From Polaribacter sp. (GTDB lineage Bacteria; Bacteroidota; Bacteroidia; Flavobacteriales; Flavobacteriaceae): a stretch of DNA of 64,000 nucleotides. This document shows, in pieces, positions 1 through 64,000 of the stretch. A program made the position numbers and the translations under genes. Where the stretch lies: positions 1-64,000 of the forward strand of contig JAQWGI010000016.1 in the NCBI GenBank assembly GCA_029238315.1, given 5' to 3'. Under the pieces are notes generated by a model. That model had not been told where the DNA came from. It was given only the letters and a program-made list of their open reading frames with translations, and ran no database searches. Positions within the stretch are counted from its first letter, which is position 1. Each line of letters opens with the position of its first letter.

Positions 1-57
1 GGGAAATCAAAATTCAAACATCTCAATCTCCTTATTTTAATTTCTTAATTTTGACTC

Positions 58-591
58 ATGTCAAGCACTAATTCAAAAGATAAAGACAACCCTTCAAAAA
101 GAATAGAATACAGAGGAAAAAATGTCCGAGTTTCAAGAACAGGAGGTGTTTCTGCAACGAAAACATTTAAGGGTGATGGAGTTGGTGCTACCATAAACAC
201 CAAACACGGACTTCGTCTTCATAAACGTTTGTTTAAGGGGGCAAGAATGGGTTTCCAAAACGGTAACTTTCAATTTATTGGAAGATACAACAGTGGTCCA
301 TTCAATTTCAATGTTTCAAAAAATGGAGTTAGTACTTCCCTTAAAAATAAACGAGGTTCCTATAATATCTTAAAACCAAATTATTCCAGTTTCAAATTAG
401 GAGGTATTCAAGTACGAGGAAAAAACGCTGCTACTTTTCAAATGATCTACATGTTGATCATTCTCTTTGTTAATTTCATTAAAGTATTTTGGCACATTTT
501 CATCTCTATTTTATGGTTTGGTTTTTTATCCATTAAATGGATTGTAGATTTTACAATTGGATTTTTCAAAGGTTTTAAAGAAGTTAACTAA
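58..591 (+). CDS. hypothetical protein with C-terminal hydrophobic segment (weak DUF4236-like 'SKNGVSTS' motif)
   Basis: ORF 177 aa; hydrophobic C-terminus; TAATTTTG -7-like box just upstream. Confidence 0.6.
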   Translation: MSSTNSKDKDNPSKRIEYRGKNVRVSRTGGVSATKTFKGDGVGATINTKHGLRLHKRLFKGARMGFQNGNFQFIGRYNSGPFNFNVSKNGVSTSLKNKRGSYNILKPNYSSFKLGGIQVRGKNAATFQMIYMLIILFVNFIKVFWHIFISILWFGFLSIKWIVDFTIGFFKGFKEVN

Positions 592-628
592 AGTTCCCTG
601 TAACTAAAGCACCTTATAACTTTATAGT

Positions 629-1918
629 TTACATATTAAAAAATCCTTGATCCAATATGTGTCGGGTGCGCTCATCTGATGTGATCCTAATGTACTTGAG
701 AAACTCCTTTTCAGTTTTATGACCTGAAATATGCATGATATCTTGAATTGACATTCTTTTTAAATAATAATTTGTACAGAAACTTCTACGTGCAGTATGT
801 GACTCCAACATTTCCCACTTTGGACGTGTATAAGTTCTTTTAACTCCTCCCTTTGTATCATGACATAAAATATCTTCATTCATATTTAATTTTCTTCCAA
901 TTAACTTGAGGTACTTGTTTATCTTTTGGTCTGATAGTTTTGGAGGGGGCTGGTTATTGTATCTCGCCATTATTTCTCTAAGTTCTATTGTTATTGGACA
1001 GTTAACTTTAACACCACTTTTCTTTTGAAGAATTTCAAAAAAATGAACCCTGTCTTTTTCTACAATATCTATACCTGATAATCGATTATAGTCACTAATA
1101 CGTTGTCCTGTATAACAACCCACTAAGAAGATATCTCTTGCCAACTCCATAGTCTTGTCATTTGAAAGATCTAAATCCTTCATCTTACGTATTTCATTCT
1201 CACTTAAATAAATCTTTGTTGGCTCCTCCGTTGGAATTGAAAACAACCTGAGATCTACATCTCCAATTAAACCTCTCCTCTTCCCTTCCAACACAATCGT
1301 TTTTATTGATTTGAAATGTTTTGAAATGGTGTTTAATTTAAACCCTTGTTCAACCTCCAAAAACCTCTTAAAGTCGTTTAAAATAGGTCTTGTGAAAGAT
1401 GTGAAATCAATTGATGTTGTGGAATCTGAAAACAATTTAAGTTTCTTTAAGGACTGTTTATATAGTAGTAAAGTAACATTTTCAATACTACCCCTCTTCT
1501 CCTCGATGAACTCATCTGCAAAAACAAAAAAATCATCTTGAATTACTTTTACTTCTGATTCAATATTTCGATTTGTCAACCTATCGAGAATAGATCTTAA
1601 AACTTCATTATTGACTTCTTTTCCCTCCAATACTAATTCCGAATGATCATGAATGAGTTCATTCTGTAACTTGTCAAGGTATCTATTAACTGTTGCTGAA
1701 TTAATTATAAGACTTCGATTTCTTCTAACTCTTTGTCTTTCAAAATCCCAATCTGCATAACCTACTGATATTCCAATTGAATATCTTAATCTTTGTCGTT
1801 TACCATAAGAAAACCATAATGAAATTGGACTTTCTTTTCTACTTTGTCTTAATGACTCTTTGGATTCCTTCAAATTGTACCTTACAGTTCCTAATTGTGG
1901 TTTAATTATTTTCTTCAT
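629..1918 (-). CDS. tyrosine recombinase / phage-type site-specific integrase
   Basis: C-terminal catalytic motifs TGQRISD, HTARRSF, SGHKTEKEFLKYIR; SAM-like N-terminal region. Confidence 0.93.
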   Translation of the reverse strand: MKKIIKPQLGTVRYNLKESKESLRQSRKESPISLWFSYGKRQRLRYSIGISVGYADWDFERQRVRRNRSLIINSATVNRYLDKLQNELIHDHSELVLEGKEVNNEVLRSILDRLTNRNIESEVKVIQDDFFVFADEFIEEKRGSIENVTLLLYKQSLKKLKLFSDSTTSIDFTSFTRPILNDFKRFLEVEQGFKLNTISKHFKSIKTIVLEGKRRGLIGDVDLRLFSIPTEEPTKIYLSENEIRKMKDLDLSNDKTMELARDIFLVGCYTGQRISDYNRLSGIDIVEKDRVHFFEILQKKSGVKVNCPITIELREIMARYNNQPPPKLSDQKINKYLKLIGRKLNMNEDILCHDTKGGVKRTYTRPKWEMLESHTARRSFCTNYYLKRMSIQDIMHISGHKTEKEFLKYIRITSDERTRHILDQGFFNM

Positions 1919-2107
1919 ACGGCTAATATACAGCGCATAAAGGGTGTGCTCAAAGGTGTGCGCAGTTTAGTTATTTGTAGTTTATTTCTCTTTATTTCAT
2001 TTTATATCTTTATAATAAAAATGATGTTATATCATTAATTATTAATGATTTAGGTGTTTTTAAGATTAAATGAAATAAAGTAAATTCTTCCTGGAGGTAC
2101 CACAAAA

Positions 2108-2150
2108 TTATCCCGTAACTCATTTATAAACAATGATTTACGGGTTTTTT
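2108..2150 (+). terminator. hairpin followed by T-run, rho-independent terminator-like
   Basis: cccgtaactcatt..aatgatttacggg inverted repeat followed by tttttt. Confidence 0.5.
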
Positions 2151-2255
2151 GGTTTTTGGGGTTGCTCGAGAGGTTGCTCGGGAGGCATAAAAAGATAACT
2201 GTGAACTGATTATATTACACTCCAAAAGTTAAGTTATTAATGACTTAAGTAACCT

Positions 2256-2423
2256 ATGAAACAACGAATTAAACATTGCACCATTTGTAAAGTAGATTTC
2301 CCTACCATGTACCGAGTACAATACAAAAACCCAAAAGAATGGGCGTTTGTTTGTAAAGAGTGTCTTAAAGACGTTAAAAAAGACAATCCGTTATATGCTT
2401 ATGGTGGAACTTGGAAACGGTAA
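2256..2423 (+). CDS. small zinc-ribbon-like protein (55 aa), not in supplied ORF track
   Basis: MKQRIKHCTICKVDFPTMYRVQYKNPKEWAFVCKECLKDVKKDNPLYAYGGTWKR; two CxxC knuckles. Confidence 0.75.
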   Translation: MKQRIKHCTICKVDFPTMYRVQYKNPKEWAFVCKECLKDVKKDNPLYAYGGTWKR

Positions 2424-2469
2424 ATGAGACTTCGTTTTAAGAAAAAGAAAAATTAAGTGCTGCTAAAAT

Positions 2470-3585
2470 TTAGATCGTTTTAATATTTAACACGTAACGA
2501 CTACTTTTTAATTTTCCAGATTTGATAACTATTTTTTTATCTGTTAAATCCTTTAAATCTCTTGTAGCTGTAGATTCCGACGTTTTTGCAATTGTTCTAT
2601 AATTTTTTGCACTCAAACCTCCAACAAAACCCTCATGACCTGCTTCAAATATGCGTTGAATAACCTTGTACTGTCTATCATTTAAATGAAATTTAAAACG
2701 ATCAAAAAACTTTGTTTTCTCGAGAATAAAATCAATACTTTTTAGAGTGTTTTGTTGCGCTTCTAGAATTGTATTTCCCAAATAAAGTAACCAATCTGTA
2801 ACTTCTAATCTTGTATTATTTGTTTCAAGGGAACTGTAATACTCTTTTTTACGAATTTCAATAGTATGAGACAATGAAATCAAAGTAGGTTGTCCGGTAC
2901 TTATAGCAATTGATTTTTCCGTTAAAGCTCTTGCAATTCTTCCATTTCCATCTTCAAATGGATGGATACAAACAAAATACAAATGTGTTAACCCTGCCTT
3001 GACAAGAGGTAACATACTTGTATTAGTAAAATGAGTTTCATTGAACCAAACGATAAATTGTTTCATTTCCTTTTCTATTTTGATAGATGGAGGGGCTTCG
3101 AAATGAATATTTGGTTTATCTAATCTACCTGAAACAACTTGCATAGGTGAATTATGAGTTCTATATTTTCCAATATCAGTTAAATCTCGTCTCCCATTGG
3201 TAAGCATTTTATGCCATTCAAATAATTGTTCATCAGACAATCGTTTGTTATAATTTCGGTACAAATCAACCATCATCTCAGCAATACCATATTCTGCAGG
3301 TGGTACTTTTCTATTTACTACAGTTAATCCAAGGTTTTTCTTTATTGATGACTCTACACTCTCTCTATTTAAAACTTCCCCCTCTATTTCAGAAGTTTTT
3401 AAAGCTTCATTACTCAGAATTTCTATCAATAAATCATTTTTAGAAACATCTTCGATATGTTTTAAAGCTCCAAATACACTTCCTGTATTTTGAGAAAATT
3501 GAAGTTCTAACTTTTCTAAAGCTTCTTTATCATAAGAAAAATGAGGCCAATTTTTAAGCAACCAATTCCAAACCTTATATGCCAT
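2470..3585 (-). CDS. Fic family protein (AMPylase/nucleotidyltransferase-like) with N-terminal inhibitory motif and C-terminal winged-helix-like region
   Basis: Fic motif HPFEDGNGRIAR; TSEIEG matches the [S/T]xxxE[G/N] inhibitory motif. Confidence 0.93.
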   Translation of the reverse strand: MAYKVWNWLLKNWPHFSYDKEALEKLELQFSQNTGSVFGALKHIEDVSKNDLLIEILSNEALKTSEIEGEVLNRESVESSIKKNLGLTVVNRKVPPAEYGIAEMMVDLYRNYNKRLSDEQLFEWHKMLTNGRRDLTDIGKYRTHNSPMQVVSGRLDKPNIHFEAPPSIKIEKEMKQFIVWFNETHFTNTSMLPLVKAGLTHLYFVCIHPFEDGNGRIARALTEKSIAISTGQPTLISLSHTIEIRKKEYYSSLETNNTRLEVTDWLLYLGNTILEAQQNTLKSIDFILEKTKFFDRFKFHLNDRQYKVIQRIFEAGHEGFVGGLSAKNYRTIAKTSESTATRDLKDLTDKKIVIKSGKLKSSRYVLNIKTI

Positions 3586-3603
3586 GAACGATATCTTTAT
3601 TTT

Positions 3604-3658
3604 TTATCGCTCAAATTTAATGATATTTTGAGCAATAAATTAGGTTTTTATCACTCAA
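3604..3658. promoter_or_regulatory. three-copy operator-like repeat upstream of fic
   Basis: TTATCGCTCAA (3604), inverted TTGAGCAATAA (3628), TTATCACTCAA (3648); same array and spacing in the relic at 7577-7631. Confidence 0.55.
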
Positions 3659-3883
3659 TCCTATTCTTTCCTATTTAATTTGATAAAATTTCAATTTTTA
3701 ATATTACAACTACATTCTTTTCATCAAAGAAAGTTTGAATTCAAACAAATATTAAACTGTATAAATTAAGAACTGTTTTCATTTTTATATTAGTATCATT
3801 ACATTACAACTATTATTTTGAATATTATTATTCTGAATATGATATTTTTATTTAAAATATTAAAAAATCTACCACACACTTTT

Positions 3884-5710
3884 ATGAAAAAAATTATTTT
3901 TATTTTTTTAGCTACAAGCTTAATAATATCTTGTGTTAATGAAATTGAAGAAACTCCTATTTATAATGTTACATTTTCAGCAGCTCAAGGTGGAAGTGTA
4001 AGTAATTTAGGTGGACAGTATGAGTTAAATCATAATATCTCTGTAACAGCAATACCTGATGGAGAATATATGTTCAAAAAATGGTCTGACGAAAACACGA
4101 ATACTTTAAGAAACTTCAAAGTAACTTCGGATATAAACCTAGAAGCTTTTTTTGAGAAAAGAAAATACCCTTTAATAATTAATATAGAAGGAGAAGGAAA
4201 AGTATTAGAAGAAATTATGACTGCTAAAACCACAGACTATGACATTGGCACACGTGTAAAATTAACTGCAGTAGCTACCGGTGAATGGTATGTCTTTGAT
4301 TCATGGGGAGATATAGACACAGCTAATGTTAGTTCTAATAGTGTTGAGTTAGTAATAACAGAACCAACAACTTTAAATGTAAAATTTAAAGAATCAAATA
4401 TAATTGTAAAGGAGAATATTACACGCATTGACATACCCGGACAGTCAACAGAATACCTCAGAGCTTCGTTCTATAATGTTAGTGGTCCTTTTCATTACAA
4501 CAGTGATGGTGGGAATTATATGTTTTATCCTGGAACTGCAACTGGTTGGAGTCAAAATAATTCTTTGTCTAAAGATGATATTGAATCATCCCCTTCACAT
4601 GCTCTAAAAAGGGTTAATGGAAAATGGGAGTATTTCAAAACATTTGAAGATGTACGATTTTGGGGGGCAAGAAATTTTGAAATCATAGATAACAAGATCG
4701 TTATGGGTGATGGTAATGAGATTGGTGATGATATGACAGATTGGGATGGAGACACATATTATGGAGAAATTCTTGGCGAAGGTGATATTAAATGGACAAA
4801 AGTAAATGACAATAGCAATATGGGGTACTATCACGGAAGCACAATTGGTGATCTTAATGGTGATGGCTTACTGGATGTTGGTGGCGCTCCAGGACAATGG
4901 TATCCAGATTTAAATGAGTGGCGTATAAAAATTTTCACACAAAATAACGATGGAAGCTTCAATAATATTGATAATGTTTTAGATTTTGATTCTGGAGAAA
5001 TTCCTTTTACGTTAGATTTTGCAGATGTCTTTGGAGACTCTAAGGATGAAATTATTTTTGCTGATTATGGGAATGGAGATACAAGTAGTAATGGAAATTT
5101 AAATCAAATTCAAATTTTTGCCTACAATAATTCTACAAATAAATTTGAACTCCACTGGAAGTCTTCTTCACCAAGTGCGTTTTATAGTGTTGGATGGGGT
5201 GCAACCTCAATAAAAGTGTATGACTTTGATAATGATGGCATTAAAGATATCGCTGTTGCCCGTGAAGGTCATGGTAGTGCATTTGAAGTTTGGAAAGGTG
5301 AAGGAGATGGTACTTTTACACCAAATTACTCCAAAAATTTTATTGATAATGAAATGCAATTTAGAGAGTTTTTATTGATGGATGTAAATACAGATGGTTT
5401 TATGGATATAATTTTAAGGCCTTTTCATTATGGTTCATTATATAGAAACAATCCTGTTTGGTGGGATGTTTATGCAAATAACGGAATAAAATTAAACCAT
5501 CTTATTTGGATTAATAATGGCGATGGAACATTTCAAAATTATAATACTGAGGAGCTAAAGATAGAAGGAATGTTAGTTGATAATGTTCACCCATATATGG
5601 AAAATGGAATCCTACATTTTGTTGGTTCTTTTACAACCGATGAGGGTAATTTATATGGACAAGACGCAATCGATTTAACAACGTATGATATAAAAGTGAA
5701 TTTAAAATAA
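3884..5710 (+). CDS. lipoprotein with InlB B-repeat-like N-terminal repeats and FG-GAP/VCBS repeats
   Basis: Signal/lipobox MKKIIFIFLATSLIISC; DLNGDGLLDVGG and DFDNDGIKDIAV FG-GAP motifs; internal ATG preferred over 3818. Confidence 0.85.
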   Translation: MKKIIFIFLATSLIISCVNEIEETPIYNVTFSAAQGGSVSNLGGQYELNHNISVTAIPDGEYMFKKWSDENTNTLRNFKVTSDINLEAFFEKRKYPLIINIEGEGKVLEEIMTAKTTDYDIGTRVKLTAVATGEWYVFDSWGDIDTANVSSNSVELVITEPTTLNVKFKESNIIVKENITRIDIPGQSTEYLRASFYNVSGPFHYNSDGGNYMFYPGTATGWSQNNSLSKDDIESSPSHALKRVNGKWEYFKTFEDVRFWGARNFEIIDNKIVMGDGNEIGDDMTDWDGDTYYGEILGEGDIKWTKVNDNSNMGYYHGSTIGDLNGDGLLDVGGAPGQWYPDLNEWRIKIFTQNNDGSFNNIDNVLDFDSGEIPFTLDFADVFGDSKDEIIFADYGNGDTSSNGNLNQIQIFAYNNSTNKFELHWKSSSPSAFYSVGWGATSIKVYDFDNDGIKDIAVAREGHGSAFEVWKGEGDGTFTPNYSKNFIDNEMQFREFLLMDVNTDGFMDIILRPFHYGSLYRNNPVWWDVYANNGIKLNHLIWINNGDGTFQNYNTEELKIEGMLVDNVHPYMENGILHFVGSFTTDEGNLYGQDAIDLTTYDIKVNLK

Positions 5711-5743
5711 TTTTAATCTACGGACAAAATAAAATTTAGACTT

Positions 5744-5989
5744 ATGAAAAAATATTATTTAATTTTATTAGTTGGACTTATTGTTTCATGTTCAAATGAA
5801 ATTGTTGAAGATATTAAAGACATTGACACTACAATACCTGTAATTACCTTATTAGGTGATAATCCAATGACTATTGAGGTTGGAAATACTTATATTGACG
5901 CAGGAGCTAAAGCTATTGATAATTCAGATGGAGACATTAGCTCTAATATCATTATCCACCTGCATCTAAAACTAATGCTGTTTTCATAA
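5744..5989 (+). pseudogene. truncated lipoprotein with partial DUF5011-like domain
   Basis: MKKYYLILLVGLIVSCSNE signal; VITLLGDNPMTIEVGNTYIDAGAKAIDNSDGDISSNI then abrupt end. Confidence 0.6.
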
Positions 5990-6032
5990 AATTGATTTTA
6001 TATAAATATAATCACTTCTCTAAACTAAGGGT

Positions 6033-7199
6033 TTATTTCATGTTAAATTTTGAGCCATTCCATTCCCAGTGTGGTGATCCGTAACCTAAATTTCCTTTAT
6101 CATTAGATATGATATCTAATTCTCCATCGTCATCAATATCTTGTACTCTTATCCAAATAGGCCAGCGTATATCATTAGCTAAAGAATTGTCAACAATGTT
6201 ATCTATTATTTGATAATCCTTTGTGCTTATTACTTCGATATAGTATCCTTCGTATACATTTTTAAATCTTCCAGTTATTATATCAATAAACCCGTCTTGA
6301 TTTATGTCTGCAAAATCAAAATCTATAACTCCTTCCCAAGGAGATGAAAATGGTATAATTTGTGACCGTAAGTAAGAGAAGTCAATTCCGTTTCCAAAAT
6401 ATACTCTAGTTTGAAGATTATTTTCGTCTCCACCGGCAATTAAATCTAAATACCCGTCCTTATTTATATCAAATAATTCCATAGTAACAAAACCCTGTTG
6501 TTTAGAGTCTGGTGGTATTACTATTAAATCTGTTTCTGTGAAAGTACCGTCTCCATTATTTAAAAATGTAAGTATCACATGTTGTGACGACATTATAATA
6601 TCTAAGTCTCCGTCATTATCAATATCTCCTGAGGCTCCGGTATGTAAATAATATTTTGTCTCAGATAAATTTACAAGCTTATAGCCTGTCTCTGAGCTTA
6701 TAAGTAATGTAGGTGTAGAGCCTTCTGTTGGCCACATGTCAACTCCCTGTTCCGGGTAAGCTACATCAGGTTTACCGTCATTATTATAATCCCCTAACAG
6801 ACCTTTACGGGCATTAAAAGTTCCTACTTCTCCCAATATAGTAAAAGGTGTTAATGTAAAAGTCTTATTATCACCTTGATTTTTAAAAAATTCAAGAGGG
6901 AGATCTCCGTACCCTCCTGCGTTTTCATATAATGTAGGGGCTGCTAGTAAATCTTCAAATCCATCTCCATCGAAATCTGCAATGACTTCAGGACAGCCGT
7001 ATGCTATAGTTCCGAAATTTATATTATTTTCTTCTAACATACTATAGTAGTCTATCCATATATTAGATTTAGATAAGTTATAAGAAGTATCGAAGTATGA
7101 TTTAGTTTGCTTTGGAGGTTGAATTATCTCTAATGATTCCTTTTGACAAGAATTTATTAAAGTTCCTAAACATATTAAATAAATAATTCTTTTTACCAT
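6033..7199 (-). CDS. FG-GAP/VCBS repeat lipoprotein
   Basis: Lipobox LINSC; repeated DFDGDGFEDLL, DYNNDGKPDV, DIDNDGDLDI, DINKDGYLDL motifs. Confidence 0.87.
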   Translation of the reverse strand: MVKRIIYLICLGTLINSCQKESLEIIQPPKQTKSYFDTSYNLSKSNIWIDYYSMLEENNINFGTIAYGCPEVIADFDGDGFEDLLAAPTLYENAGGYGDLPLEFFKNQGDNKTFTLTPFTILGEVGTFNARKGLLGDYNNDGKPDVAYPEQGVDMWPTEGSTPTLLISSETGYKLVNLSETKYYLHTGASGDIDNDGDLDIIMSSQHVILTFLNNGDGTFTETDLIVIPPDSKQQGFVTMELFDINKDGYLDLIAGGDENNLQTRVYFGNGIDFSYLRSQIIPFSSPWEGVIDFDFADINQDGFIDIITGRFKNVYEGYYIEVISTKDYQIIDNIVDNSLANDIRWPIWIRVQDIDDDGELDIISNDKGNLGYGSPHWEWNGSKFNMK

Positions 7200-7434
7200 G
7201 ACCTTTATTTTAATTTTTATACTATGAGAACACGAAATTTATATTAGATTTCCAATAAATTTACTCAAAATTCAACATTTAAGTTGATGTAACGTTGATT
7301 TATTAGTTGTAAAACGTTGCAATTATATTTTTATATTATTTTTAGAACAATATAGATTTGTTAAGTAGACTGAAAAGCAAACTTTATACAAAAAAATATT
7401 TTTACTACAAACCACCAAAAATCTTAAAAACTCA

Positions 7435-7631
7435 TTGCTCAGGAGGTGTAAAAAGAGTTCTAGAAAGGGGTTATATTTTTAAGTTTGGTTATTGGTGAGT
7501 TAAGTTAATATATAACGGCTACTTTTTTAAGCAACCAATTCCAAACTTTATATCTCAAGAGCGATATTCTTATCTTTTATCACTCAAATTTGATACTATT
7601 CTGAGTAATAATTTATGTTTTTATCACTCAA
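7435..7631 (-). pseudogene. relic of fic locus: operator-like array plus first ~11 codons fused to 3' end of fic
   Basis: 7524-7640 aligns to 3551-3660; 7511-7528 resembles 2490-2510; 7435-7456 matches 2174-2195 at 19/22. Confidence 0.8.
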
Positions 7632-7788
7632 TCTTTCTATTATAAGATTAATGTACTTTAAAGAAGTGACGGATAAATTTCATATATATTTTAAGTTTAC
7701 TTTATAAAATATATCCATATCTCCGAATTAAAAAAAATGATTAAATTTGATATGGATACTCATACAAAAACAAAATTTAACGCATCGA

Positions 7789-8469
7789 ATGAAAAAGACA
7801 AGACTGACTATTATAGCTGTATTATTAATACTGCCGTTTATTAAAACTAATGCACAAGAAAAAGCATTTAATAAATACGCAATCGGTTTTACCTCTGGAA
7901 CAAGGGGTCTAGGAGGCGAAATTATAACAAACTTATCTAAAACACTAAATTTAAGAGCATCTTACTCGGGGTATAGGCACACAGAAAGTGGAGAAAATAT
8001 TGAAAACGATGTTACCATTGGTTATGATGCAGAAGGTTCTATAGAAGCACTCTCTTTAGTTGTTGATTACCATCTTTTTAAAAATAGTTTTAAATTAATA
8101 GGAGGAATTGTGAATCATAAATTTGAGGTAAATGCTTATACCGCTCCAACGAGCCCTTTTAAATTTAGTGACACAAAAACATTTCTACCTGAAGAACTTG
8201 GCTCAATAACTGCTCAAGTTAGCTACCCAAATAAATGGATGCCTTATTTAGGATTGGGCTTTGGAAACTCTTTATCTGAAGGTAAAAAAGTAAAACTAAA
8301 TGCCTCTTTAGGGGTATTGTTTAGTGGTTCACCTGAGTTAGAAATGCAAGGTTCTGGTTTAATACTCCCTACAATCAACCAAGTTATCGATATCCAGGAA
8401 GGCTTAGACGAGTTTGGCTTTTTTCCAATACTTAATATTGGAGTTACTTTTTTACTTTTTAAAGAATAA
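7789..8469 (+). CDS. outer-membrane beta-barrel-like hypothetical protein
   Basis: Signal peptide MKKTRLTIIAVLLILPFIKTNAQ; alternating amphipathic strands; internal start preferred. Confidence 0.65.
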   Translation: MKKTRLTIIAVLLILPFIKTNAQEKAFNKYAIGFTSGTRGLGGEIITNLSKTLNLRASYSGYRHTESGENIENDVTIGYDAEGSIEALSLVVDYHLFKNSFKLIGGIVNHKFEVNAYTAPTSPFKFSDTKTFLPEELGSITAQVSYPNKWMPYLGLGFGNSLSEGKKVKLNASLGVLFSGSPELEMQGSGLILPTINQVIDIQEGLDEFGFFPILNIGVTFLLFKE

Positions 8470-8474
8470 AAATC

Positions 8475-10082
8475 ATGAAAAAAATAAAATTTTTACTAAT
8501 TGCAAGTATTGGAATTTTTACAATAATATCTTGCGATATAACGAAACTAGAAAATGCATTTGATAATTTTGGTTTGATTATTGGTTTAAAACCAATAAAC
8601 ACATCTGCAACTATAATTCTTACCGATGCCAAAACAGGAGAATTAATTAATACAACCGTAGAGACTACTTTTATAGGAGATAATGAATCTTTTGTTATAG
8701 ATACATTTAGCGATCCACTTAAAAGCAATACTTCAACCAATGGGATCCTTGATTTTGGGATAAACAACACTATTACACCAACTGAACAAAACCCATTTAA
8801 GATTCGGTTAAAATTAACTGCACCTGGATATAAAGATAAAGAGCAAACGATTTCAATATTAGAAACTGGAAGCTCAAACTTTACCATATCTATGGTGAAT
8901 TTATCAAATCCACCCGTTGGAATTATCATAAACGAATCGTCAGTTGCATCTATTTCATCTGAAGGAATTACTAATGAAGATATTAATATCAGTATCACTG
9001 ATATGGATACTGACACAAATACAGAAGTTGGTGTTAATATTAGCATACCTAAAGGCACTCTTTTTACGGATAGTAATGAAAATCCTTTATCTGGAGAGTT
9101 AAGAGCAAATACTACTTTTTATAATAGCTCAAAAACTTTGGCTGTTAAAGAAATTGACGAACGCCTACTAGAAAATGTTAATGATTCTACTTTAGTTGTA
9201 GTAAGTGCCGTTCAAATGAACTTAAAAGACAGCTCAGGAAATAGTTTGACCTCAACAAAAAATAAAACGGTTTATCAACAAAAAAACACTGGAAATTACA
9301 TAATTGGATTTATCTTAAACAGTAGCACCTTTAGTGAATTACAACAAGTTTTGAGGCTTGCATACATATCTCCTTCCACTGCAGAAAGATTCATTTTATA
9401 CACAGTTCCAGAAGTACAAACATTAAGTAATGGAAGGGTAGAACTGAGATACCTATTAAATGATAATCTAATTAGAAATATGGCTCTCGTCTATTTTAGC
9501 GAGCAACCTTGTAATTCTATTTTAAAAATAAACAGAAATGGTAATCTAGGAAAAATAAGTATAGAAATAACAGAAAAAGGTTTTAGAAGAGACGTTGATA
9601 TTCAAGAAAACAGCAACACTACAAGTTTAAAAAACATCACAAAAGGGGCTAAAAAAATAACTATAAGACTTCCTTTCGAAACAATTGAACAAAATGTTGA
9701 CTTATGTGGAAGTACTTCAAAAACGATAGATTTGCCTGCAATGCCTCCAGCATTAATTGACGCTACAATTAAAGTTCTATTGACCTGTCCAAATACTGAT
9801 GATAAATTAAGAGTCACAGATATACCTGCTGCTTCTGTGGTATACAGAGAAAAAAATGCACCACCAGGAACTGCCTGGCGTGTTGCAACAGATTTAAACT
9901 GGGTGTACAATTCAGAAACAAATATTTTAGAAAGTGCTTCCTGTAGGATTAATGGTGTTGAAGTTGGGAAAAACTACACCATCAAGGTAAGTTATGATAA
10001 CTCAACTAAAGAAAAAGATGTTTTGATATCAGGATCGCTTGTTGAATATAATGAAACAGTCGATGCAAGTTTTTGTAATTAA
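8475..10082 (+). CDS. hypothetical lipoprotein
   Basis: Lipobox FTIISC; long ORF 5 bp after the preceding gene, likely same operon. Confidence 0.75.
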   Translation: MKKIKFLLIASIGIFTIISCDITKLENAFDNFGLIIGLKPINTSATIILTDAKTGELINTTVETTFIGDNESFVIDTFSDPLKSNTSTNGILDFGINNTITPTEQNPFKIRLKLTAPGYKDKEQTISILETGSSNFTISMVNLSNPPVGIIINESSVASISSEGITNEDINISITDMDTDTNTEVGVNISIPKGTLFTDSNENPLSGELRANTTFYNSSKTLAVKEIDERLLENVNDSTLVVVSAVQMNLKDSSGNSLTSTKNKTVYQQKNTGNYIIGFILNSSTFSELQQVLRLAYISPSTAERFILYTVPEVQTLSNGRVELRYLLNDNLIRNMALVYFSEQPCNSILKINRNGNLGKISIEITEKGFRRDVDIQENSNTTSLKNITKGAKKITIRLPFETIEQNVDLCGSTSKTIDLPAMPPALIDATIKVLLTCPNTDDKLRVTDIPAASVVYREKNAPPGTAWRVATDLNWVYNSETNILESASCRINGVEVGKNYTIKVSYDNSTKEKDVLISGSLVEYNETVDASFCN

Positions 10083-10394
10083 ACTATAGGTAAATCCAGA
10101 AATTACACGAAACGTCTGAGAAACAGAAAAGTAGCATAATTCATTTTATATATTGCAAGCATAAGCATACGATTGCTATACTTCTTATCTAGCTAAAAAA
10201 AGGCGTCTATATTGGTTGCCTAGTGCAAAAAATTATCATTTACAAGTTATAATTCAATAATTGACTTTTCTATGACTTGGAAGGTGATTTATTCAGAGGT
10301 TTTACCTTATCGTTTTCCTACAATAGGGATCAATATAACCCTAACTAAAATCATATTGATGTAAATTTAGTACTCTTAGAACAAAAAATATAAA

Positions 10395-10402
10395 TAACTT
10401 TG
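10395..10402 (+). promoter_or_regulatory. Bacteroidetes-type -7 promoter element (TAnnTTTG) upstream of hutH
   Basis: taactttg, 22 nt before the hutH ATG. Confidence 0.5.
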
Positions 10403-10423
10403 TAAGAACACGAAATTAATCAA

Positions 10424-11917
10424 ATGATATTTAAATACGGCATCGATCCATTAACAGCGCACACCGTTATGGAAATTGCAAACGGTAACATCAAGGCAAT
10501 CATTAATAAAGAAGCCGTTCAACTTATCAACACTTGCAGAGCTAAAGTAGAAACAATGGCAAAAGGCAATAGGGCTATTTATGGAATTAATACAGGATTT
10601 GGCCCTCTTTGTGACGTTCAAATAACAGCAGCAGAAACAAGTAAACTTCAAGAAAACTTGTTAATTACCCATGCAGTAGGCGTTGGAAAACCTATAGACA
10701 AACAAATCTCTAAAATTATGATGATTTGTAAAGTTCATGCTTTGTGCCAAGGTTTTTCTGGCGTAAGATTAGAACTGATTGAGCGTATTTTATATTTCAT
10801 AGAAAAAGATTTAACTCCTGTTGTTCCAGAACAAGGTTCTGTGGGCGCCTCTGGTGATTTAGCACCTCTGTCTCATTTATTTTTACCCTTATTAGGTGAA
10901 GGTGAATTTTGGGTTGGAAACAAGATTAAAGCAGCTAAAGAAATTTTAAAGAAACATCATTTAAAACCATTAATACTTCAAGCAAAAGAAGGATTAGGGT
11001 TAATTAACGGTACGCAATTTATTTTGGCGCACGCTATTATTGGGTTAAAAAAAATGGAATATCTTCTAGACTTAGCTGATGTTTGTGGTGCAATGAGCAT
11101 TGAAGGCTACCAAGGTAGTCAATCACCATTTAAAAAAGAATTACATAAAATTCGCCCTTTTAAAGGAAACATAAAAGTTGCAGCACGCATGCGAATGCTA
11201 TTTGAAAAATCGCAAAATATTAACTCACACGAAAGCTGTTCTCGTGTTCAAGACCCATACTCTATGCGTTGTATACCTCAAGTTCATGGAGCTTCTAGAA
11301 ACGCATTTTATCATCTAAATGAGTTGACAGAAATTGAAATGAATGCGGTTACAGACAACCCAATTGTATTGAGTGAAACAGAAGCTATTTCTGGCGGAAA
11401 TTTTCATGGACAACCTTTAGCAATGGCATTAGACTATTGCTCTATTGCAGCATCTGAATTGGGAAATATTTCTGACAGACGCTGTTATTTATTACTAGAA
11501 GGAAAGTATGGATTGCCAAGATTGTTAACTGCTAGTGGTGGATTAAACTCTGGATTTATGATTCCACAATACACAACTGCTGCTTTGGTTACAGAAAACA
11601 AATCGTTATGCTTTCCTCCTTCTGCTGATAGCATACCAACTTCTTTAGGGCAAGAAGATCATGTTTCTATGGGAAGTATTTCTGGACGAAAGTTCAATCA
11701 AATTTTAGAGAATATCGAAAAGATACTGGCAATAGAACTTATGTATGCTGCGCAAGCAATGGATTTTAGAAGACCAAATACATTTTCTAAAATCATTGAA
11801 GAGAATTTTAAGATCATAAGAAATAACGTTGATAAATTAGAAGAAGATCGCTTGCTAAAAGACGACATCAATACATTGATCAATTTAGTTAAAAAGCAAT
11901 CTTTAGTTGTAAAATAA
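10424..11917 (+). CDS. hutH: histidine ammonia-lyase
   Basis: MIO motif GSVGASGDLAPLSH; operon with hutU and hutI. Confidence 0.97.
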   Translation: MIFKYGIDPLTAHTVMEIANGNIKAIINKEAVQLINTCRAKVETMAKGNRAIYGINTGFGPLCDVQITAAETSKLQENLLITHAVGVGKPIDKQISKIMMICKVHALCQGFSGVRLELIERILYFIEKDLTPVVPEQGSVGASGDLAPLSHLFLPLLGEGEFWVGNKIKAAKEILKKHHLKPLILQAKEGLGLINGTQFILAHAIIGLKKMEYLLDLADVCGAMSIEGYQGSQSPFKKELHKIRPFKGNIKVAARMRMLFEKSQNINSHESCSRVQDPYSMRCIPQVHGASRNAFYHLNELTEIEMNAVTDNPIVLSETEAISGGNFHGQPLAMALDYCSIAASELGNISDRRCYLLLEGKYGLPRLLTASGGLNSGFMIPQYTTAALVTENKSLCFPPSADSIPTSLGQEDHVSMGSISGRKFNQILENIEKILAIELMYAAQAMDFRRPNTFSKIIEENFKIIRNNVDKLEEDRLLKDDINTLINLVKKQSLVVK

Positions 11918-11925
11918 AAAAACAC

Positions 11926-13923
11926 ATGACATTTAAAGAACAAATTTTACAAGGAATCCCTCATATCTTACCTCTAAAAAAAGCATATCCAAGCAATGTA
12001 AATAGTGCTCCTAAAAGAAAAGATATTTTATCTGCTGATGAAAAAAAACTAGCCCTAAAAAATGCGTTGCGTTATTTCCCAAAAGATTGGCATCAAGAAT
12101 TAGCATCAGAATTTGCGAAAGAACTAAAAGATTTTGGTAGAATTTACATGCATCGTTTTAAGCCAGATTATAAAATATTTGCTAGAGCTATTGAAGCGTA
12201 TCCTGCTAAATCAACTGAAGCAGCTGCACTTATGTTAATGATTCAAAACAATTTAGATCCTGCAGTAGCTCAACACCCAGAAGAATTAATTACTTACGGA
12301 GGAAATGGAGCTGTTTTCCAAAATTGGGCACAATACTTACTGGTGATGCATTATTTAGCAACCATGACCAATGAGCAAACATTGCATTTGTATTCTGGCC
12401 ATCCAATGGGATTATTTCCTTCCTCTAAAAATGCTCCGAGAGTTGTTGTTTCAAACGGAATGATGATCCCAAATTACTCAAAACCTGATGATTGGGAAAA
12501 GTTTAATGCCCTAGGCGTTACACAATATGGGCAGATGACTGCAGGTTCTTTCATGTATATTGGACCACAAGGTATTGTACACGGAACTACAATTACGGTT
12601 ATGAATGCTTTCAGAAAAATATTACCTAAAGGAGAAAATCCGAACGGGAAAATATTTTTAACCGCAGGTTTAGGCGGTATGTCTGGCGCGCAACCCAAAG
12701 CTGGAAACATTGCTGGCTGCATTACTATTGCAGCAGAAATAAACTCAAAAGCAGCCATAAAAAGACACCAACAAGGTTGGGTAGATGTTTTAATTGACAA
12801 CATGCAAGATTTAATTATTAGAGTTAAAGAAGCACAAGAAAAAAACGAAGTCGTTTCTATTGCATACATTGGAAATATCGTAGAAATTTGGGAGCGATTT
12901 GATGAAGAAAATATTTTTATTCATGTTGGATCTGACCAAACCTCCTTACATATTCCGTGGACTGGCGGTTATTATCCTGCAGATATCTCTTACGATGAAT
13001 CCAATAGGTTAATCGCAGAAGATCCTGTTGTTTTCAAAGAAAAAGTACAAAAAACCTTAAGAAGACATGCAGCTGCAGTTAACAAACACGTTAAAAAAGG
13101 AACCTATTTTTTTGATTATGGAAATGCCTTTTTATTAGAATCTTCAAGAGCCGGAGCAAATGTTATGGCAGAAAATAATATTGATTTTAAGTATCCTTCT
13201 TACATTCAAGATATATTGGGCCCCATGTGTTTTGATTACGGTTTTGGCCCTTTTAGATGGGTTTGTGCTTCTGGCAAAACTAAAGACTTAGAGACAACTG
13301 ATTCAATTGCTGCAAAAGTTCTTCAGAAGATTATGGAAAATTCTCCTGAAGAAGTTCAACTTCAAATGCAAGACAATATTACCTGGATTAAAGAAGCTAA
13401 AAATAATAAAATGGTGGTAGGCTCTCAAGCACGTATTCTATATGCTGATGCAGAAGGAAGATCGAAAATAGCTGAAGCATTTAATAACGCAATTGCAAAA
13501 GGTATTATTGGTCCTGTAATTTTGGGTAGAGATCATCATGATGTAAGCGGAACTGATTCTCCTTTTAGAGAAACCTCAAATATTTATGATGGTAGTAAAT
13601 TTACTGCAGATATGGCTATTCATAATGTGATTGGCGATAGTTTCAGAGGTGCCACTTGGGTTTCCATTCACAATGGCGGCGGTGTTGGCTGGGGAGAAGT
13701 AATGAATGGTGGATTTGGAATGTTATTAGACGGTTCAAAAGAAGCAGAAGCAAAACTAAAAAACATGCTTTTTTATGATGTGAATAATGGAATTGCAAGA
13801 AGAAGTTGGGCAAGAAACAACGAAGCAATTTTTGCCATTAAGAGGGAAATGGAAAGAACACCAAATTTAAAAGTAACGCTACCAAATCTTGTAGAAGATG
13901 AATTATTAAACGACTTATTTTAA
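11926..13923 (+). CDS. hutU: urocanate hydratase
   Basis: YSGHPMGLFPS, TAGLGGMSGAQPKA, GRDHHDVSGTDSPFRETSNI motifs. Confidence 0.97.
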   Translation: MTFKEQILQGIPHILPLKKAYPSNVNSAPKRKDILSADEKKLALKNALRYFPKDWHQELASEFAKELKDFGRIYMHRFKPDYKIFARAIEAYPAKSTEAAALMLMIQNNLDPAVAQHPEELITYGGNGAVFQNWAQYLLVMHYLATMTNEQTLHLYSGHPMGLFPSSKNAPRVVVSNGMMIPNYSKPDDWEKFNALGVTQYGQMTAGSFMYIGPQGIVHGTTITVMNAFRKILPKGENPNGKIFLTAGLGGMSGAQPKAGNIAGCITIAAEINSKAAIKRHQQGWVDVLIDNMQDLIIRVKEAQEKNEVVSIAYIGNIVEIWERFDEENIFIHVGSDQTSLHIPWTGGYYPADISYDESNRLIAEDPVVFKEKVQKTLRRHAAAVNKHVKKGTYFFDYGNAFLLESSRAGANVMAENNIDFKYPSYIQDILGPMCFDYGFGPFRWVCASGKTKDLETTDSIAAKVLQKIMENSPEEVQLQMQDNITWIKEAKNNKMVVGSQARILYADAEGRSKIAEAFNNAIAKGIIGPVILGRDHHDVSGTDSPFRETSNIYDGSKFTADMAIHNVIGDSFRGATWVSIHNGGGVGWGEVMNGGFGMLLDGSKEAEAKLKNMLFYDVNNGIARRSWARNNEAIFAIKREMERTPNLKVTLPNLVEDELLNDLF

Positions 13924-15158
13924 TGATAACTTTATACACAAACATTAAAGAATTAATTCAGGTTAGAGATAAAACTGTTTCTTTTGTTTCTGGAAAACAA
14001 ATGAAGAAACTTCCTACTATTAAAAACGCATTTCTACTTGTTAAAAATGGATTCATCTCTGACTTTGGATCAATGGAAAATTGTCCAAAAATCGATGCAG
14101 AAGTTACTGACGTAACCGGAAAAATGATATTACCTTCTTGGTGTGATTCACATACACATATTGTCTTTGCCGGCAACAGAGAAATTGAATTTGTAGATAG
14201 AATAAAGGGATTGTCTTATGAGGAAATTGCAACTCGTGGTGGCGGAATTCTTAATTCAGCAAAAAAGCTTCAGCAAACGTCCGAAGATGATTTATATATT
14301 CAAAGTAAGACACGCTTAGAAGAAATTATACTGCAAGGAACTGGCGCTGTTGAAATAAAATCTGGCTATGGTTTAACAGAAGATTCAGAATTAAAAATGC
14401 TTCGTGTGATCAAAAGATTAAAAGAAAATTATGATATCCCGATTAAAGCAACTTTTTTAGGTGCACATGCAGTTCCTTCAGAATACAAAGAAAATAAAGA
14501 AGCGTATTTACAATTACTAATTAAAAAAGTATTACCGAAGGTAGCCCAACAGAACTTAGCAGATTATATTGATATTTTCTGTGAAACAGGTTATTTCTCT
14601 GTTGCTGACACAGAACTCATTTTAGAAGCAGGAAAAAAATATGGATTAATTCCTAAAATACACGTAAATCAATTTACTGCAATTGGTGGTGTACAAGCAG
14701 GAATTAAATACAATGCTTTATCTTTAGATCATCTAGAAGAAATGAGAGAAGAAGATATTACTGCTCTTAAAAATACAACCACAATGCCTGTTGCATTACC
14801 AAGCTGCTCTTACTTTTTAAGCATTCCATACACACCTGCAAGGAAAATGATTGACGCAGGTTTACCACTGGCTCTGGCAACCGATTACAATCCGGGATCT
14901 ACACCTTCTGGAAACATGAATTTTGTAGTTGCTACTGCATGTATTAAAATGAAAATGACTCCAGAAGAAGCTATCAATGCTGCAACAATTAACGGTGCGT
15001 ATGCAATGGGATTAGAAAATGAAGTAGGCTCCATAACAAAAGGTAAATTAGCAAATTTTATCATTACAAAACCTATTAACTCTTATGGGTTTATTCCGTA
15101 TTCATTTGGAACACTTCAAATTGAAAAAATATTTCTAAAAGGGAAAGAGGTTTTATAA
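13923..15158 (+). CDS. hutI: imidazolonepropionase
   Basis: Amidohydrolase WCDSHTHIVFAG; KSGYGL; ATDYNPGS; ATG overlaps hutU stop by 1 nt. Confidence 0.96.
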   Translation: MITLYTNIKELIQVRDKTVSFVSGKQMKKLPTIKNAFLLVKNGFISDFGSMENCPKIDAEVTDVTGKMILPSWCDSHTHIVFAGNREIEFVDRIKGLSYEEIATRGGGILNSAKKLQQTSEDDLYIQSKTRLEEIILQGTGAVEIKSGYGLTEDSELKMLRVIKRLKENYDIPIKATFLGAHAVPSEYKENKEAYLQLLIKKVLPKVAQQNLADYIDIFCETGYFSVADTELILEAGKKYGLIPKIHVNQFTAIGGVQAGIKYNALSLDHLEEMREEDITALKNTTTMPVALPSCSYFLSIPYTPARKMIDAGLPLALATDYNPGSTPSGNMNFVVATACIKMKMTPEEAINAATINGAYAMGLENEVGSITKGKLANFIITKPINSYGFIPYSFGTLQIEKIFLKGKEVL

Positions 15159-15161
15159 AAT

Positions 15162-15190
15162 AAAAAAGAGGCTTTAAAAGCCTCTTTTTT
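15162..15190. terminator. bidirectional terminator hairpin
   Basis: aaaaagaggctttaaaagcctctttttt between convergent genes. Confidence 0.85.
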
Positions 15191-15191
15191 A

Positions 15192-16019
15192 TTATATCAT
15201 GTGAAGTGTATTTACCTCTTGAGAAGTTAATTCTCTGTACCTTCCTCTTGGTAAGTTTTTCTTAGTTAAACCAGCAAAAATTACACGATCTAATTTTACA
15301 ACTTTATATCCAAAGTGTTCAAATATCTTTCGAACAATTCTGTTACGGCCAGAGTGTATTTTAATTCCAACTTCGGTTTTAGACTCTCCTACAACATAAT
15401 CAACCTCATCAATAAAAACTTTTCTACCTTCAATAACTACTTCTTCTCTAATTTTTTGAAGATGCTTCATCTCAAATTTCTTATCTAAAGAAGCATGATA
15501 AAGTTTCTGTACATTATGTTTTGGATGTGTTAATTTTTTAGCCAAGTCTCCATCATTAGTAAACAATAACAAACCTGTGGTATTTCTATCTAATCTACCA
15601 ACTGGATACACGCGTTCTCTAGTCGCATTTTCAATCAGCTCCATTACTGTTTTTCTACCACGTTCGTCATCCATTGTAGTAATGTAGTTTTTAGGCTTGT
15701 TTAATAAAATGTATTTTTTTTCTTCAGGTGAAATTGATGATCCGTCGAAACGAACTTCACTACCTGGCTTTACCTTAAAACCCATCTCGGTAACTACAAC
15801 ACCATCAACAGTAACATTTCCTGAAGCAATTAATTTATCTGCTTCTCTTCTTGATGACACACCAGAGTTTGAAATGTATTTGTTTAAACGGATTCCGTCT
15901 TCTGGATTGGCTTTAGGCGCCGTTTTTATTTTTTTATACTCTTTTTTCTTACGTTGAAAACTGTTGTTATTATTGTTTCCTGTTTGTCGTCCTCTCGACG
16001 AGTTTTTATTTGAGTCCAT
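15192..16019 (-). CDS. rRNA pseudouridine synthase (RsuA/RluB/E/F family, S4 domain)
   Basis: S4 domain RLNKYISNSGVSSRREADKLI; YPVGRLDRNTTGLLLFTNDG. Confidence 0.95.
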   Translation of the reverse strand: MDSNKNSSRGRQTGNNNNNSFQRKKKEYKKIKTAPKANPEDGIRLNKYISNSGVSSRREADKLIASGNVTVDGVVVTEMGFKVKPGSEVRFDGSSISPEEKKYILLNKPKNYITTMDDERGRKTVMELIENATRERVYPVGRLDRNTTGLLLFTNDGDLAKKLTHPKHNVQKLYHASLDKKFEMKHLQKIREEVVIEGRKVFIDEVDYVVGESKTEVGIKIHSGRNRIVRKIFEHFGYKVVKLDRVIFAGLTKKNLPRGRYRELTSQEVNTLHMI

Positions 16020-16059
16020 TTTTAATAATTTTCGGCAAAGATACTGTTAAATATTTGAT

Positions 16060-16977
16060 TTAATTTAGTTTATCAATGACTCTTTCTAAAACCAACGATG
16101 TATCTATAAATAACAAACTTAACACACCAAGAAGTAAGATGATTTTTAGAATGTTATGTAAAAAAACATAGTGTTTTTTAAGATTTGATTTCCATAGAAA
16201 ATAACCAATAAAAAACAAAACAGTTAATGAAAATAAAAAATAATATTTCATGTAGCCAATATCTGGATAATTGAATAATATAAATACAGGAAAAATTGTA
16301 AAAATGATAAAGAAAATCCCTAATCTTCTAGTTTTTCGCTCACCATATTTTACAGGAAACGTCATATAATTGTTAGCAACTGACCCTCTTAAGTTCTCTA
16401 AATCTTTAATCAATTGCCTTATTAATAGAATTAAAAATAGAAACAATGCATGTGCAAATATTATTTTTGAGAAGTTTTTATAATATACAAAAATGGCAAA
16501 AAAAGGTAGAATTGTTAATACTGAAGCAGTAATTAATCCTATAAAAGGATGTTTTTTAAGCTTGTGTGAATACAACCAAATTGCAAATATATAAATAGCA
16601 AAAAATAAGGCTGCTCTCCAAGAAATAAACCAACCAAAAACAAAACCAAGAAAATTAAGAAAAAAATAAATCTGTAATTTTGTCTTTTGACTCACTACAC
16701 TATCAATACTGGCTTTTATTGGTCTGTTTATTTTATCAGCTTTTACATCGTAAAAATTATTGATGATGTAACCAGATGAAACAACACAAATAGATGCTAA
16801 AACAATAAATAATAATTGATAATCAAAAATAACAAAATGTAGAGATTTTTTTGGTGAAAAAATAAAAATTGAAGCCAAGTATTGAGCAACTACAAGTGCT
16901 AAGATATTATAACCTCTAACTACGGAAAGTAAACTTAATAATTTATATAAAAAAGATTTTGATTTAGAATTGCCCAC
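16060..16977 (-). CDS. UbiA-family prenyltransferase (geranylgeranylglycerol-phosphate geranylgeranyltransferase-like)
   Basis: NNFYDVKADKINRP DxxxD motif; multiple TM segments. Confidence 0.88.
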   Translation of the reverse strand: MGNSKSKSFLYKLLSLLSVVRGYNILALVVAQYLASIFIFSPKKSLHFVIFDYQLLFIVLASICVVSSGYIINNFYDVKADKINRPIKASIDSVVSQKTKLQIYFFLNFLGFVFGWFISWRAALFFAIYIFAIWLYSHKLKKHPFIGLITASVLTILPFFAIFVYYKNFSKIIFAHALFLFLILLIRQLIKDLENLRGSVANNYMTFPVKYGERKTRRLGIFFIIFTIFPVFILFNYPDIGYMKYYFLFSLTVLFFIGYFLWKSNLKKHYVFLHNILKIILLLGVLSLLFIDTSLVLERVIDKLN

Positions 16978-16998
16978 ACAATTTAAGTTATTGGTTTC

Positions 16999-17925
16999 CT
17001 AGAATCTATATACCATTTCTAATTTATAGCCTTGTAATTTTTCTTTTGCTTTTTCGTAATCTTCTGTAAATCCTAAAATGTAACCTCCACCTCCAGAACC
17101 ACAAAGCTTCAAATAATAATCATTTGTAGAGATTCCTTGCTCCCAGATTTTATGAAAAGCGGCAGGTATCATTGGTTTAAAGTTTGTTAAAACAACTTTG
17201 GAAAGTTTTTTAACATTACCAAATAAAGACTTTACATTTCCGTGAAGAAAATCTTCTATACAAGCATCTGTATGTAAGACAAACTCTTCGTTTAACATTT
17301 TTCTAAAACCTTCGTTTTTCATCTTGTTCATAAAGATATTAACCATTGGTTCTGTTTCTCCAATAATTTCTGAATCTAATAAGAAAACTGCGCCTTTTCC
17401 TTCTTTTTGTGATGGAATTCCAGCAGGCTCAATATTTGTTTTAGAATTAATAAGTATTGGTAGACTTAAATAACTATTTAAAGGATCTAAACCAGAGCTT
17501 TTTCCATGAAAAAAAGATTCCATTAAACTAAAAATCTCTTTAAGAGCTAAGAGTTTATCTCTTGTAAGATTCTCTAAAACAGTAATCTTATTATTTGCAT
17601 ATTTATCGTAAATAGAAGCAACTAAAGCCCCAGAACTTCCCACACCATAACCTTGCGGAATTGAAGAATCAAAATACATACCTTGCTCTAAATCAGACTT
17701 TAAATCATCTAATTGAAAAGATAAAGTATTGTTTTTTAAGTTTGATAAATACTTATAAAACTCTTTTAAATTTTCATTTGATTTCTTAGCAACACCAGAA
17801 AGTTTTTTTGTAGTTTTTAACGCTCCTCTGTAGGTATTGTATGGGATTGCAAGACCTTTTGAGTCTTTAATAATTCCATACTCACCGAAAAGCAATATTT
17901 TTGCGTAGAATAAAGGTCCTTTCAT
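16999..17925 (-). CDS. GHMP kinase, probable mevalonate kinase
   Basis: ILLFGEYGI, GYGVGSSGALVAS, LCGSGGGGYILGF motifs; mevalonate gene context. Confidence 0.85.
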   Translation of the reverse strand: MKGPLFYAKILLFGEYGIIKDSKGLAIPYNTYRGALKTTKKLSGVAKKSNENLKEFYKYLSNLKNNTLSFQLDDLKSDLEQGMYFDSSIPQGYGVGSSGALVASIYDKYANNKITVLENLTRDKLLALKEIFSLMESFFHGKSSGLDPLNSYLSLPILINSKTNIEPAGIPSQKEGKGAVFLLDSEIIGETEPMVNIFMNKMKNEGFRKMLNEEFVLHTDACIEDFLHGNVKSLFGNVKKLSKVVLTNFKPMIPAAFHKIWEQGISTNDYYLKLCGSGGGGYILGFTEDYEKAKEKLQGYKLEMVYRF

Positions 17926-17985
17926 TTCTTTTTTTTTAATAATTACAAAAATACTACTTATTATTTTAATCTACAGTAGTTTAAA

Positions 17986-18558
17986 CTATTTCTTAATCAG
18001 GTTTTTATAAAACATTTTCCAAGTCCCCGCTTTTTCATCTTTTACATAATTCCCTTTCTCCTTTATTTTTCCGCTTTTGTAAAAAGTTTTCCAATTACCT
18101 TCTTTAAAATTATTTTCAAAATTTCCTCTAGAAAAAAGCTCTCCGGTTTCGTAAAATTCGTAATATTTACCTTCTTTTTTATCGTTTATATACTTTGTAT
18201 TTGTTTTTATCTTTCCAGATTCAAAATACACTTTTTTAATTCCATCAATTTTTCCTTCCACAAAATTTATTTCTTGAAATATTACTCCGTTTTGATAGTA
18301 ATACTTAACCAATCCATGAAACTTTTCATTATTAGGAATGTCATTAAAACTAAATCCTTCCATTTGTTTTGTACCGTCTATAAAATAATCAACAATCCAA
18401 AAACCATTTTTTTGAACTTTAGGTTTAGGTCTAAAGTAGGTTGCTTTATCTTTAGAAATAGCATTCCAATTTGCATCAAAATACATAGTTTCTTGAGCAG
18501 AAGTTGAAAAAGATAAAAATCCGACAACCATAGCAATTAATAAAGTTGAAGCTTTCAT
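17986..18558 (-). CDS. MORN-variant/YwqK-like secreted repeat protein
   Basis: Signal peptide; YxxGxxxxxxxYxxGxxxG repeats. Confidence 0.8.
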   Translation of the reverse strand: MKASTLLIAMVVGFLSFSTSAQETMYFDANWNAISKDKATYFRPKPKVQKNGFWIVDYFIDGTKQMEGFSFNDIPNNEKFHGLVKYYYQNGVIFQEINFVEGKIDGIKKVYFESGKIKTNTKYINDKKEGKYYEFYETGELFSRGNFENNFKEGNWKTFYKSGKIKEKGNYVKDEKAGTWKMFYKNLIKK

Positions 18559-18582
18559 AAATACTGTTTTAGTGTTTGTAAT

Positions 18583-19662
18583 TTACAATTTTTTTGCTCC
18601 AAAACCTACAGCATCAAAAATATATTGTCCATTCTGACAATATTTTGATAAAGATTCAGCTATAAATTTATTTACTTTTTCTTTCTCATTTTCAGGATAT
18701 AAGACATGAACATTTGCACCAGCATCTAGCGTGAAACAGATTTTACTTCCAGTTTCTTCTCTAAAACTCCAAATTGCATTTATAATTTCTAACGTATTAG
18801 GTTTCATTAAAATGAAATATGGATTGCTCGTCAACATCATTGCGTGTAATGTTAATGCTTCGCTTTCAACAATGTTGATGAATTTATCAATATCACCATT
18901 TTTCAAAACTTCTGACAATTCAGAAAGATTTTCATTTGCCTGTAAAAAACGTTGCTCTGCAAAAGGATGTTTATGCATTAAGTTATGACCAATGGTGCTT
19001 GAAACTTGTTTTTCTCCTTTATCAACTAATAAAATTGCATCTTGATAATTCTCAAAAATCGAATGCACTTTATGAGCGAATTTTACTCCAAATAAATCTG
19101 AACTTCCTTCAATTTCTGGATGATTTCCCCAAACTACTAACGGCCCTTCTATACTTCTACTTGCACTTCCAGAACCTAAACGTGCTAAGAAAGATGCTTT
19201 TTGATTGATGAATGCTGTTGACAGCTTTGGATTTAGTTCTTTTTCTAAATTTAACAAACACATGGCAATTGCAGACAAACCACTTGCTGAAGAAGCGATT
19301 CCGCTAGAATGCGGAAAAGAATTTTCTGAATTGATTGTCATATCATATTCAAAAATATATGGGCAATACGATTTTATTCTATCAAAAAACTGTGCAATTT
19401 TAGGTTTAAATGCTTCTTTTTTTTGTCCATCAAAAAACAATTCAAAATTAATTTCTGATGAAGTGTTTTTCTTTACAAAATCTATTGAAGTAATTGTATG
19501 ACAATTGTTTAATGTAAAACTTATTGATGCATTTTTAGGAATTTGCGGATCCCTTTTCCCCCAATATTTTACCAAAGCAATATTGCTTGGTGTTTGCCAT
19601 TTATAAGTTGCTTTTTCTATTGAAAAGCTAAGTTCAGAAGGAATAAATTGTACTGTATTCAA
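18583..19662 (-). CDS. mvaD: diphosphomevalonate decarboxylase
   Basis: APSNIALVKYWGKRD-like N-terminus; SSGIASSASGLSA; CFTLDAGANVHVL. Confidence 0.93.
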   Translation of the reverse strand: MNTVQFIPSELSFSIEKATYKWQTPSNIALVKYWGKRDPQIPKNASISFTLNNCHTITSIDFVKKNTSSEINFELFFDGQKKEAFKPKIAQFFDRIKSYCPYIFEYDMTINSENSFPHSSGIASSASGLSAIAMCLLNLEKELNPKLSTAFINQKASFLARLGSGSASRSIEGPLVVWGNHPEIEGSSDLFGVKFAHKVHSIFENYQDAILLVDKGEKQVSSTIGHNLMHKHPFAEQRFLQANENLSELSEVLKNGDIDKFINIVESEALTLHAMMLTSNPYFILMKPNTLEIINAIWSFREETGSKICFTLDAGANVHVLYPENEKEKVNKFIAESLSKYCQNGQYIFDAVGFGAKKL

Positions 19663-19698
19663 ATCAAAATAATTTGCTGTAAAGATAACTTTTTATTG

Positions 19699-20412
19699 TT
19701 ACATATTTTTTAGTTTCTTTAATACAATATCTTTATATTTTCTACTAATCGGAATTGCTTTTTGATTCACTTCTACCCACTCATTTGTATAAGAATCGAT
19801 GCTTTTTAAAGAAACGATATAAGATCTATGAACTCTTAAAAAATGTTGTGAAGGCAATTTTGCTTCCACATTTGTAATGGTTTCTCTTGTAACAACTACA
19901 CTTTTATTGGTTGATATTTTTATGTAATCACTTAAGCTTTCTATAAATAAAATAGCATCGAAATTAATTTTCACCATTTTACGCTCAGAACGCACAAAAA
20001 AGAAATCAGCATTTACATTATTCGATGTTTCTTTTGTTTTTTCTTCAATTGAAATTGTATCAAAAAAAGTATTTACCGCTTCTAAAAAACGATCAAACGC
20101 GATTGGTTTTAATAAATAATCAACTGCTTTTAAATTAAATCCTTCAACAGCATAATCTCTATAAGCCGTTGTAAAAATAACTTTCGATTCTTTTCCAATC
20201 ATTTTTGCCAAAGACAAACCAGAAACTTCTGGCATGTTGATATCTAAAAAAAGCAAATCTATTTTTTGCGAATTAATTACCTCGAAAGCTTCCAACGCAT
20301 TTTTACAGCTTTTTATCAATTCTAAATTTGACACTTTTTCTATGAATGAAACCAATATTTCTCTTGCCATTGGTTCGTCATCAACAACAATACAGTTGAC
20401 TTTTTTACTCAT
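19699..20412 (-). CDS. LytTR-family response regulator
   Basis: Receiver domain VDDEPMAR..LLFLDINMPEVSGL; LytTR FLRVHRSYIVSL. Confidence 0.94.
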   Translation of the reverse strand: MSKKVNCIVVDDEPMAREILVSFIEKVSNLELIKSCKNALEAFEVINSQKIDLLFLDINMPEVSGLSLAKMIGKESKVIFTTAYRDYAVEGFNLKAVDYLLKPIAFDRFLEAVNTFFDTISIEEKTKETSNNVNADFFFVRSERKMVKINFDAILFIESLSDYIKISTNKSVVVTRETITNVEAKLPSQHFLRVHRSYIVSLKSIDSYTNEWVEVNQKAIPISRKYKDIVLKKLKNM

Positions 20413-21478
20413 TAGATTTTGTTTTTAAACCATCAATAGTAATTCGCAACTGAATTTTGAATTGATTCTCTTTTGCTTCTAAAATTAATTGATGTGCATT
20501 TGGATACAACATTTCTAATCTTTTTTGAATGTTTTCTAACCCGATCCCTTTTCGTTGATTTTCTTCATTTGATGATGAATTTGTAATTTCAAAAATCAAC
20601 ATATTATTTTCAATGGATAAATTCATGGCAACCTCCAACTTCTCTGCAACAATTTTACCATGTTTAAAACTGTTTTCTAAAAACGGAATTAACAACATGG
20701 GCGCAATCTGAACATCTGCATTTATATTTTCTTTCTGAAAAGAGACATTTAAAGTATCATGAAATCGCATTTCCTCTAAAGAAATATAATCTTCTAAATG
20801 ATTGACTTCATCTTGAATATTTACCGTTGGCTTATCAACTTGATATAAAATATAATCTAATAAATTAGACAATTTTAAAATCATTTCTGGCGCTTCATCT
20901 TTCTTTTTCAAAGCAAAACCATAAATGGTATTTAACGAATTGAACAAGAAATGGGGATGAATTTGCATTTTCAAAAACTTAAGCTCTTGTTCTTTAATTT
21001 GTAATTGCGCTTGTAAAATTTTATTCTCTAAAGTTTTGTTTCTCTCCAAAGATTTGTAATTATGTGACAATATTTTAACCACACTTGCTATTACAATAAT
21101 CAACAATACACAAACTAAAATCACAGCAGCACTTTTTGTTAATGCAGGCATATTTTGATATTCTAGATTAAAGTAGAAAACAAAGCCAAACGCAACTGTC
21201 ATAAAAACACCACAAGTAATAAAAACACTAGCATAAACAGTATATAATACAAATTCTTTGTATTTCTTTTTCAACAAATAATTCGGAATTAATTCATATA
21301 CAAAAACATAAGAAGCAACAACAGAAACAACACTTAACAATGTTGAAAACCAAAATATAAATTGCGTATTTGAAGTACCAACGCTAAAGAATATTTTAAA
21401 GAAAAACCAGACAATCAACCAAAAACAAATATGTAAAATACTTTGTTTTAAAAAATGTAAGAAATTTTTATTCATCAA
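20405..21478 (-). CDS. LytS/YehU-type sensor histidine kinase
   Basis: His_kinase motif MQIHPHFLFNSLNTIY; 8-nt overlap with LytTR gene. Confidence 0.94.
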   Translation of the reverse strand: MMNKNFLHFLKQSILHICFWLIVWFFFKIFFSVGTSNTQFIFWFSTLLSVVSVVASYVFVYELIPNYLLKKKYKEFVLYTVYASVFITCGVFMTVAFGFVFYFNLEYQNMPALTKSAAVILVCVLLIIVIASVVKILSHNYKSLERNKTLENKILQAQLQIKEQELKFLKMQIHPHFLFNSLNTIYGFALKKKDEAPEMILKLSNLLDYILYQVDKPTVNIQDEVNHLEDYISLEEMRFHDTLNVSFQKENINADVQIAPMLLIPFLENSFKHGKIVAEKLEVAMNLSIENNMLIFEITNSSSNEENQRKGIGLENIQKRLEMLYPNAHQLILEAKENQFKIQLRITIDGLKTKSNE

Positions 21479-21684
21479 TGTAAAAGAAACAAAAAATACC
21501 GTTTTAATGCATAAATATAGACGATTTTCAGTTTATGATAGGCTAAATACAAGTTTTGTACTGCATTTGCAAAAAAGGAACTAATCTGGTTAAAACTGTT
21601 TGAATTTCTTAATTTGGTCGTTTATAAATATTTACAACTACCTTTATAAAATAAATTAGCATTGAATTTAAAAACTAAAAAATC

Positions 21685-22026
21685 ATGAATTTATTACAAG
21701 AAGGAGGATCAACATTTATGTATCCAATACTAATCTTATTAATTGTTTCTATTGTCTTAATTATTAAAGGAGTCAAAAGTAATACAGAAAAGAATTTAAA
21801 TCTTTTAAAAGCTATTAGCCTTTTTGTATTAGTCTTTGGATTTCTAGGGTTTACAATTGGCTTAATAGGCGCTTTAGATACTATTGTTAGTGTTAATGGA
21901 GATATTGCTCCTCAAATTTTAGCTAGCGGTTTTAAAGTAGGAATTCTTCCTCCAACTTTTGGCATGTTTACTTTTTTAGTTGGACGAGCCGGAGTTATTG
22001 CATTAATTGGAATGAAAAAAGAATAA
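21685..22026 (+). CDS. small MotA/TolQ/ExbB-like membrane protein
   Basis: Three TM segments; GFLGFTIGLIGALDTI. Confidence 0.6.
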   Translation: MNLLQEGGSTFMYPILILLIVSIVLIIKGVKSNTEKNLNLLKAISLFVLVFGFLGFTIGLIGALDTIVSVNGDIAPQILASGFKVGILPPTFGMFTFLVGRAGVIALIGMKKE

Positions 22027-22046
22027 ATCTTTTTTTCGAAAAAATT

Positions 22047-22083
22047 AAAATACCTGTTTCATTCATTTGAAATAGGTATTTTT
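22047..22083 (+). terminator. rho-independent terminator
   Basis: aaaatacctgtttca-ttcatt-tgaaataggtattttt. Confidence 0.8.
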
Positions 22084-22088
22084 GTTGT

Positions 22089-22322
22089 ATGAATAGAAAA
22101 CTAAAACTCATTTGGGATTTTAAAGGTGAAGACGGATTAGAAACCGCCAAACATCATTGCATTCATTTAAAAGAATTTGCAACTGCAGAAAACCTACATT
22201 ATTACGAAATAAATTACACAGAAATTAACGAGTTTCATAGCATTGCTTTTGTTACCGTTGATGAGGTTGATATGAAAACATATCGTGACGCTTTAAAGCC
22301 ACATAGAGGAGAATTGGGGTAA
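22089..22322 (+). CDS. hypothetical protein (77 aa)
   Basis: ORF with coding-like composition. Confidence 0.6.
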   Translation: MNRKLKLIWDFKGEDGLETAKHHCIHLKEFATAENLHYYEINYTEINEFHSIAFVTVDEVDMKTYRDALKPHRGELG

Positions 22323-22372
22323 TTTTTTGTAAGTTTACTGTAAAGACATTAGATCAATTAGGATCCCTAACT

Positions 22373-22942
22373 ATGAAAAAGACATGTATCGTTTTAATAT
22401 TGAGTTTAATTTTTATAAACTTATGCAAAGCCCAAAAAAAATCTCCTAAAGTAAATACTAATTTTAATAAAGAGTTTCGAAAAAACATAAAAAGTTTTTC
22501 TGGAAAGTTTAGCAAATCAAAATATAAAGATTTTAAAAAAATCTTAGAAAGAGAATTAGACACAATAATTCCTGAAGGCAAAACTATTATCATTCATTAT
22601 AACCAAAAAGCTCCCAATTGTCCAATAAAAAGAAAATACCTGCCAGGTGTTACAAAAAACAAAATTAGAATTTCTTCAAGCATTAGTTCTAAATACAATG
22701 CCGTTGATTTTTTTGTATATTCAAAAGATACTTATCATAAAGATTTTTTTCAAAATAATAAAAACTACATTTTAGATTCTGGATATTTTTACAAAGCAAT
22801 ATTTACGCTTCATAAAATTTGTTCAGCTTTTTTAGTTTTAAAACCTAATGGTGAAATTTTAAAGCATTATGATGCAGACTACTTTAGTCAAATGGGTGAC
22901 TTTTTAAAAAGTTCAATTAAAATAAAACCCAAAAAAGAGTAA
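22373..22942 (+). CDS. hypothetical secreted protein
   Basis: Signal peptide MKKTCIVLILSLIFINLCKAQ. Confidence 0.65.
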   Translation: MKKTCIVLILSLIFINLCKAQKKSPKVNTNFNKEFRKNIKSFSGKFSKSKYKDFKKILERELDTIIPEGKTIIIHYNQKAPNCPIKRKYLPGVTKNKIRISSSISSKYNAVDFFVYSKDTYHKDFFQNNKNYILDSGYFYKAIFTLHKICSAFLVLKPNGEILKHYDADYFSQMGDFLKSSIKIKPKKE

Positions 22943-22943
22943 T

Positions 22944-24155
22944 CTAATTTTCAGCAATTGCTTTTGCACAAATAAAACCGCCAGTCCAAGCATTTTGAAA
23001 ATTAAATCCGCCAGTAACGGCATCAATATTTAGCATTTCGCCTACAAAGAATAAATTGTTGTGTTTTCTACTTTCAAAACGTTTAAAATTAATTTCTTTT
23101 AAATCAATTCCGCCAGCCGTTACAAACTCCTCTTTAAAGGTGCTTTTTCCGTTTGCATTGAACAATCCTTTTGTGAGTTGATTCGCTAATTTATCAATGT
23201 GATTATTGCTTAAATCTGCCCATTTAAAGTTTTCTGTAATTTCAGAGGCAATAACCAAACGCTCCCATAATCTTCTTGGAATTTCAGTAAATGGTGATTT
23301 TAGAATCACTTGTTTTTTTGGTTGCTTCTTTTTTAAATTCAACAACACATTTACAATTTTATCTGTTGGTCTCGATAGCCAGTTTACTTCAACATTATAT
23401 TGATAACTTTTCTCAGCTAAAATTCGCGCACCAAAAGCTGATAATTTTAAAACTGCAGGTCCGCTCATTCCCCAATGCGTAATCAATAAAGGCCCTGATG
23501 ATTCTAATTTTGTTCCAATAATATTTACCGTTGCATTCGGAACCGAAATTCCTAATAAATCAACAATGCGTTTGTCTTTAATATTAAACGTAAACAAAGA
23601 CGGAACAGGTTCTACAATTGTATGCTCTAAGTTTTTTGCCAATTCCCAAGCTTTATTAGAACTACCAGCAGCAACCACTAATTTATCAGCAATAAACGTT
23701 TCATTTTTTGTATTGATTTTCCATTGATTATTCTCTTTTTCAATAGAAGTTACTCCATGATTTTTTAACACTTTAATTCCGAGTGTAGCAACAGCTTTTT
23801 CAAAACAATCAATAATTGCTTGACTTGTATTTGCTTCTGGAAAAACACGATTGTCAGGTTCTATTTTTAACGGAACACCTCTATCATCAAACCATTCAAA
23901 AGTATCGCCAGTCATAAAAGTATGAAAAGGGCCAAGTAATTCTTTTTCTCCTCTTGGATAAAATTTTACCAATTCTTTTGGCTCAAAACAAGCATGCGTA
24001 ACATTACAGCGTCCGCCTCCAGAAATTTTTACTTTTTGCAGAACTTCTTTTCCTTTTTCAAGAATGATAATGTCTAAATCTGGATTTTGTTCTTTGGCAT
24101 TTATCGCCGTAAAAAAACCTGCTGCTCCTCCTCCAATAATTACTACTTTATTCAT
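22944..24155 (-). CDS. NAD(P)/FAD-dependent oxidoreductase (HI0933/YhiN-like)
   Basis: GGGAAGFFTAI; KISGGGRCNVTH; AVTGGFNFQNAWTGGFICA. Confidence 0.92.
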   Translation of the reverse strand: MNKVVIIGGGAAGFFTAINAKEQNPDLDIIILEKGKEVLQKVKISGGGRCNVTHACFEPKELVKFYPRGEKELLGPFHTFMTGDTFEWFDDRGVPLKIEPDNRVFPEANTSQAIIDCFEKAVATLGIKVLKNHGVTSIEKENNQWKINTKNETFIADKLVVAAGSSNKAWELAKNLEHTIVEPVPSLFTFNIKDKRIVDLLGISVPNATVNIIGTKLESSGPLLITHWGMSGPAVLKLSAFGARILAEKSYQYNVEVNWLSRPTDKIVNVLLNLKKKQPKKQVILKSPFTEIPRRLWERLVIASEITENFKWADLSNNHIDKLANQLTKGLFNANGKSTFKEEFVTAGGIDLKEINFKRFESRKHNNLFFVGEMLNIDAVTGGFNFQNAWTGGFICAKAIAEN

Positions 24156-24166
24156 TTTTTTATAAA

Positions 24167-24186
24167 CCTCTCGACTGCGCTCGAGG
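24167..24186. repeat. hairpin repeat, constant-loop family
   Basis: cctctcgactgcgctcgagg; reverse complement identical to 51481-51500. Confidence 0.85.
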
Positions 24187-24209
24187 AGACATTTTAAAAA
24201 GTGATTGTC

Positions 24210-24231
24210 AGGTCGAGCGCAGTCGAGACCT
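24210..24231. repeat. hairpin repeat, constant-loop family
   Basis: aggtcgagcgcagtcgagacct, arms AGGTC/GACCT. Confidence 0.85.
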
Positions 24232-24241
24232 ATTCAATTTA

Positions 24242-25207
24242 TTATAGAATCATTTTAGAATAAGGAAGAATGGTTTCAAATCCTTTTTGTTTAAAATACT
24301 TTGGCGTGTCTTCGTTTCCTGTTACTAAAACAAAATCTCCGCCCCAAGCTCCCAAACTTTTTACAGCTCCGAAATAATCAGAAAAGAGCTCTTCTTTTAC
24401 AGGATTTAATTGAATGATTGAAGCTATAATACGTTCATGTTCTTCAATTATATTTTCTAAATTCTTAACTGAAGTTGCATTCACAAATTCGTTTGAAAGA
24501 TTTGAAATCTCAGCGATGTCATCCTGAGCCGTGTCGAAGGATCTTTTTGATTGATACTCTTTGTATTTTTGAATCCCTTCTCTACTATTTTGCTTTTTAT
24601 TTAAGTGCACAAAAAACAATTCTTCTTTAAAACTCGGATTAAATTCTACTTGATTTACAATTGGCATTTGACTTCGACTACGCTCAGTCACCTTTTCTAA
24701 TTGATAAAGAATTGGTGAGTCATTTTGCGCACAAGCAATGTCATAACCACTTCCAGAAAATGCATTCCATAGTAACTTATAAGCATCAACATTTGCCCAA
24801 GAAGCAATATTATTTATTAAGGTTGATGAACTTCCTAGCCCCCAATTTCTTGGGAATGTTAAATTTGTTTTCACTACAAAACCAGCATTAACTTGTAAAA
24901 AATCTTGATTTAACTTTCTAGCTTCGTTTACTATTCTCTGCAACGTTTCTGCAATAAACTCTGCACTTCCTTCAACATCAGAATTAAAAGTTGCATTTTT
25001 CAAACGTAGTTTTGGCAAATCGAAAACTGCTTCGAACCAACAATCTCCAGTCTCAGTGAAGCTTCCCCAAATTAATTGGGGTTCTTGTATTTTTTTAATT
25101 ATTAAATCTTGTCCAAATGTTGTAGGAACAGCCAAAGATTTTGCGCCATCCAGCACAACATACTCTCCAGTTAATAATAATTTTCCGTTGCTGTAAAATC
25201 TATTCAT
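24242..25207 (-). CDS. GYDIA-family GHMP kinase, candidate isoprenoid/mevalonate-pathway kinase
   Basis: LLLTGEYVVLDGA; NWGLGSSSTLI; GSGYDIACA; adjacent to HMG-CoA reductase. Confidence 0.88.
   Translation of the reverse strand: MNRFYSNGKLLLTGEYVVLDGAKSLAVPTTFGQDLIIKKIQEPQLIWGSFTETGDCWFEAVFDLPKLRLKNATFNSDVEGSAEFIAETLQRIVNEARKLNQDFLQVNAGFVVKTNLTFPRNWGLGSSSTLINNIASWANVDAYKLLWNAFSGSGYDIACAQNDSPILYQLEKVTERSRSQMPIVNQVEFNPSFKEELFFVHLNKKQNSREGIQKYKEYQSKRSFDTAQDDIAEISNLSNEFVNATSVKNLENIIEEHERIIASIIQLNPVKEELFSDYFGAVKSLGAWGGDFVLVTGNEDTPKYFKQKGFETILPYSKMIL
24514..24543. repeat. hairpin repeat inside GHMP kinase CDS
   Basis: gatgtcatcctgagccgtgtcgaaggatc; encodes RSFDTAQDDI. Confidence 0.75.
24669..24690. 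repeat. hairpin repeat inside GHMP kinase CDS
   Basis: tgacttcgactacgctcagtca; encodes VTERSRSQ. Confidence 0.85.
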
Positions 25208-25550
25208 TTTTGTTATTGGTATTCTCGGTGGCTGAGCGTAGTCGAAGCCACTCTTTATAATTACTCGAATTCATGCATTCAGAAAACTTTGGTAAATCTT
25301 CATATTTTTCTTCGATTATAGCAATTTTCTTATTTCTACTCCAACCTTGAATTTGTTTTTCTCTTTTAAAAGCTTCTTGAACTCTAGTGAATTTCTCGAA
25401 ATAAACTAACTTTATTGGCAATCTCTTCTTAGTATGATTTGCGCCTAATCCATTTTGATGTTGTTGAATTCGTTTATCTAAATCAATTGTACTTCCTGTA
25501 TAAAAACTCCCATCAGAACATTCCAAAATATAAACATACCCAACTTTCAT
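25200..25550 (-). CDS. GIY-YIG single-domain nuclease (URI-like)
   Basis: GYVYILECSDGSFYTGSTIDLDKRIQQH; native start ATG at 25550; flanking translated residues come from repeats. Confidence 0.9.
   Translation of the reverse strand: MKVGYVYILECSDGSFYTGSTIDLDKRIQQHQNGLGANHTKKRLPIKLVYFEKFTRVQEAFKREKQIQGWSRNKKIAIIEEKYEDLPKFSECMNSSNYKEWLRLRSATENTNNKNE
25228..25251. repeat. left inverted hairpin flanking GIY-YIG gene
   Basis: gtggctgagcgtagtcgaagccac. Confidence 0.9.
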
Positions 25551-25568
25551 GATATTTTTTTTGACATT

Positions 25569-25592
25569 GTGGCTTCGACTTCGCTCAGCCAC
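25569..25592. repeat. right inverted hairpin flanking GIY-YIG gene
   Basis: gtggcttcgacttcgctcagccac; reverse complement matches left copy at 23/24. Confidence 0.9.
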
Positions 25593-25600
25593 CCGATAAG

Positions 25601-26875
25601 TTATTGATTTCTCAACTCATTAAACCTCTCAACAACTCCACTATGTGTTACCGTTTTATCTTCAAAATATGAAACCATTTGTTCTTTTTCAGTTGCTGTT
25701 GCCTCTAACTGATTTAAAATATTCATCAAATGCATTTTCATATGTCCTTGTTGAATTCCGCTTGTCGTCAACGCTTTTAAAGCTGCAAAGTTTTGAGCTA
25801 AACCTGCAGTTGCAATAATCTGCATCAACTCTTTTGCTGTTGGCTTTTGCATCATCTCTAAAGACAATTTTGCCATTGGATGCAAGGCTGTTAACCCTCC
25901 AACAGTTCCTAAAGCTAACGGAATCTCAATCCAAAATTTAAAAATACCATTGTCAATGGTACAATGTGTTAAACTACTATAACTTCCAGATTTTGCAGCA
26001 AAGGCATGCGCTCCTGCTTCAATTGCTCTAAAATCATTTCCGGTAGCTAATACAACAGCGTCAATTCCGTTCATTATCCCTTTGTTATGCGTAACCGCTC
26101 TGTAAGGCTCTACCGATGCAATTTTTACTGCTTGATAAAACTTCTTCGCAAATTCTTGTGGATCTTGACCACCTAATTCATCTATCTTACAAGAAACCGA
26201 GGCTTTTACGGTACAATTAGGAACGTAATTTGACAAAATACTCATTACAATTTCTATCTCATCATTTCTAAATTCTTTGGCAATTGCCTCTAAACACGAA
26301 TTGATAAAATTTGCGCCCATTGAATCTTTCGTTTCAAAAGTTACATGTAATTGATAGTAGTTTTCTAATTTATCAGTTTTGTTTTTTAATTCAATATCTA
26401 AAATTCCGCCGCCACGTTTTTCCATGTTTTTTGTGATGGAAGCCGTTGCTCTATATAAATTTTCTTTTTGCTTTTCAAAATAAGATTTCAACTCTTTTTC
26501 ATCACCCGAAAACATAAAGTGTACTTGCCCTATTTTTGTTGTAGAAATCACTTCTGCTTTAAAGCCACCGCGAGAACTCCAATATTTTGCAACTTTTGAA
26601 GCTGCTGCAACTACAGAACTTTCTTCTACAACCATCGGAACTACATAATCTTTATTATTAATTACAAAGTTGGGTGCAACTCCATAAGGCAAATAAAAAT
26701 TAGAAATGGTATTCTCAATAAAATCATCGTGTAATTGTTGCAATTTTTGATCTGCATTCCAATACTGCTGTAGTGTTTTTATTATTTCTGGCTGCGAATT
26801 AAAATAATTTTTAGACAACCAATCAATCTTTTCTTGCTTGGTTAATTTTGAAAACCCTGAAATAATTTTAGACAT
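25601..26875 (-). CDS. hydroxymethylglutaryl-CoA reductase (class II-like)
   Basis: MNGIDAVVLATGNDFRAIEAGAHAFA; ALGTVGGLTALHPMAKLSLEMM. Confidence 0.94.
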   Translation of the reverse strand: MSKIISGFSKLTKQEKIDWLSKNYFNSQPEIIKTLQQYWNADQKLQQLHDDFIENTISNFYLPYGVAPNFVINNKDYVVPMVVEESSVVAAASKVAKYWSSRGGFKAEVISTTKIGQVHFMFSGDEKELKSYFEKQKENLYRATASITKNMEKRGGGILDIELKNKTDKLENYYQLHVTFETKDSMGANFINSCLEAIAKEFRNDEIEIVMSILSNYVPNCTVKASVSCKIDELGGQDPQEFAKKFYQAVKIASVEPYRAVTHNKGIMNGIDAVVLATGNDFRAIEAGAHAFAAKSGSYSSLTHCTIDNGIFKFWIEIPLALGTVGGLTALHPMAKLSLEMMQKPTAKELMQIIATAGLAQNFAALKALTTSGIQQGHMKMHLMNILNQLEATATEKEQMVSYFEDKTVTHSGVVERFNELRNQ

Positions 26876-27062
26876 TGATTCTTTAATTTTAAGAAATACA
26901 AAGATAAATGAATGGAATGAAAATCTCCTTAATAATCAATATTTCTATCTTTTTTAAAAGGATTTTTGCTGATTTTTCCGTAAACTTGGCAAGATTTTTA
27001 CGAAAATCTGTTTCTTACAAATAGAAACAACTAAAACTAACATTAATACCAGAAATACAATT

Positions 27063-28604
27063 ATGGCAGATTCAGTAGCTACTCAGCACAACGAACCGCA
27101 AATGTTCGGGCATCCTAAAGGATTATTTTATTTATTCTTTGCAGAACTATGGGAACGATTTAGTTTCTACGGAATGCGAGCATTATTAACGCTTTACATG
27201 GTTGAAGAAATTTTTAAATCTTTATCTAACAGAGATTATGCAACTGCAGCTGTATACGCTTCTTATGGTTCCTTAGTATATGCATCTACCGTAATTGGTG
27301 GACAAATTTCTGATAAAATTTTAGGAATGCGAAGCTCCATTTTTTTAGGCGGAATTTTAATGGCTGTTGGTCATTTTGTTTTAGCTGTAGAAAATGATAT
27401 TGCTTTTTTTCTGGCTCTAGCCTTCATTATAGTTGGTAACGGCTTCTTTAAACCAAACATTTCTACGTTTGTTGGAGCACTATACAAAGATGGTGATGTA
27501 AGAAAAGATTCTGGTTTTACCATTTTTTATATGGGTATTAATATTGGTGGATGGGCCGCTCCGTTATTATGTGGTTGGCTTGCTCTAGAATATGGCTATC
27601 ATTATGGTTTTGGCTTGGCAGGAATTGGAATGCTAACAGGATTAATTTTCTTTTGGAGCGGGATTCAAAAAAATGTTTTTGGAGATAAAGGGATGCCACC
27701 AAACAAAGAAATCTACGAAAAGAAAACATTAGGTATTGCTCAAAAAACTTTTATCCCGATAGTAGCAACTCTTTGTGTGCCTTTAATTGCATATATTTTA
27801 GCTTCTTACAAATCAATTACAACAGAAGATACTTTTTTAATTGGAGAGAAAAATCTAGTTGGATTGATCTTTTTAGCTATTGGAATTTCAATTGCTGCTT
27901 ATCTAATTAAAATTTTAGCTAGCTTAGGCTCTGAACAACGTAAAAAATTAATTATGGCAATTTTAATTACATTTTTTATGACCATGTTTTGGGGTTTTCA
28001 TGAATTATCTGGATCTGTAATTACCTTGTTTGCCTCTAGAAATGTTGCATTAGAAGGTATTATGACGGCAGCTCAAACGAACTCTCTAAACTCTATGTTT
28101 ATCATTATCTTAGCAATTCCTATTTCTTTGCTTTGGGGATATTTATCTAAAAAGAACTTGAATCCAAGAACCCCTTATAAATTTGGTTTAGGATTACTTT
28201 TAGCCGGAGCAAGTTTTTATATTCTTTCTATTAGTGGTGCCAATGCAGATGAAAACGGAATGGTTCCTTTTGCTTATTTATTTATCATGTATTTTATTTT
28301 ATCAATCGGAGAATTATTTATGTCTCCTGTTGGATTGTCTAAAATCACAGATTTATCACCAAAAAAAATCGTGGCATTTATGATGGGAATTTGGTTCTTA
28401 TCTTCTGCTTATGCGTTTCAAATTGTTGGATTTATTGGAAAACAATTATCAATTGAAAGTACAGATGCAAATGTTGGTGGCTTAGATACTTTAGAAGTTT
28501 ACACAAACGGATTTCATTTAATTGCTATGTATGCAATTGGTGCAGGTGTAATTGTACTTTTATTTTCTCCTTTAATGAAAAAATTACTAGGAGACGTTCA
28601 TTAA
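27063..28604 (+). CDS. POT-family peptide MFS transporter
   Basis: FAELWERFSFYGMRALLTLYM; GNGFFKPNIS; 12-14 TM. Confidence 0.95.
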   Translation: MADSVATQHNEPQMFGHPKGLFYLFFAELWERFSFYGMRALLTLYMVEEIFKSLSNRDYATAAVYASYGSLVYASTVIGGQISDKILGMRSSIFLGGILMAVGHFVLAVENDIAFFLALAFIIVGNGFFKPNISTFVGALYKDGDVRKDSGFTIFYMGINIGGWAAPLLCGWLALEYGYHYGFGLAGIGMLTGLIFFWSGIQKNVFGDKGMPPNKEIYEKKTLGIAQKTFIPIVATLCVPLIAYILASYKSITTEDTFLIGEKNLVGLIFLAIGISIAAYLIKILASLGSEQRKKLIMAILITFFMTMFWGFHELSGSVITLFASRNVALEGIMTAAQTNSLNSMFIIILAIPISLLWGYLSKKNLNPRTPYKFGLGLLLAGASFYILSISGANADENGMVPFAYLFIMYFILSIGELFMSPVGLSKITDLSPKKIVAFMMGIWFLSSAYAFQIVGFIGKQLSIESTDANVGGLDTLEVYTNGFHLIAMYAIGAGVIVLLFSPLMKKLLGDVH

Positions 28605-28628
28605 AAAAATATTATTAACATTACTTTA

Positions 28629-28660
28629 CAAAAAGCACCATTTTATGGTGCTTTTTATTT
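28629..28660 (+). terminator. rho-independent terminator
   Basis: caaaaagcaccattttatggtgctttttattttt. Confidence 0.85.
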
Positions 28661-28663
28661 TTG

Positions 28664-28671
28664 TAAATTTG
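28664..28671 (+). promoter_or_regulatory. TAnnTTTG -7 element
   Basis: taaatttg, 25 nt upstream of thioredoxin-like ATG. Confidence 0.45.
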
Positions 28672-28696
28672 TTGCTTAGGTTTTGAGATATACAAC

Positions 28697-29218
28697 ATGA
28701 AAAAAATACTATTCTTCTTTATAATTACACTTGCATTACAAACAAATGCACAAGAAAAAGTAAACTGGCTTTCTTTTGAAAAAGCAATTGAAATCAATAA
28801 AACAAACCCAAAACCTTTATTAGTTTCTATTTATACAGATTGGTGCGGTTGGTGTAAAAAAATGTACAACGAAACGTATACAAATCCAGTAATTGCAAAG
28901 TATGTGAATGATAATTATCATGCTATAAAGTTAAACGGAGAAGGCAAAGAGCCAATTACTTATAAAGACTATACGTTTAAATACAATCAAGAAGGAAAAA
29001 GTAAATATCACGAATTGAGTGCCGCATTGCAAAACGGAAAATTAAGTTACCCAACAACAATTATCTTAAACAAAGAAGAACAATTGCTAGATCGAATTCC
29101 AGGATATTTACCAGCAAAAAAAATGGAAATGGTGTTGGCATTTTTTATAACAAAAGACCGAAAAGTAAAAAAATGGGATGATTTTGCAAAGAACTTCAAA
29201 AGTAATATAAAGGAATAA
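28697..29218 (+). CDS. thioredoxin-family protein
   Basis: Signal peptide; YTDWCGWCKKM. Confidence 0.92.
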   Translation: MKKILFFFIITLALQTNAQEKVNWLSFEKAIEINKTNPKPLLVSIYTDWCGWCKKMYNETYTNPVIAKYVNDNYHAIKLNGEGKEPITYKDYTFKYNQEGKSKYHELSAALQNGKLSYPTTIILNKEEQLLDRIPGYLPAKKMEMVLAFFITKDRKVKKWDDFAKNFKSNIKE

Positions 29219-29274
29219 GTTACTGCTTTTTTTCGCTTCAAACAAAATCAAGAACTTTAGCTTTTTAAATATTA

Positions 29275-29294
29275 GGTCTCGACTCCACTCGACC
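29275..29294. repeat. hairpin repeat, constant-loop family
   Basis: ggtctcgactccactcgacc, arms GGTC/GACC, loop variant. Confidence 0.7.
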
Positions 29295-29307
29295 AGACAT
29301 AACCAAA

Positions 29308-31338
29308 TTACTCTTTAAATATTATTGCGCCATTCTCTGCTGTGTAATAAAACGGAACATTCTTTTTATCACAGATTAACTTCCAAGTTATAACTTGACT
29401 TTTATAATTTGATGCATCAGCAATTATTTGCTTTGGCTGCAAATTATTAATCAATCTTTCTAAATTAATTTTTGGTGATTGCATTAGTAAAACTATTGGT
29501 TTTAATTGATTTCCTAATTGATAAACACCCAAACTATCAATCAATAAAAAAGTAGTATTTTTAAATTGGTAAGTATTAGAAAGTTGATTTATAAACTGAG
29601 TCTTTTTAACCTTCTTCCCTATTTTATAATCTTTAATTGCATTTAGATTTCTGATACTTAACGAATCTAAATCATGATAAATTTTTAAACTCCCATTGTA
29701 ATTTTCTCCAATAATTGTGTTTCTACTTTTATTAAAAACAACAAATTCGGTTGTAGTTTCTGTTTGATGTTTCTCATAAAAAATACTCAACTGAAAAATG
29801 ACAATTAAAGCTAAAAATACAATCACAGATTTATATGTTTTTTTCTCAAAATATCGAAAACCAAAAATCAAACACAAATAAGAAATTATTAAAAGCAATG
29901 ATGAAAACGAAATCTCTTTTATTAAAAAAGATTCTTGTATAGAAATCCAACTTACAAATTTGTTCATCAACGAAATAATAAACATATAAACATCAGCAAG
30001 AAAACTTGGCAATACTTGAAATAACGACAACGTAATTACTAAAATTCCGAACATTAAAATAACACCGATAAACGGAATAATCACCAAATTAGACAACATA
30101 AATAATCCTGGAAATTGATGAAAATAAAATAAACTCACAGGTAAAACCCCCAATTGCGCAGCAACAGAAACCGTAAATAATTGCCAAAATTTATTCGTTA
30201 TCATCCATTTTGGATTCCATAAATTATACAATTTTGGTTGAATAGCAACAATGCTAAAAACTGCCAAATAACTTAATTGAAAACCAACATCAAACAAAAA
30301 CATTGGTTTGCAAATTAGCAACACAAACATCGACGCAATTAATGTGTATTGCACAAACGTTTTTCGATTGAATGTCATTCCGATTGCAATTGCGGTAAAC
30401 ATTGTTACAGCCCTTACAACGGATGCTGATAAACCTGCAATAATTGCAAAAAACCACAACAATAAAACGATTAAAAAAATTTTAATGATTTTTCCGTTTT
30501 TGATTTTTTCAAGTGGTTTTAAAATGAAAGATAAAATCAATAAAATAATTCCGACATGCAAACCAGAAACTGCCAAAATATGTATTGCGCCAGCGTTTGT
30601 ATAATCTTCTAATAAATCTTTAGAAATATCTTTTCGTTGTCCGAGAATCAAGGCTTTTATCACCGCTAACTCTTCTCCTTTAAATCCGTTATTTATTAAT
30701 TCTTTTTCAATTTCACTTCGGATATTTTCCGCAATTCTATAAATAGAATTTTCTTTAGAGTTCTTAACCAGATAAGCTGTATTTCGTAAAAATACTTGAT
30801 GATAAACACCTTGCTTTTCGAGATATTTTTTATAGTTAAATTGATATGGATTTAATGGTTTTGAGACTTCGTTTAATGCTGATTTAAACAAAAATGTTGA
30901 ACCCATATTTACTTCTGATTTTAAACTATCCTTTTGAACGTTTAACAGAACAATTCCCGCAGTATTTTCATTTCCGACTTTATTTATTGAACCTAAATAC
31001 TTATCATAATACAAATTACTTTTCAGCACTTTTTCTACTTTAAAAGTAATTAAAGAATCTTGTGAGTAATAGTTGGCATAGTAATTCTTTCTATTGAAAT
31101 CATTCTGAAAAAACACCGTAAACATTCCGATGAGAACAAAGAAAATCCAGCTAGAAACTGTAAAAGAAAAATGCCTTTTTAAATATTTGAAAAGAAAAAT
31201 TAGTACTAAAAAAACAGCAAAAACGAAAAGTGTTTTCGCAAAAGAATATTGCCATAATTTATATTGAAATTGCAATACAATTCCGATAATTAAGCAAATA
31301 GTAAAATGAGTTGGTAAAAAACTTAGCAACTTTTTCAT
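29308..31338 (-). CDS. ComEC/Rec2-family competence protein
   Basis: GAIHILAVSGLHVGIIL; multiple TM; DVGFQLSYLAVFSI. Confidence 0.92.
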   Translation of the reverse strand: MKKLLSFLPTHFTICLIIGIVLQFQYKLWQYSFAKTLFVFAVFLVLIFLFKYLKRHFSFTVSSWIFFVLIGMFTVFFQNDFNRKNYYANYYSQDSLITFKVEKVLKSNLYYDKYLGSINKVGNENTAGIVLLNVQKDSLKSEVNMGSTFLFKSALNEVSKPLNPYQFNYKKYLEKQGVYHQVFLRNTAYLVKNSKENSIYRIAENIRSEIEKELINNGFKGEELAVIKALILGQRKDISKDLLEDYTNAGAIHILAVSGLHVGIILLILSFILKPLEKIKNGKIIKIFLIVLLLWFFAIIAGLSASVVRAVTMFTAIAIGMTFNRKTFVQYTLIASMFVLLICKPMFLFDVGFQLSYLAVFSIVAIQPKLYNLWNPKWMITNKFWQLFTVSVAAQLGVLPVSLFYFHQFPGLFMLSNLVIIPFIGVILMFGILVITLSLFQVLPSFLADVYMFIISLMNKFVSWISIQESFLIKEISFSSLLLIISYLCLIFGFRYFEKKTYKSVIVFLALIVIFQLSIFYEKHQTETTTEFVVFNKSRNTIIGENYNGSLKIYHDLDSLSIRNLNAIKDYKIGKKVKKTQFINQLSNTYQFKNTTFLLIDSLGVYQLGNQLKPIVLLMQSPKINLERLINNLQPKQIIADASNYKSQVITWKLICDKKNVPFYYTAENGAIIFKE

Positions 31339-31368
31339 AGCATGATAAAGTTACTAAAAAAAATAATG

Positions 31369-32478
31369 TTATTGCAACCCTTCAATAATCAATCTTGCAG
31401 ATTCAGTAGAAGCCCCTTTTCCACCAAGAATTTTCTCTAATTCGTAGTATTCTAAAAACAAATTTTCTCGATGTTTATCATCAAGAATTTTAATCAATTC
31501 TTTAGTTAATTTTTTCTTATTAAAATCAGATTGAATTAACTCTGTTACTACTTCTTTATCCATGATTAAATTGACTAAAGAGATAAATTTTAGCGTAATA
31601 ATTCGCTTCGCAATTGCAAATGTAATTGCGCTTCCTTTGTAGCAAACTACTTGCGGAATTTTAAACATTGCGGTTTCTAAAGTTGCGGTTCCGGAAGTTA
31701 CCAAAGCAGCGAACGAAACACTTAATAAATCGTAGGTTTTATTGTTGATAAATTGCACATTATCTGTCTTTATAAACTGCTGATAAAATTCAAAATCTTG
31801 ACTTGGCGCGCCAGCAATTACAAATTGGTATTCTTTAAAATCATCGACCAAAGAAAGCATTACAGATAACATTTTTACAATTTCTTGCTTTCTACTTCCG
31901 GGTAATAAAGCAATAATTTTCTTATCGCTTAGTTGATGTTCTTTTCTGAAATTTGCTTCATTCACTTGCTTTCTATCAGCAATTGCATCTAATAATGGAT
32001 GACCAACAAAGTTTACCTCATAATTGTGTTTTGCGTAAAATTTTTTTTCGAAAGGTAGAATTACATTCATCATATCTACATCTCTTTTAATCTTTTCTAC
32101 TCTGCTAGATCTTGACGCCCAAACTTGTGGAGAAATGTAATAATTGGTTCTAAACTTGTGTTGCTTTGCCCATTTTGCAATTCGTAAATTGAAACCAGAA
32201 TAGTCAATAAAAACAACAACATCTGGCTGAAATGCTTCAATGTCTTTTTTACAAAAAGCAATGTTTTTAAATATGGTTGGAATGTTGGCAATCACTTCTA
32301 CAAACCCCATAAAAGCCAATTCTTTGTAATGTTTTACCAACGTTGCTCCAGCATTTTCCATTAAATCTCCGCCCCAACATCTAATAGTTGCATTTTTGTC
32401 TTGTTTAAACAATGCTTTTATTAGGTTAGATCCGTGTAAATCTCCTGATGCTTCTCCAGCAATTATGTAGTATTTCAT
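31369..32478 (-). CDS. lpxB: lipid-A-disaccharide synthase
   Basis: IIAGEASGDLHGSNLI; LLPGSRKQEI; TSGTATLETAMFKIPQVV. Confidence 0.97.
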   Translation of the reverse strand: MKYYIIAGEASGDLHGSNLIKALFKQDKNATIRCWGGDLMENAGATLVKHYKELAFMGFVEVIANIPTIFKNIAFCKKDIEAFQPDVVVFIDYSGFNLRIAKWAKQHKFRTNYYISPQVWASRSSRVEKIKRDVDMMNVILPFEKKFYAKHNYEVNFVGHPLLDAIADRKQVNEANFRKEHQLSDKKIIALLPGSRKQEIVKMLSVMLSLVDDFKEYQFVIAGAPSQDFEFYQQFIKTDNVQFINNKTYDLLSVSFAALVTSGTATLETAMFKIPQVVCYKGSAITFAIAKRIITLKFISLVNLIMDKEVVTELIQSDFNKKKLTKELIKILDDKHRENLFLEYYELEKILGGKGASTESARLIIEGLQ

Positions 32479-32500
32479 TCTTTATATTAAGAATTTAAAC

Positions 32501-32788
32501 TTAAAACAACTTGATTACAAAGGTAGTAATTGCAATTAAAATTGTGGTTAACAAAACGCCTCTTGCTCTGTAATCTTGTTTCTTTTTGATGAAAATAAAA
32601 AACACAAACAAATTAGGAATTGCCGCTAAGGTTAATATTTTCCCTGTTAAATTTTGTTCTTTTATGACGTTTAGGGTTTCTTGAAAATCAAATTTCGAGA
32701 AAAATTCTATATAAATAAAGACGCCAGCTAAAGTTGCAAAAATGGAAACTAAAACACCAATTAGCATTTCTTTTTTTACAAATCCCAT
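32501..32788 (-). CDS. small membrane protein, hypothetical
   Basis: Three hydrophobic segments; overlaps surE start by 13 nt. Confidence 0.7.
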   Translation of the reverse strand: MGFVKKEMLIGVLVSIFATLAGVFIYIEFFSKFDFQETLNVIKEQNLTGKILTLAAIPNLFVFFIFIKKKQDYRARGVLLTTILIAITTFVIKLF

Positions 32789-33546
32789 GTGTTTAATTTT
32801 TGAATCGTGTGATGCGCAGTCATATCAAATTGCACAGGAACTACAGAAACAAACCCGTTATTTAGCGCCCAAATATCTGTGTCTTCTCCTTTGTCTTTAC
32901 ACACAAACTCTCCAGACAACCAATAATATTCTTTTCCATTTGGACTGGTTCTTTTGTCAAAATTCTCTTGCCAATTACCATTTGCTTGTCTACATATTTT
33001 AATTCCTTTTAGTTCCTTTTCTGGTAAATTTGGAATATTTACATTTAAAACAGTTGCATCTGGAATCTTATTCTTTAATGCTTCTAAAACAATCTCTTTT
33101 ACAATTTTTTTAGCTGCTGTAAAATCTGCGTGCCAATTAAAATCTAACAACGAAAAACCAATTGCAGGCACACCTTCAATTCCTGCTTCTACAGCAGCAC
33201 TCATGGTGCCAGAATAAATTACATTTATAGAAGAGTTAGATCCATGATTAATACCAGAAACACACAGGTCTGGCTTTCTATTTAAAATACTGTTCACCGC
33301 CATTTTAACACAATCTGCAGGAGTTCCAGAGCAGCTATATTCTATTTGCGGACCATCATCAACAGTTATTGAATTACAATGCAACACATTATCAACCGTA
33401 ATTGCGTGTCCCATTCCGCTTTGCGGACTGTCTGGCGCTACTACAAAAACATCTCCAATTTCGTTCATTACTTCTATCAAAGCTCGAATTCCTGGAGCAG
33501 TTATCCCATCATCATTTGTCACTAAAATTAAAGGTCTTTCTTTCAT
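32776..33546 (-). CDS. surE: 5'/3'-nucleotidase SurE
   Basis: ILVTNDDGITAPGI; VSGINHGSN; YSGTMSAAVEA. Confidence 0.97.
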   Translation of the reverse strand: MKERPLILVTNDDGITAPGIRALIEVMNEIGDVFVVAPDSPQSGMGHAITVDNVLHCNSITVDDGPQIEYSCSGTPADCVKMAVNSILNRKPDLCVSGINHGSNSSINVIYSGTMSAAVEAGIEGVPAIGFSLLDFNWHADFTAAKKIVKEIVLEALKNKIPDATVLNVNIPNLPEKELKGIKICRQANGNWQENFDKRTSPNGKEYYWLSGEFVCKDKGEDTDIWALNNGFVSVVPVQFDMTAHHTIQKLNTWDL

Positions 33547-33771
33547 AATTGTGTTTTATGTGTAACAAATGTAATATATTTTTATGGAGTTTTTAGCCTA
33601 CTGTTTTTAACATTTTGTAAACAGAACAACAGCTGTTTTTTAAGTAACATTGTGGGAGTGAAATCATAAAAAAAAGCTAATTAAATTTGTACTATCATTT
33701 CTGGTATAATTTTAGTAGTTTGCATTGCTTTAAAATTGCAAAAAAGATTTTAAATTACAATTACGAAGAAC

Positions 33772-35898
33772 ATGAACATGAAGAGAACATTTAAATTTAT
33801 AATTCCGTTTGTAGCATTTTTTATTTTGCTATCTAGTTTTACAACAAATCCAGTAAAAAACGACCCAAAAAAAGATAAGGTATTAATTTCTGTAATTAAT
33901 TACATGCTTACCAATGGTCATTATTTGCCAAAAGATTTGGATGATGATTTTTCTGAACATGTTTTTAAAACTTTTACCGAAGGATTAGATCCATCAAAAA
34001 GGTATTTTACACAGGAAGATATTGCAGATTTTGCGCAATACAAATACTTAATTGACAATCAACTTAAAAAAGCAGATTTGGCTTTTTATCATTTAGTATA
34101 TGGAAGATTTACTGAGAAAATTAAATCAGCAAAAAAATATTACGGGCAAATTTTAGCGCAACCTTTTAATTTTAACAAAAGAGAGTCTATTGATGTTGAT
34201 TATAGTAAAGCCTCATTTCCAGCAAATGAAACTGAATTAATCAATAACTGGAGAAAACAATTAAAATTAAATACGTTAAGTAGAATTCAAGAAAAACAAG
34301 ACTTAGAAGATAATAAAGCGGAAAGTGATAAAAAATTCAAAAAATCTTCTTTTAAAACTTTAGAAGCAAACGCAAGAAAAGAAGTATTTAAAAGCATGGA
34401 TGAATTGTATATCAGAATAGAAGAGTTAGAAAATTCTGATTGGTTTTCAACGTTTTTAAATAGTATTATTACTGGTTTTGACCCACATTCAACTTATATG
34501 GCACCAAATGTTAAAGAACGCTTTGATGTTGATATGTCTGGTAAAATTGAAGGAATTGGAGCAAGATTACAAAAAAAAGGGAATTATACGCATGTTTTTG
34601 AAGTTGTTCCTGGCGGACCAGCATGGAAAAAACAAGAACTTGAAGCTGGTGATATTATACTAAAAGTTGCGCAAGGAGATCAAGAGCCTTTAGAGATTGT
34701 TGGAATGCGTTTAGACGACGCCATCAAATTTATCAAAGGAAAAAAAGGAACAGAGGTTAGACTAACTGTTAAGAAAAAATTAGACAATTCAATTCGTGTT
34801 ATTTCTATCACAAGAGATATTGTTCAACTTGGAGAAACGTACGTAAAATCTAGTGTTGTAAATAAAAGTGGACAGAAATTTGGCGTTATTAACTTACCAC
34901 AATTCTATATCGATTTTAGCGATAAAAACTTTAGAGATTCTGCAAAAGACATGGAAAAAGAAATTGCAAATCTAAAAAAAGAAAACGTTGAAGGTTTGTT
35001 AATCGACCTAAGAAATAACGGTGGCGGTTCTTTAAAAACTGCTATTGAAATTGCAGGATTATTTATTAGTGATGGTCCAATTGTACAAGTAAAGTATAGA
35101 GGAGATAAACCTAGAGTTCAAAATGATAAAGATTCTAAAATTCAATGGGGTGGACCTTTAGTTATTTTGGTAAATGAATTATCTGCATCAGCTTCAGAAA
35201 TTTTTGCTGCTGCCATGCAAGATTATAATCGAGCGGTAATTATTGGCGGAAATCAAACGTTTGGCAAAGGGACTGTTCAAAACATTTTACCAATCAATCA
35301 ATTTTACCCAGACTATAAAGAAGATTTAGGTTTCTTAAAGATGACCATTCAGAAGTTTTATCGCGTAAACGGTGGTTCTACTCAAAAAGAAGGTGTGTAT
35401 TCTGATATTGCAATGCCAAGCAGATATAGTTATATGAAAGTTGGAGAAAGAGATTTAGAAGGTGCATTGGATTGGGATAAAGTTGCAAAAGCAAATTACA
35501 CTCCTGTTAATACTTACGAGAATTTTAATGCTGTTGTTAACGAAAGTAAAGAACGAATTATGCAAAATCCAAATTTTTCTTTAATTAATGATTATGCAAA
35601 ATGGCTAAAGAAAAGACAAGACGACACGACATATTCACTTAATTTAAAACAATTTGAGAAAGAAGAAAAAAAGCATAAAAAAGAAAGTGAGAAGTTTAAA
35701 TCTGTTTTTAAATTTGATTCTAAATTAACTTTTGAATCACCCAAAAGCGAATTACCTCTGATTAAAAAAGAGCTAATTGATGGAGATAAAAGAACGGCTT
35801 GGCATCAAAATTTAGCAAAAGACATATACATCAATGAAGCTTTGAACGTACTAAGTCAATTACGAATGAAAAACATGAACCAAACCATAAAAAATTAA
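33772..35898 (+). CDS. C-terminal processing peptidase (S41, tail-specific protease)
   Basis: PDZ domain; LRNNGGGSLKTA; NELSASASEIFAAAMQDY; GNQTFGKGTVQ. Confidence 0.95.
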   Translation: MNMKRTFKFIIPFVAFFILLSSFTTNPVKNDPKKDKVLISVINYMLTNGHYLPKDLDDDFSEHVFKTFTEGLDPSKRYFTQEDIADFAQYKYLIDNQLKKADLAFYHLVYGRFTEKIKSAKKYYGQILAQPFNFNKRESIDVDYSKASFPANETELINNWRKQLKLNTLSRIQEKQDLEDNKAESDKKFKKSSFKTLEANARKEVFKSMDELYIRIEELENSDWFSTFLNSIITGFDPHSTYMAPNVKERFDVDMSGKIEGIGARLQKKGNYTHVFEVVPGGPAWKKQELEAGDIILKVAQGDQEPLEIVGMRLDDAIKFIKGKKGTEVRLTVKKKLDNSIRVISITRDIVQLGETYVKSSVVNKSGQKFGVINLPQFYIDFSDKNFRDSAKDMEKEIANLKKENVEGLLIDLRNNGGGSLKTAIEIAGLFISDGPIVQVKYRGDKPRVQNDKDSKIQWGGPLVILVNELSASASEIFAAAMQDYNRAVIIGGNQTFGKGTVQNILPINQFYPDYKEDLGFLKMTIQKFYRVNGGSTQKEGVYSDIAMPSRYSYMKVGERDLEGALDWDKVAKANYTPVNTYENFNAVVNESKERIMQNPNFSLINDYAKWLKKRQDDTTYSLNLKQFEKEEKKHKKESEKFKSVFKFDSKLTFESPKSELPLIKKELIDGDKRTAWHQNLAKDIYINEALNVLSQLRMKNMNQTIKN

Positions 35899-35911
35899 GG
35901 ATTCTATTTTT

Positions 35912-36355
35912 ATGAATTTCAGTATTACTTTTAAAACAAAATGGGCAGATTTTGATGCAAACAGACACATGCGCCATACCGCATACAACGATTATGCCGC
36001 AGAAGTTCGAGTTCGTTATTTTAAAGAACAAGGCTTTTCAATTACAGATTTTGCTAAAGAAAACCTTGGCCCTATTTTATTTAAAGAAGAAACTAATTTT
36101 TATAAAGAAATTCATTTAGGTACAGACATTAGTGTAAATCTTACCTTAAAAGCTGTATCAAAAAACTTAGAGCGTTGGAAATTGCAACATCAAATTTTTA
36201 ACGAATCTGGTAAACTAGCAGCACAAGTAAATGTATACGGCGCTTGGATAGATTTACACAAAAGAAAATTAGCAGTCCCTTCAGAAAAGTTCAAAGAACT
36301 ATTTTCTTTATTAGAAAAAACTTCTGATTTTGAGGAAATTATTCTACAAAAGTAA
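35912..36355 (+). CDS. acyl-CoA thioesterase (4HBT fold)
   Basis: KTKWADFDANRHMRHTAYNDYAAEVR. Confidence 0.85.
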   Translation: MNFSITFKTKWADFDANRHMRHTAYNDYAAEVRVRYFKEQGFSITDFAKENLGPILFKEETNFYKEIHLGTDISVNLTLKAVSKNLERWKLQHQIFNESGKLAAQVNVYGAWIDLHKRKLAVPSEKFKELFSLLEKTSDFEEIILQK

Positions 36356-36467
36356 ACGTTAAAAAAATCTTAATAATAACATCTTAAGATAACAACGAAG
36401 AGGTTTGTATAGAGAATTCTATATCTTTAAAGCTAAATTATTATAATTAACTTAACCTAACGTTATT

Positions 36468-38093
36468 ATGCTTCACAAAAAACGAGTGATTCCCTTTTTT
36501 CTTGGGATGCTGTTTTGCTTTTCTACTGTAAACATTTCTGCGCAATCAGATTATAGTAATTACAGCAAACTCACACAAAAAATTAAAAATTTACAACGTA
36601 CAAATTCTTCAAACACTAACTTAGAAGAATTAACAACTACAGTTGGAGGGCACAAAATCTGGGCATTAACACTATCTAAGGGAGATGCTAAAGACAAACC
36701 CGCAATTGCTATTGTAAGTGGTGTAGATGGCGCTCATATTTTAGGACCAGAAATGGCGGTTACTATTGCCGAAAACATTTTAAAAAACCATGCTGATGTA
36801 TTAGAAAAAACAACTTTTTATATTTTTCCAAACATGAGCCCCAATGCTACAGAAAATTATTTCTCGAAGCTAAAACATTACAATAATGGAAATGCAAAAA
36901 ACACCGATGATGACAGAGATGGAGAAATAAATGAGGATCCTTTTGACGATTTAAACAACGATGGCTTAATAACCATGATGCGTGTTAAAGATGTTACCGG
37001 AGATTTTATCAAACTAAAAGAAGACGATAGAATTCTTGTGAAAGCTGATAAAAACAAAGGTGAAATTGGAACCTACAAAGTATTTACAGAAGGAATTGAT
37101 AACGACAAAGATGGTACGTATAATGAAGATGGAAAAGGTGGAATCGCATTCAACAAAAACTTTAGCTTTGGATACAACTATTTTAAACCAGGTGTTGGAG
37201 AACACCCAGTATCAGAAAATGAAAGCAGAGCTTTATTAGAATTCTTATATAACCAATGGAATATATATGCAATTATTACTTTAGGGCCTGAAAACAACCT
37301 TTCAAATCCATTAAAATATAATGCTTCTGGAGCAAGAAAAAGAGTTGTAACTAGTGTTTTAAAAGAAGATGCTGCTTTAAATAAATTTTTATCAGATAAA
37401 TACAATACAATTACTGGAACTAAAGACGCACCAGTTTCAAACGGGAAAGGTGGAGATTTCTTTCAATGGTCTTATTTTCATTTTGGTAAACTAGCCTTGT
37501 CTACTCCTGGTTGGTGGGTACCTAAAGTAAAAGATTCTGCAAAAAAATCTGCAAAAAACAAATATGTAAACTATTTAAATTGGGCTAAAAAAGAAAATAT
37601 TAGCAATGCCTTTGTTGATTGGAAAACAATAAATCACCCAGATTTTCCAAATCAAAAAGTAGAAGTTGGCGGAATTGCACCTTACAAGATGGTCAATCCT
37701 CCGTTTAAAATGGTGGCAGACATCAGTAAAAAACATACAGATTTCATCTTAGAACTAGCAAAAATGCAGCCTAATATTACACTTCAAAATGTATCAATCG
37801 AATCTGTTGGAAATGATTTAACAAGAATCTCTGTGGATGTGCATAATAGTGGGATTTTACCAACGCATACAGAAATGGGAAGCCGATCTAGATGGCTGCG
37901 AAAAATTAAAGTTGCGCTTACACTTACTAAAAGTCAAGAAATTATTAGCGGTAAAGAAATAGAACTGGTAAACAATATAGATGGAGATAGCAGTAAGAAA
38001 TTTTCTTGGTTAATAAAAGGAAAAGGAAATGTAAAGTTAGAAGCAGGAACTTCTCATACAGGATCAGATTCAGCAACAATCAAATTAAAATAA
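36468..38093 (+). CDS. M14 zinc carboxypeptidase-like protein, probable pseudoenzyme
   Basis: Homologous to next gene; retains DDRDGEINEDPFDDLNNDG acidic insert but lacks HxxE and downstream His. Confidence 0.75.
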   Translation: MLHKKRVIPFFLGMLFCFSTVNISAQSDYSNYSKLTQKIKNLQRTNSSNTNLEELTTTVGGHKIWALTLSKGDAKDKPAIAIVSGVDGAHILGPEMAVTIAENILKNHADVLEKTTFYIFPNMSPNATENYFSKLKHYNNGNAKNTDDDRDGEINEDPFDDLNNDGLITMMRVKDVTGDFIKLKEDDRILVKADKNKGEIGTYKVFTEGIDNDKDGTYNEDGKGGIAFNKNFSFGYNYFKPGVGEHPVSENESRALLEFLYNQWNIYAIITLGPENNLSNPLKYNASGARKRVVTSVLKEDAALNKFLSDKYNTITGTKDAPVSNGKGGDFFQWSYFHFGKLALSTPGWWVPKVKDSAKKSAKNKYVNYLNWAKKENISNAFVDWKTINHPDFPNQKVEVGGIAPYKMVNPPFKMVADISKKHTDFILELAKMQPNITLQNVSIESVGNDLTRISVDVHNSGILPTHTEMGSRSRWLRKIKVALTLTKSQEIISGKEIELVNNIDGDSSKKFSWLIKGKGNVKLEAGTSHTGSDSATIKLK

Positions 38094-38106
38094 AAATTTA
38101 GAAACC

Positions 38107-39849
38107 ATGAAAATCAATAGAAATATATTTAAATCATTGTTGCTAATGTTTTTATTTCCATTAGCAATTGGAGCACAAAATAGTTCAGAAATTTTTAGAG
38201 CTGCAGGATCACCACACAATCCTAAAGTTCAAATTTCTTTTAATAGATATTACACTTCTGAAGGCTTAGCTGCTTTAAGCAAAAAAATTGCAGATGCACA
38301 CCCAAATCTTGTCAAAAGAAAATCGATTGGAAAATCTGCGGAAGGAAGAGATATCTGGATGCTAGCAATTACCAATTATAAAGAAGGTGCGGCAGACAGA
38401 AAACCTGGATTTTATGTTGATGGAAACATCCACTCTAATGAAATACAAGGTGGTGAAATTTGCATGTATACAGCTTGGTATTTAACAGAAAACTTTAACG
38501 ATAACGAGTACATCACAAAGATGTTAAACGATCGTGTTTTTTACATTGTACCTACCATAAATCCAGATGCAAGAAACAATTATATGAAAGAGCCAAATAC
38601 AGGAAGCAGCCCTAGATCTGGTATGATTGCCTTAGATGATGATAGAGACGGCAAATTTGATGAAGACGGTTATGATGATATTGATGGAGATGGATCAATT
38701 ACAAGAATGCGAAGAAAAAGTGATTTTGGAGATTTTATTATTGACCCTTTAGATCCAAGAAAAATGATTCAAATAGGACCAGATGATGAAGTAACAACAC
38801 AACGTTATGAATATCTTGGAAATGAAGGAATTGACAATGATGGTGATGGAAGAATTAACGAAGACACTCATGGGTATTACGATCCAAATAGAGATTGGGG
38901 TTGGAAATGGCAGCCAGATTATATTCAACGTGGCGCCTACAGACACCCATTTTCTTTACCTGAAACTAGAGCTGTTGCAGATTTTGTTTTAACGCATCCA
39001 AATATTGCAGGAGCACAAAGCTTCCATAATTCTGGCGGAATGATTTTACGCGGACCTGGAGCACAAGAAGACTTAGCTACCTATAATAGAGCAGATATTA
39101 GAATTTATGATGCTATTGGTAAAAAAGGAGAAAAAATGTTACCAGGTTATAATTATTTAGTGGTTTATAAAGACTTATATTCTGTATTTGGTGGCGAGTT
39201 AGATTGGTTTTACGGAAGTAGAGGTATCTACACTTTTACAAATGAAATTTTTTCTTCTTTCGCATACTACAAAAAGAAAAATGGAGGAAGAGATCAGTTG
39301 TATGACTTTGACAAAGAACTATTAATGAACGATTCTTTTACTGCATGGAAAGAATTTGATCACCCAACCTATGGAAAAATAGAAGTTGGTGGATTTAAGA
39401 AAAATATTGGTAGAGCAACACCAGGATTTATGCTAGAAGAAGAGCTCCATAGAAATATGGCATTTACTTTTTACCACGCATATCACATGCCTAACCTATC
39501 AATTGCTAAAATTTCTGAAAAGAAAATGAGTGGTGGTTTAAAAGAAATTACGGTTACCATTAAAAACGATCGTTTAATGCCAACACATGCAAGTCAAGAT
39601 TTAAAATACAACATTACAAGACCAGATTATGTAAGTATTTCTGGTGTTAATGTAATTGCTGGTATGCTGGTTAAAGATGCAGACTTTAATGTTACAGAGG
39701 AGCAAAAAACAAATCCTGCAAAAATGAGAGTTCAAAATATACCCGGAAATAGTGTTGTAAAAGTACGTTGGATTGTAAAAGGAAACTCAAAATACACCAT
39801 TAAAGTAGATAGTGCAAAAGGTGGTGTTGTTTCTAAAAAAAGCAACTAA
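38107..39849 (+). CDS. M14-family zinc carboxypeptidase
   Basis: GNIHSNEIQGGE (HxxE), SFHNSGG His, TFTNEIF Glu. Confidence 0.9.
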   Translation: MKINRNIFKSLLLMFLFPLAIGAQNSSEIFRAAGSPHNPKVQISFNRYYTSEGLAALSKKIADAHPNLVKRKSIGKSAEGRDIWMLAITNYKEGAADRKPGFYVDGNIHSNEIQGGEICMYTAWYLTENFNDNEYITKMLNDRVFYIVPTINPDARNNYMKEPNTGSSPRSGMIALDDDRDGKFDEDGYDDIDGDGSITRMRRKSDFGDFIIDPLDPRKMIQIGPDDEVTTQRYEYLGNEGIDNDGDGRINEDTHGYYDPNRDWGWKWQPDYIQRGAYRHPFSLPETRAVADFVLTHPNIAGAQSFHNSGGMILRGPGAQEDLATYNRADIRIYDAIGKKGEKMLPGYNYLVVYKDLYSVFGGELDWFYGSRGIYTFTNEIFSSFAYYKKKNGGRDQLYDFDKELLMNDSFTAWKEFDHPTYGKIEVGGFKKNIGRATPGFMLEEELHRNMAFTFYHAYHMPNLSIAKISEKKMSGGLKEITVTIKNDRLMPTHASQDLKYNITRPDYVSISGVNVIAGMLVKDADFNVTEEQKTNPAKMRVQNIPGNSVVKVRWIVKGNSKYTIKVDSAKGGVVSKKSN

Positions 39850-39867
39850 AAAACAGTATATCTAATT

Positions 39868-39900
39868 AAAAAAGCTCCTCAATTGAGGAGCTTTTTTTTT
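39868..39900. terminator. bidirectional terminator
   Basis: aaaaaagctcctcaattgaggagctttttttt. Confidence 0.88.
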
Positions 39901-39906
39901 AATACT

Positions 39907-41145
39907 TTAATACCAACGCTTCTTTTTCTTTTTAGAAGCTTCAGATTTTCTTCCTTTTCTATATTTACTAGAATTTGGAGATTTATGAACTTCTGGTTTC
40001 GCTTTTGGGTCTAGTGGATATGGATGATCTTCAATAACATCTAATTGTTTATTAATCAATTTCTGAATAGAAATAATATAATCTTTTTCATCAGCAGAAC
40101 AAAATGAAAATGCAGAACCGTTTTGCCCTGCTCTACCAGTTCTTCCTATTCTATGCACATACGTTTCTGATATATTAGGAATGTCAAAATTAATAACTGT
40201 ATCAATATTTTTTACATCAATTCCACGTGCTGCAACATCAGTTGCGATTAATATATTGATATCTCCTTTTTTGAATTTCTGTAAAGCTTCTTGGCGTAAA
40301 AGTTGCGTTTTATCACCATGAATGCTATCTACTTTATAATTGTTCTTTAAAAGTGTTTTTTCTAGCTTATCAACACCATATTTGGTTCTTCTAAATATAA
40401 TTACGCTTCCTTTGATTGAGTTTCTAAGTAAGTGTAGGCACAATTCAATTTTTTCTGGTTTTGGAACGTAAAACAATAATTGTTGTACACCTTTTACAGT
40501 TGATGAAGTTGGAGCTACTTCAATTTTCACAGGATCTTTTAATACCGTTTTAGCCAATTCAACAACCTTATAAGGCATGGTTGCAGAAAACAATAATTGC
40601 TGTTTATCTACCGGACATAAATGTTCAATTTTACTGATATCATCAATAAAACCCATATCTAACATTAAATCAGCTTCATCTAAAACCAACGTTTCAATAA
40701 AATCTAAATGGACTGCATCTTGTTTGTGTAAATCTAATAATCTACCAGGTGTTGCAATTAGAATATCAACTCCTTTTCTAAGCATATCTTTCTGCGGTTC
40801 AAAAGAAATTCCGCCATAGATAATTCCAGTTCTTAAGTTTGTGTATTTGCTATACTTCTGAAAATTTTCTTCAATCTGAATTGCTAATTCTCTTGTAGGA
40901 CTTACAATTAAAGCTCTAATCTTTTTTCCTTTTTTAGAAGCATCTTGTTTGTCAAAAAGTTTTTGCAAAATCGGCAAAGCAAACGCAGCTGTTTTTCCTG
41001 TTCCGGTTTGAGCAGACACAATAATATCTTTATTCTCAATCACTAACGGAATTGCTTTCTCTTGTACCAAGGTTGGGTTTTCATATCCGCTTTCGGTTAC
41101 TGCTTTAACAATTGGTTTGTTTAATCCTAATTCTCTAAACTGCAT
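39907..41145 (-). CDS. DEAD-box RNA helicase (RhlE-like)
   Basis: AQTGTGKTAAF, DEAD, SATMP, HRIGRTGRAG. Confidence 0.96.
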   Translation of the reverse strand: MQFRELGLNKPIVKAVTESGYENPTLVQEKAIPLVIENKDIIVSAQTGTGKTAAFALPILQKLFDKQDASKKGKKIRALIVSPTRELAIQIEENFQKYSKYTNLRTGIIYGGISFEPQKDMLRKGVDILIATPGRLLDLHKQDAVHLDFIETLVLDEADLMLDMGFIDDISKIEHLCPVDKQQLLFSATMPYKVVELAKTVLKDPVKIEVAPTSSTVKGVQQLLFYVPKPEKIELCLHLLRNSIKGSVIIFRRTKYGVDKLEKTLLKNNYKVDSIHGDKTQLLRQEALQKFKKGDINILIATDVAARGIDVKNIDTVINFDIPNISETYVHRIGRTGRAGQNGSAFSFCSADEKDYIISIQKLINKQLDVIEDHPYPLDPKAKPEVHKSPNSSKYRKGRKSEASKKKKKRWY

Positions 41146-41212
41146 ATATCTTTAAAATAATCTACAAAGATACAGTAAAAGTGTGAAGCTTTCTTTTTTA
41201 TTAGTTGACAAA

Positions 41213-41244
41213 AAAAAGAGGTAAACTTAAAGTTTGCCTCTTTT
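41213..41244 (-). terminator. terminator downstream of BI-1 gene
   Basis: aaaaagaggtaaacttaaagtttgcctctttt. Confidence 0.8.
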
Positions 41245-41248
41245 AAAA

Positions 41249-41944
41249 TTACTTTCTATCTCCTAAAATTCTAAGTAGTAATAAAAATAAGTTGATAAAG
41301 TCTAAATACAACATTAATGCTCCTACAATTGCACCTTTAGATTCATTTTCAGATCCTACTTCATTTGCAGTACTCATTCTTTTTATTTTCTGTGTATCGT
41401 AAGCCGTTAATCCAACAAAGACAAAAACCCCTGCGTACGTAATTAACCAATATAGCATCTCGCTTTGCATAAAAAAATTTACAACCGAAGCAATGATAAC
41501 TCCAATTAACGCCATAAATAATAAATTACCCCAAGATGTTAAATCTTTTTTGGTGTAATAACCATAAATACTCATAATAGCAAAAGTACCAGCTGTAACA
41601 AAAAATGTACTTGCAATTGATGCACTAGTATACGCTAAGAAAACTACAGACAGTGTTAATCCGTTTAATGCTGCATAACCAGTAAAAATAATCCCAGCTG
41701 TTTGTGCAGAGATTTTATGTATTCTAGCCATTAAATATCCAACCAATAAAATTTCACCTATTATTAATCCAAAAAATAAAAATTGATTTGTAACAATAGT
41801 TTCAATTAGTGATGGTGTAGATGCAACCCACATAGCAATTAAACCGGTAATTGCTAATCCACCAGACATCCAAGTATATACTTTAGACATAAATGCCGCT
41901 TGTATTGTTTGAATTTGTTGGTTTGTATAATTTCTTACTTCCAT
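41249..41944 (-). CDS. Bax inhibitor-1/YccA-family membrane protein
   Basis: Seven TM; GLTAYDTQKIKRM; LYLDFINLFLLLLRILG. Confidence 0.94.
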   Translation of the reverse strand: MEVRNYTNQQIQTIQAAFMSKVYTWMSGGLAITGLIAMWVASTPSLIETIVTNQFLFFGLIIGEILLVGYLMARIHKISAQTAGIIFTGYAALNGLTLSVVFLAYTSASIASTFFVTAGTFAIMSIYGYYTKKDLTSWGNLLFMALIGVIIASVVNFFMQSEMLYWLITYAGVFVFVGLTAYDTQKIKRMSTANEVGSENESKGAIVGALMLYLDFINLFLLLLRILGDRK

Positions 41945-42116
41945 TTTTAAATTTTTTTTGAAATTAATTGAATGTTTTTTATTTAAAACAAACTAGCATC
42001 AAATTTATTGTATTTTAAAATATTATCATAATATTTTGTGCTTGTTTAACTATTTTTTTGAAAATAAAAAACAATCAAAATACACCTTAAATGAGCTACG
42101 CTCTCTTATAAAAACA

Positions 42117-42148
42117 AAAAATCGTATTACAATTGTAATACGATTTTC
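42117..42148 (-). terminator. terminator-like hairpin downstream of tRNA-Leu
   Basis: aaaatcgtattacaattgtaatacgatttt. Confidence 0.75.
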
Positions 42149-42152
42149 TTTG

Positions 42153-42234
42153 TACAGGCGGAGAGACTCGAACTCTCACACCTTGCGGCACTAGATCCTA
42201 AGTCTAGCGTGTCTACCAATTCCACCACGCCTGC
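42153..42234 (-). tRNA. tRNA-Leu (anticodon UAG)
   Basis: GCAGGCG..CGCCTGT acceptor; anticodon stem-loop TAGA-CTTAGGA-TCTA; class II variable arm; TTCGAGT T-loop. Confidence 0.95.
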
Positions 42235-42318
42235 ATTTTTACAGAATATGTTTCAGTAAAAGGAGTGCAAATATAAACATTACTACTAAATTGCAAAGAA
42301 GTTCTTTAGTATTTTTAC

Positions 42319-42326
42319 TATTTTTG
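42319..42326 (+). promoter_or_regulatory. TAnnTTTG -7 element
   Basis: tatttttg, 20 nt before the M20 peptidase ATG. Confidence 0.4.
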
Positions 42327-42346
42327 ATTTTCATCAAAAAAAGAAC

Positions 42347-43741
42347 ATGCAAAATATTAAAAATTACATAGATTCTAATAAAAATCGCTTTATAAACGAG
42401 TTAATAGAAATCCTTAAAATACCGTCTGTAAGTGCAGATCCTGCATTTAAAAAAGATGTATTAAATACTTCAGAAGTTGTAAAATCATATTTAGAAAAAG
42501 CGGGTTGTGATACCGTAGAAATTTGTGAAACTCCAGGATATCCAATTGTGTATGGAGAAAAAATTATCAATCCAGATTTACCAACTGTTTTAGTATATGG
42601 ACATTATGATGTACAACCTGCAGACCCCATTGAACTATGGGATTCTCCTCCTTTTGAACCTGTAATTAAAAACACAGAAATTCATCCAGAAGGTGCAATT
42701 TTTGCGCGTGGCGCTTGTGATGATAAAGGACAAATGTTTATGCATGTGAAGGCGATGGAATATATGACATCAACTGGAAATTTACCTTGCAATGTAAAAT
42801 TTATGATAGAAGGTGAAGAAGAAGTTGGTTCTGAAAGTTTGGCTTGGTTTGTAGAAAAAAATCAAGAAAAATTAGCAAACGATGTGATTTTAATTTCTGA
42901 TACCGGAATGATTGCTAATGACATTCCGTCTATTACAACTGGTTTACGTGGTTTAAGCTATGTAGAAGTTGAAGTTACTGGACCAAACAGAGATTTACAC
43001 TCTGGCTTGTATGGTGGCGCAGTTGCAAATCCAATAAATGTGCTAACAAAAATGATTGCTTCATTGCATAATGAAAATAATCACATAACAATTCCTGGTT
43101 TCTACAACAATGTTGAAGAATTATCAACTGAAGAAAGAGCAGAAATGGCAAAAGCACCTTTCTCTTTAGATAATTATAAAAAAGCATTAGATATTGATGC
43201 CGTTTACGGTGAAAAAGGCTACTCTACCAACGAACGAAACTCAATTAGACCAACGCTGGATGTTAACGGAATTTGGGGTGGTTATACTGGCGAAGGCGCA
43301 AAAACTGTAATTGCATCTAAAGCTTTTGCAAAAATTTCAATGCGCTTAGTTCCTAATCAAGATTGGAAAAATATTACAGAACTATTTAAAAAACATTTTG
43401 AAAGCATTGCACCTAAAGGGGTTACAGTTGTTGTAAAACCACATCATGGCGGACAAGGTTATGTAACACCAATTGATAATATTGCATATCAAGCAGCAAG
43501 TAAAGCATACGAAACTACGTTTGGAAAAACGCCAATTCCACAAAGAAGCGGCGGAAGTATTCCGATTGTTGCTTTGTTTGAAAAAGAATTAAAAAGTAAA
43601 ACTATTTTAATGGGATTTGGCTTAGATTCAGATGCAATTCATTCACCAAACGAACACTTTGGGGTTTTCAATTACTTAAAAGGAATTGAGACAATACCTT
43701 ATTTCTACAAATTCTTTACAGAACTAAATAAAAACAATTAA
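42347..43741 (+). CDS. M20-family dipeptidase
   Basis: VYGHYDVQPADP; RGACDDKGQM; IEGEEEVGSES. Confidence 0.94.
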   Translation: MQNIKNYIDSNKNRFINELIEILKIPSVSADPAFKKDVLNTSEVVKSYLEKAGCDTVEICETPGYPIVYGEKIINPDLPTVLVYGHYDVQPADPIELWDSPPFEPVIKNTEIHPEGAIFARGACDDKGQMFMHVKAMEYMTSTGNLPCNVKFMIEGEEEVGSESLAWFVEKNQEKLANDVILISDTGMIANDIPSITTGLRGLSYVEVEVTGPNRDLHSGLYGGAVANPINVLTKMIASLHNENNHITIPGFYNNVEELSTEERAEMAKAPFSLDNYKKALDIDAVYGEKGYSTNERNSIRPTLDVNGIWGGYTGEGAKTVIASKAFAKISMRLVPNQDWKNITELFKKHFESIAPKGVTVVVKPHHGGQGYVTPIDNIAYQAASKAYETTFGKTPIPQRSGGSIPIVALFEKELKSKTILMGFGLDSDAIHSPNEHFGVFNYLKGIETIPYFYKFFTELNKNN

Positions 43742-43808
43742 CTGTTTTTTAACGTGTTAACTAACACAAATAAAATATTTTTATAAAAACAAATTAAACA
43801 ACTAATCA

Positions 43809-45989
43809 ATGAAAAAATTACTTCAAAAAGCAAGTATTGTATCTTTTTCAATACTACTTTTAATAAGTTGTTCTACTTCAAACGAACAAAAACAACGCAC
43901 AGCTGACGAATACAAAAACGCTACAAAGTTTATGCAACGTAGTTGGTACGGAAAAGTTCATAATCAAATAGGTTCTCAAAACTGGACAAGTGATGATGAA
44001 CTAATTTATTCTAAAAGTACAGAAAACGGAACAGCATATGTTTCTGTTAATACCAAAACAAAAGAAAAAACTAATTTAACGGACTATAAAGCTCCAAAAA
44101 AAGAAGCTAGCAGCGCATCCAGAAATGAACATGTTTCGCCAAACGGTAAATTAGCTGCGTATATTGACAATTACAACTTATGGGTTAGAGACTTATTAAC
44201 AAACAAAAAAACACAAATCACTTTTGACGGAAAAGAAGATTACGGCTATGCAACCAATAATGCAGGCTGGACCAAAGGTGATAATGCGGTTTTAAAATGG
44301 TCTCCAAATTCTGATAAAATAGCTACTTTTCAGCAAGATGCACGTGGCGTTGGAATGATGTATTTGACAACAACCAATGTTGGACATCAAAAATTAGAAG
44401 CTTGGAAACATCCGTTGCCAGGAGACAAAACTATTTTTACAATTGAACGTGTAATTATTCATTTAGGAGCAAAACCAAAATTGGTGCGTTTAAAAATGGG
44501 CAAAGACTTTCAAAGAGGAACAACAACAGATCATATTGCTGGTCGTGGTGGAGTATTATTAGATGCTCAATGGAGCAATGACGGCTCTAAATTTGCATTT
44601 GTTTCTGGGTCTAGAGATCATAAAGAAGCACACTTACAAATTGCAGATTCTAAAACTGGTCGCGTAAGTTCAATTCATAAAGAAGTTGTAGATACTTATT
44701 ACGAGTCTGGAGTAAGAGCAGAAAACTGGAGGGTTTTATTTGATTCAAATGAATTTATTTGGTATTCAGAAAAATCAAATTGGGGACATATTTATTTATA
44801 TGACTTAAATACCAGCAAATTAAAAAATCAGATTACTTCTGGTGATTGGTTGTTAAAACAAGTTAAATATGTTGATCAAAAATCAAGAGAAATTTTCTTT
44901 ACCGCTGGCGGAAAAGAAAAAGGAAATCCATATCACGATTATATTTATAAAGTAAATTTTGATGGAAACAGCTTAACAAATCTTACACCAGATAAAGGAC
45001 ATCACTCTGCAAGTTTTTCTCCAAATATGAATTATTTTGTTGACACCTATTCTACAACCAATACGCCACCTATTTCTGTTTTAAGAGATAGAAATGGCGT
45101 TAAAATAGTAGATTTAGAAACTGCTGATATTTCTGAATTAAAATCAAACGGATGGAAAGCTCCAATTGAATTTAATGTAAAAGCAAGAGACAATAAAACT
45201 GATTTATACGGTGTACTATTTACACCTTCAGATTATGATGAAAGTAAAAAATACCCGGTTTTAAACTACATTTATCCAGGACCACAATCTGGTTCTGTTG
45301 GCAATTATGGTTTTAAAGCGGTTTGGAGAGACTTTCAGGCGGTTTCTGAATTAGGTTTTGTTGTAGTTGCTGTTGACGCACAAGGAACCCCAGGAAGATC
45401 TAAATCTTTCCACGATTTCTATTATGGAAATATGGGAGACAACGGAATTCCAGATAATATTGCTGCTATCAAACAATTGGCTAAAGAATACAAAGGAATG
45501 GATATTGAAAATGTAGGAATTTGGGGACATTCTGGTGGAGGATTTGCTTCTACGAGAGCCGTTTTTGCCTATCCAGATTTTTATGATGTAGCCGTTTCTG
45601 GAGCAGGAAATCATGATAACAGAAATTACGAAGCGGATTGGGGAGAAAAATGGCAAGGTTTGTTAGTTGAAGGAAACATGGAAGGAAAAGGAGACGGAAC
45701 AACAAACTACGACAACCAAGCAAATCAATTATTAGCAGGAGAATTAAAAGGAAAATTATTAATTACGCATGGTTCAATTGATAATAACGTTCCGCCTTCT
45801 AACACAATGTTAGTTGTTGAAGCTTTGATAAAAGCGAATAAAGATTTTGATATGATTTTATTTCCGAATCAAAGACATGGTTACGGAAGTATGACCAATT
45901 ATATGACAAGAAAAAGATGGGATTATTTCATTACACATTTACGTAAAGAAGTTCCACCAAAGGAATTTGATTTAGCAAATTTCAAATAA
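43809..45989 (+). CDS. S9-family (DPP-IV-like) peptidase
   Basis: Lipobox; GIWGHSGGGFAS; LFPNQRHGYG. Confidence 0.94.
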   Translation: MKKLLQKASIVSFSILLLISCSTSNEQKQRTADEYKNATKFMQRSWYGKVHNQIGSQNWTSDDELIYSKSTENGTAYVSVNTKTKEKTNLTDYKAPKKEASSASRNEHVSPNGKLAAYIDNYNLWVRDLLTNKKTQITFDGKEDYGYATNNAGWTKGDNAVLKWSPNSDKIATFQQDARGVGMMYLTTTNVGHQKLEAWKHPLPGDKTIFTIERVIIHLGAKPKLVRLKMGKDFQRGTTTDHIAGRGGVLLDAQWSNDGSKFAFVSGSRDHKEAHLQIADSKTGRVSSIHKEVVDTYYESGVRAENWRVLFDSNEFIWYSEKSNWGHIYLYDLNTSKLKNQITSGDWLLKQVKYVDQKSREIFFTAGGKEKGNPYHDYIYKVNFDGNSLTNLTPDKGHHSASFSPNMNYFVDTYSTTNTPPISVLRDRNGVKIVDLETADISELKSNGWKAPIEFNVKARDNKTDLYGVLFTPSDYDESKKYPVLNYIYPGPQSGSVGNYGFKAVWRDFQAVSELGFVVVAVDAQGTPGRSKSFHDFYYGNMGDNGIPDNIAAIKQLAKEYKGMDIENVGIWGHSGGGFASTRAVFAYPDFYDVAVSGAGNHDNRNYEADWGEKWQGLLVEGNMEGKGDGTTNYDNQANQLLAGELKGKLLITHGSIDNNVPPSNTMLVVEALIKANKDFDMILFPNQRHGYGSMTNYMTRKRWDYFITHLRKEVPPKEFDLANFK

Positions 45990-45990
45990 C

Positions 45991-46026
45991 AAAAAAAAGT
46001 CGCTCAATTTGAGCGGCTTTTTTTTA
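45991..46026 (+). terminator. rho-independent terminator
   Basis: aaaaaaaagtcgctcaatttgagcggctttttttt. Confidence 0.85.
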
Positions 46027-46047
46027 TTTAGAAAACATCTATATATC

Positions 46048-46069
46048 AGTTCGAGCGCAGAAGAGAACT
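46048..46069. repeat. hairpin repeat, constant-loop family
   Basis: agttcgagcgcagaagagaact, arms AGTTC/GAACT. Confidence 0.75.
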
Positions 46070-46094
46070 ATTTATAGTTTTATTTTTAATTACA

Positions 46095-46115
46095 TCTAGA
46101 CTCCGCTCGATAAGA
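46095..46115. repeat. degenerate hairpin repeat of same family
   Basis: tctagactccgctcgataaga. Confidence 0.5.
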
Positions 46116-46149
46116 CATTTTAGAGTTTTTAGTTTTTTAAATAATCTTT

Positions 46150-46815
46150 TTATTTTATAAAATACGCTTTAATGATATAATCAACTTTTGGAAATTTTTC
46201 TCTTAAATATGTATTTCCAAATTGAACAATTGAGTCTTGTTTTCGTCCAAGTGTATCTCCGTAACCATCATAAAACTTTAGTACATTTTCTTTTCCTGCA
46301 ATTACTTTTGCAATCACCGGAAAACCAGTCACACCAGAATATGCTAATTCATCCAATCTATAATTATCTTTTAAATTGATGAAAATCTGATTAGATCTTG
46401 TGTTTACGCCTCCTCTAGCAAAAGAAATTGACATTGCTTCATTTTTAGCTAATACAGGCTCATCATCAATTCCGTTTTCTCTCCAGCTTTTATTAATTAA
46501 TGAATCATTATGAATTCCGAATTGCGCTACAAAATCTGGAACAACCCTAAAAATCGCCAGATCATCGTAGTATTTATTCTTTATTAATTGATACAATCTA
46601 TCAACTCCTTTTGGAGACCAAGCTCTTCTGGCAACAATATCAAAATTACCTTTTGTAGTTTCAAAACGTGCTTTAAACGTATTAGGCGATTCTGCTTTTA
46701 ACCATTTTTCATTGAACTTTTTTGGCGCACAAGACGCTAATAATATAATGCTTGCAAGAAGTAAAACTCTTTTCATTTTAAAGAAATTTGTTGGTTCGTT
46801 TTTTGACATTAACAA
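46150..46815 (-). CDS. cyclophilin-type peptidyl-prolyl isomerase, lipoprotein
   Basis: Lipobox ILLASC; FRVVPDFVAQFG; AYSGVTGFPVIAKVIAG. Confidence 0.88.
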   Translation of the reverse strand: MLMSKNEPTNFFKMKRVLLLASIILLASCAPKKFNEKWLKAESPNTFKARFETTKGNFDIVARRAWSPKGVDRLYQLIKNKYYDDLAIFRVVPDFVAQFGIHNDSLINKSWRENGIDDEPVLAKNEAMSISFARGGVNTRSNQIFINLKDNYRLDELAYSGVTGFPVIAKVIAGKENVLKFYDGYGDTLGRKQDSIVQFGNTYLREKFPKVDYIIKAYFIK

Positions 46816-46849
46816 ATGTAAGAAAAAGAATTATTTAAAATATTTTTAC

Positions 46850-46890
46850 TCTACACTTGTAGAATAAAATTTTATTTCTACATTTGTAGA
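46850..46890. promoter_or_regulatory. two BlaI/MecI-type operator dyads
   Basis: tctacacttgtaga (46850-46863) and tctacatttgtaga (46877-46890), TACAnnTGTA core; second contains TACATTTG. Confidence 0.8.
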
Positions 46891-46913
46891 GTTAATTCTA
46901 AAAACGTAGAGCA

Positions 46914-47279
46914 ATGCAATTATCAAAAACCGAAGAACAAGTAATGCAATATTTATGGAAACGTAATACTGCTTTTATGAAAGATTTACTAGAAGATTTT
47001 CCAGAGCCAAAACCTGCTACAACAACCGTTGCAACGTTATTAAAACGTATGAACGATAAAGGTTTTATTGATTACAAATTGTACGGAAAATCAAGAGAAT
47101 ATTTTCCACTTGTTAAGAAAACAGATTACTTTTCTAAACACGTAAACGGATTGATTAAGAACTTTTTTAATGATTCTGCTCCACAATTTGCTTCGTTTTT
47201 TACTTCAGAAACTAATTTATCAAAAGAAGAATTAGAAGAACTACGTACTATTATTGATCAACAAATTAAAAAGAAATAA
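46914..47279 (+). CDS. BlaI/MecI/CopY-family transcriptional repressor
   Basis: LSKTEEQVMQYLWKRN; TTTVATLLKRMNDKGFIDYK. Confidence 0.95.
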   Translation: MQLSKTEEQVMQYLWKRNTAFMKDLLEDFPEPKPATTTVATLLKRMNDKGFIDYKLYGKSREYFPLVKKTDYFSKHVNGLIKNFFNDSAPQFASFFTSETNLSKEELEELRTIIDQQIKKK

Positions 47280-47280
47280 G

Positions 47281-50037
47281 ATGTTACTATATCTATTAAA
47301 AACCACTTTTTGCTTACTGCTTTTTCTAGGGTTTTATCACTTGGTTTTAGAAAGAGAAAAAATGCACAGATTTAACAGATTCTATTTATTAGGAAGTATT
47401 GTTTTTGCCTTTTTAGTGCCTAGTTTTACAATTACAGTTGTTGCTCCAACAGAATTTATAGAGCCAATTGCTGAAGAGTTTCAAATGGTAAAACACATGC
47501 AAACAACAGATATTGCCACTTTAGAAGAAACCGAAATTAATTACATGAATTACGTTTACGGATTGTACATTATTATTAGCGGAATTCTATGCTTCTTTTT
47601 TGTCAAAAACTTACACAAAATATTATCAAAAACTAGAAAGAACGAAAAGGTAAGTTACTACAACGCGACTGTAATTTTACTGAAAGAAAAAATATTACCA
47701 CACACGTTTTTAAAGTACATTTTTATCAATAAAAAAGACTATACAAATGACCAAAAAGAACAACTAATTTTAACGCACGAATTAGCACACGTAAAGCAAA
47801 AACATTCAATTGATGTGCTTTTTATCGAGTTATTGCAGATTGCCTTTTGGTTTATACCAATCTTTAAATTATACAAAAAAGCAATACAGCTAAATCACGA
47901 ATTTTTAGCAGATGATGCTGTCATAAAATCACATAAAAACATTACTGAGTATCAATATGTATTATTAAATACCTCAGCTCAGAACAACAATATTTACTTG
48001 GCCAGTAATTTAAATTATTCACTCACTAAAAAAAGATTACTTATGATGACAACACCGAGTTCCAACACAAAAATCTTGCTTAAAAAGTTATTGGTTTTTC
48101 CATTAACTGCAGGATTTATCTTTGCCTTTGCACAACGTGTAGAAGCGCAAGAAAAAAATCAAACCCCGAAAACAGTAGAAACAAAAAAAATAACTCAAAA
48201 TCCTACTGAAGAAGAATTGTATAAAGATTATTCTTTTAAAGATGTTCTTTACAAATACGTTAATAAAGACGGAGAAAAGGTTGAAAAATCTTATTTTGAA
48301 ATGACCATAGAAGAACAAAAAAAGTTGGGCGAACCATTATTACCGTTGACATTTAAAAAGGAGGTACCAACACAGCAATTAATTTCAGATTTAAAAGATT
48401 CAGAAAAATATGCCCTTTGGATTGATAAAAAAGTGGTTAGCAACACCGTTTTAAACAATTATAAAAACACAGACTTTTCAAGTTCATCTGTAAGTTTTGT
48501 ATATAAAAATGCAAGAAGTAAACGTTTTCCTCAAAAATATCAAGCACATTTAATTACGAACACACATTTTGAAAACAGGAACGATAAAAGGGCCAAGGAT
48601 TTTGAAGACTATAAATTAAAACGAAAAAGAGATCCTAATTACAGAGGTGCTACTAAAAGCCAACAAATAATTCTTTTTAGTGCTCCTAACGCTCATCAAA
48701 AAGAGCTTTCTGAAAAGGAAATGAAAGAATATAGTGCCTTGTATAAATCTGGAGGAAAAAGCAATATATACAAGCAAAAAAATGTACAAAGAATGATTTC
48801 TTTATACAATAGAATGTCTAAAAAACAACAGAACAGTGTAAAAGAAATTCGAAAAGTACTTCCACCTCCGCCAATAAATATAGTTTCTGAATATAAAAAA
48901 CTATTTAATAAAGAAGTAAAAAGAAACGTTCACAAGGTAAAAGACATCAACAAAATGGTTTCTTTATACAACAGAATGTCTAAAAAACAACAAAACAGTG
49001 TAAAGGATATTAGAAAAGTACTTCCACCTCCAGCAAAAATGGACATTGTTTATACATATCAAAGACTAGCTGCGAGAATTAAAAGAACCAGTAAAAACAG
49101 AAAAGCTAATGTTATTTATTTAAAAGAATTGTATAGCAAAATGACAGCAACTGAAAAGATGCTTGTACCAAAACCGTCTAGAGTTTTACCTCCTCCGCCT
49201 CCAAAAAAAAAAATTGATGAAATAGCAGTAAATAGTAAAGAATACAAAGAAAAGTTTAAAAAATATGAAGCATTAAGACATTCTAAACCTCATTTCATTC
49301 AAAAATCAAGCAAAGACAAACAGTTAATGAGTAGTTTATGGTTAGATTTAAGAAAAATGTATTTTTATTCATTGTCTGAAAAAGATAAATCAGAATTAGA
49401 GTTGCCTACATCTCCATATTTACCTTATATCAAGGTCTTATATAATGGAAAATCGTATTATAAATTATATAACCAACTTACAAAAGAAGAAATAAGAGCA
49501 ACTATGGTTTTCAAAGCTTCTGATGTTCATAGAAAAAGTTTAGCAATTTTAGATGAAAATGCACCAAATACAATACCTATCGGAAGTTATAAACTTAGAA
49601 AAGAAAAACCAGAGACTAATTCTACAAATCAGAAACGCTCAATAATAATTTCAATATCTGATGACGGTAAATACGCAATTAGCAAAGATCAAACTTTTAA
49701 AAATTTCGAGTTAATTTCTATAGTCTCAATTGAAAAATTACTGTCTAACTTATCTAAAAACGAAATCGAGAATACTTTTGTTTTTTCAAAATCAAGAGAT
49801 TTAAAAAAATTCCGTTCCAAACCAGCCAAGTCTAAAGAATATCAAGATGACATTGAAATTACATTAATAAAATCTGACATTCGTTTTAGTATAATGAAAT
49901 CATTAAAAGGTGATTATGTAGAACATCCTGTTACACAACTTGTTTTAGATAATACAAAAACAACACAACTAAAATCAAGCGTTGAAAGATTAGCTGTACT
50001 ATTTAAAAAACACGGAATAACAAATATGACAATCTAA
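47281..50037 (+). CDS. M56-family (BlaR1-like) metallopeptidase with repeat-bearing C-terminal extension
   Basis: HELAHVKQKHS; TM segments; ATG at 47281 follows BlaI stop by 1 nt; repeated SLYNRMSKKQQNSVK(E/D)IRKVLPPP. Confidence 0.92.
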   Translation: MLLYLLKTTFCLLLFLGFYHLVLEREKMHRFNRFYLLGSIVFAFLVPSFTITVVAPTEFIEPIAEEFQMVKHMQTTDIATLEETEINYMNYVYGLYIIISGILCFFFVKNLHKILSKTRKNEKVSYYNATVILLKEKILPHTFLKYIFINKKDYTNDQKEQLILTHELAHVKQKHSIDVLFIELLQIAFWFIPIFKLYKKAIQLNHEFLADDAVIKSHKNITEYQYVLLNTSAQNNNIYLASNLNYSLTKKRLLMMTTPSSNTKILLKKLLVFPLTAGFIFAFAQRVEAQEKNQTPKTVETKKITQNPTEEELYKDYSFKDVLYKYVNKDGEKVEKSYFEMTIEEQKKLGEPLLPLTFKKEVPTQQLISDLKDSEKYALWIDKKVVSNTVLNNYKNTDFSSSSVSFVYKNARSKRFPQKYQAHLITNTHFENRNDKRAKDFEDYKLKRKRDPNYRGATKSQQIILFSAPNAHQKELSEKEMKEYSALYKSGGKSNIYKQKNVQRMISLYNRMSKKQQNSVKEIRKVLPPPPINIVSEYKKLFNKEVKRNVHKVKDINKMVSLYNRMSKKQQNSVKDIRKVLPPPAKMDIVYTYQRLAARIKRTSKNRKANVIYLKELYSKMTATEKMLVPKPSRVLPPPPPKKKIDEIAVNSKEYKEKFKKYEALRHSKPHFIQKSSKDKQLMSSLWLDLRKMYFYSLSEKDKSELELPTSPYLPYIKVLYNGKSYYKLYNQLTKEEIRATMVFKASDVHRKSLAILDENAPNTIPIGSYKLRKEKPETNSTNQKRSIIISISDDGKYAISKDQTFKNFELISIVSIEKLLSNLSKNEIENTFVFSKSRDLKKFRSKPAKSKEYQDDIEITLIKSDIRFSIMKSLKGDYVEHPVTQLVLDNTKTTQLKSSVERLAVLFKKHGITNMTI

Positions 50038-50061
50038 TTTGTATTCTAAATTTAATAAATT

Positions 50062-50087
50062 AAAGCCGCTTAAATAAGCGGCTTTTT
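50062..50087 (+). terminator. rho-independent terminator
   Basis: aaagccgcttaaataagcggcttttt. Confidence 0.85.
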
Positions 50088-50144
50088 CATGTAACATTTT
50101 TTGTAGAATAGCGTTCTAATAGCATAACTATTCAATTCTTTGGC

Positions 50145-51245
50145 ATGCTTAAAAAATTCTTTCTTATCTGCTCTGGCGTAGACACTACGCTTATTAACGA
50201 TTGTTCTAACGGAGAGCAAAACAAATATGTTGGTATTGGCGCAACGGTTTTCTTTACTGCTGTTATGGCTTTTATTGCTTCTAGCTACGCGTTATTCACC
50301 GTTTTTGATAATTATTTTATCGCTGCTGCTTTTGGATTGATTTGGGGATTATTGATTTTTAATTTAGATCGATTTATTGTTTCAACCATTAAAAAGAAAA
50401 ATAATAAATGGAAAGAATTTGCACAAGCAACACCAAGAATTAAGTTGGCAATTATTATTGCTGTTGTAATTTCTAAACCTTTAGAATTAAAGTTATTCGA
50501 AAAAGAAATTAATCAGGTTTTGTTAGAAGAAAAAAATCAAATGACGTTGGATAATAAAACGCAAATTGCACAACAATTTACGCCAGAAATTGAACAAATA
50601 AATCGAGAAATTGCCGTTTTAAAAAACGAAATAGCAATTAAAGAAAAAGAAACGAATGCTTTATATGAAACCTATATTGCAGAAGCTGAAGGAAAAAAAG
50701 GAACAAAATTAATTGGCAAAGGCCCCGTGTACAATGAAAAAAGACAAAAACACGATGCCGCTTTGGCTGAATTAAAAGAATTAAAAATTGCAAACAGAAA
50801 TAAAATTCAAATTAAAGAAACAGCTTTAACAAACTTAGTAGCAACTCAAAAAAACAAAGAAGCAACAACACAACCAATCATTACCAATTTTGGTGGATTA
50901 ATGGCAAGAATTAATGCCTTAGAAAAACTCCCTTTATTGCCATCATTATTTATTTTCTTGTTGTTTTTAGCGATAGAAACATCGCCAATATTAGCCAAAC
51001 TAATTGCTCCAAAAGGCGAATATGATTTTAAATTAGAAGATGAAGAAAATGCCATTAAAAATTGGGTAGCACAAAAAGTAGATCAACGAAATGCGTTATT
51101 ACAAACCGATATTAACATCAATAAAAAAGTATATAACGATATTTCTGAAGAAGAAGAAATTTACAATTATAAACGGAAAAAAGCACGCGAACTCATGCAA
51201 TTACAAGCCGATGCTTTTTATAAGAAACAACAGAAAATGTTGTAA
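50145..51245 (+). CDS. DUF4407-family membrane protein
   Basis: CSGVDTTLINDC; TM segments with LDRFIVSTIKK; coiled-coil middle. Confidence 0.88.
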   Translation: MLKKFFLICSGVDTTLINDCSNGEQNKYVGIGATVFFTAVMAFIASSYALFTVFDNYFIAAAFGLIWGLLIFNLDRFIVSTIKKKNNKWKEFAQATPRIKLAIIIAVVISKPLELKLFEKEINQVLLEEKNQMTLDNKTQIAQQFTPEIEQINREIAVLKNEIAIKEKETNALYETYIAEAEGKKGTKLIGKGPVYNEKRQKHDAALAELKELKIANRNKIQIKETALTNLVATQKNKEATTQPIITNFGGLMARINALEKLPLLPSLFIFLLFLAIETSPILAKLIAPKGEYDFKLEDEENAIKNWVAQKVDQRNALLQTDININKKVYNDISEEEEIYNYKRKKARELMQLQADAFYKKQQKML

Positions 51246-51257
51246 TTTGTATTGTCA

Positions 51258-51306
51258 AGCTGAACTTGTTTCAGCTTCTCATAATAAGACTCCGAAACAA
51301 GTTCGG
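51258..51306. repeat. pair of inverted GAAACAAGTTC-core palindromes
   Basis: agctgaacttgtttcagct and ccgaaacaagttcgg; arms differ but stay complementary. Confidence 0.75.
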
Positions 51307-51480
51307 AATGACAGAAGATTGTCGTTTTATATTACTCTTAACAAACACAAGCGTTAGCGATAGAAGCATTTGTTTGAGCTCTTTTTAATTTTTCTTTAAA
51401 AAAGCGAGTGCGAAAAGCGCGACCTGAAAGGTAACGCCCGATTTCTCGGGAATGACAAAGGTCTTCATAAAAACTTGTCA

Positions 51481-51500
51481 CCTCGAGCGCAGTCGAGAGG
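51481..51500. repeat. hairpin repeat, constant-loop family
   Basis: cctcgagcgcagtcgagagg. Confidence 0.88.
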
Positions 51501-51524
51501 TCTTCGCTTTTAAAAAAAAAAATA

Positions 51525-51544
51525 GTTCTCGACTGCGCTCGAAC
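51525..51544. repeat. hairpin repeat, constant-loop family
   Basis: gttctcgactgcgctcgaac. Confidence 0.88.
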
Positions 51545-51553
51545 TGACAAATC

Positions 51554-52144
51554 TTACTCTTTCTCTGCCATTTTCTTAACGTAATCTGTAATAATTACAA
51601 TTTGCGTTGGGCCAACTTTACCTTCAATAAATTTAGCATTTTCATGATCTAAAGAAATTCTTCGCACCGCAGTTCCTTGTTTTGCAACCATACTAGAGCC
51701 TTTTACCTTTAAATCTTTGATTAAAACAACCGAATCTCCAGCTTGTAAAATAGCGCCGTTTGCATCTCTATGAATTACCTTTTCACTTTCGTCTAAATGA
51801 TCTCCAGATTCTTTCGCGTAACGCAAATCATCATCTTCTAAATACATCATATCTAACAAATCTTGCGGCCAACCTTCTTTACGCAAACGAGATAACATTC
51901 TCCAAGCAATCACTTTTACGGCTCTAAATTCACTCCACATAGAGTCATTTAAACAGCGCCAATGATTTGCATCTGTATTTTCTGGGTTTTCAATCTGATC
52001 AACACAAGTTTCACAAGCCAATAAACTTCCATCAATTCCACCTGTTGATGTTGGTTTTACTTCGTAAATTGATAAATTAGTTGTTGAAGTACATAATTCG
52101 CATTGATTTCCACTTCTATTTTCTAAATCTTGTTGTAAACTCAT
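51554..52144 (-). CDS. PhnA-family zinc-ribbon protein
   Basis: GNQCELCTSTTNLSIY; GDSVVLIKDLKVKGSSMVAKQGTAVR. Confidence 0.9.
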   Translation of the reverse strand: MSLQQDLENRSGNQCELCTSTTNLSIYEVKPTSTGGIDGSLLACETCVDQIENPENTDANHWRCLNDSMWSEFRAVKVIAWRMLSRLRKEGWPQDLLDMMYLEDDDLRYAKESGDHLDESEKVIHRDANGAILQAGDSVVLIKDLKVKGSSMVAKQGTAVRRISLDHENAKFIEGKVGPTQIVIITDYVKKMAEKE

Positions 52145-52293
52145 TTTTTTATTTTATTATGATGTAAAAATACTATTATTTGAAGCTATTTCCTGCTTTC
52201 TCTACTCGCTTTTTTTCATTCTTCAAAAAGAGCTCAAACACGCCGTTCAATCAGGGCTAAACTTGCTTATTTACTTTTGGTTTTTAATTAAAA

Positions 52294-53916
52294 TTATTCA
52301 ATTTCTAGCGAAGTAAACTGAAAAGAATCTCCATCAAACAATCCTTTATCAGATAATTTTAAAGATGGAATTACCAACAACGCCATAAACGATAAACTCA
52401 TGTAAGGCGCACGCAATTTACTACCCATTTGTTTTGCCATTGCGTCTAATGCTGCATACGATTTCCCAATTTCTTCAGCAGATAAATCAGACATAATTCC
52501 GGCAACTGGCAACGATACTATTTTTTCTTCCGATTCGTTTACAGCGCATATTCCACCTTTATTTTTGATAATTAAATTAACTGCTTTACAAATGTCCTCT
52601 TCAGAAACACCAACTGCTATAATATTATGAGAATCGTGCCCAACAGAACTTGCAATAGCACCTTCTTTAATTCCGAAATTCTTGATAAATGCAATTGCTG
52701 GCACATCATTTTTATAGCGATTTACAACCGTCATTTTTAAAACATCAGTTGCTGTATTTGAAACTAAGTTTCCGTTTTCAATTAACGAATCTACTGTAAT
52801 TTGATTGGTAACCAATTCGCCATCTAAAGCTTCAATAACACGAATCTTTTTTGCATCAGATTCAAATCTAAAATCAGAAATTGTTTTATAATCGGTGTTA
52901 AAATTATTCAACACTTCAAAAGCTACAGATTTCACAAAAGAATTGCCATTTTTGGCAACTAAGTCACCATTTATATACGTTTCTAAGACTTTAAATTTTT
53001 CTAAATCTTCTACAACAATAAAATCTGCAAAATCGTCTTTTTGTAACAAACCAACATCCAACTTATAATGCTTAACCGGATTTACACACGCAGCTTGTAA
53101 CACTTTAAAAACATCAATTCCTTTTGCAACTGCTCTTTCACACAATTGATTGATATGCCCTAACAACAAATCGTCTGGATGTTTATCATCAGAACAAAAT
53201 AGCATGTTTTCAAAATGCTCTGGTAATAAATCAATCAACGCATCAAAGTTTTTTGCAGCAGAACCTTCTCTGATAATTACCTTCATTCCTTTCTGTAATT
53301 TCTCTAATGCTTCCTCATAGGTAAAACATTCGTGATCTGTAGAAATTCCGGCAGCAATATATTTAGTAATGTCATTCCCTCTTATACCTGGCGCATGCCC
53401 ATCAATGGGTTTGTTATTATTTTTAGCGTATTCAATTTTCTTTAACACCTCTTCATCATCAAACAAAACACCTGGATAATTCATCATTTCGGCCAAATAT
53501 TTAATGTCCGGATTTTCCATCATCAATTGAATATCTTGAGAATCGATAATTGCACCAGCACTTTCAAAAGATGTTGCTGGCACACAACTTGGCGCGCCAA
53601 AATTAAATTTTAACGGAACCTTTTTTCCGTTTTCTATCATAAAATTGACTCCTTTTACACCCAACACATTGGCAATTTCGTGTGGGTCAGAAACGGTTGC
53701 CACTGTTCCGTGTACAACAGCAATTTTCGCAAATTCAGACGGAACCAACATGGAGCTTTCTATGTGAATATGCGCATCTACAAAGCCTGGTAAAATGTAA
53801 TTTTCTACAAAGTGATTTGACTTTCTAACAGCTTTAATTTTTCCGTTTTTAACTTCAACTTCGCCTTTAAAAATCGCTTTGTTTTGTATATCGACAATAT
53901 TCCCTTGAACTATCAT
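52294..53916 (-). CDS. ade: adenine deaminase
   Basis: [41 protein letters not shown]; start moved to internal ATG. Confidence 0.95.
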
Positions 53917-53995
53917 TTTAAACTTATTTGTAGCAAACTTACAAAGAATAGAAAAGGATTTTGTAAATTCTAAATAGAATTTTCTATTTTTGATT

Positions 53996-54694
53996 ATGGA
54001 TAAAAAACAGGCATCGCTTAAGTTTAAAAACTGGTCTAAAAACAATCAGTTTTCTTTAAAAAATTTGTTTCCAACAATTAACAAAAGTGAAACTATTCAT
54101 ATTGATTTAAGTATCAATAATACCAATGTTAAAACTGAAGCCGAATTTAACAATCCTGCTTTTTTTGAAGCTAAATTAGCTGATATACAAGAAAAAAATC
54201 CAAGTAAAATTATTGCTGGCGGTTATTTAGAAAAACGTGCTTTATATACTTCTGATATTTACAACTCAGAAAATTCAACAGAAAAAAGAAACATTCATTT
54301 AGGTATAGATTATTGGCTACCAAAAAACACACCAATTCACGCACCTTTTAATGGAGAAATTATGTGTGCAGTTCATCAAAAATCTTTTAAGGGTTATGGT
54401 GGTTTTATCATTTTAAAACACACTTTTTCTGATATTGAATTTTATACTTTATATGGACATCTTTCTGCTAAAAGCATTCTAAAATATAAAAAAGGGGATA
54501 CAATTAATAAAGATCAAGAAATTGGTCTTTTAGGAAATTATTCAGAAAACGGTGAGTGGGTTCCTCATTTGCATTTTCAGGTGATGCTGTCGCTTTTAAA
54601 TTATAAAAATGATTTTCCTGGGGTTGTCTTAGAAAGCGAAATCAACTTTTGGAAAACTATTTGCCCAAATCCTAAACTACTTTTTAAATCTTAA
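53996..54694 (+). CDS. M23-family peptidase
   Basis: [34 protein letters not shown]. Confidence 0.9.
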
Positions 54695-54708
54695 TCATTA
54701 AAACATAA

Positions 54709-55182
54709 ATGAGTCCAATTATCAGAGAAGCTACAAAAAAAGATTTACCTGTATTAAATTCCTTTATGGATGCTTTGGTAGACGTAGAACGATCAATGGA
54801 CACAACGCTTAAAGATGGAAAAATTGTTTATTATGATTTGGAAGGCTTTATTAAAAGTAAGCATGCAATTTTATATGTTATAGAACTCAATACTGAGATT
54901 GTTGCCTCTGGTTATGCAAAAATCAACTTAGACAAAACATACTTAAAACATGATAAACATGCCTATTTAGGCTTTATGTATGTAAAAGAAAAACATCGTG
55001 GAAACGGTTACAATAAATTAATTGTTGATGCTTTATTAACTTGGTCAAAAGAAAAAAACATTAGCGAAATTAGATTAGATGTTTACAATTCTAATCCATC
55101 TGCAATTAGAGCTTATGAAAAAGTTGGTTTTAAAAAGCACATGCTTAAAATGCGAATGGATATCAATGATTTAGAAAATTAA
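54709..55182 (+). CDS. GNAT-family N-acetyltransferase
   Basis: MYVKEKHRGNGYNKLIVDALL; NPSAIRAYEKVGFKKH. Confidence 0.92.
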   Translation: MSPIIREATKKDLPVLNSFMDALVDVERSMDTTLKDGKIVYYDLEGFIKSKHAILYVIELNTEIVASGYAKINLDKTYLKHDKHAYLGFMYVKEKHRGNGYNKLIVDALLTWSKEKNISEIRLDVYNSNPSAIRAYEKVGFKKHMLKMRMDINDLEN

Positions 55183-56426
55183 AACTTTCTATCCGGATGA
55201 AATGGATTCAAATCTAAACTGGTCTTTTTCTCAGAAATAATCTCAGAAACCAATTTTCCCGTTGCGGGTCCTAAACTCCAACCCATCATTGCATGACCCG
55301 TTGCAATTGTTAAATTATTACACTTTAAAGATTTACCAATAAACGGCAAACCGTCTGGCGAACATGGTCTTAATCCACATTGAGCATCATTTTTTTCAGC
55401 TTCAGAAACTTTTAACCCTTTATAAAAACTTTCTCCTGCTTTTGCAATTGCATTCACACGCACTGGATTTATATCATGATTTATGCCTCCTATTTCCATC
55501 GTTCCTGCAAATCTTGTAAAACCATTCATGGGTGTTACAGCAACCTTTGCCTCTAATAAAATAGTTGGAATTGTAATTCCTGTTTCTTTTTTTAAGTTTA
55601 TTCGATATCCTTTTCCAGCCTGAATTAATAGTTTTAAACCTAACTTTTTAGATAATAACGGACTCCAACTTCCTGCTGCTAACACAACTTGATCCACAAC
55701 AATTTCTCTTTTGTTTGTAATAAGTTTTGAAATTATTTTATTAGATATCTCAAGATCTTCCACTTCTTCTTTTGCTAAAATTTTAACGCCTAATTTTTTC
55801 AACTGCGCTAACATTTTTGGCATAAAATCTGAAGGGGTTGTATGAGCGTCACAATCATAAAAAACACCCCCTTTAACATCAAGATTGGCATTTGGTTCTC
55901 TTTTTTTTATCTCTTCTTTGGTTAACATTTCTGCATTTAAACCAGCTTCAATTAATCGTTGACCAACTTTCCATTCTGCTTCTCCAGCTTTATCAGTTTT
56001 ATATGCCATTAATAAACCTTTACGCTCATAATGAAAGTCAAATTCTTTTGAAGCTTTTAAATCGTCATACAAATCTCTACTCAATAAATTGATGTCTCTT
56101 ATGACAGAAATTGAGCTTTCTACTTTTTTTGCATTTGCAGATTTTTTAAATGCTAAAGACCATTTTAAAAACTCAGCATCCAATCTTGGTTTTACATAAA
56201 ACGGACTCTCAGAATTAAACATCCATTTAATTCCTTTTGTAATGATTCCTGGAGCCGCTAAAGATATTATATGACTTGGCGTTAAATATCCAGCATTTAC
56301 AAAAGAAGCACCGCTTGTAAAATCAGACTTATCAATTACAGTAACTTCGTGCCCTTCTTTTTGCAAATAATAGGCAGAACATAAACCAATAATTCCACCA
56401 CCAATAATGACTATTTTTTTTGACAT
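55179..56426 (-). CDS. FAD-dependent D-amino-acid (D-hydroxyproline) dehydrogenase
   Basis: DadA-like VIIGGGIIGLCSAYYL; CGLRPCSPDGLPFIG; ATGHAMMGWSLGPATGKLV; cluster context. Confidence 0.88.
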   Translation of the reverse strand: MSKKIVIIGGGIIGLCSAYYLQKEGHEVTVIDKSDFTSGASFVNAGYLTPSHIISLAAPGIITKGIKWMFNSESPFYVKPRLDAEFLKWSLAFKKSANAKKVESSISVIRDINLLSRDLYDDLKASKEFDFHYERKGLLMAYKTDKAGEAEWKVGQRLIEAGLNAEMLTKEEIKKREPNANLDVKGGVFYDCDAHTTPSDFMPKMLAQLKKLGVKILAKEEVEDLEISNKIISKLITNKREIVVDQVVLAAGSWSPLLSKKLGLKLLIQAGKGYRINLKKETGITIPTILLEAKVAVTPMNGFTRFAGTMEIGGINHDINPVRVNAIAKAGESFYKGLKVSEAEKNDAQCGLRPCSPDGLPFIGKSLKCNNLTIATGHAMMGWSLGPATGKLVSEIISEKKTSLDLNPFHPDRKF

Positions 56427-56439
56427 TTTACATGTTAAT

Positions 56440-56694
56440 TTAAACGTTGTCTACTGTGATAATTCTAAATGTGTTTGAGTTCACAGTAATTTTAATTTTA
56501 TACTGATTGTTTGTGACGTAAAAATTCTTTCCCTTTTTCTCAAAAAACTTTACATCCGTTTCTTTCAGTACTTTTTCAATCAAAGTTTCACTTTCTTTTC
56601 TCGAAAAATTTACTTCTAACTTTTTATTAATTCGATTGTAAACAAACTACATACAACAATGTCTTTTTAGAATTTTTGCTTTGTTTTCTTTCAT
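56440..56694 (-). pseudogene. DUF3781-like gene with premature in-frame TAG
   Basis: MKENKAKILKRHCCM*FVYNRINKKLEVNFSRKESETLIEKVLKETDVKFFEKKGKNFYVTNNQYKIKITVNSNTFRIITVDNV. Confidence 0.75.
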
Positions 56695-56724
56695 TTTTTT
56701 TTAAAATTTATGAGATTCTGAATA

Positions 56725-56757
56725 CTGAAATAAATTCAGCACACGCAAGTTCAGAAT
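56725..56757. repeat. CTGAAATAAATTCAG palindromic repeat
   Basis: ctgaaataaattcagcacacgcaagttcag; related copy at 62270-62299. Confidence 0.65.
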
Positions 56758-56772
56758 AATTTAATTCTAAAA

Positions 56773-57798
56773 TTAAATTACCTGAAATCCATGTGCGTAC
56801 GGATCCTCTTCATCATCAATTACTATCGTATTATAACCATATACTTTTGCCCAACCTTGAATACTCGGAATAATTGCAGGTTTTCCGTTTAACATAGTTT
56901 CTTCTTCTACGCAACCAATAAATTTACTTCCTATAAAACTTTCGTGGATAAATTGTTCTCCTAATTTCAACTTTCCTTTTGCATGTAATTGTGCAATTCT
57001 GGCAGAAGTTCCTGTTCCGCACGGACTTCTATCAATGGCTTTATCGCCATAAAAAACGGCATTTCTTCCAGATGATGTTGGGTCAATCGGATTTCCAGTC
57101 CACAATAAATGTGTTACATCTTTAATCGTTTCATTTTCTGGATGGATAAATTGATTTTGATATTTCTCATTGATTCTATCTCGAACAACTTGCGAATATT
57201 GAATGATTTTTGATGCTGTAAAATCGTGAATTCCAGAAAAGTTTTTCTGAGGGTCTACAATCGCATAGTAATTTCCACCATAAGCTACATCAAAAGTAAT
57301 TTCTCCTAATTCTGGACAATCAATCTTTAAACCTTCTGCTGCCAAATAACTTTTTACATTGGTTAATTTTACCCAATCAACTTTCTTTCCAGTTTGACCG
57401 TATTCAATTTGAACCAAACCAGCTGGCGCTTCCATTTTTATTTTTCCAGGAATTTTAGGTGTAATCAAACCTTCTTCAATGGCGATGGTAATCGTACCAA
57501 TTGTTCCATGTCCGCACATTGGTAAACAACCAGAAGTTTCTATAAATAAGATTGCAAAATCGTTTTTTGGATTGTGTGGCGGAAACAAAATACTACCACT
57601 CATCATATCATGACCACGAGGTTCAAACATCAACCCTTTTCGAATCCAATCATATTCTTTTAAAAAATGTTGGCGTTTTTCACTCATTGTTTTCCCAACT
57701 AAATTGGGGCCACCTTCGGTAATTACTCTTACAGGGTTTCCGCAAGTATGCGCATCAATACATTTAAAAACTGTTTTACTCATTTTTATTTTTTTCAA
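56773..57798 (-). CDS. 4-hydroxyproline epimerase (proline racemase family)
   Basis: MCGHGTIG and DRSPCGTGTSAR Cys motifs; cluster context. Confidence 0.93.
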   Translation of the reverse strand: MKKIKMSKTVFKCIDAHTCGNPVRVITEGGPNLVGKTMSEKRQHFLKEYDWIRKGLMFEPRGHDMMSGSILFPPHNPKNDFAILFIETSGCLPMCGHGTIGTITIAIEEGLITPKIPGKIKMEAPAGLVQIEYGQTGKKVDWVKLTNVKSYLAAEGLKIDCPELGEITFDVAYGGNYYAIVDPQKNFSGIHDFTASKIIQYSQVVRDRINEKYQNQFIHPENETIKDVTHLLWTGNPIDPTSSGRNAVFYGDKAIDRSPCGTGTSARIAQLHAKGKLKLGEQFIHESFIGSKFIGCVEEETMLNGKPAIIPSIQGWAKVYGYNTIVIDDEEDPYAHGFQVI

Positions 57799-59497
57799 TG
57801 TAATTTTCTATTCTTGATTCTAAAATTGATAATGTTACAGTTCCTTCTGCTAAAATTACTTCGTGAAACTTTCTAATGTCAAATTTATCTCCTAATGCTG
57901 TTTCTGCTTTTACTCGCATTTCACGGATTTTTATTTCACCCATTTTGTATGACAATGCTTGTCCTGGCCATGAAATATAACGATCTGTTTCTGTGTTAAC
58001 TTCATGCATTGACAAGGCAGTATTTGACGCCATGTAATCAATCATTTGTTGACGTGTCCAACCTTTTGCGTGCACTCCAGTATCAACAACCAATCTACAA
58101 GCACGCCACATTTCATAGGTTAATTGTCCAAATTTTTCATACGGAGTTGTGTAAATATTCATTTCTTCAACTAAGTATTCTGAGTACAATCCCCAACCTT
58201 CTCCAAAAGCAGACAAGTATAAATTTCTTCGAAATCTAGGAATCGTTTTTGGTAACTCGTTATTCAAAGACATTTGTAAATGATGACCAGGAACGGCCTC
58301 ATGCGCGGTTAAAGCCGGAATTGTATACAATGTTCTGCTTGGTAAATTATAGGTATTTACCCAATAAAAACCTGCAGTTGTTTCACTTCTAGACCCAGAA
58401 TATCTTCCACCAGTATAATTGGGTGCAATTGCAGCCGGAACAGGAACAACTCCATATGGTTTTCTTGGCAATGTGATAAAATATTTAGGCAATTCGGCAT
58501 CAATTCTTTTTGCAATATCTCTTGCAAACATTAATAACTCTTTAGGCGTTTTTGCATAGAATTGCTTATCTGTTCTTAAGAATTTTAAGAAATCTGAAAA
58601 ACTTCCTTTAAAACCCAAGTCTTTAATGATTTGTTGCATTTCAGATTTGATTCTTGCCACTTCTTTCAATCCGATTTGATGAATATCGTCTGCTGTGTAT
58701 TTTGTACTTGTTGTATAGAAATTGATTCTATTTTGATAAAATTCTTTTCCGTTTGGCGTTGTACTTACACCTAAACCTTTTCTTGTATTCGGAAAATATT
58801 CTTCCTCAAAAAATGTCCTAATTTTTTTATACTCGTCAATTGCATTTTTTTGAACACTAACTTTAGCAACTTTAATTATAGAGTCTTTTAATGCTAATGA
58901 AAGTGAAGAAGGCAATTTTAAAAATGGTTTGTAAAACTCACTTTTTGTTACATCTGTAACAATATGTTTATTGTAGGTGTTTTCATATTTGTAGAAAACT
59001 GCTTTTGGTTGAGAAACACCTTCTTTTACTCCTGCTCTTAATAAATTTAAATTATAAGCTACGCGTTGTGGTAATTTTTCTAACTGATTTAAATAATCGA
59101 TAAGTTTCTTTTTAGTATTAAAGTTCCGATTTGCTATTCTACTTAAGTTCAAATGAAAAGCAGATTCGTTTGTAATCGGATTTAAATACATTTTATAAGT
59201 ATGTTGATCAATTTTATCTTGCAACACAAACTTTAATAATTCGGCTGAAATTTTATCTGTTTCTGATAAATCTTCTAAAGAAACCAACTCTAATTTTTCT
59301 TTTAAGTTTATTGCAAAATTAGATTCTGCTTGATAATATTTAATGGTGTTTTCTACAGAACCGTTTATATCAAACTCATGAACTCTGAATTTTTCATATT
59401 CAGCAATAATAGATTTTAAATCAGTATCTGTTGCTTCATTTTTACAAGACGAAAAACTTATTAAAAGTATCAGTCCAAAAAGTTTGATTATTCTCAT
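57776..59497 (-). CDS. DUF885-family putative metallopeptidase lipoprotein
   Basis: Lipobox ILLISFSSC; HEAVPGHHLQ motif. Confidence 0.88.
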   Translation of the reverse strand: MRIIKLFGLILLISFSSCKNEATDTDLKSIIAEYEKFRVHEFDINGSVENTIKYYQAESNFAINLKEKLELVSLEDLSETDKISAELLKFVLQDKIDQHTYKMYLNPITNESAFHLNLSRIANRNFNTKKKLIDYLNQLEKLPQRVAYNLNLLRAGVKEGVSQPKAVFYKYENTYNKHIVTDVTKSEFYKPFLKLPSSLSLALKDSIIKVAKVSVQKNAIDEYKKIRTFFEEEYFPNTRKGLGVSTTPNGKEFYQNRINFYTTSTKYTADDIHQIGLKEVARIKSEMQQIIKDLGFKGSFSDFLKFLRTDKQFYAKTPKELLMFARDIAKRIDAELPKYFITLPRKPYGVVPVPAAIAPNYTGGRYSGSRSETTAGFYWVNTYNLPSRTLYTIPALTAHEAVPGHHLQMSLNNELPKTIPRFRRNLYLSAFGEGWGLYSEYLVEEMNIYTTPYEKFGQLTYEMWRACRLVVDTGVHAKGWTRQQMIDYMASNTALSMHEVNTETDRYISWPGQALSYKMGEIKIREMRVKAETALGDKFDIRKFHEVILAEGTVTLSILESRIENYIEKNKNE

Positions 59498-59501
59498 AAT
59501 T

Positions 59502-61085
59502 TTAAATTTTATCAGTAGTTTTTATACCGTTTACATTTCTTAAAATCTGTAATGGATTTTCATCTTTTAATTCGTTTGGCAATAAATTATTTGGCCAAGA
59601 TTGAAAACTAAAAGGTCTTACCCAACGTTTGATAGAATCTACGCCAACAGCTGTAAATCTTGAATCTGTTGATGCAGGATACGGTCCACCGTGTTGCATC
59701 GAAGGACACACTTCTACACCAGTTGGAACGCCATTAAAAATAATTCTTCCAACTCTATTTTGTAATGCAGATACAATTCCACAATTTACAGAAAGTTCAT
59801 TTTCTGTTCCGATAATTGTTCCTGTTAATTGTCCTTCTAATTGTGTTAGAATTTGTTCTAGTTGTTTTACATTTTCACATTCGACCACTAAAGAAAAAGG
59901 CCCAAAAACTTCTTGGTGTAAAGTCGGGTTTGCTAAAAATGTAGTGCCATCAACTTTAGAAACTACTTGACGACCATAATTACTTTTAGAATCACCAGAA
60001 AAATCTGCCAACACTTCAATTCCGTCTTGAGAAATCACTTTTGATTTATTGCTATTATAAGCACCAACAATATTTGGATGCAACATACAACTTGGTTCCA
60101 CTTTCACAATTTCTTCGGCCAACGTTTGTGTAAACTCGGTCAATCCATCACTTTTTATAGCTAACAACAACCCCGGATTTGTACAAAACTGTCCAGATCC
60201 TAAAGTAATAGAACCTGCATAGGTTTTTGCCCAATCTGTCGCTTTTTCTTTTAAAGCTTCCGGTAAAATGACCACTGGATTTATACTTCCCATTTCTGCG
60301 AAAACCGGAATTGGCTCTTCTCGTTGTGCCGCTAAATCAAACAATGCTCTTCCACCTCGAATACTTCCTGTAAATCCAACTCCTTTTACTAGCGGATGTT
60401 TCACTAATTCTTGCCCAACTTCTATTCCGCTTGAATTTAAATTAGAAAAAACACCATTTGGCATTCCTGTTTTTTCTACTGCTTTTATAATTGCGGATGC
60501 AACTAATTCTCCAGTTCCTGCGTGCATCGGATGTGATTTTACAATTACTGGACAACCTGAAGCTAAAGCTGCTGCAGAATCTCCTCCTGCAGTTGAAAAT
60601 GCTAACGGAAAATTAGAGGCTCCAAAAACAACAATGGGTCCTAAAGGAACATTCATTTTTCGTAAATCTACTTTTGCCATTGGTTGTCTTTCTGGTTGTG
60701 CAGTATCAATTGTTGCATCAACCCAAGAACCATTCTCTATATGCGCCGCAAATGCTCGTAATTGACCAACTGTCCTTCCTCTTTCACCCATTGCTCTTCC
60801 TTGAGGCAAGCCAGATTCTGACATATATACCTCAATTAAAGCATCACCTAAGTTTTCAATTTCTTCTGCAATTGCTTTTAAAAAAACTGCTTTTTTTGCT
60901 CCAGAAACTAATTTGTAAGTTTTAAAAGCTTCGGTTGCTAATTGTGCTGCAACATTAATTTCTGCTGAAGTTGCCTCAGTAAAAACATTTGTATTTTTTG
61001 TGTTTATTTGCGGATTAAACGTTGTATAAGTTTTGTTTCCGTTGGCAGAAAGTTGATTTCCGATATAATTTTTTCCTGTAAGCAT
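59502..61085 (-). CDS. aldehyde dehydrogenase, probable 2,5-dioxovalerate (alpha-ketoglutaric semialdehyde) dehydrogenase
   Basis: VFGASNFPLAFSTAGGD; GSGQFCTNPGL; HGGPYPASTDSRFTAVG. Confidence 0.93.
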   Translation of the reverse strand: MLTGKNYIGNQLSANGNKTYTTFNPQINTKNTNVFTEATSAEINVAAQLATEAFKTYKLVSGAKKAVFLKAIAEEIENLGDALIEVYMSESGLPQGRAMGERGRTVGQLRAFAAHIENGSWVDATIDTAQPERQPMAKVDLRKMNVPLGPIVVFGASNFPLAFSTAGGDSAAALASGCPVIVKSHPMHAGTGELVASAIIKAVEKTGMPNGVFSNLNSSGIEVGQELVKHPLVKGVGFTGSIRGGRALFDLAAQREEPIPVFAEMGSINPVVILPEALKEKATDWAKTYAGSITLGSGQFCTNPGLLLAIKSDGLTEFTQTLAEEIVKVEPSCMLHPNIVGAYNSNKSKVISQDGIEVLADFSGDSKSNYGRQVVSKVDGTTFLANPTLHQEVFGPFSLVVECENVKQLEQILTQLEGQLTGTIIGTENELSVNCGIVSALQNRVGRIIFNGVPTGVEVCPSMQHGGPYPASTDSRFTAVGVDSIKRWVRPFSFQSWPNNLLPNELKDENPLQILRNVNGIKTTDKI

Positions 61086-61161
61086 CTTTACTTATTTTTT
61101 TATAATGTTTTTTTCAAATTTACTGTTTTGTAAGCTAGTTTTTTTTAATTATTTAAAAAGC

Positions 61162-62118
61162 TTAACCTATCAAGTCCAAGGCTTCAAGTCTTTCTTTTGC
61201 CAAAATATATCTTGTACGTACATCATCAATTTGCTGTTGAGTTAATTTCTTACCAAAGGTGCGCAGTCCTCCAGCAACATCATTATGATGAATTCCCATA
61301 GCAAGCTTCAAATATTCCATAAGCAGCGGCTGAGCATCCAGATACGATAAGGAATTTAAAGCCTGAGAAATTTTGTTTGCTTTTGCCCATTCTCCATTTA
61401 AAACATACTCCTGCATCGTAACACTTGCTTTCGGAAAGATACAACCTACCCCCGTAATTCCACCACATGCTCCAGCGAGTCCTGCATGTACAGTTACTGT
61501 GTCTACTCCTGCCAAAATTTTTAAATCTTTGTTCTCTAACATCAGAGTTTCAATTATTGAAACATCAATAGTTGATATTTTAAGAGCAGTTACCTTAGGT
61601 AGCACAGAAAGTCTTTTAAGAAGGTCTGTTGAGAGCGCATGATAACCGGCTGCATCAGGGTTGTTATAAGGCATAATTGTTACACCTACATCTTTTGCAG
61701 TTGCTTCAGAAAGTGCATAATACTCATACATTTCTTTTTCAGAAGGAACCGCTTTCGTTTTTGGTGGCATGACCATGACAGTATCCACCCCAACTGTTGC
61801 AAGTCCTTCAACGATTTTAGCAAGTTCTTCCTTTGTTTCTGCTGCTGCTCCGCTTATCAACGGAACATTGTATTCTTTAGCTACCTCAGAAAGAGATTTA
61901 AGTAAAGAAAAACGCTGCTTGGTACTCAAGTAGCTATTCTCACCCAGGGTTCCAGAACCGACAAGTCCGCTCATGCTGCTTCCACCCTTTCCTTGAGCTT
62001 TTAAAATACTTGCAGCCTGTTTTTGTGTTGCATCAAAGTCAATTTCAAGAGCGCCTGATTTTGACTCTTTCAACCATGTAAACACGGCTGGCATAACACC
62101 ATTCCATTGTATACTCAT
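61162..62118 (-). CDS. DHDPS/NanA-family, probable pyrroline-4-hydroxy-2-carboxylate deaminase
   Basis: GSGTLGENSYLS; MPYNNPDAAGY; VTALKIST; cluster context. Confidence 0.88.
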   Translation of the reverse strand: MSIQWNGVMPAVFTWLKESKSGALEIDFDATQKQAASILKAQGKGGSSMSGLVGSGTLGENSYLSTKQRFSLLKSLSEVAKEYNVPLISGAAAETKEELAKIVEGLATVGVDTVMVMPPKTKAVPSEKEMYEYYALSEATAKDVGVTIMPYNNPDAAGYHALSTDLLKRLSVLPKVTALKISTIDVSIIETLMLENKDLKILAGVDTVTVHAGLAGACGGITGVGCIFPKASVTMQEYVLNGEWAKANKISQALNSLSYLDAQPLLMEYLKLAMGIHHNDVAGGLRTFGKKLTQQQIDDVRTRYILAKERLEALDLIG

Positions 62119-62240
62119 TATTGTTTTTTTTTACAAATTTAAGTTGGTTTTCTGTTTTTTGATTTTCAGATATTAACAACAACTAATACTTTATTAACCT
62201 TAATGATATTTTAATATTAATTTTAAAGTGAATATTAGCA

Positions 62241-62248
62241 TATATTTG
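62241..62248 (+). promoter_or_regulatory. TAnnTTTG -7 element upstream of araC-type gene
   Basis: tatatttg. Confidence 0.4.
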
Positions 62249-62269
62249 TATTAGAGTGATATTGAGACA

Positions 62270-62299
62270 TTGAAATAAATTCAGCGTAAACAAGTTCAG
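62270..62299. repeat. TTGAAATAAATTCAG..CAAGTTCAG palindromic repeat next to araC-type start codon
   Basis: ttgaaataaattcagcgtaaacaagttcag. Confidence 0.65.
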
Positions 62300-62304
62300 C
62301 AAAC

Positions 62305-63144
62305 ATGAAAATACTACCATTTAAAATTCCGAAATCGAAAGATGTTTCTTTAATTTATCAAGAAGATAAAGGAGAAATCTTGTACGACAAATTACATCAA
62401 CATGAAGAAATTCAGTTGTGTGCTATTGTAAAAGGTGAAGGAAGTTTGGTTGTTGGTGATTCTATAAACGAATACAAATCTGGCGATATTTTAATTATCG
62501 GAAGTAACGTTCCGCATGTTTTTAAAAGTGATGTTTCAAATTGTGATGCTACTTTTATGCAAACCTTATTTTTTACGAAAACTTCTTTTGGTGATGCGTT
62601 TTTTGAATTGGGAGATTTTAAAGAAACCCAACAAATATTTACGATTAGCGAATCTGGTGGAATTTTAACTTCTAATAAAAATGAGGTTTTCACTTTGTTT
62701 CAACAACTTAAAAAAGCATCGAATTTAAATCGGTTTATTTTGTTTTTAACCATCATTAGTGAATTGCTAAAAGCTGAAATAAAACCACTTTCTACATTTA
62801 TTTATCCAAAGAAATATTCTGATAACGAAGGAAAACGCATGAGTAATATTATGGAATTTACCATGAATAATTTTCAGAATGAAATTAGTTTAAAAGCTAT
62901 TGCAGCAATTTCTTTTATGACGCCAAATGCGTTTTGCAGGTATTTTAAACAACGAACCAATAAAACCTATTTTCAGTTTTTGATTGAAGTTAGAATTGAA
63001 AATGCGTGTAGATTGTTAAAGAATAAAGATGTTTTAATTACCGAAGTTTCTGAAAAATCGGGGTTTAAAAATATTTCTAATTTTAATAGAAAATTTAAAG
63101 AAAATAAAGGAATCACACCTTCTAAATTTAGAGCTTTGAATTAA
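62305..63144 (+). CDS. AraC-family transcriptional regulator with cupin sensor domain
   Basis: N-terminal cupin; HTH SLKAIAAISFMTPNAFCRYFKQRTNKTYFQFL. Confidence 0.94.
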   Translation: MKILPFKIPKSKDVSLIYQEDKGEILYDKLHQHEEIQLCAIVKGEGSLVVGDSINEYKSGDILIIGSNVPHVFKSDVSNCDATFMQTLFFTKTSFGDAFFELGDFKETQQIFTISESGGILTSNKNEVFTLFQQLKKASNLNRFILFLTIISELLKAEIKPLSTFIYPKKYSDNEGKRMSNIMEFTMNNFQNEISLKAIAAISFMTPNAFCRYFKQRTNKTYFQFLIEVRIENACRLLKNKDVLITEVSEKSGFKNISNFNRKFKENKGITPSKFRALN

Positions 63145-63533
63145 AGATTTTCTAATTCGGCTTTTAATTTCTTGGTTAATTTATCAACCACAACTTGATA
63201 CGCATCTTTAATTAAATCGCAAACTTGCGCATCAGAAACATCTTGATTTACAATTACCGTATTCCAATGTTTTACGCTTACATATTTTGCATCTGGTTTT
63301 CTTCCTTGTTGAAATCCGCCCAAAATACTTTCGTTAGTTTCTCGTAATTCAATTGCTTTTTCTGGATCTAATTTTAGCACAATATTTTGCTCTCCTTTTT
63401 CCCAACGATCCAAAGGAACCATCATAAACATTTTATGCATTACTTTAAAAACCAAGGTTGTTTCATCAAACGGAAAATGTTCTGTTACTCTTTTTATGGC
63501 GATAGTAAAATCTCTGAGTTGTTCTATGTGCAT
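63141..63533 (-). CDS. MmcQ/YjbR-family protein
   Basis: KVMHKMFMMVPLDRWEKGEQNIVLKLDPEKAIELRE; KHWNTVIV. Confidence 0.88.
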   Translation of the reverse strand: MHIEQLRDFTIAIKRVTEHFPFDETTLVFKVMHKMFMMVPLDRWEKGEQNIVLKLDPEKAIELRETNESILGGFQQGRKPDAKYVSVKHWNTVIVNQDVSDAQVCDLIKDAYQVVVDKLTKKLKAELENL

Positions 63534-63540
63534 AAAAAAA

Positions 63541-64000
63541 TTATTTATTTATAAAACTCAAAAACAACGCTAAACTCTCTTTCGGATTTTCTTCCATTGG
63601 CACATGACCAGAATTTTCTATCACAACTAATTTAGAATTTGTTAAAACACTTTGCATTCTTTGTCCGTTGTCTAAAGGAATCCAATTATCTTCCGATCCC
63701 CAAATTAATAAGGTTTCGGTTTTAATCGTTTTTAGTTTTCCAGGATTTGCTTTCCCTTCCAAATTAAAATCAGTTTTTGCTCTATCAATAAACGCTTGTC
63801 TGTTTCCAGATCTTAACGCCATTTCGTGATAACGTGTAATCAATTCTTCTGTAATTTTAGTGTCGTCTGCGTACACTTCTTTCATGTTTTTCTTGATAAA
63901 AAATCGTGGTGTAACATATAAAAACAACGAACTTATTACAGGCGTTTTTGCCATTTTAAAAATTGCTGGTTGCTCTTTATTTGTTGGTAAACCACTTGCA
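63541..64000 (-). CDS. alpha/beta hydrolase, 5' end beyond window
   Basis: ETLLIWGSEDNWIPLDNGQRM; IENSGHVPMEENP; frame stays open to the window edge (ASGLPTNKEQPAIFK). Confidence 0.88.
   Translation of the reverse strand, partial: ASGLPTNKEQPAIFKMAKTPVISSLFLYVTPRFFIKKNMKEVYADDTKITEELITRYHEMALRSGNRQAFIDRAKTDFNLEGKANPGKLKTIKTETLLIWGSEDNWIPLDNGQRMQSVLTNSKLVVIENSGHVPMEENPKESLALFLSFINK

What the first reader, a model, noticed from the sequence alone, without database searches (positions are those of the whole stretch)
7435..7650. Relic of the fic locus produced by a microhomology deletion
7524-7640 closely matches the intact fic 5' end plus upstream region (3551-3660). Read on the minus strand, YKVWNWLLK is kept, then the sequence switches to AAAAAGTAGCCGTTA, matching the fic 3' end (AAAAAGTAGTCGTTA, ~2496-2510). 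Both parental sites carry TTAAAAA (3551-3557 and 2505-2511), so a ~1.05 kb deletion between 7-bp microhomologies explains the junction. The ATG has become TTG, and the remaining frame reads LRYKVWNWLLKKVAVIY*.
Basis: seen in the sequence. Interest (0 to 1): 0.6.

Follow-up and report, generated by a model that had tools for sequence, protein, structure and literature searches.

The report
Dead fic gene in tRNA-Phe hotspot
A short stretch of DNA is the leftover front end and control switch of a second, deleted fic gene, lying in a chromosomal hotspot for mobile islands next to a tRNA-Phe gene; such leftovers are ordinary, but the switch it preserves turns out to be conserved across many bacterial phyla and is probably read by the Fic protein itself.

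Summary
The relic is real, but it is more than a fic remnant. 7524-7633 is 85% identical to the 5' end and upstream region of the intact fic gene (score 141, best of 500 shuffles 40). The 15-bp fic 3' match at the junction (14/15) was reached in 0 of 400 shuffles. The deletion between two TTTTTAA sites is therefore well supported. The left part, 7435-7512, is not fic. It is a copy of the sequence that follows tRNA-Phe(GAA) in related genomes, where islands with tyrosine integrases insert. The whole unit [tRNA-Phe-downstream repeat – small ORF – fic – fic promoter] at 2160-3660 is thus collapsed into about 200 bp at 7435-7641, in the same order and orientation. No relative has two intact fic copies; one has fic directly beside tRNA-Phe. 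The relic retains the complete fic operator: four half-sites at spacings 9-15-9. This operator recurs upstream of DUF4172-Fic-wHTH genes across many phyla, with its last half-site overlapping ATG. Its half-site core covaries between sites and with residue 337 in the C-terminal winged helix, which implies self-regulation like that of Yersinia CccR. As a gene relic it is ordinary. The conserved operator is the more interesting by-product.

The parts
629..1918 (-). tyrosine recombinase (Arm-DNA-bind_5, Phage_int_SAM_5, Phage_integrase) of the island abutting the tRNA-Phe-type attachment site
   Evidence: Pfam; 95-98% identical homologues beside the same repeat in G139, G155, G101
2088..2102 (+). 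3' end of tRNA-Phe(GAA), TTCCTGGAGGTACCA, duplicated attachment core
   Evidence: alignment with intact tRNA-Phe loci
2112..2151 (+). tRNA-Phe terminator-like hairpin (CCCGTAA...TTACGGG + T-run), shared by relatives
   Evidence: alignment; read from sequence
2160..2255 (+). tRNA-Phe-downstream repeat, intact copy
2256..2423 (+). small ORF MKQRIKHCTICKVDFP... that travels with the repeat
   Evidence: protein matches beside the repeat or tRNA-Phe in relatives
2470..3585 (-). intact fic: DUF4172 + Fic + C-terminal winged helix, class II (TSEIEG)
   Evidence: Pfam; PDB 8cil E=2.3e-66
2505..2511 (.). TTTTTAA microhomology near the fic 3' end
3551..3557 (.). TTTTTAA microhomology near the fic 5' end
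3585..3657 (-). fic operator, four half-sites (3585-3594, 3604-3613, 3629-3638, 3648-3657), spacers 9-15-9; the first overlaps ATG
7435..7512 (+). second, decayed tRNA-Phe-downstream repeat; lacks the tRNA end and terminator
   Evidence: up to 82% identical to sequence downstream of tRNA-Phe in G145 and others
7513..7522 (-). remnant of the fic 3' end (TAACGGCTAC)
7523..7530 (.). deletion junction at the TTTTTAA microhomology (one extra T)
7524..7558 (-). remnant of the fic 5' coding end, ATG changed to TTG
7505..7558 (-). residual 17-codon frame LRYKVWNWLLKKVAVIY*, regarded as non-functional
   Evidence: read from sequence
7558..7630 (-). retained fic operator, half-sites 7558-7567, 7577-7586, 7602-7611, 7621-7630, spacing 9-15-9 unchanged; -7-like box TAAATTTG changed to CAAATTTG

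Best explanation
7435-7641 is the collapsed remnant of a second fic-bearing unit in a tRNA-Phe integration hotspot. The order tRNA-Phe, islands, hutHUI is shown by relatives. Islands with tyrosine integrases insert at the 3' end of tRNA-Phe and each carries a copy of its terminator and downstream repeat. A unit [repeat - small ORF - fic - fic promoter] once lay at the hutHUI-proximal end. It lost its tRNA end, its small ORF and, by a deletion of about 1.05 kb between two TTTTTAA repeats, the body of fic; slipped mispairing or end joining is inferred as the mechanism. What remains is the repeat, a scrap of the fic 3' end, the first 12 codons with the start changed to TTG, and the complete upstream operator. 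The substitutions sit mostly in spacers, so the second fic probably diverged as a working gene before it was deleted (inferred). The operator is most likely the binding site of Fic's own C-terminal winged helix for autorepression: supported by cross-phylum conservation, by covariation between sites and with residue 337, and by the CccR precedent; binding itself is not shown. The relic is most likely inert.
For: 85% identity over 110 nt, score 141 vs shuffle maximum 40. 3' junction 14/15, 0 of 400 shuffles. Left part matches tRNA-Phe-downstream repeats in 12 or more copies in relatives. Intact tRNA-Phe beside these repeats. Chromosome order Lc5-Lc6-tRNA-Phe-repeat-smallORF-hutHUI in G125; own contig C37 carries the Lc6-tRNA-Phe end and C18 the hutHUI end. 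fic (61%) directly downstream of intact tRNA-Phe in G080, same relative orientation. Other decayed fics in the genus: G007 with 16 stops, partial matches in G122 and G018. Operator: 78 of 80 upstream regions with inverted repeats, mean 11.2 vs 0.99 in shuffles; last half-site at -9 in 66 of 80; core letters of adjacent half-sites agree beyond all 5000 shuffles in five of six comparisons and in 2 of 5000 in the sixth; residue 337 ranks first for core position 7. CccR: DNase footprint of two inverted 10-bp repeats and autorepression (PMC9755527).
Against: The junction between the repeat and the fic 3' scrap is only partly explained: it shares TTAATAT with both parents and needs a second deletion. 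No genome preserves the intermediate with two fic genes, and no other genome held shows repeat - small ORF - fic. The repeat-smallORF-fic order at 2160-3585 could itself be secondary. Self-regulation rests on comparative evidence only; the shuffles do not remove relatedness.
Confidence: 0.82

Rival explanations
1. Recent duplication in place: the present fic and its flank were copied to 7435-7641 and then deleted and decayed neutrally.
For: Same order and orientation of repeat and fic in both copies; the relic is closer to the window fic (85%) than to the next relative L027 (75%).
Against: Differences avoid the 24 conserved operator positions (P=0.014) and concentrate in spacers (9/36 vs 7/74, p=0.043), which neutral decay of a copy would not be expected to produce. 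The relic's half-site cores (CAC, TAC, CAC) form their own consistent set.
Confidence: 0.2
2. The relic operator is still a working Fic-binding site, either a decoy that titrates Fic or a control site for the divergent gene at 7747-8469.
For: It is the only second match to the operator pattern in the genome; half-site spacing 9-15-9 and all 24 conserved positions of half-sites 1-3 are unchanged.
Against: HS4 and the -7-like box are mutated; the operator ends more than 100 bp from the likely start of the next gene (read from sequence); retention is equally explained by a late deletion.
Confidence: 0.07
3. Chance similarity between AT-rich intergenic stretches.
For: The region is AT-rich; the 3' side alone, aligned without the junction, is weak (29 vs shuffle maximum 30).
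Against: Score 141 vs 40 for the 5' side; 0 of 400 for the 3' junction; operator geometry preserved.
Confidence: 0.01

Closest known systems
CccR (YPK_0951), Yersinia pseudotuberculosis class II Fic with C-terminal HTH (PMC9755527)
   Same: DUF4172-Fic-HTH architecture (as described in PMC10628234); represses its own promoter through inverted 10-bp repeats (AGATAATCAT-N26-ATGATAATCT)
   Different: Here there are four half-sites of type TTATNNCTCA with spacers 9-15/16-9, the last overlapping ATG; the inner pair is spaced N15 rather than N26; binding not shown; no T6SS link looked for or seen here
CbFic2 (CBU_0822), Coxiella burnetii, PDB 8CIL (PMC10628234)
   Same: Closest solved structure (E=2.3e-66); DUF4172, TSxIEG inhibitory motif, wHTH
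   Different: Studied with non-specific DNA; no cognate operator described in the passages read
Genomic islands integrated at tRNA 3' ends by tyrosine recombinases
   Same: Duplicated tRNA-Phe 3' end beside an integrase, tandem copies, cargo turnover
   Different: Here the terminator and about 90 bp of downstream repeat are duplicated too, and truncated copies without the tRNA end persist
Bacterial gene relics formed by deletion between short direct repeats
   Same: 7-bp repeats at both ends, one copy left at the junction
   Different: Nothing essential

Membership tests
fic pseudogene / gene relic | significant similarity to an intact fic, with disrupted coding capacity | tested here: met
   (141 vs 40); start lost, ~1.05 kb missing, 17-codon frame
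fic pseudogene / gene relic | both ends of the parental gene present at the junction | tested here: met
   14/15 at the fic 3' end, 0 of 400 shuffles
tRNA-associated genomic island site | duplicated tRNA 3' end next to a tyrosine integrase | tested here: met
   2088-2102 and 629-1918
tRNA-associated genomic island site | intact tRNA at the other end of the array in the same genome | tested here: inconclusive
   intact tRNA-Phe at C37:5436-5509 with repeat copies, but the link C37-C18 is not assembled
tRNA-associated genomic island site | excision or integration activity | not testable with these tools
   needs PCR or reads across attB/attP
DUF4172-Fic-wHTH class II Fic (parent gene) | DUF4172 and Fic domains, inhibitory (S/T)xxxE(G/N) before the Fic motif | tested here: met
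   TSEIEG and HPFEDGNGR read in the ORF
Autorepressing Fic (CccR type) | inverted-repeat operator in its own promoter | tested here: met
Autorepressing Fic (CccR type) | the Fic protein binds the operator and represses the gene | not testable with these tools
   only covariation with residue 337

The most novel reading that the evidence does not exclude
DUF4172-Fic-wHTH enzymes across many phyla share one self-operator: four inverted half-sites (N-TAT-NNN-TCA), spacers 9-15/16-9, the last overlapping the start codon. Its core is set by a residue of the winged helix (337 in the window protein: A with AGC, E with CGC or TGC, R with AAC or AGC, mainly T/S/P/D with NNA). Class II Fics of this type would thus be self-contained enzyme-repressors, and the relic shows the operator outliving its enzyme.
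Probability: 0.65. Interest if true: 0.5.

Novelty: new member of a known kind. Interest (0 to 1): 0.36.

Why it matters
The relic documents turnover of fic genes as cargo of a tRNA-Phe island hotspot, which is expected biology. Tracing it led to a control region that moves with the fic gene across phyla and has a testable recognition residue. Class II Fic enzymes are the majority of Fics and their regulation is largely unknown (stated in PMC9755527), so a predicted operator and specificity code makes their self-regulation directly testable by gel shifts and reporters.

Tried and rejected
A DNA search with 7430-7700 in the genus gave no second locus holding the repeat and the fic part together. 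Attempts to read 7435-7512 as part of fic or as fic 3' flank failed; it belongs to the tRNA-Phe repeat. Rfam and ARAGORN found no RNA gene at either copy in the window. No relative with two intact fic genes. The idea that the mirrored G-to-A changes in HS2 and HS3 prove selection on the relic after deletion was considered and dropped: late deletion explains it. Literature searches for a described operator of this family found only CccR and non-specific DNA binding by CbFic2; subscription papers are not held.

Full report
Observation. 3551-3660 and 7524-7633 align without gaps at 85%; the local score is 141 against a maximum of 40 in 500 dinucleotide shuffles. TTTTTAA lies at 2505-2511 and 3551-3557. 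The fic 3' scrap TAACGGCTACTTTTT (7513-7527) matches 2495-2509 at 14 of 15, which no shuffle of the fic body reached in 400; without the T-run it is 9 of 10, reached once in 400. In the 64-kb window this string with at most one mismatch occurs only at these two places.

A search of 168 genomes of the genus with 7430-7700 hit the left third, 7435 to about 7513, in many genomes, often several times per genome and without any fic sequence. Aligned with flanks, most of these copies follow the end of tRNA-Phe(GAA)...TTCCTGGAGGTACCA, a CCCGTAA/TTACGGG hairpin with T-run, then the repeat GGTTGCTCGAGAGGTTGCTCGGGAGGTATAAAAAG.... The window has a fuller copy at 2088-2255, directly beside a tyrosine integrase (629-1918) and followed by a small ORF (2256-2423). 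G139 has an array of such copies; G145 and G101 also hold copies lacking the tRNA end, like 7435.

Chromosomal frame. In G125 the order is Lc5-Lc6-tRNA-Phe-repeat-smallORF-hutH-hutU-hutI (Lc5 and Lc6 are two unnamed genes found left of tRNA-Phe in relatives). In the window's own genome, contig C37 carries Lc6, an intact tRNA-Phe (C37:5436-5509) and two repeat copies close to its end, and C18 (the window) begins with the integrase island and ends the array at hutHUI (10424-15158). The two contigs therefore most likely hold the two ends of one island array; the link is inferred. The relic lies at the hutHUI-proximal end, where the oldest insertions are expected if new islands enter at the intact tRNA (inference).

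Fic as cargo. Within the genus, 18 of 168 genomes have a strong fic match, one each; among these G007 is full of stops and G122 and G018 are partial. In G080 a fic 61% identical lies directly downstream of an intact tRNA-Phe in the same relative orientation as in the window. So fic at tRNA-Phe, and fic decay, are both seen more than once.

Structure of the relic. Intact: repeat (2160-2255), small ORF (2256-2423), fic reversed (2470-3585), fic promoter (to about 3660). Relic: repeat (7435-7512), fic 3' scrap (7513-7522), junction (7523-7530), fic codons 12 to 1 (7524-7558), fic promoter (to 7641). Order and orientation agree. A further loss removed the small ORF and most of the fic tail; its junction shares TTAATAT with both sides and is not resolved.

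Timing. Of 16 differences in 110 nt, none falls on the 24 conserved positions of half-sites 1-3 (P = 0.014 for random placement), nine fall in the 36 spacer positions (p = 0.043 against the rest), and codons 3-12 carry one silent change. This suggests that the second fic diverged under selection and was deleted later. The statistics are modest.

The operator. Upstream regions of 78 DUF4172-Fic loci from GTDB genomes, plus the window and the relic, show inverted repeats in 78 of 80, on average 11.2 pairs against 0.99 in shuffles. Fitted as four half-sites, the spacers are 9, 15 or 16, and 9 in most loci, and the last half-site occupies -9 to +1 in 66 of 80, so that it ends on the A of ATG. The loci come from Bacteroidota, several proteobacterial groups, Verrucomicrobia, Planctomycetota, Melainabacteria and others by record title; some MAG titles may be misbinned. 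Core letters of neighbouring half-sites agree within a promoter more often than in any of 5000 shuffles in five of six comparisons, and in 2 of 5000 in the sixth; for the outer pair HS2-HS4 two of three comparisons do so and position 6 does not stand out (53 of 5000). Mutual information between core position 7 and protein columns is highest at residue 337 (z = 8.1), in the segment TSESTATRD of the winged helix; loci with A there mostly have AGC cores, the two with E (window and L032) have CGC or TGC, R has AAC or AGC most often, and T, S, D or P go mainly with NNA. Relatedness is not removed in these tests, and for core positions 5 and 6 other protein columns rank higher. Together with CccR, which represses its own gene through inverted 10-bp repeats (PMC9755527), this makes self-binding by Fic the best explanation. 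Within the genus the strict operator pattern occurs only upstream of fic genes and in the relic.

Does the relic do anything? Its half-site spacing is intact, but HS4 has lost the ATG base and the -7-like box TAAATTTG reads CAAATTTG (the Bacteroidota -7 consensus TAnnTTTG is from my own knowledge). The residual frame of 17 codons lacks any domain. I regard it as inert, with a small chance of residual Fic binding.

Verdict. Observation confirmed; interpretation right about the fic deletion, incomplete about the rest. The relic is an ordinary by-product of island turnover; the conserved self-operator is worth a separate look.

Noticed in passing
3585-3657 and loci L027-L106 upstream of fic: Cross-phylum four-half-site operator of DUF4172-Fic-wHTH genes overlapping the start codon, with core letters covarying with residue 337.
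   Followed up: partly
L107/L108 (G139:C1 ends and 1-14226): Array of at least four tRNA-Phe-end/repeat copies with integrase genes or fragments, spaced roughly 2 to 7 kb, a dense tandem island array.
   Followed up: partly
2256-2423: 55-aa cysteine-containing small ORF (CTIC...CKEC) that accompanies the tRNA-Phe repeat and is multi-copy in G145; function unknown.
   Followed up: no
3818-5710 and 6033-7199: Two FG-GAP-repeat lipoprotein-like genes between fic and the relic; homologues of both lie together in another tRNA-Phe-repeat island of G145 (L180:2675-5989), suggesting shared cargo.
   Followed up: no
5744-5989: Truncated ORF starting like a lipoprotein (MKKYYLILLVGLIVSCSNE) that breaks off after 81 aa between the two FG-GAP genes, possibly another relic.
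   Followed up: no
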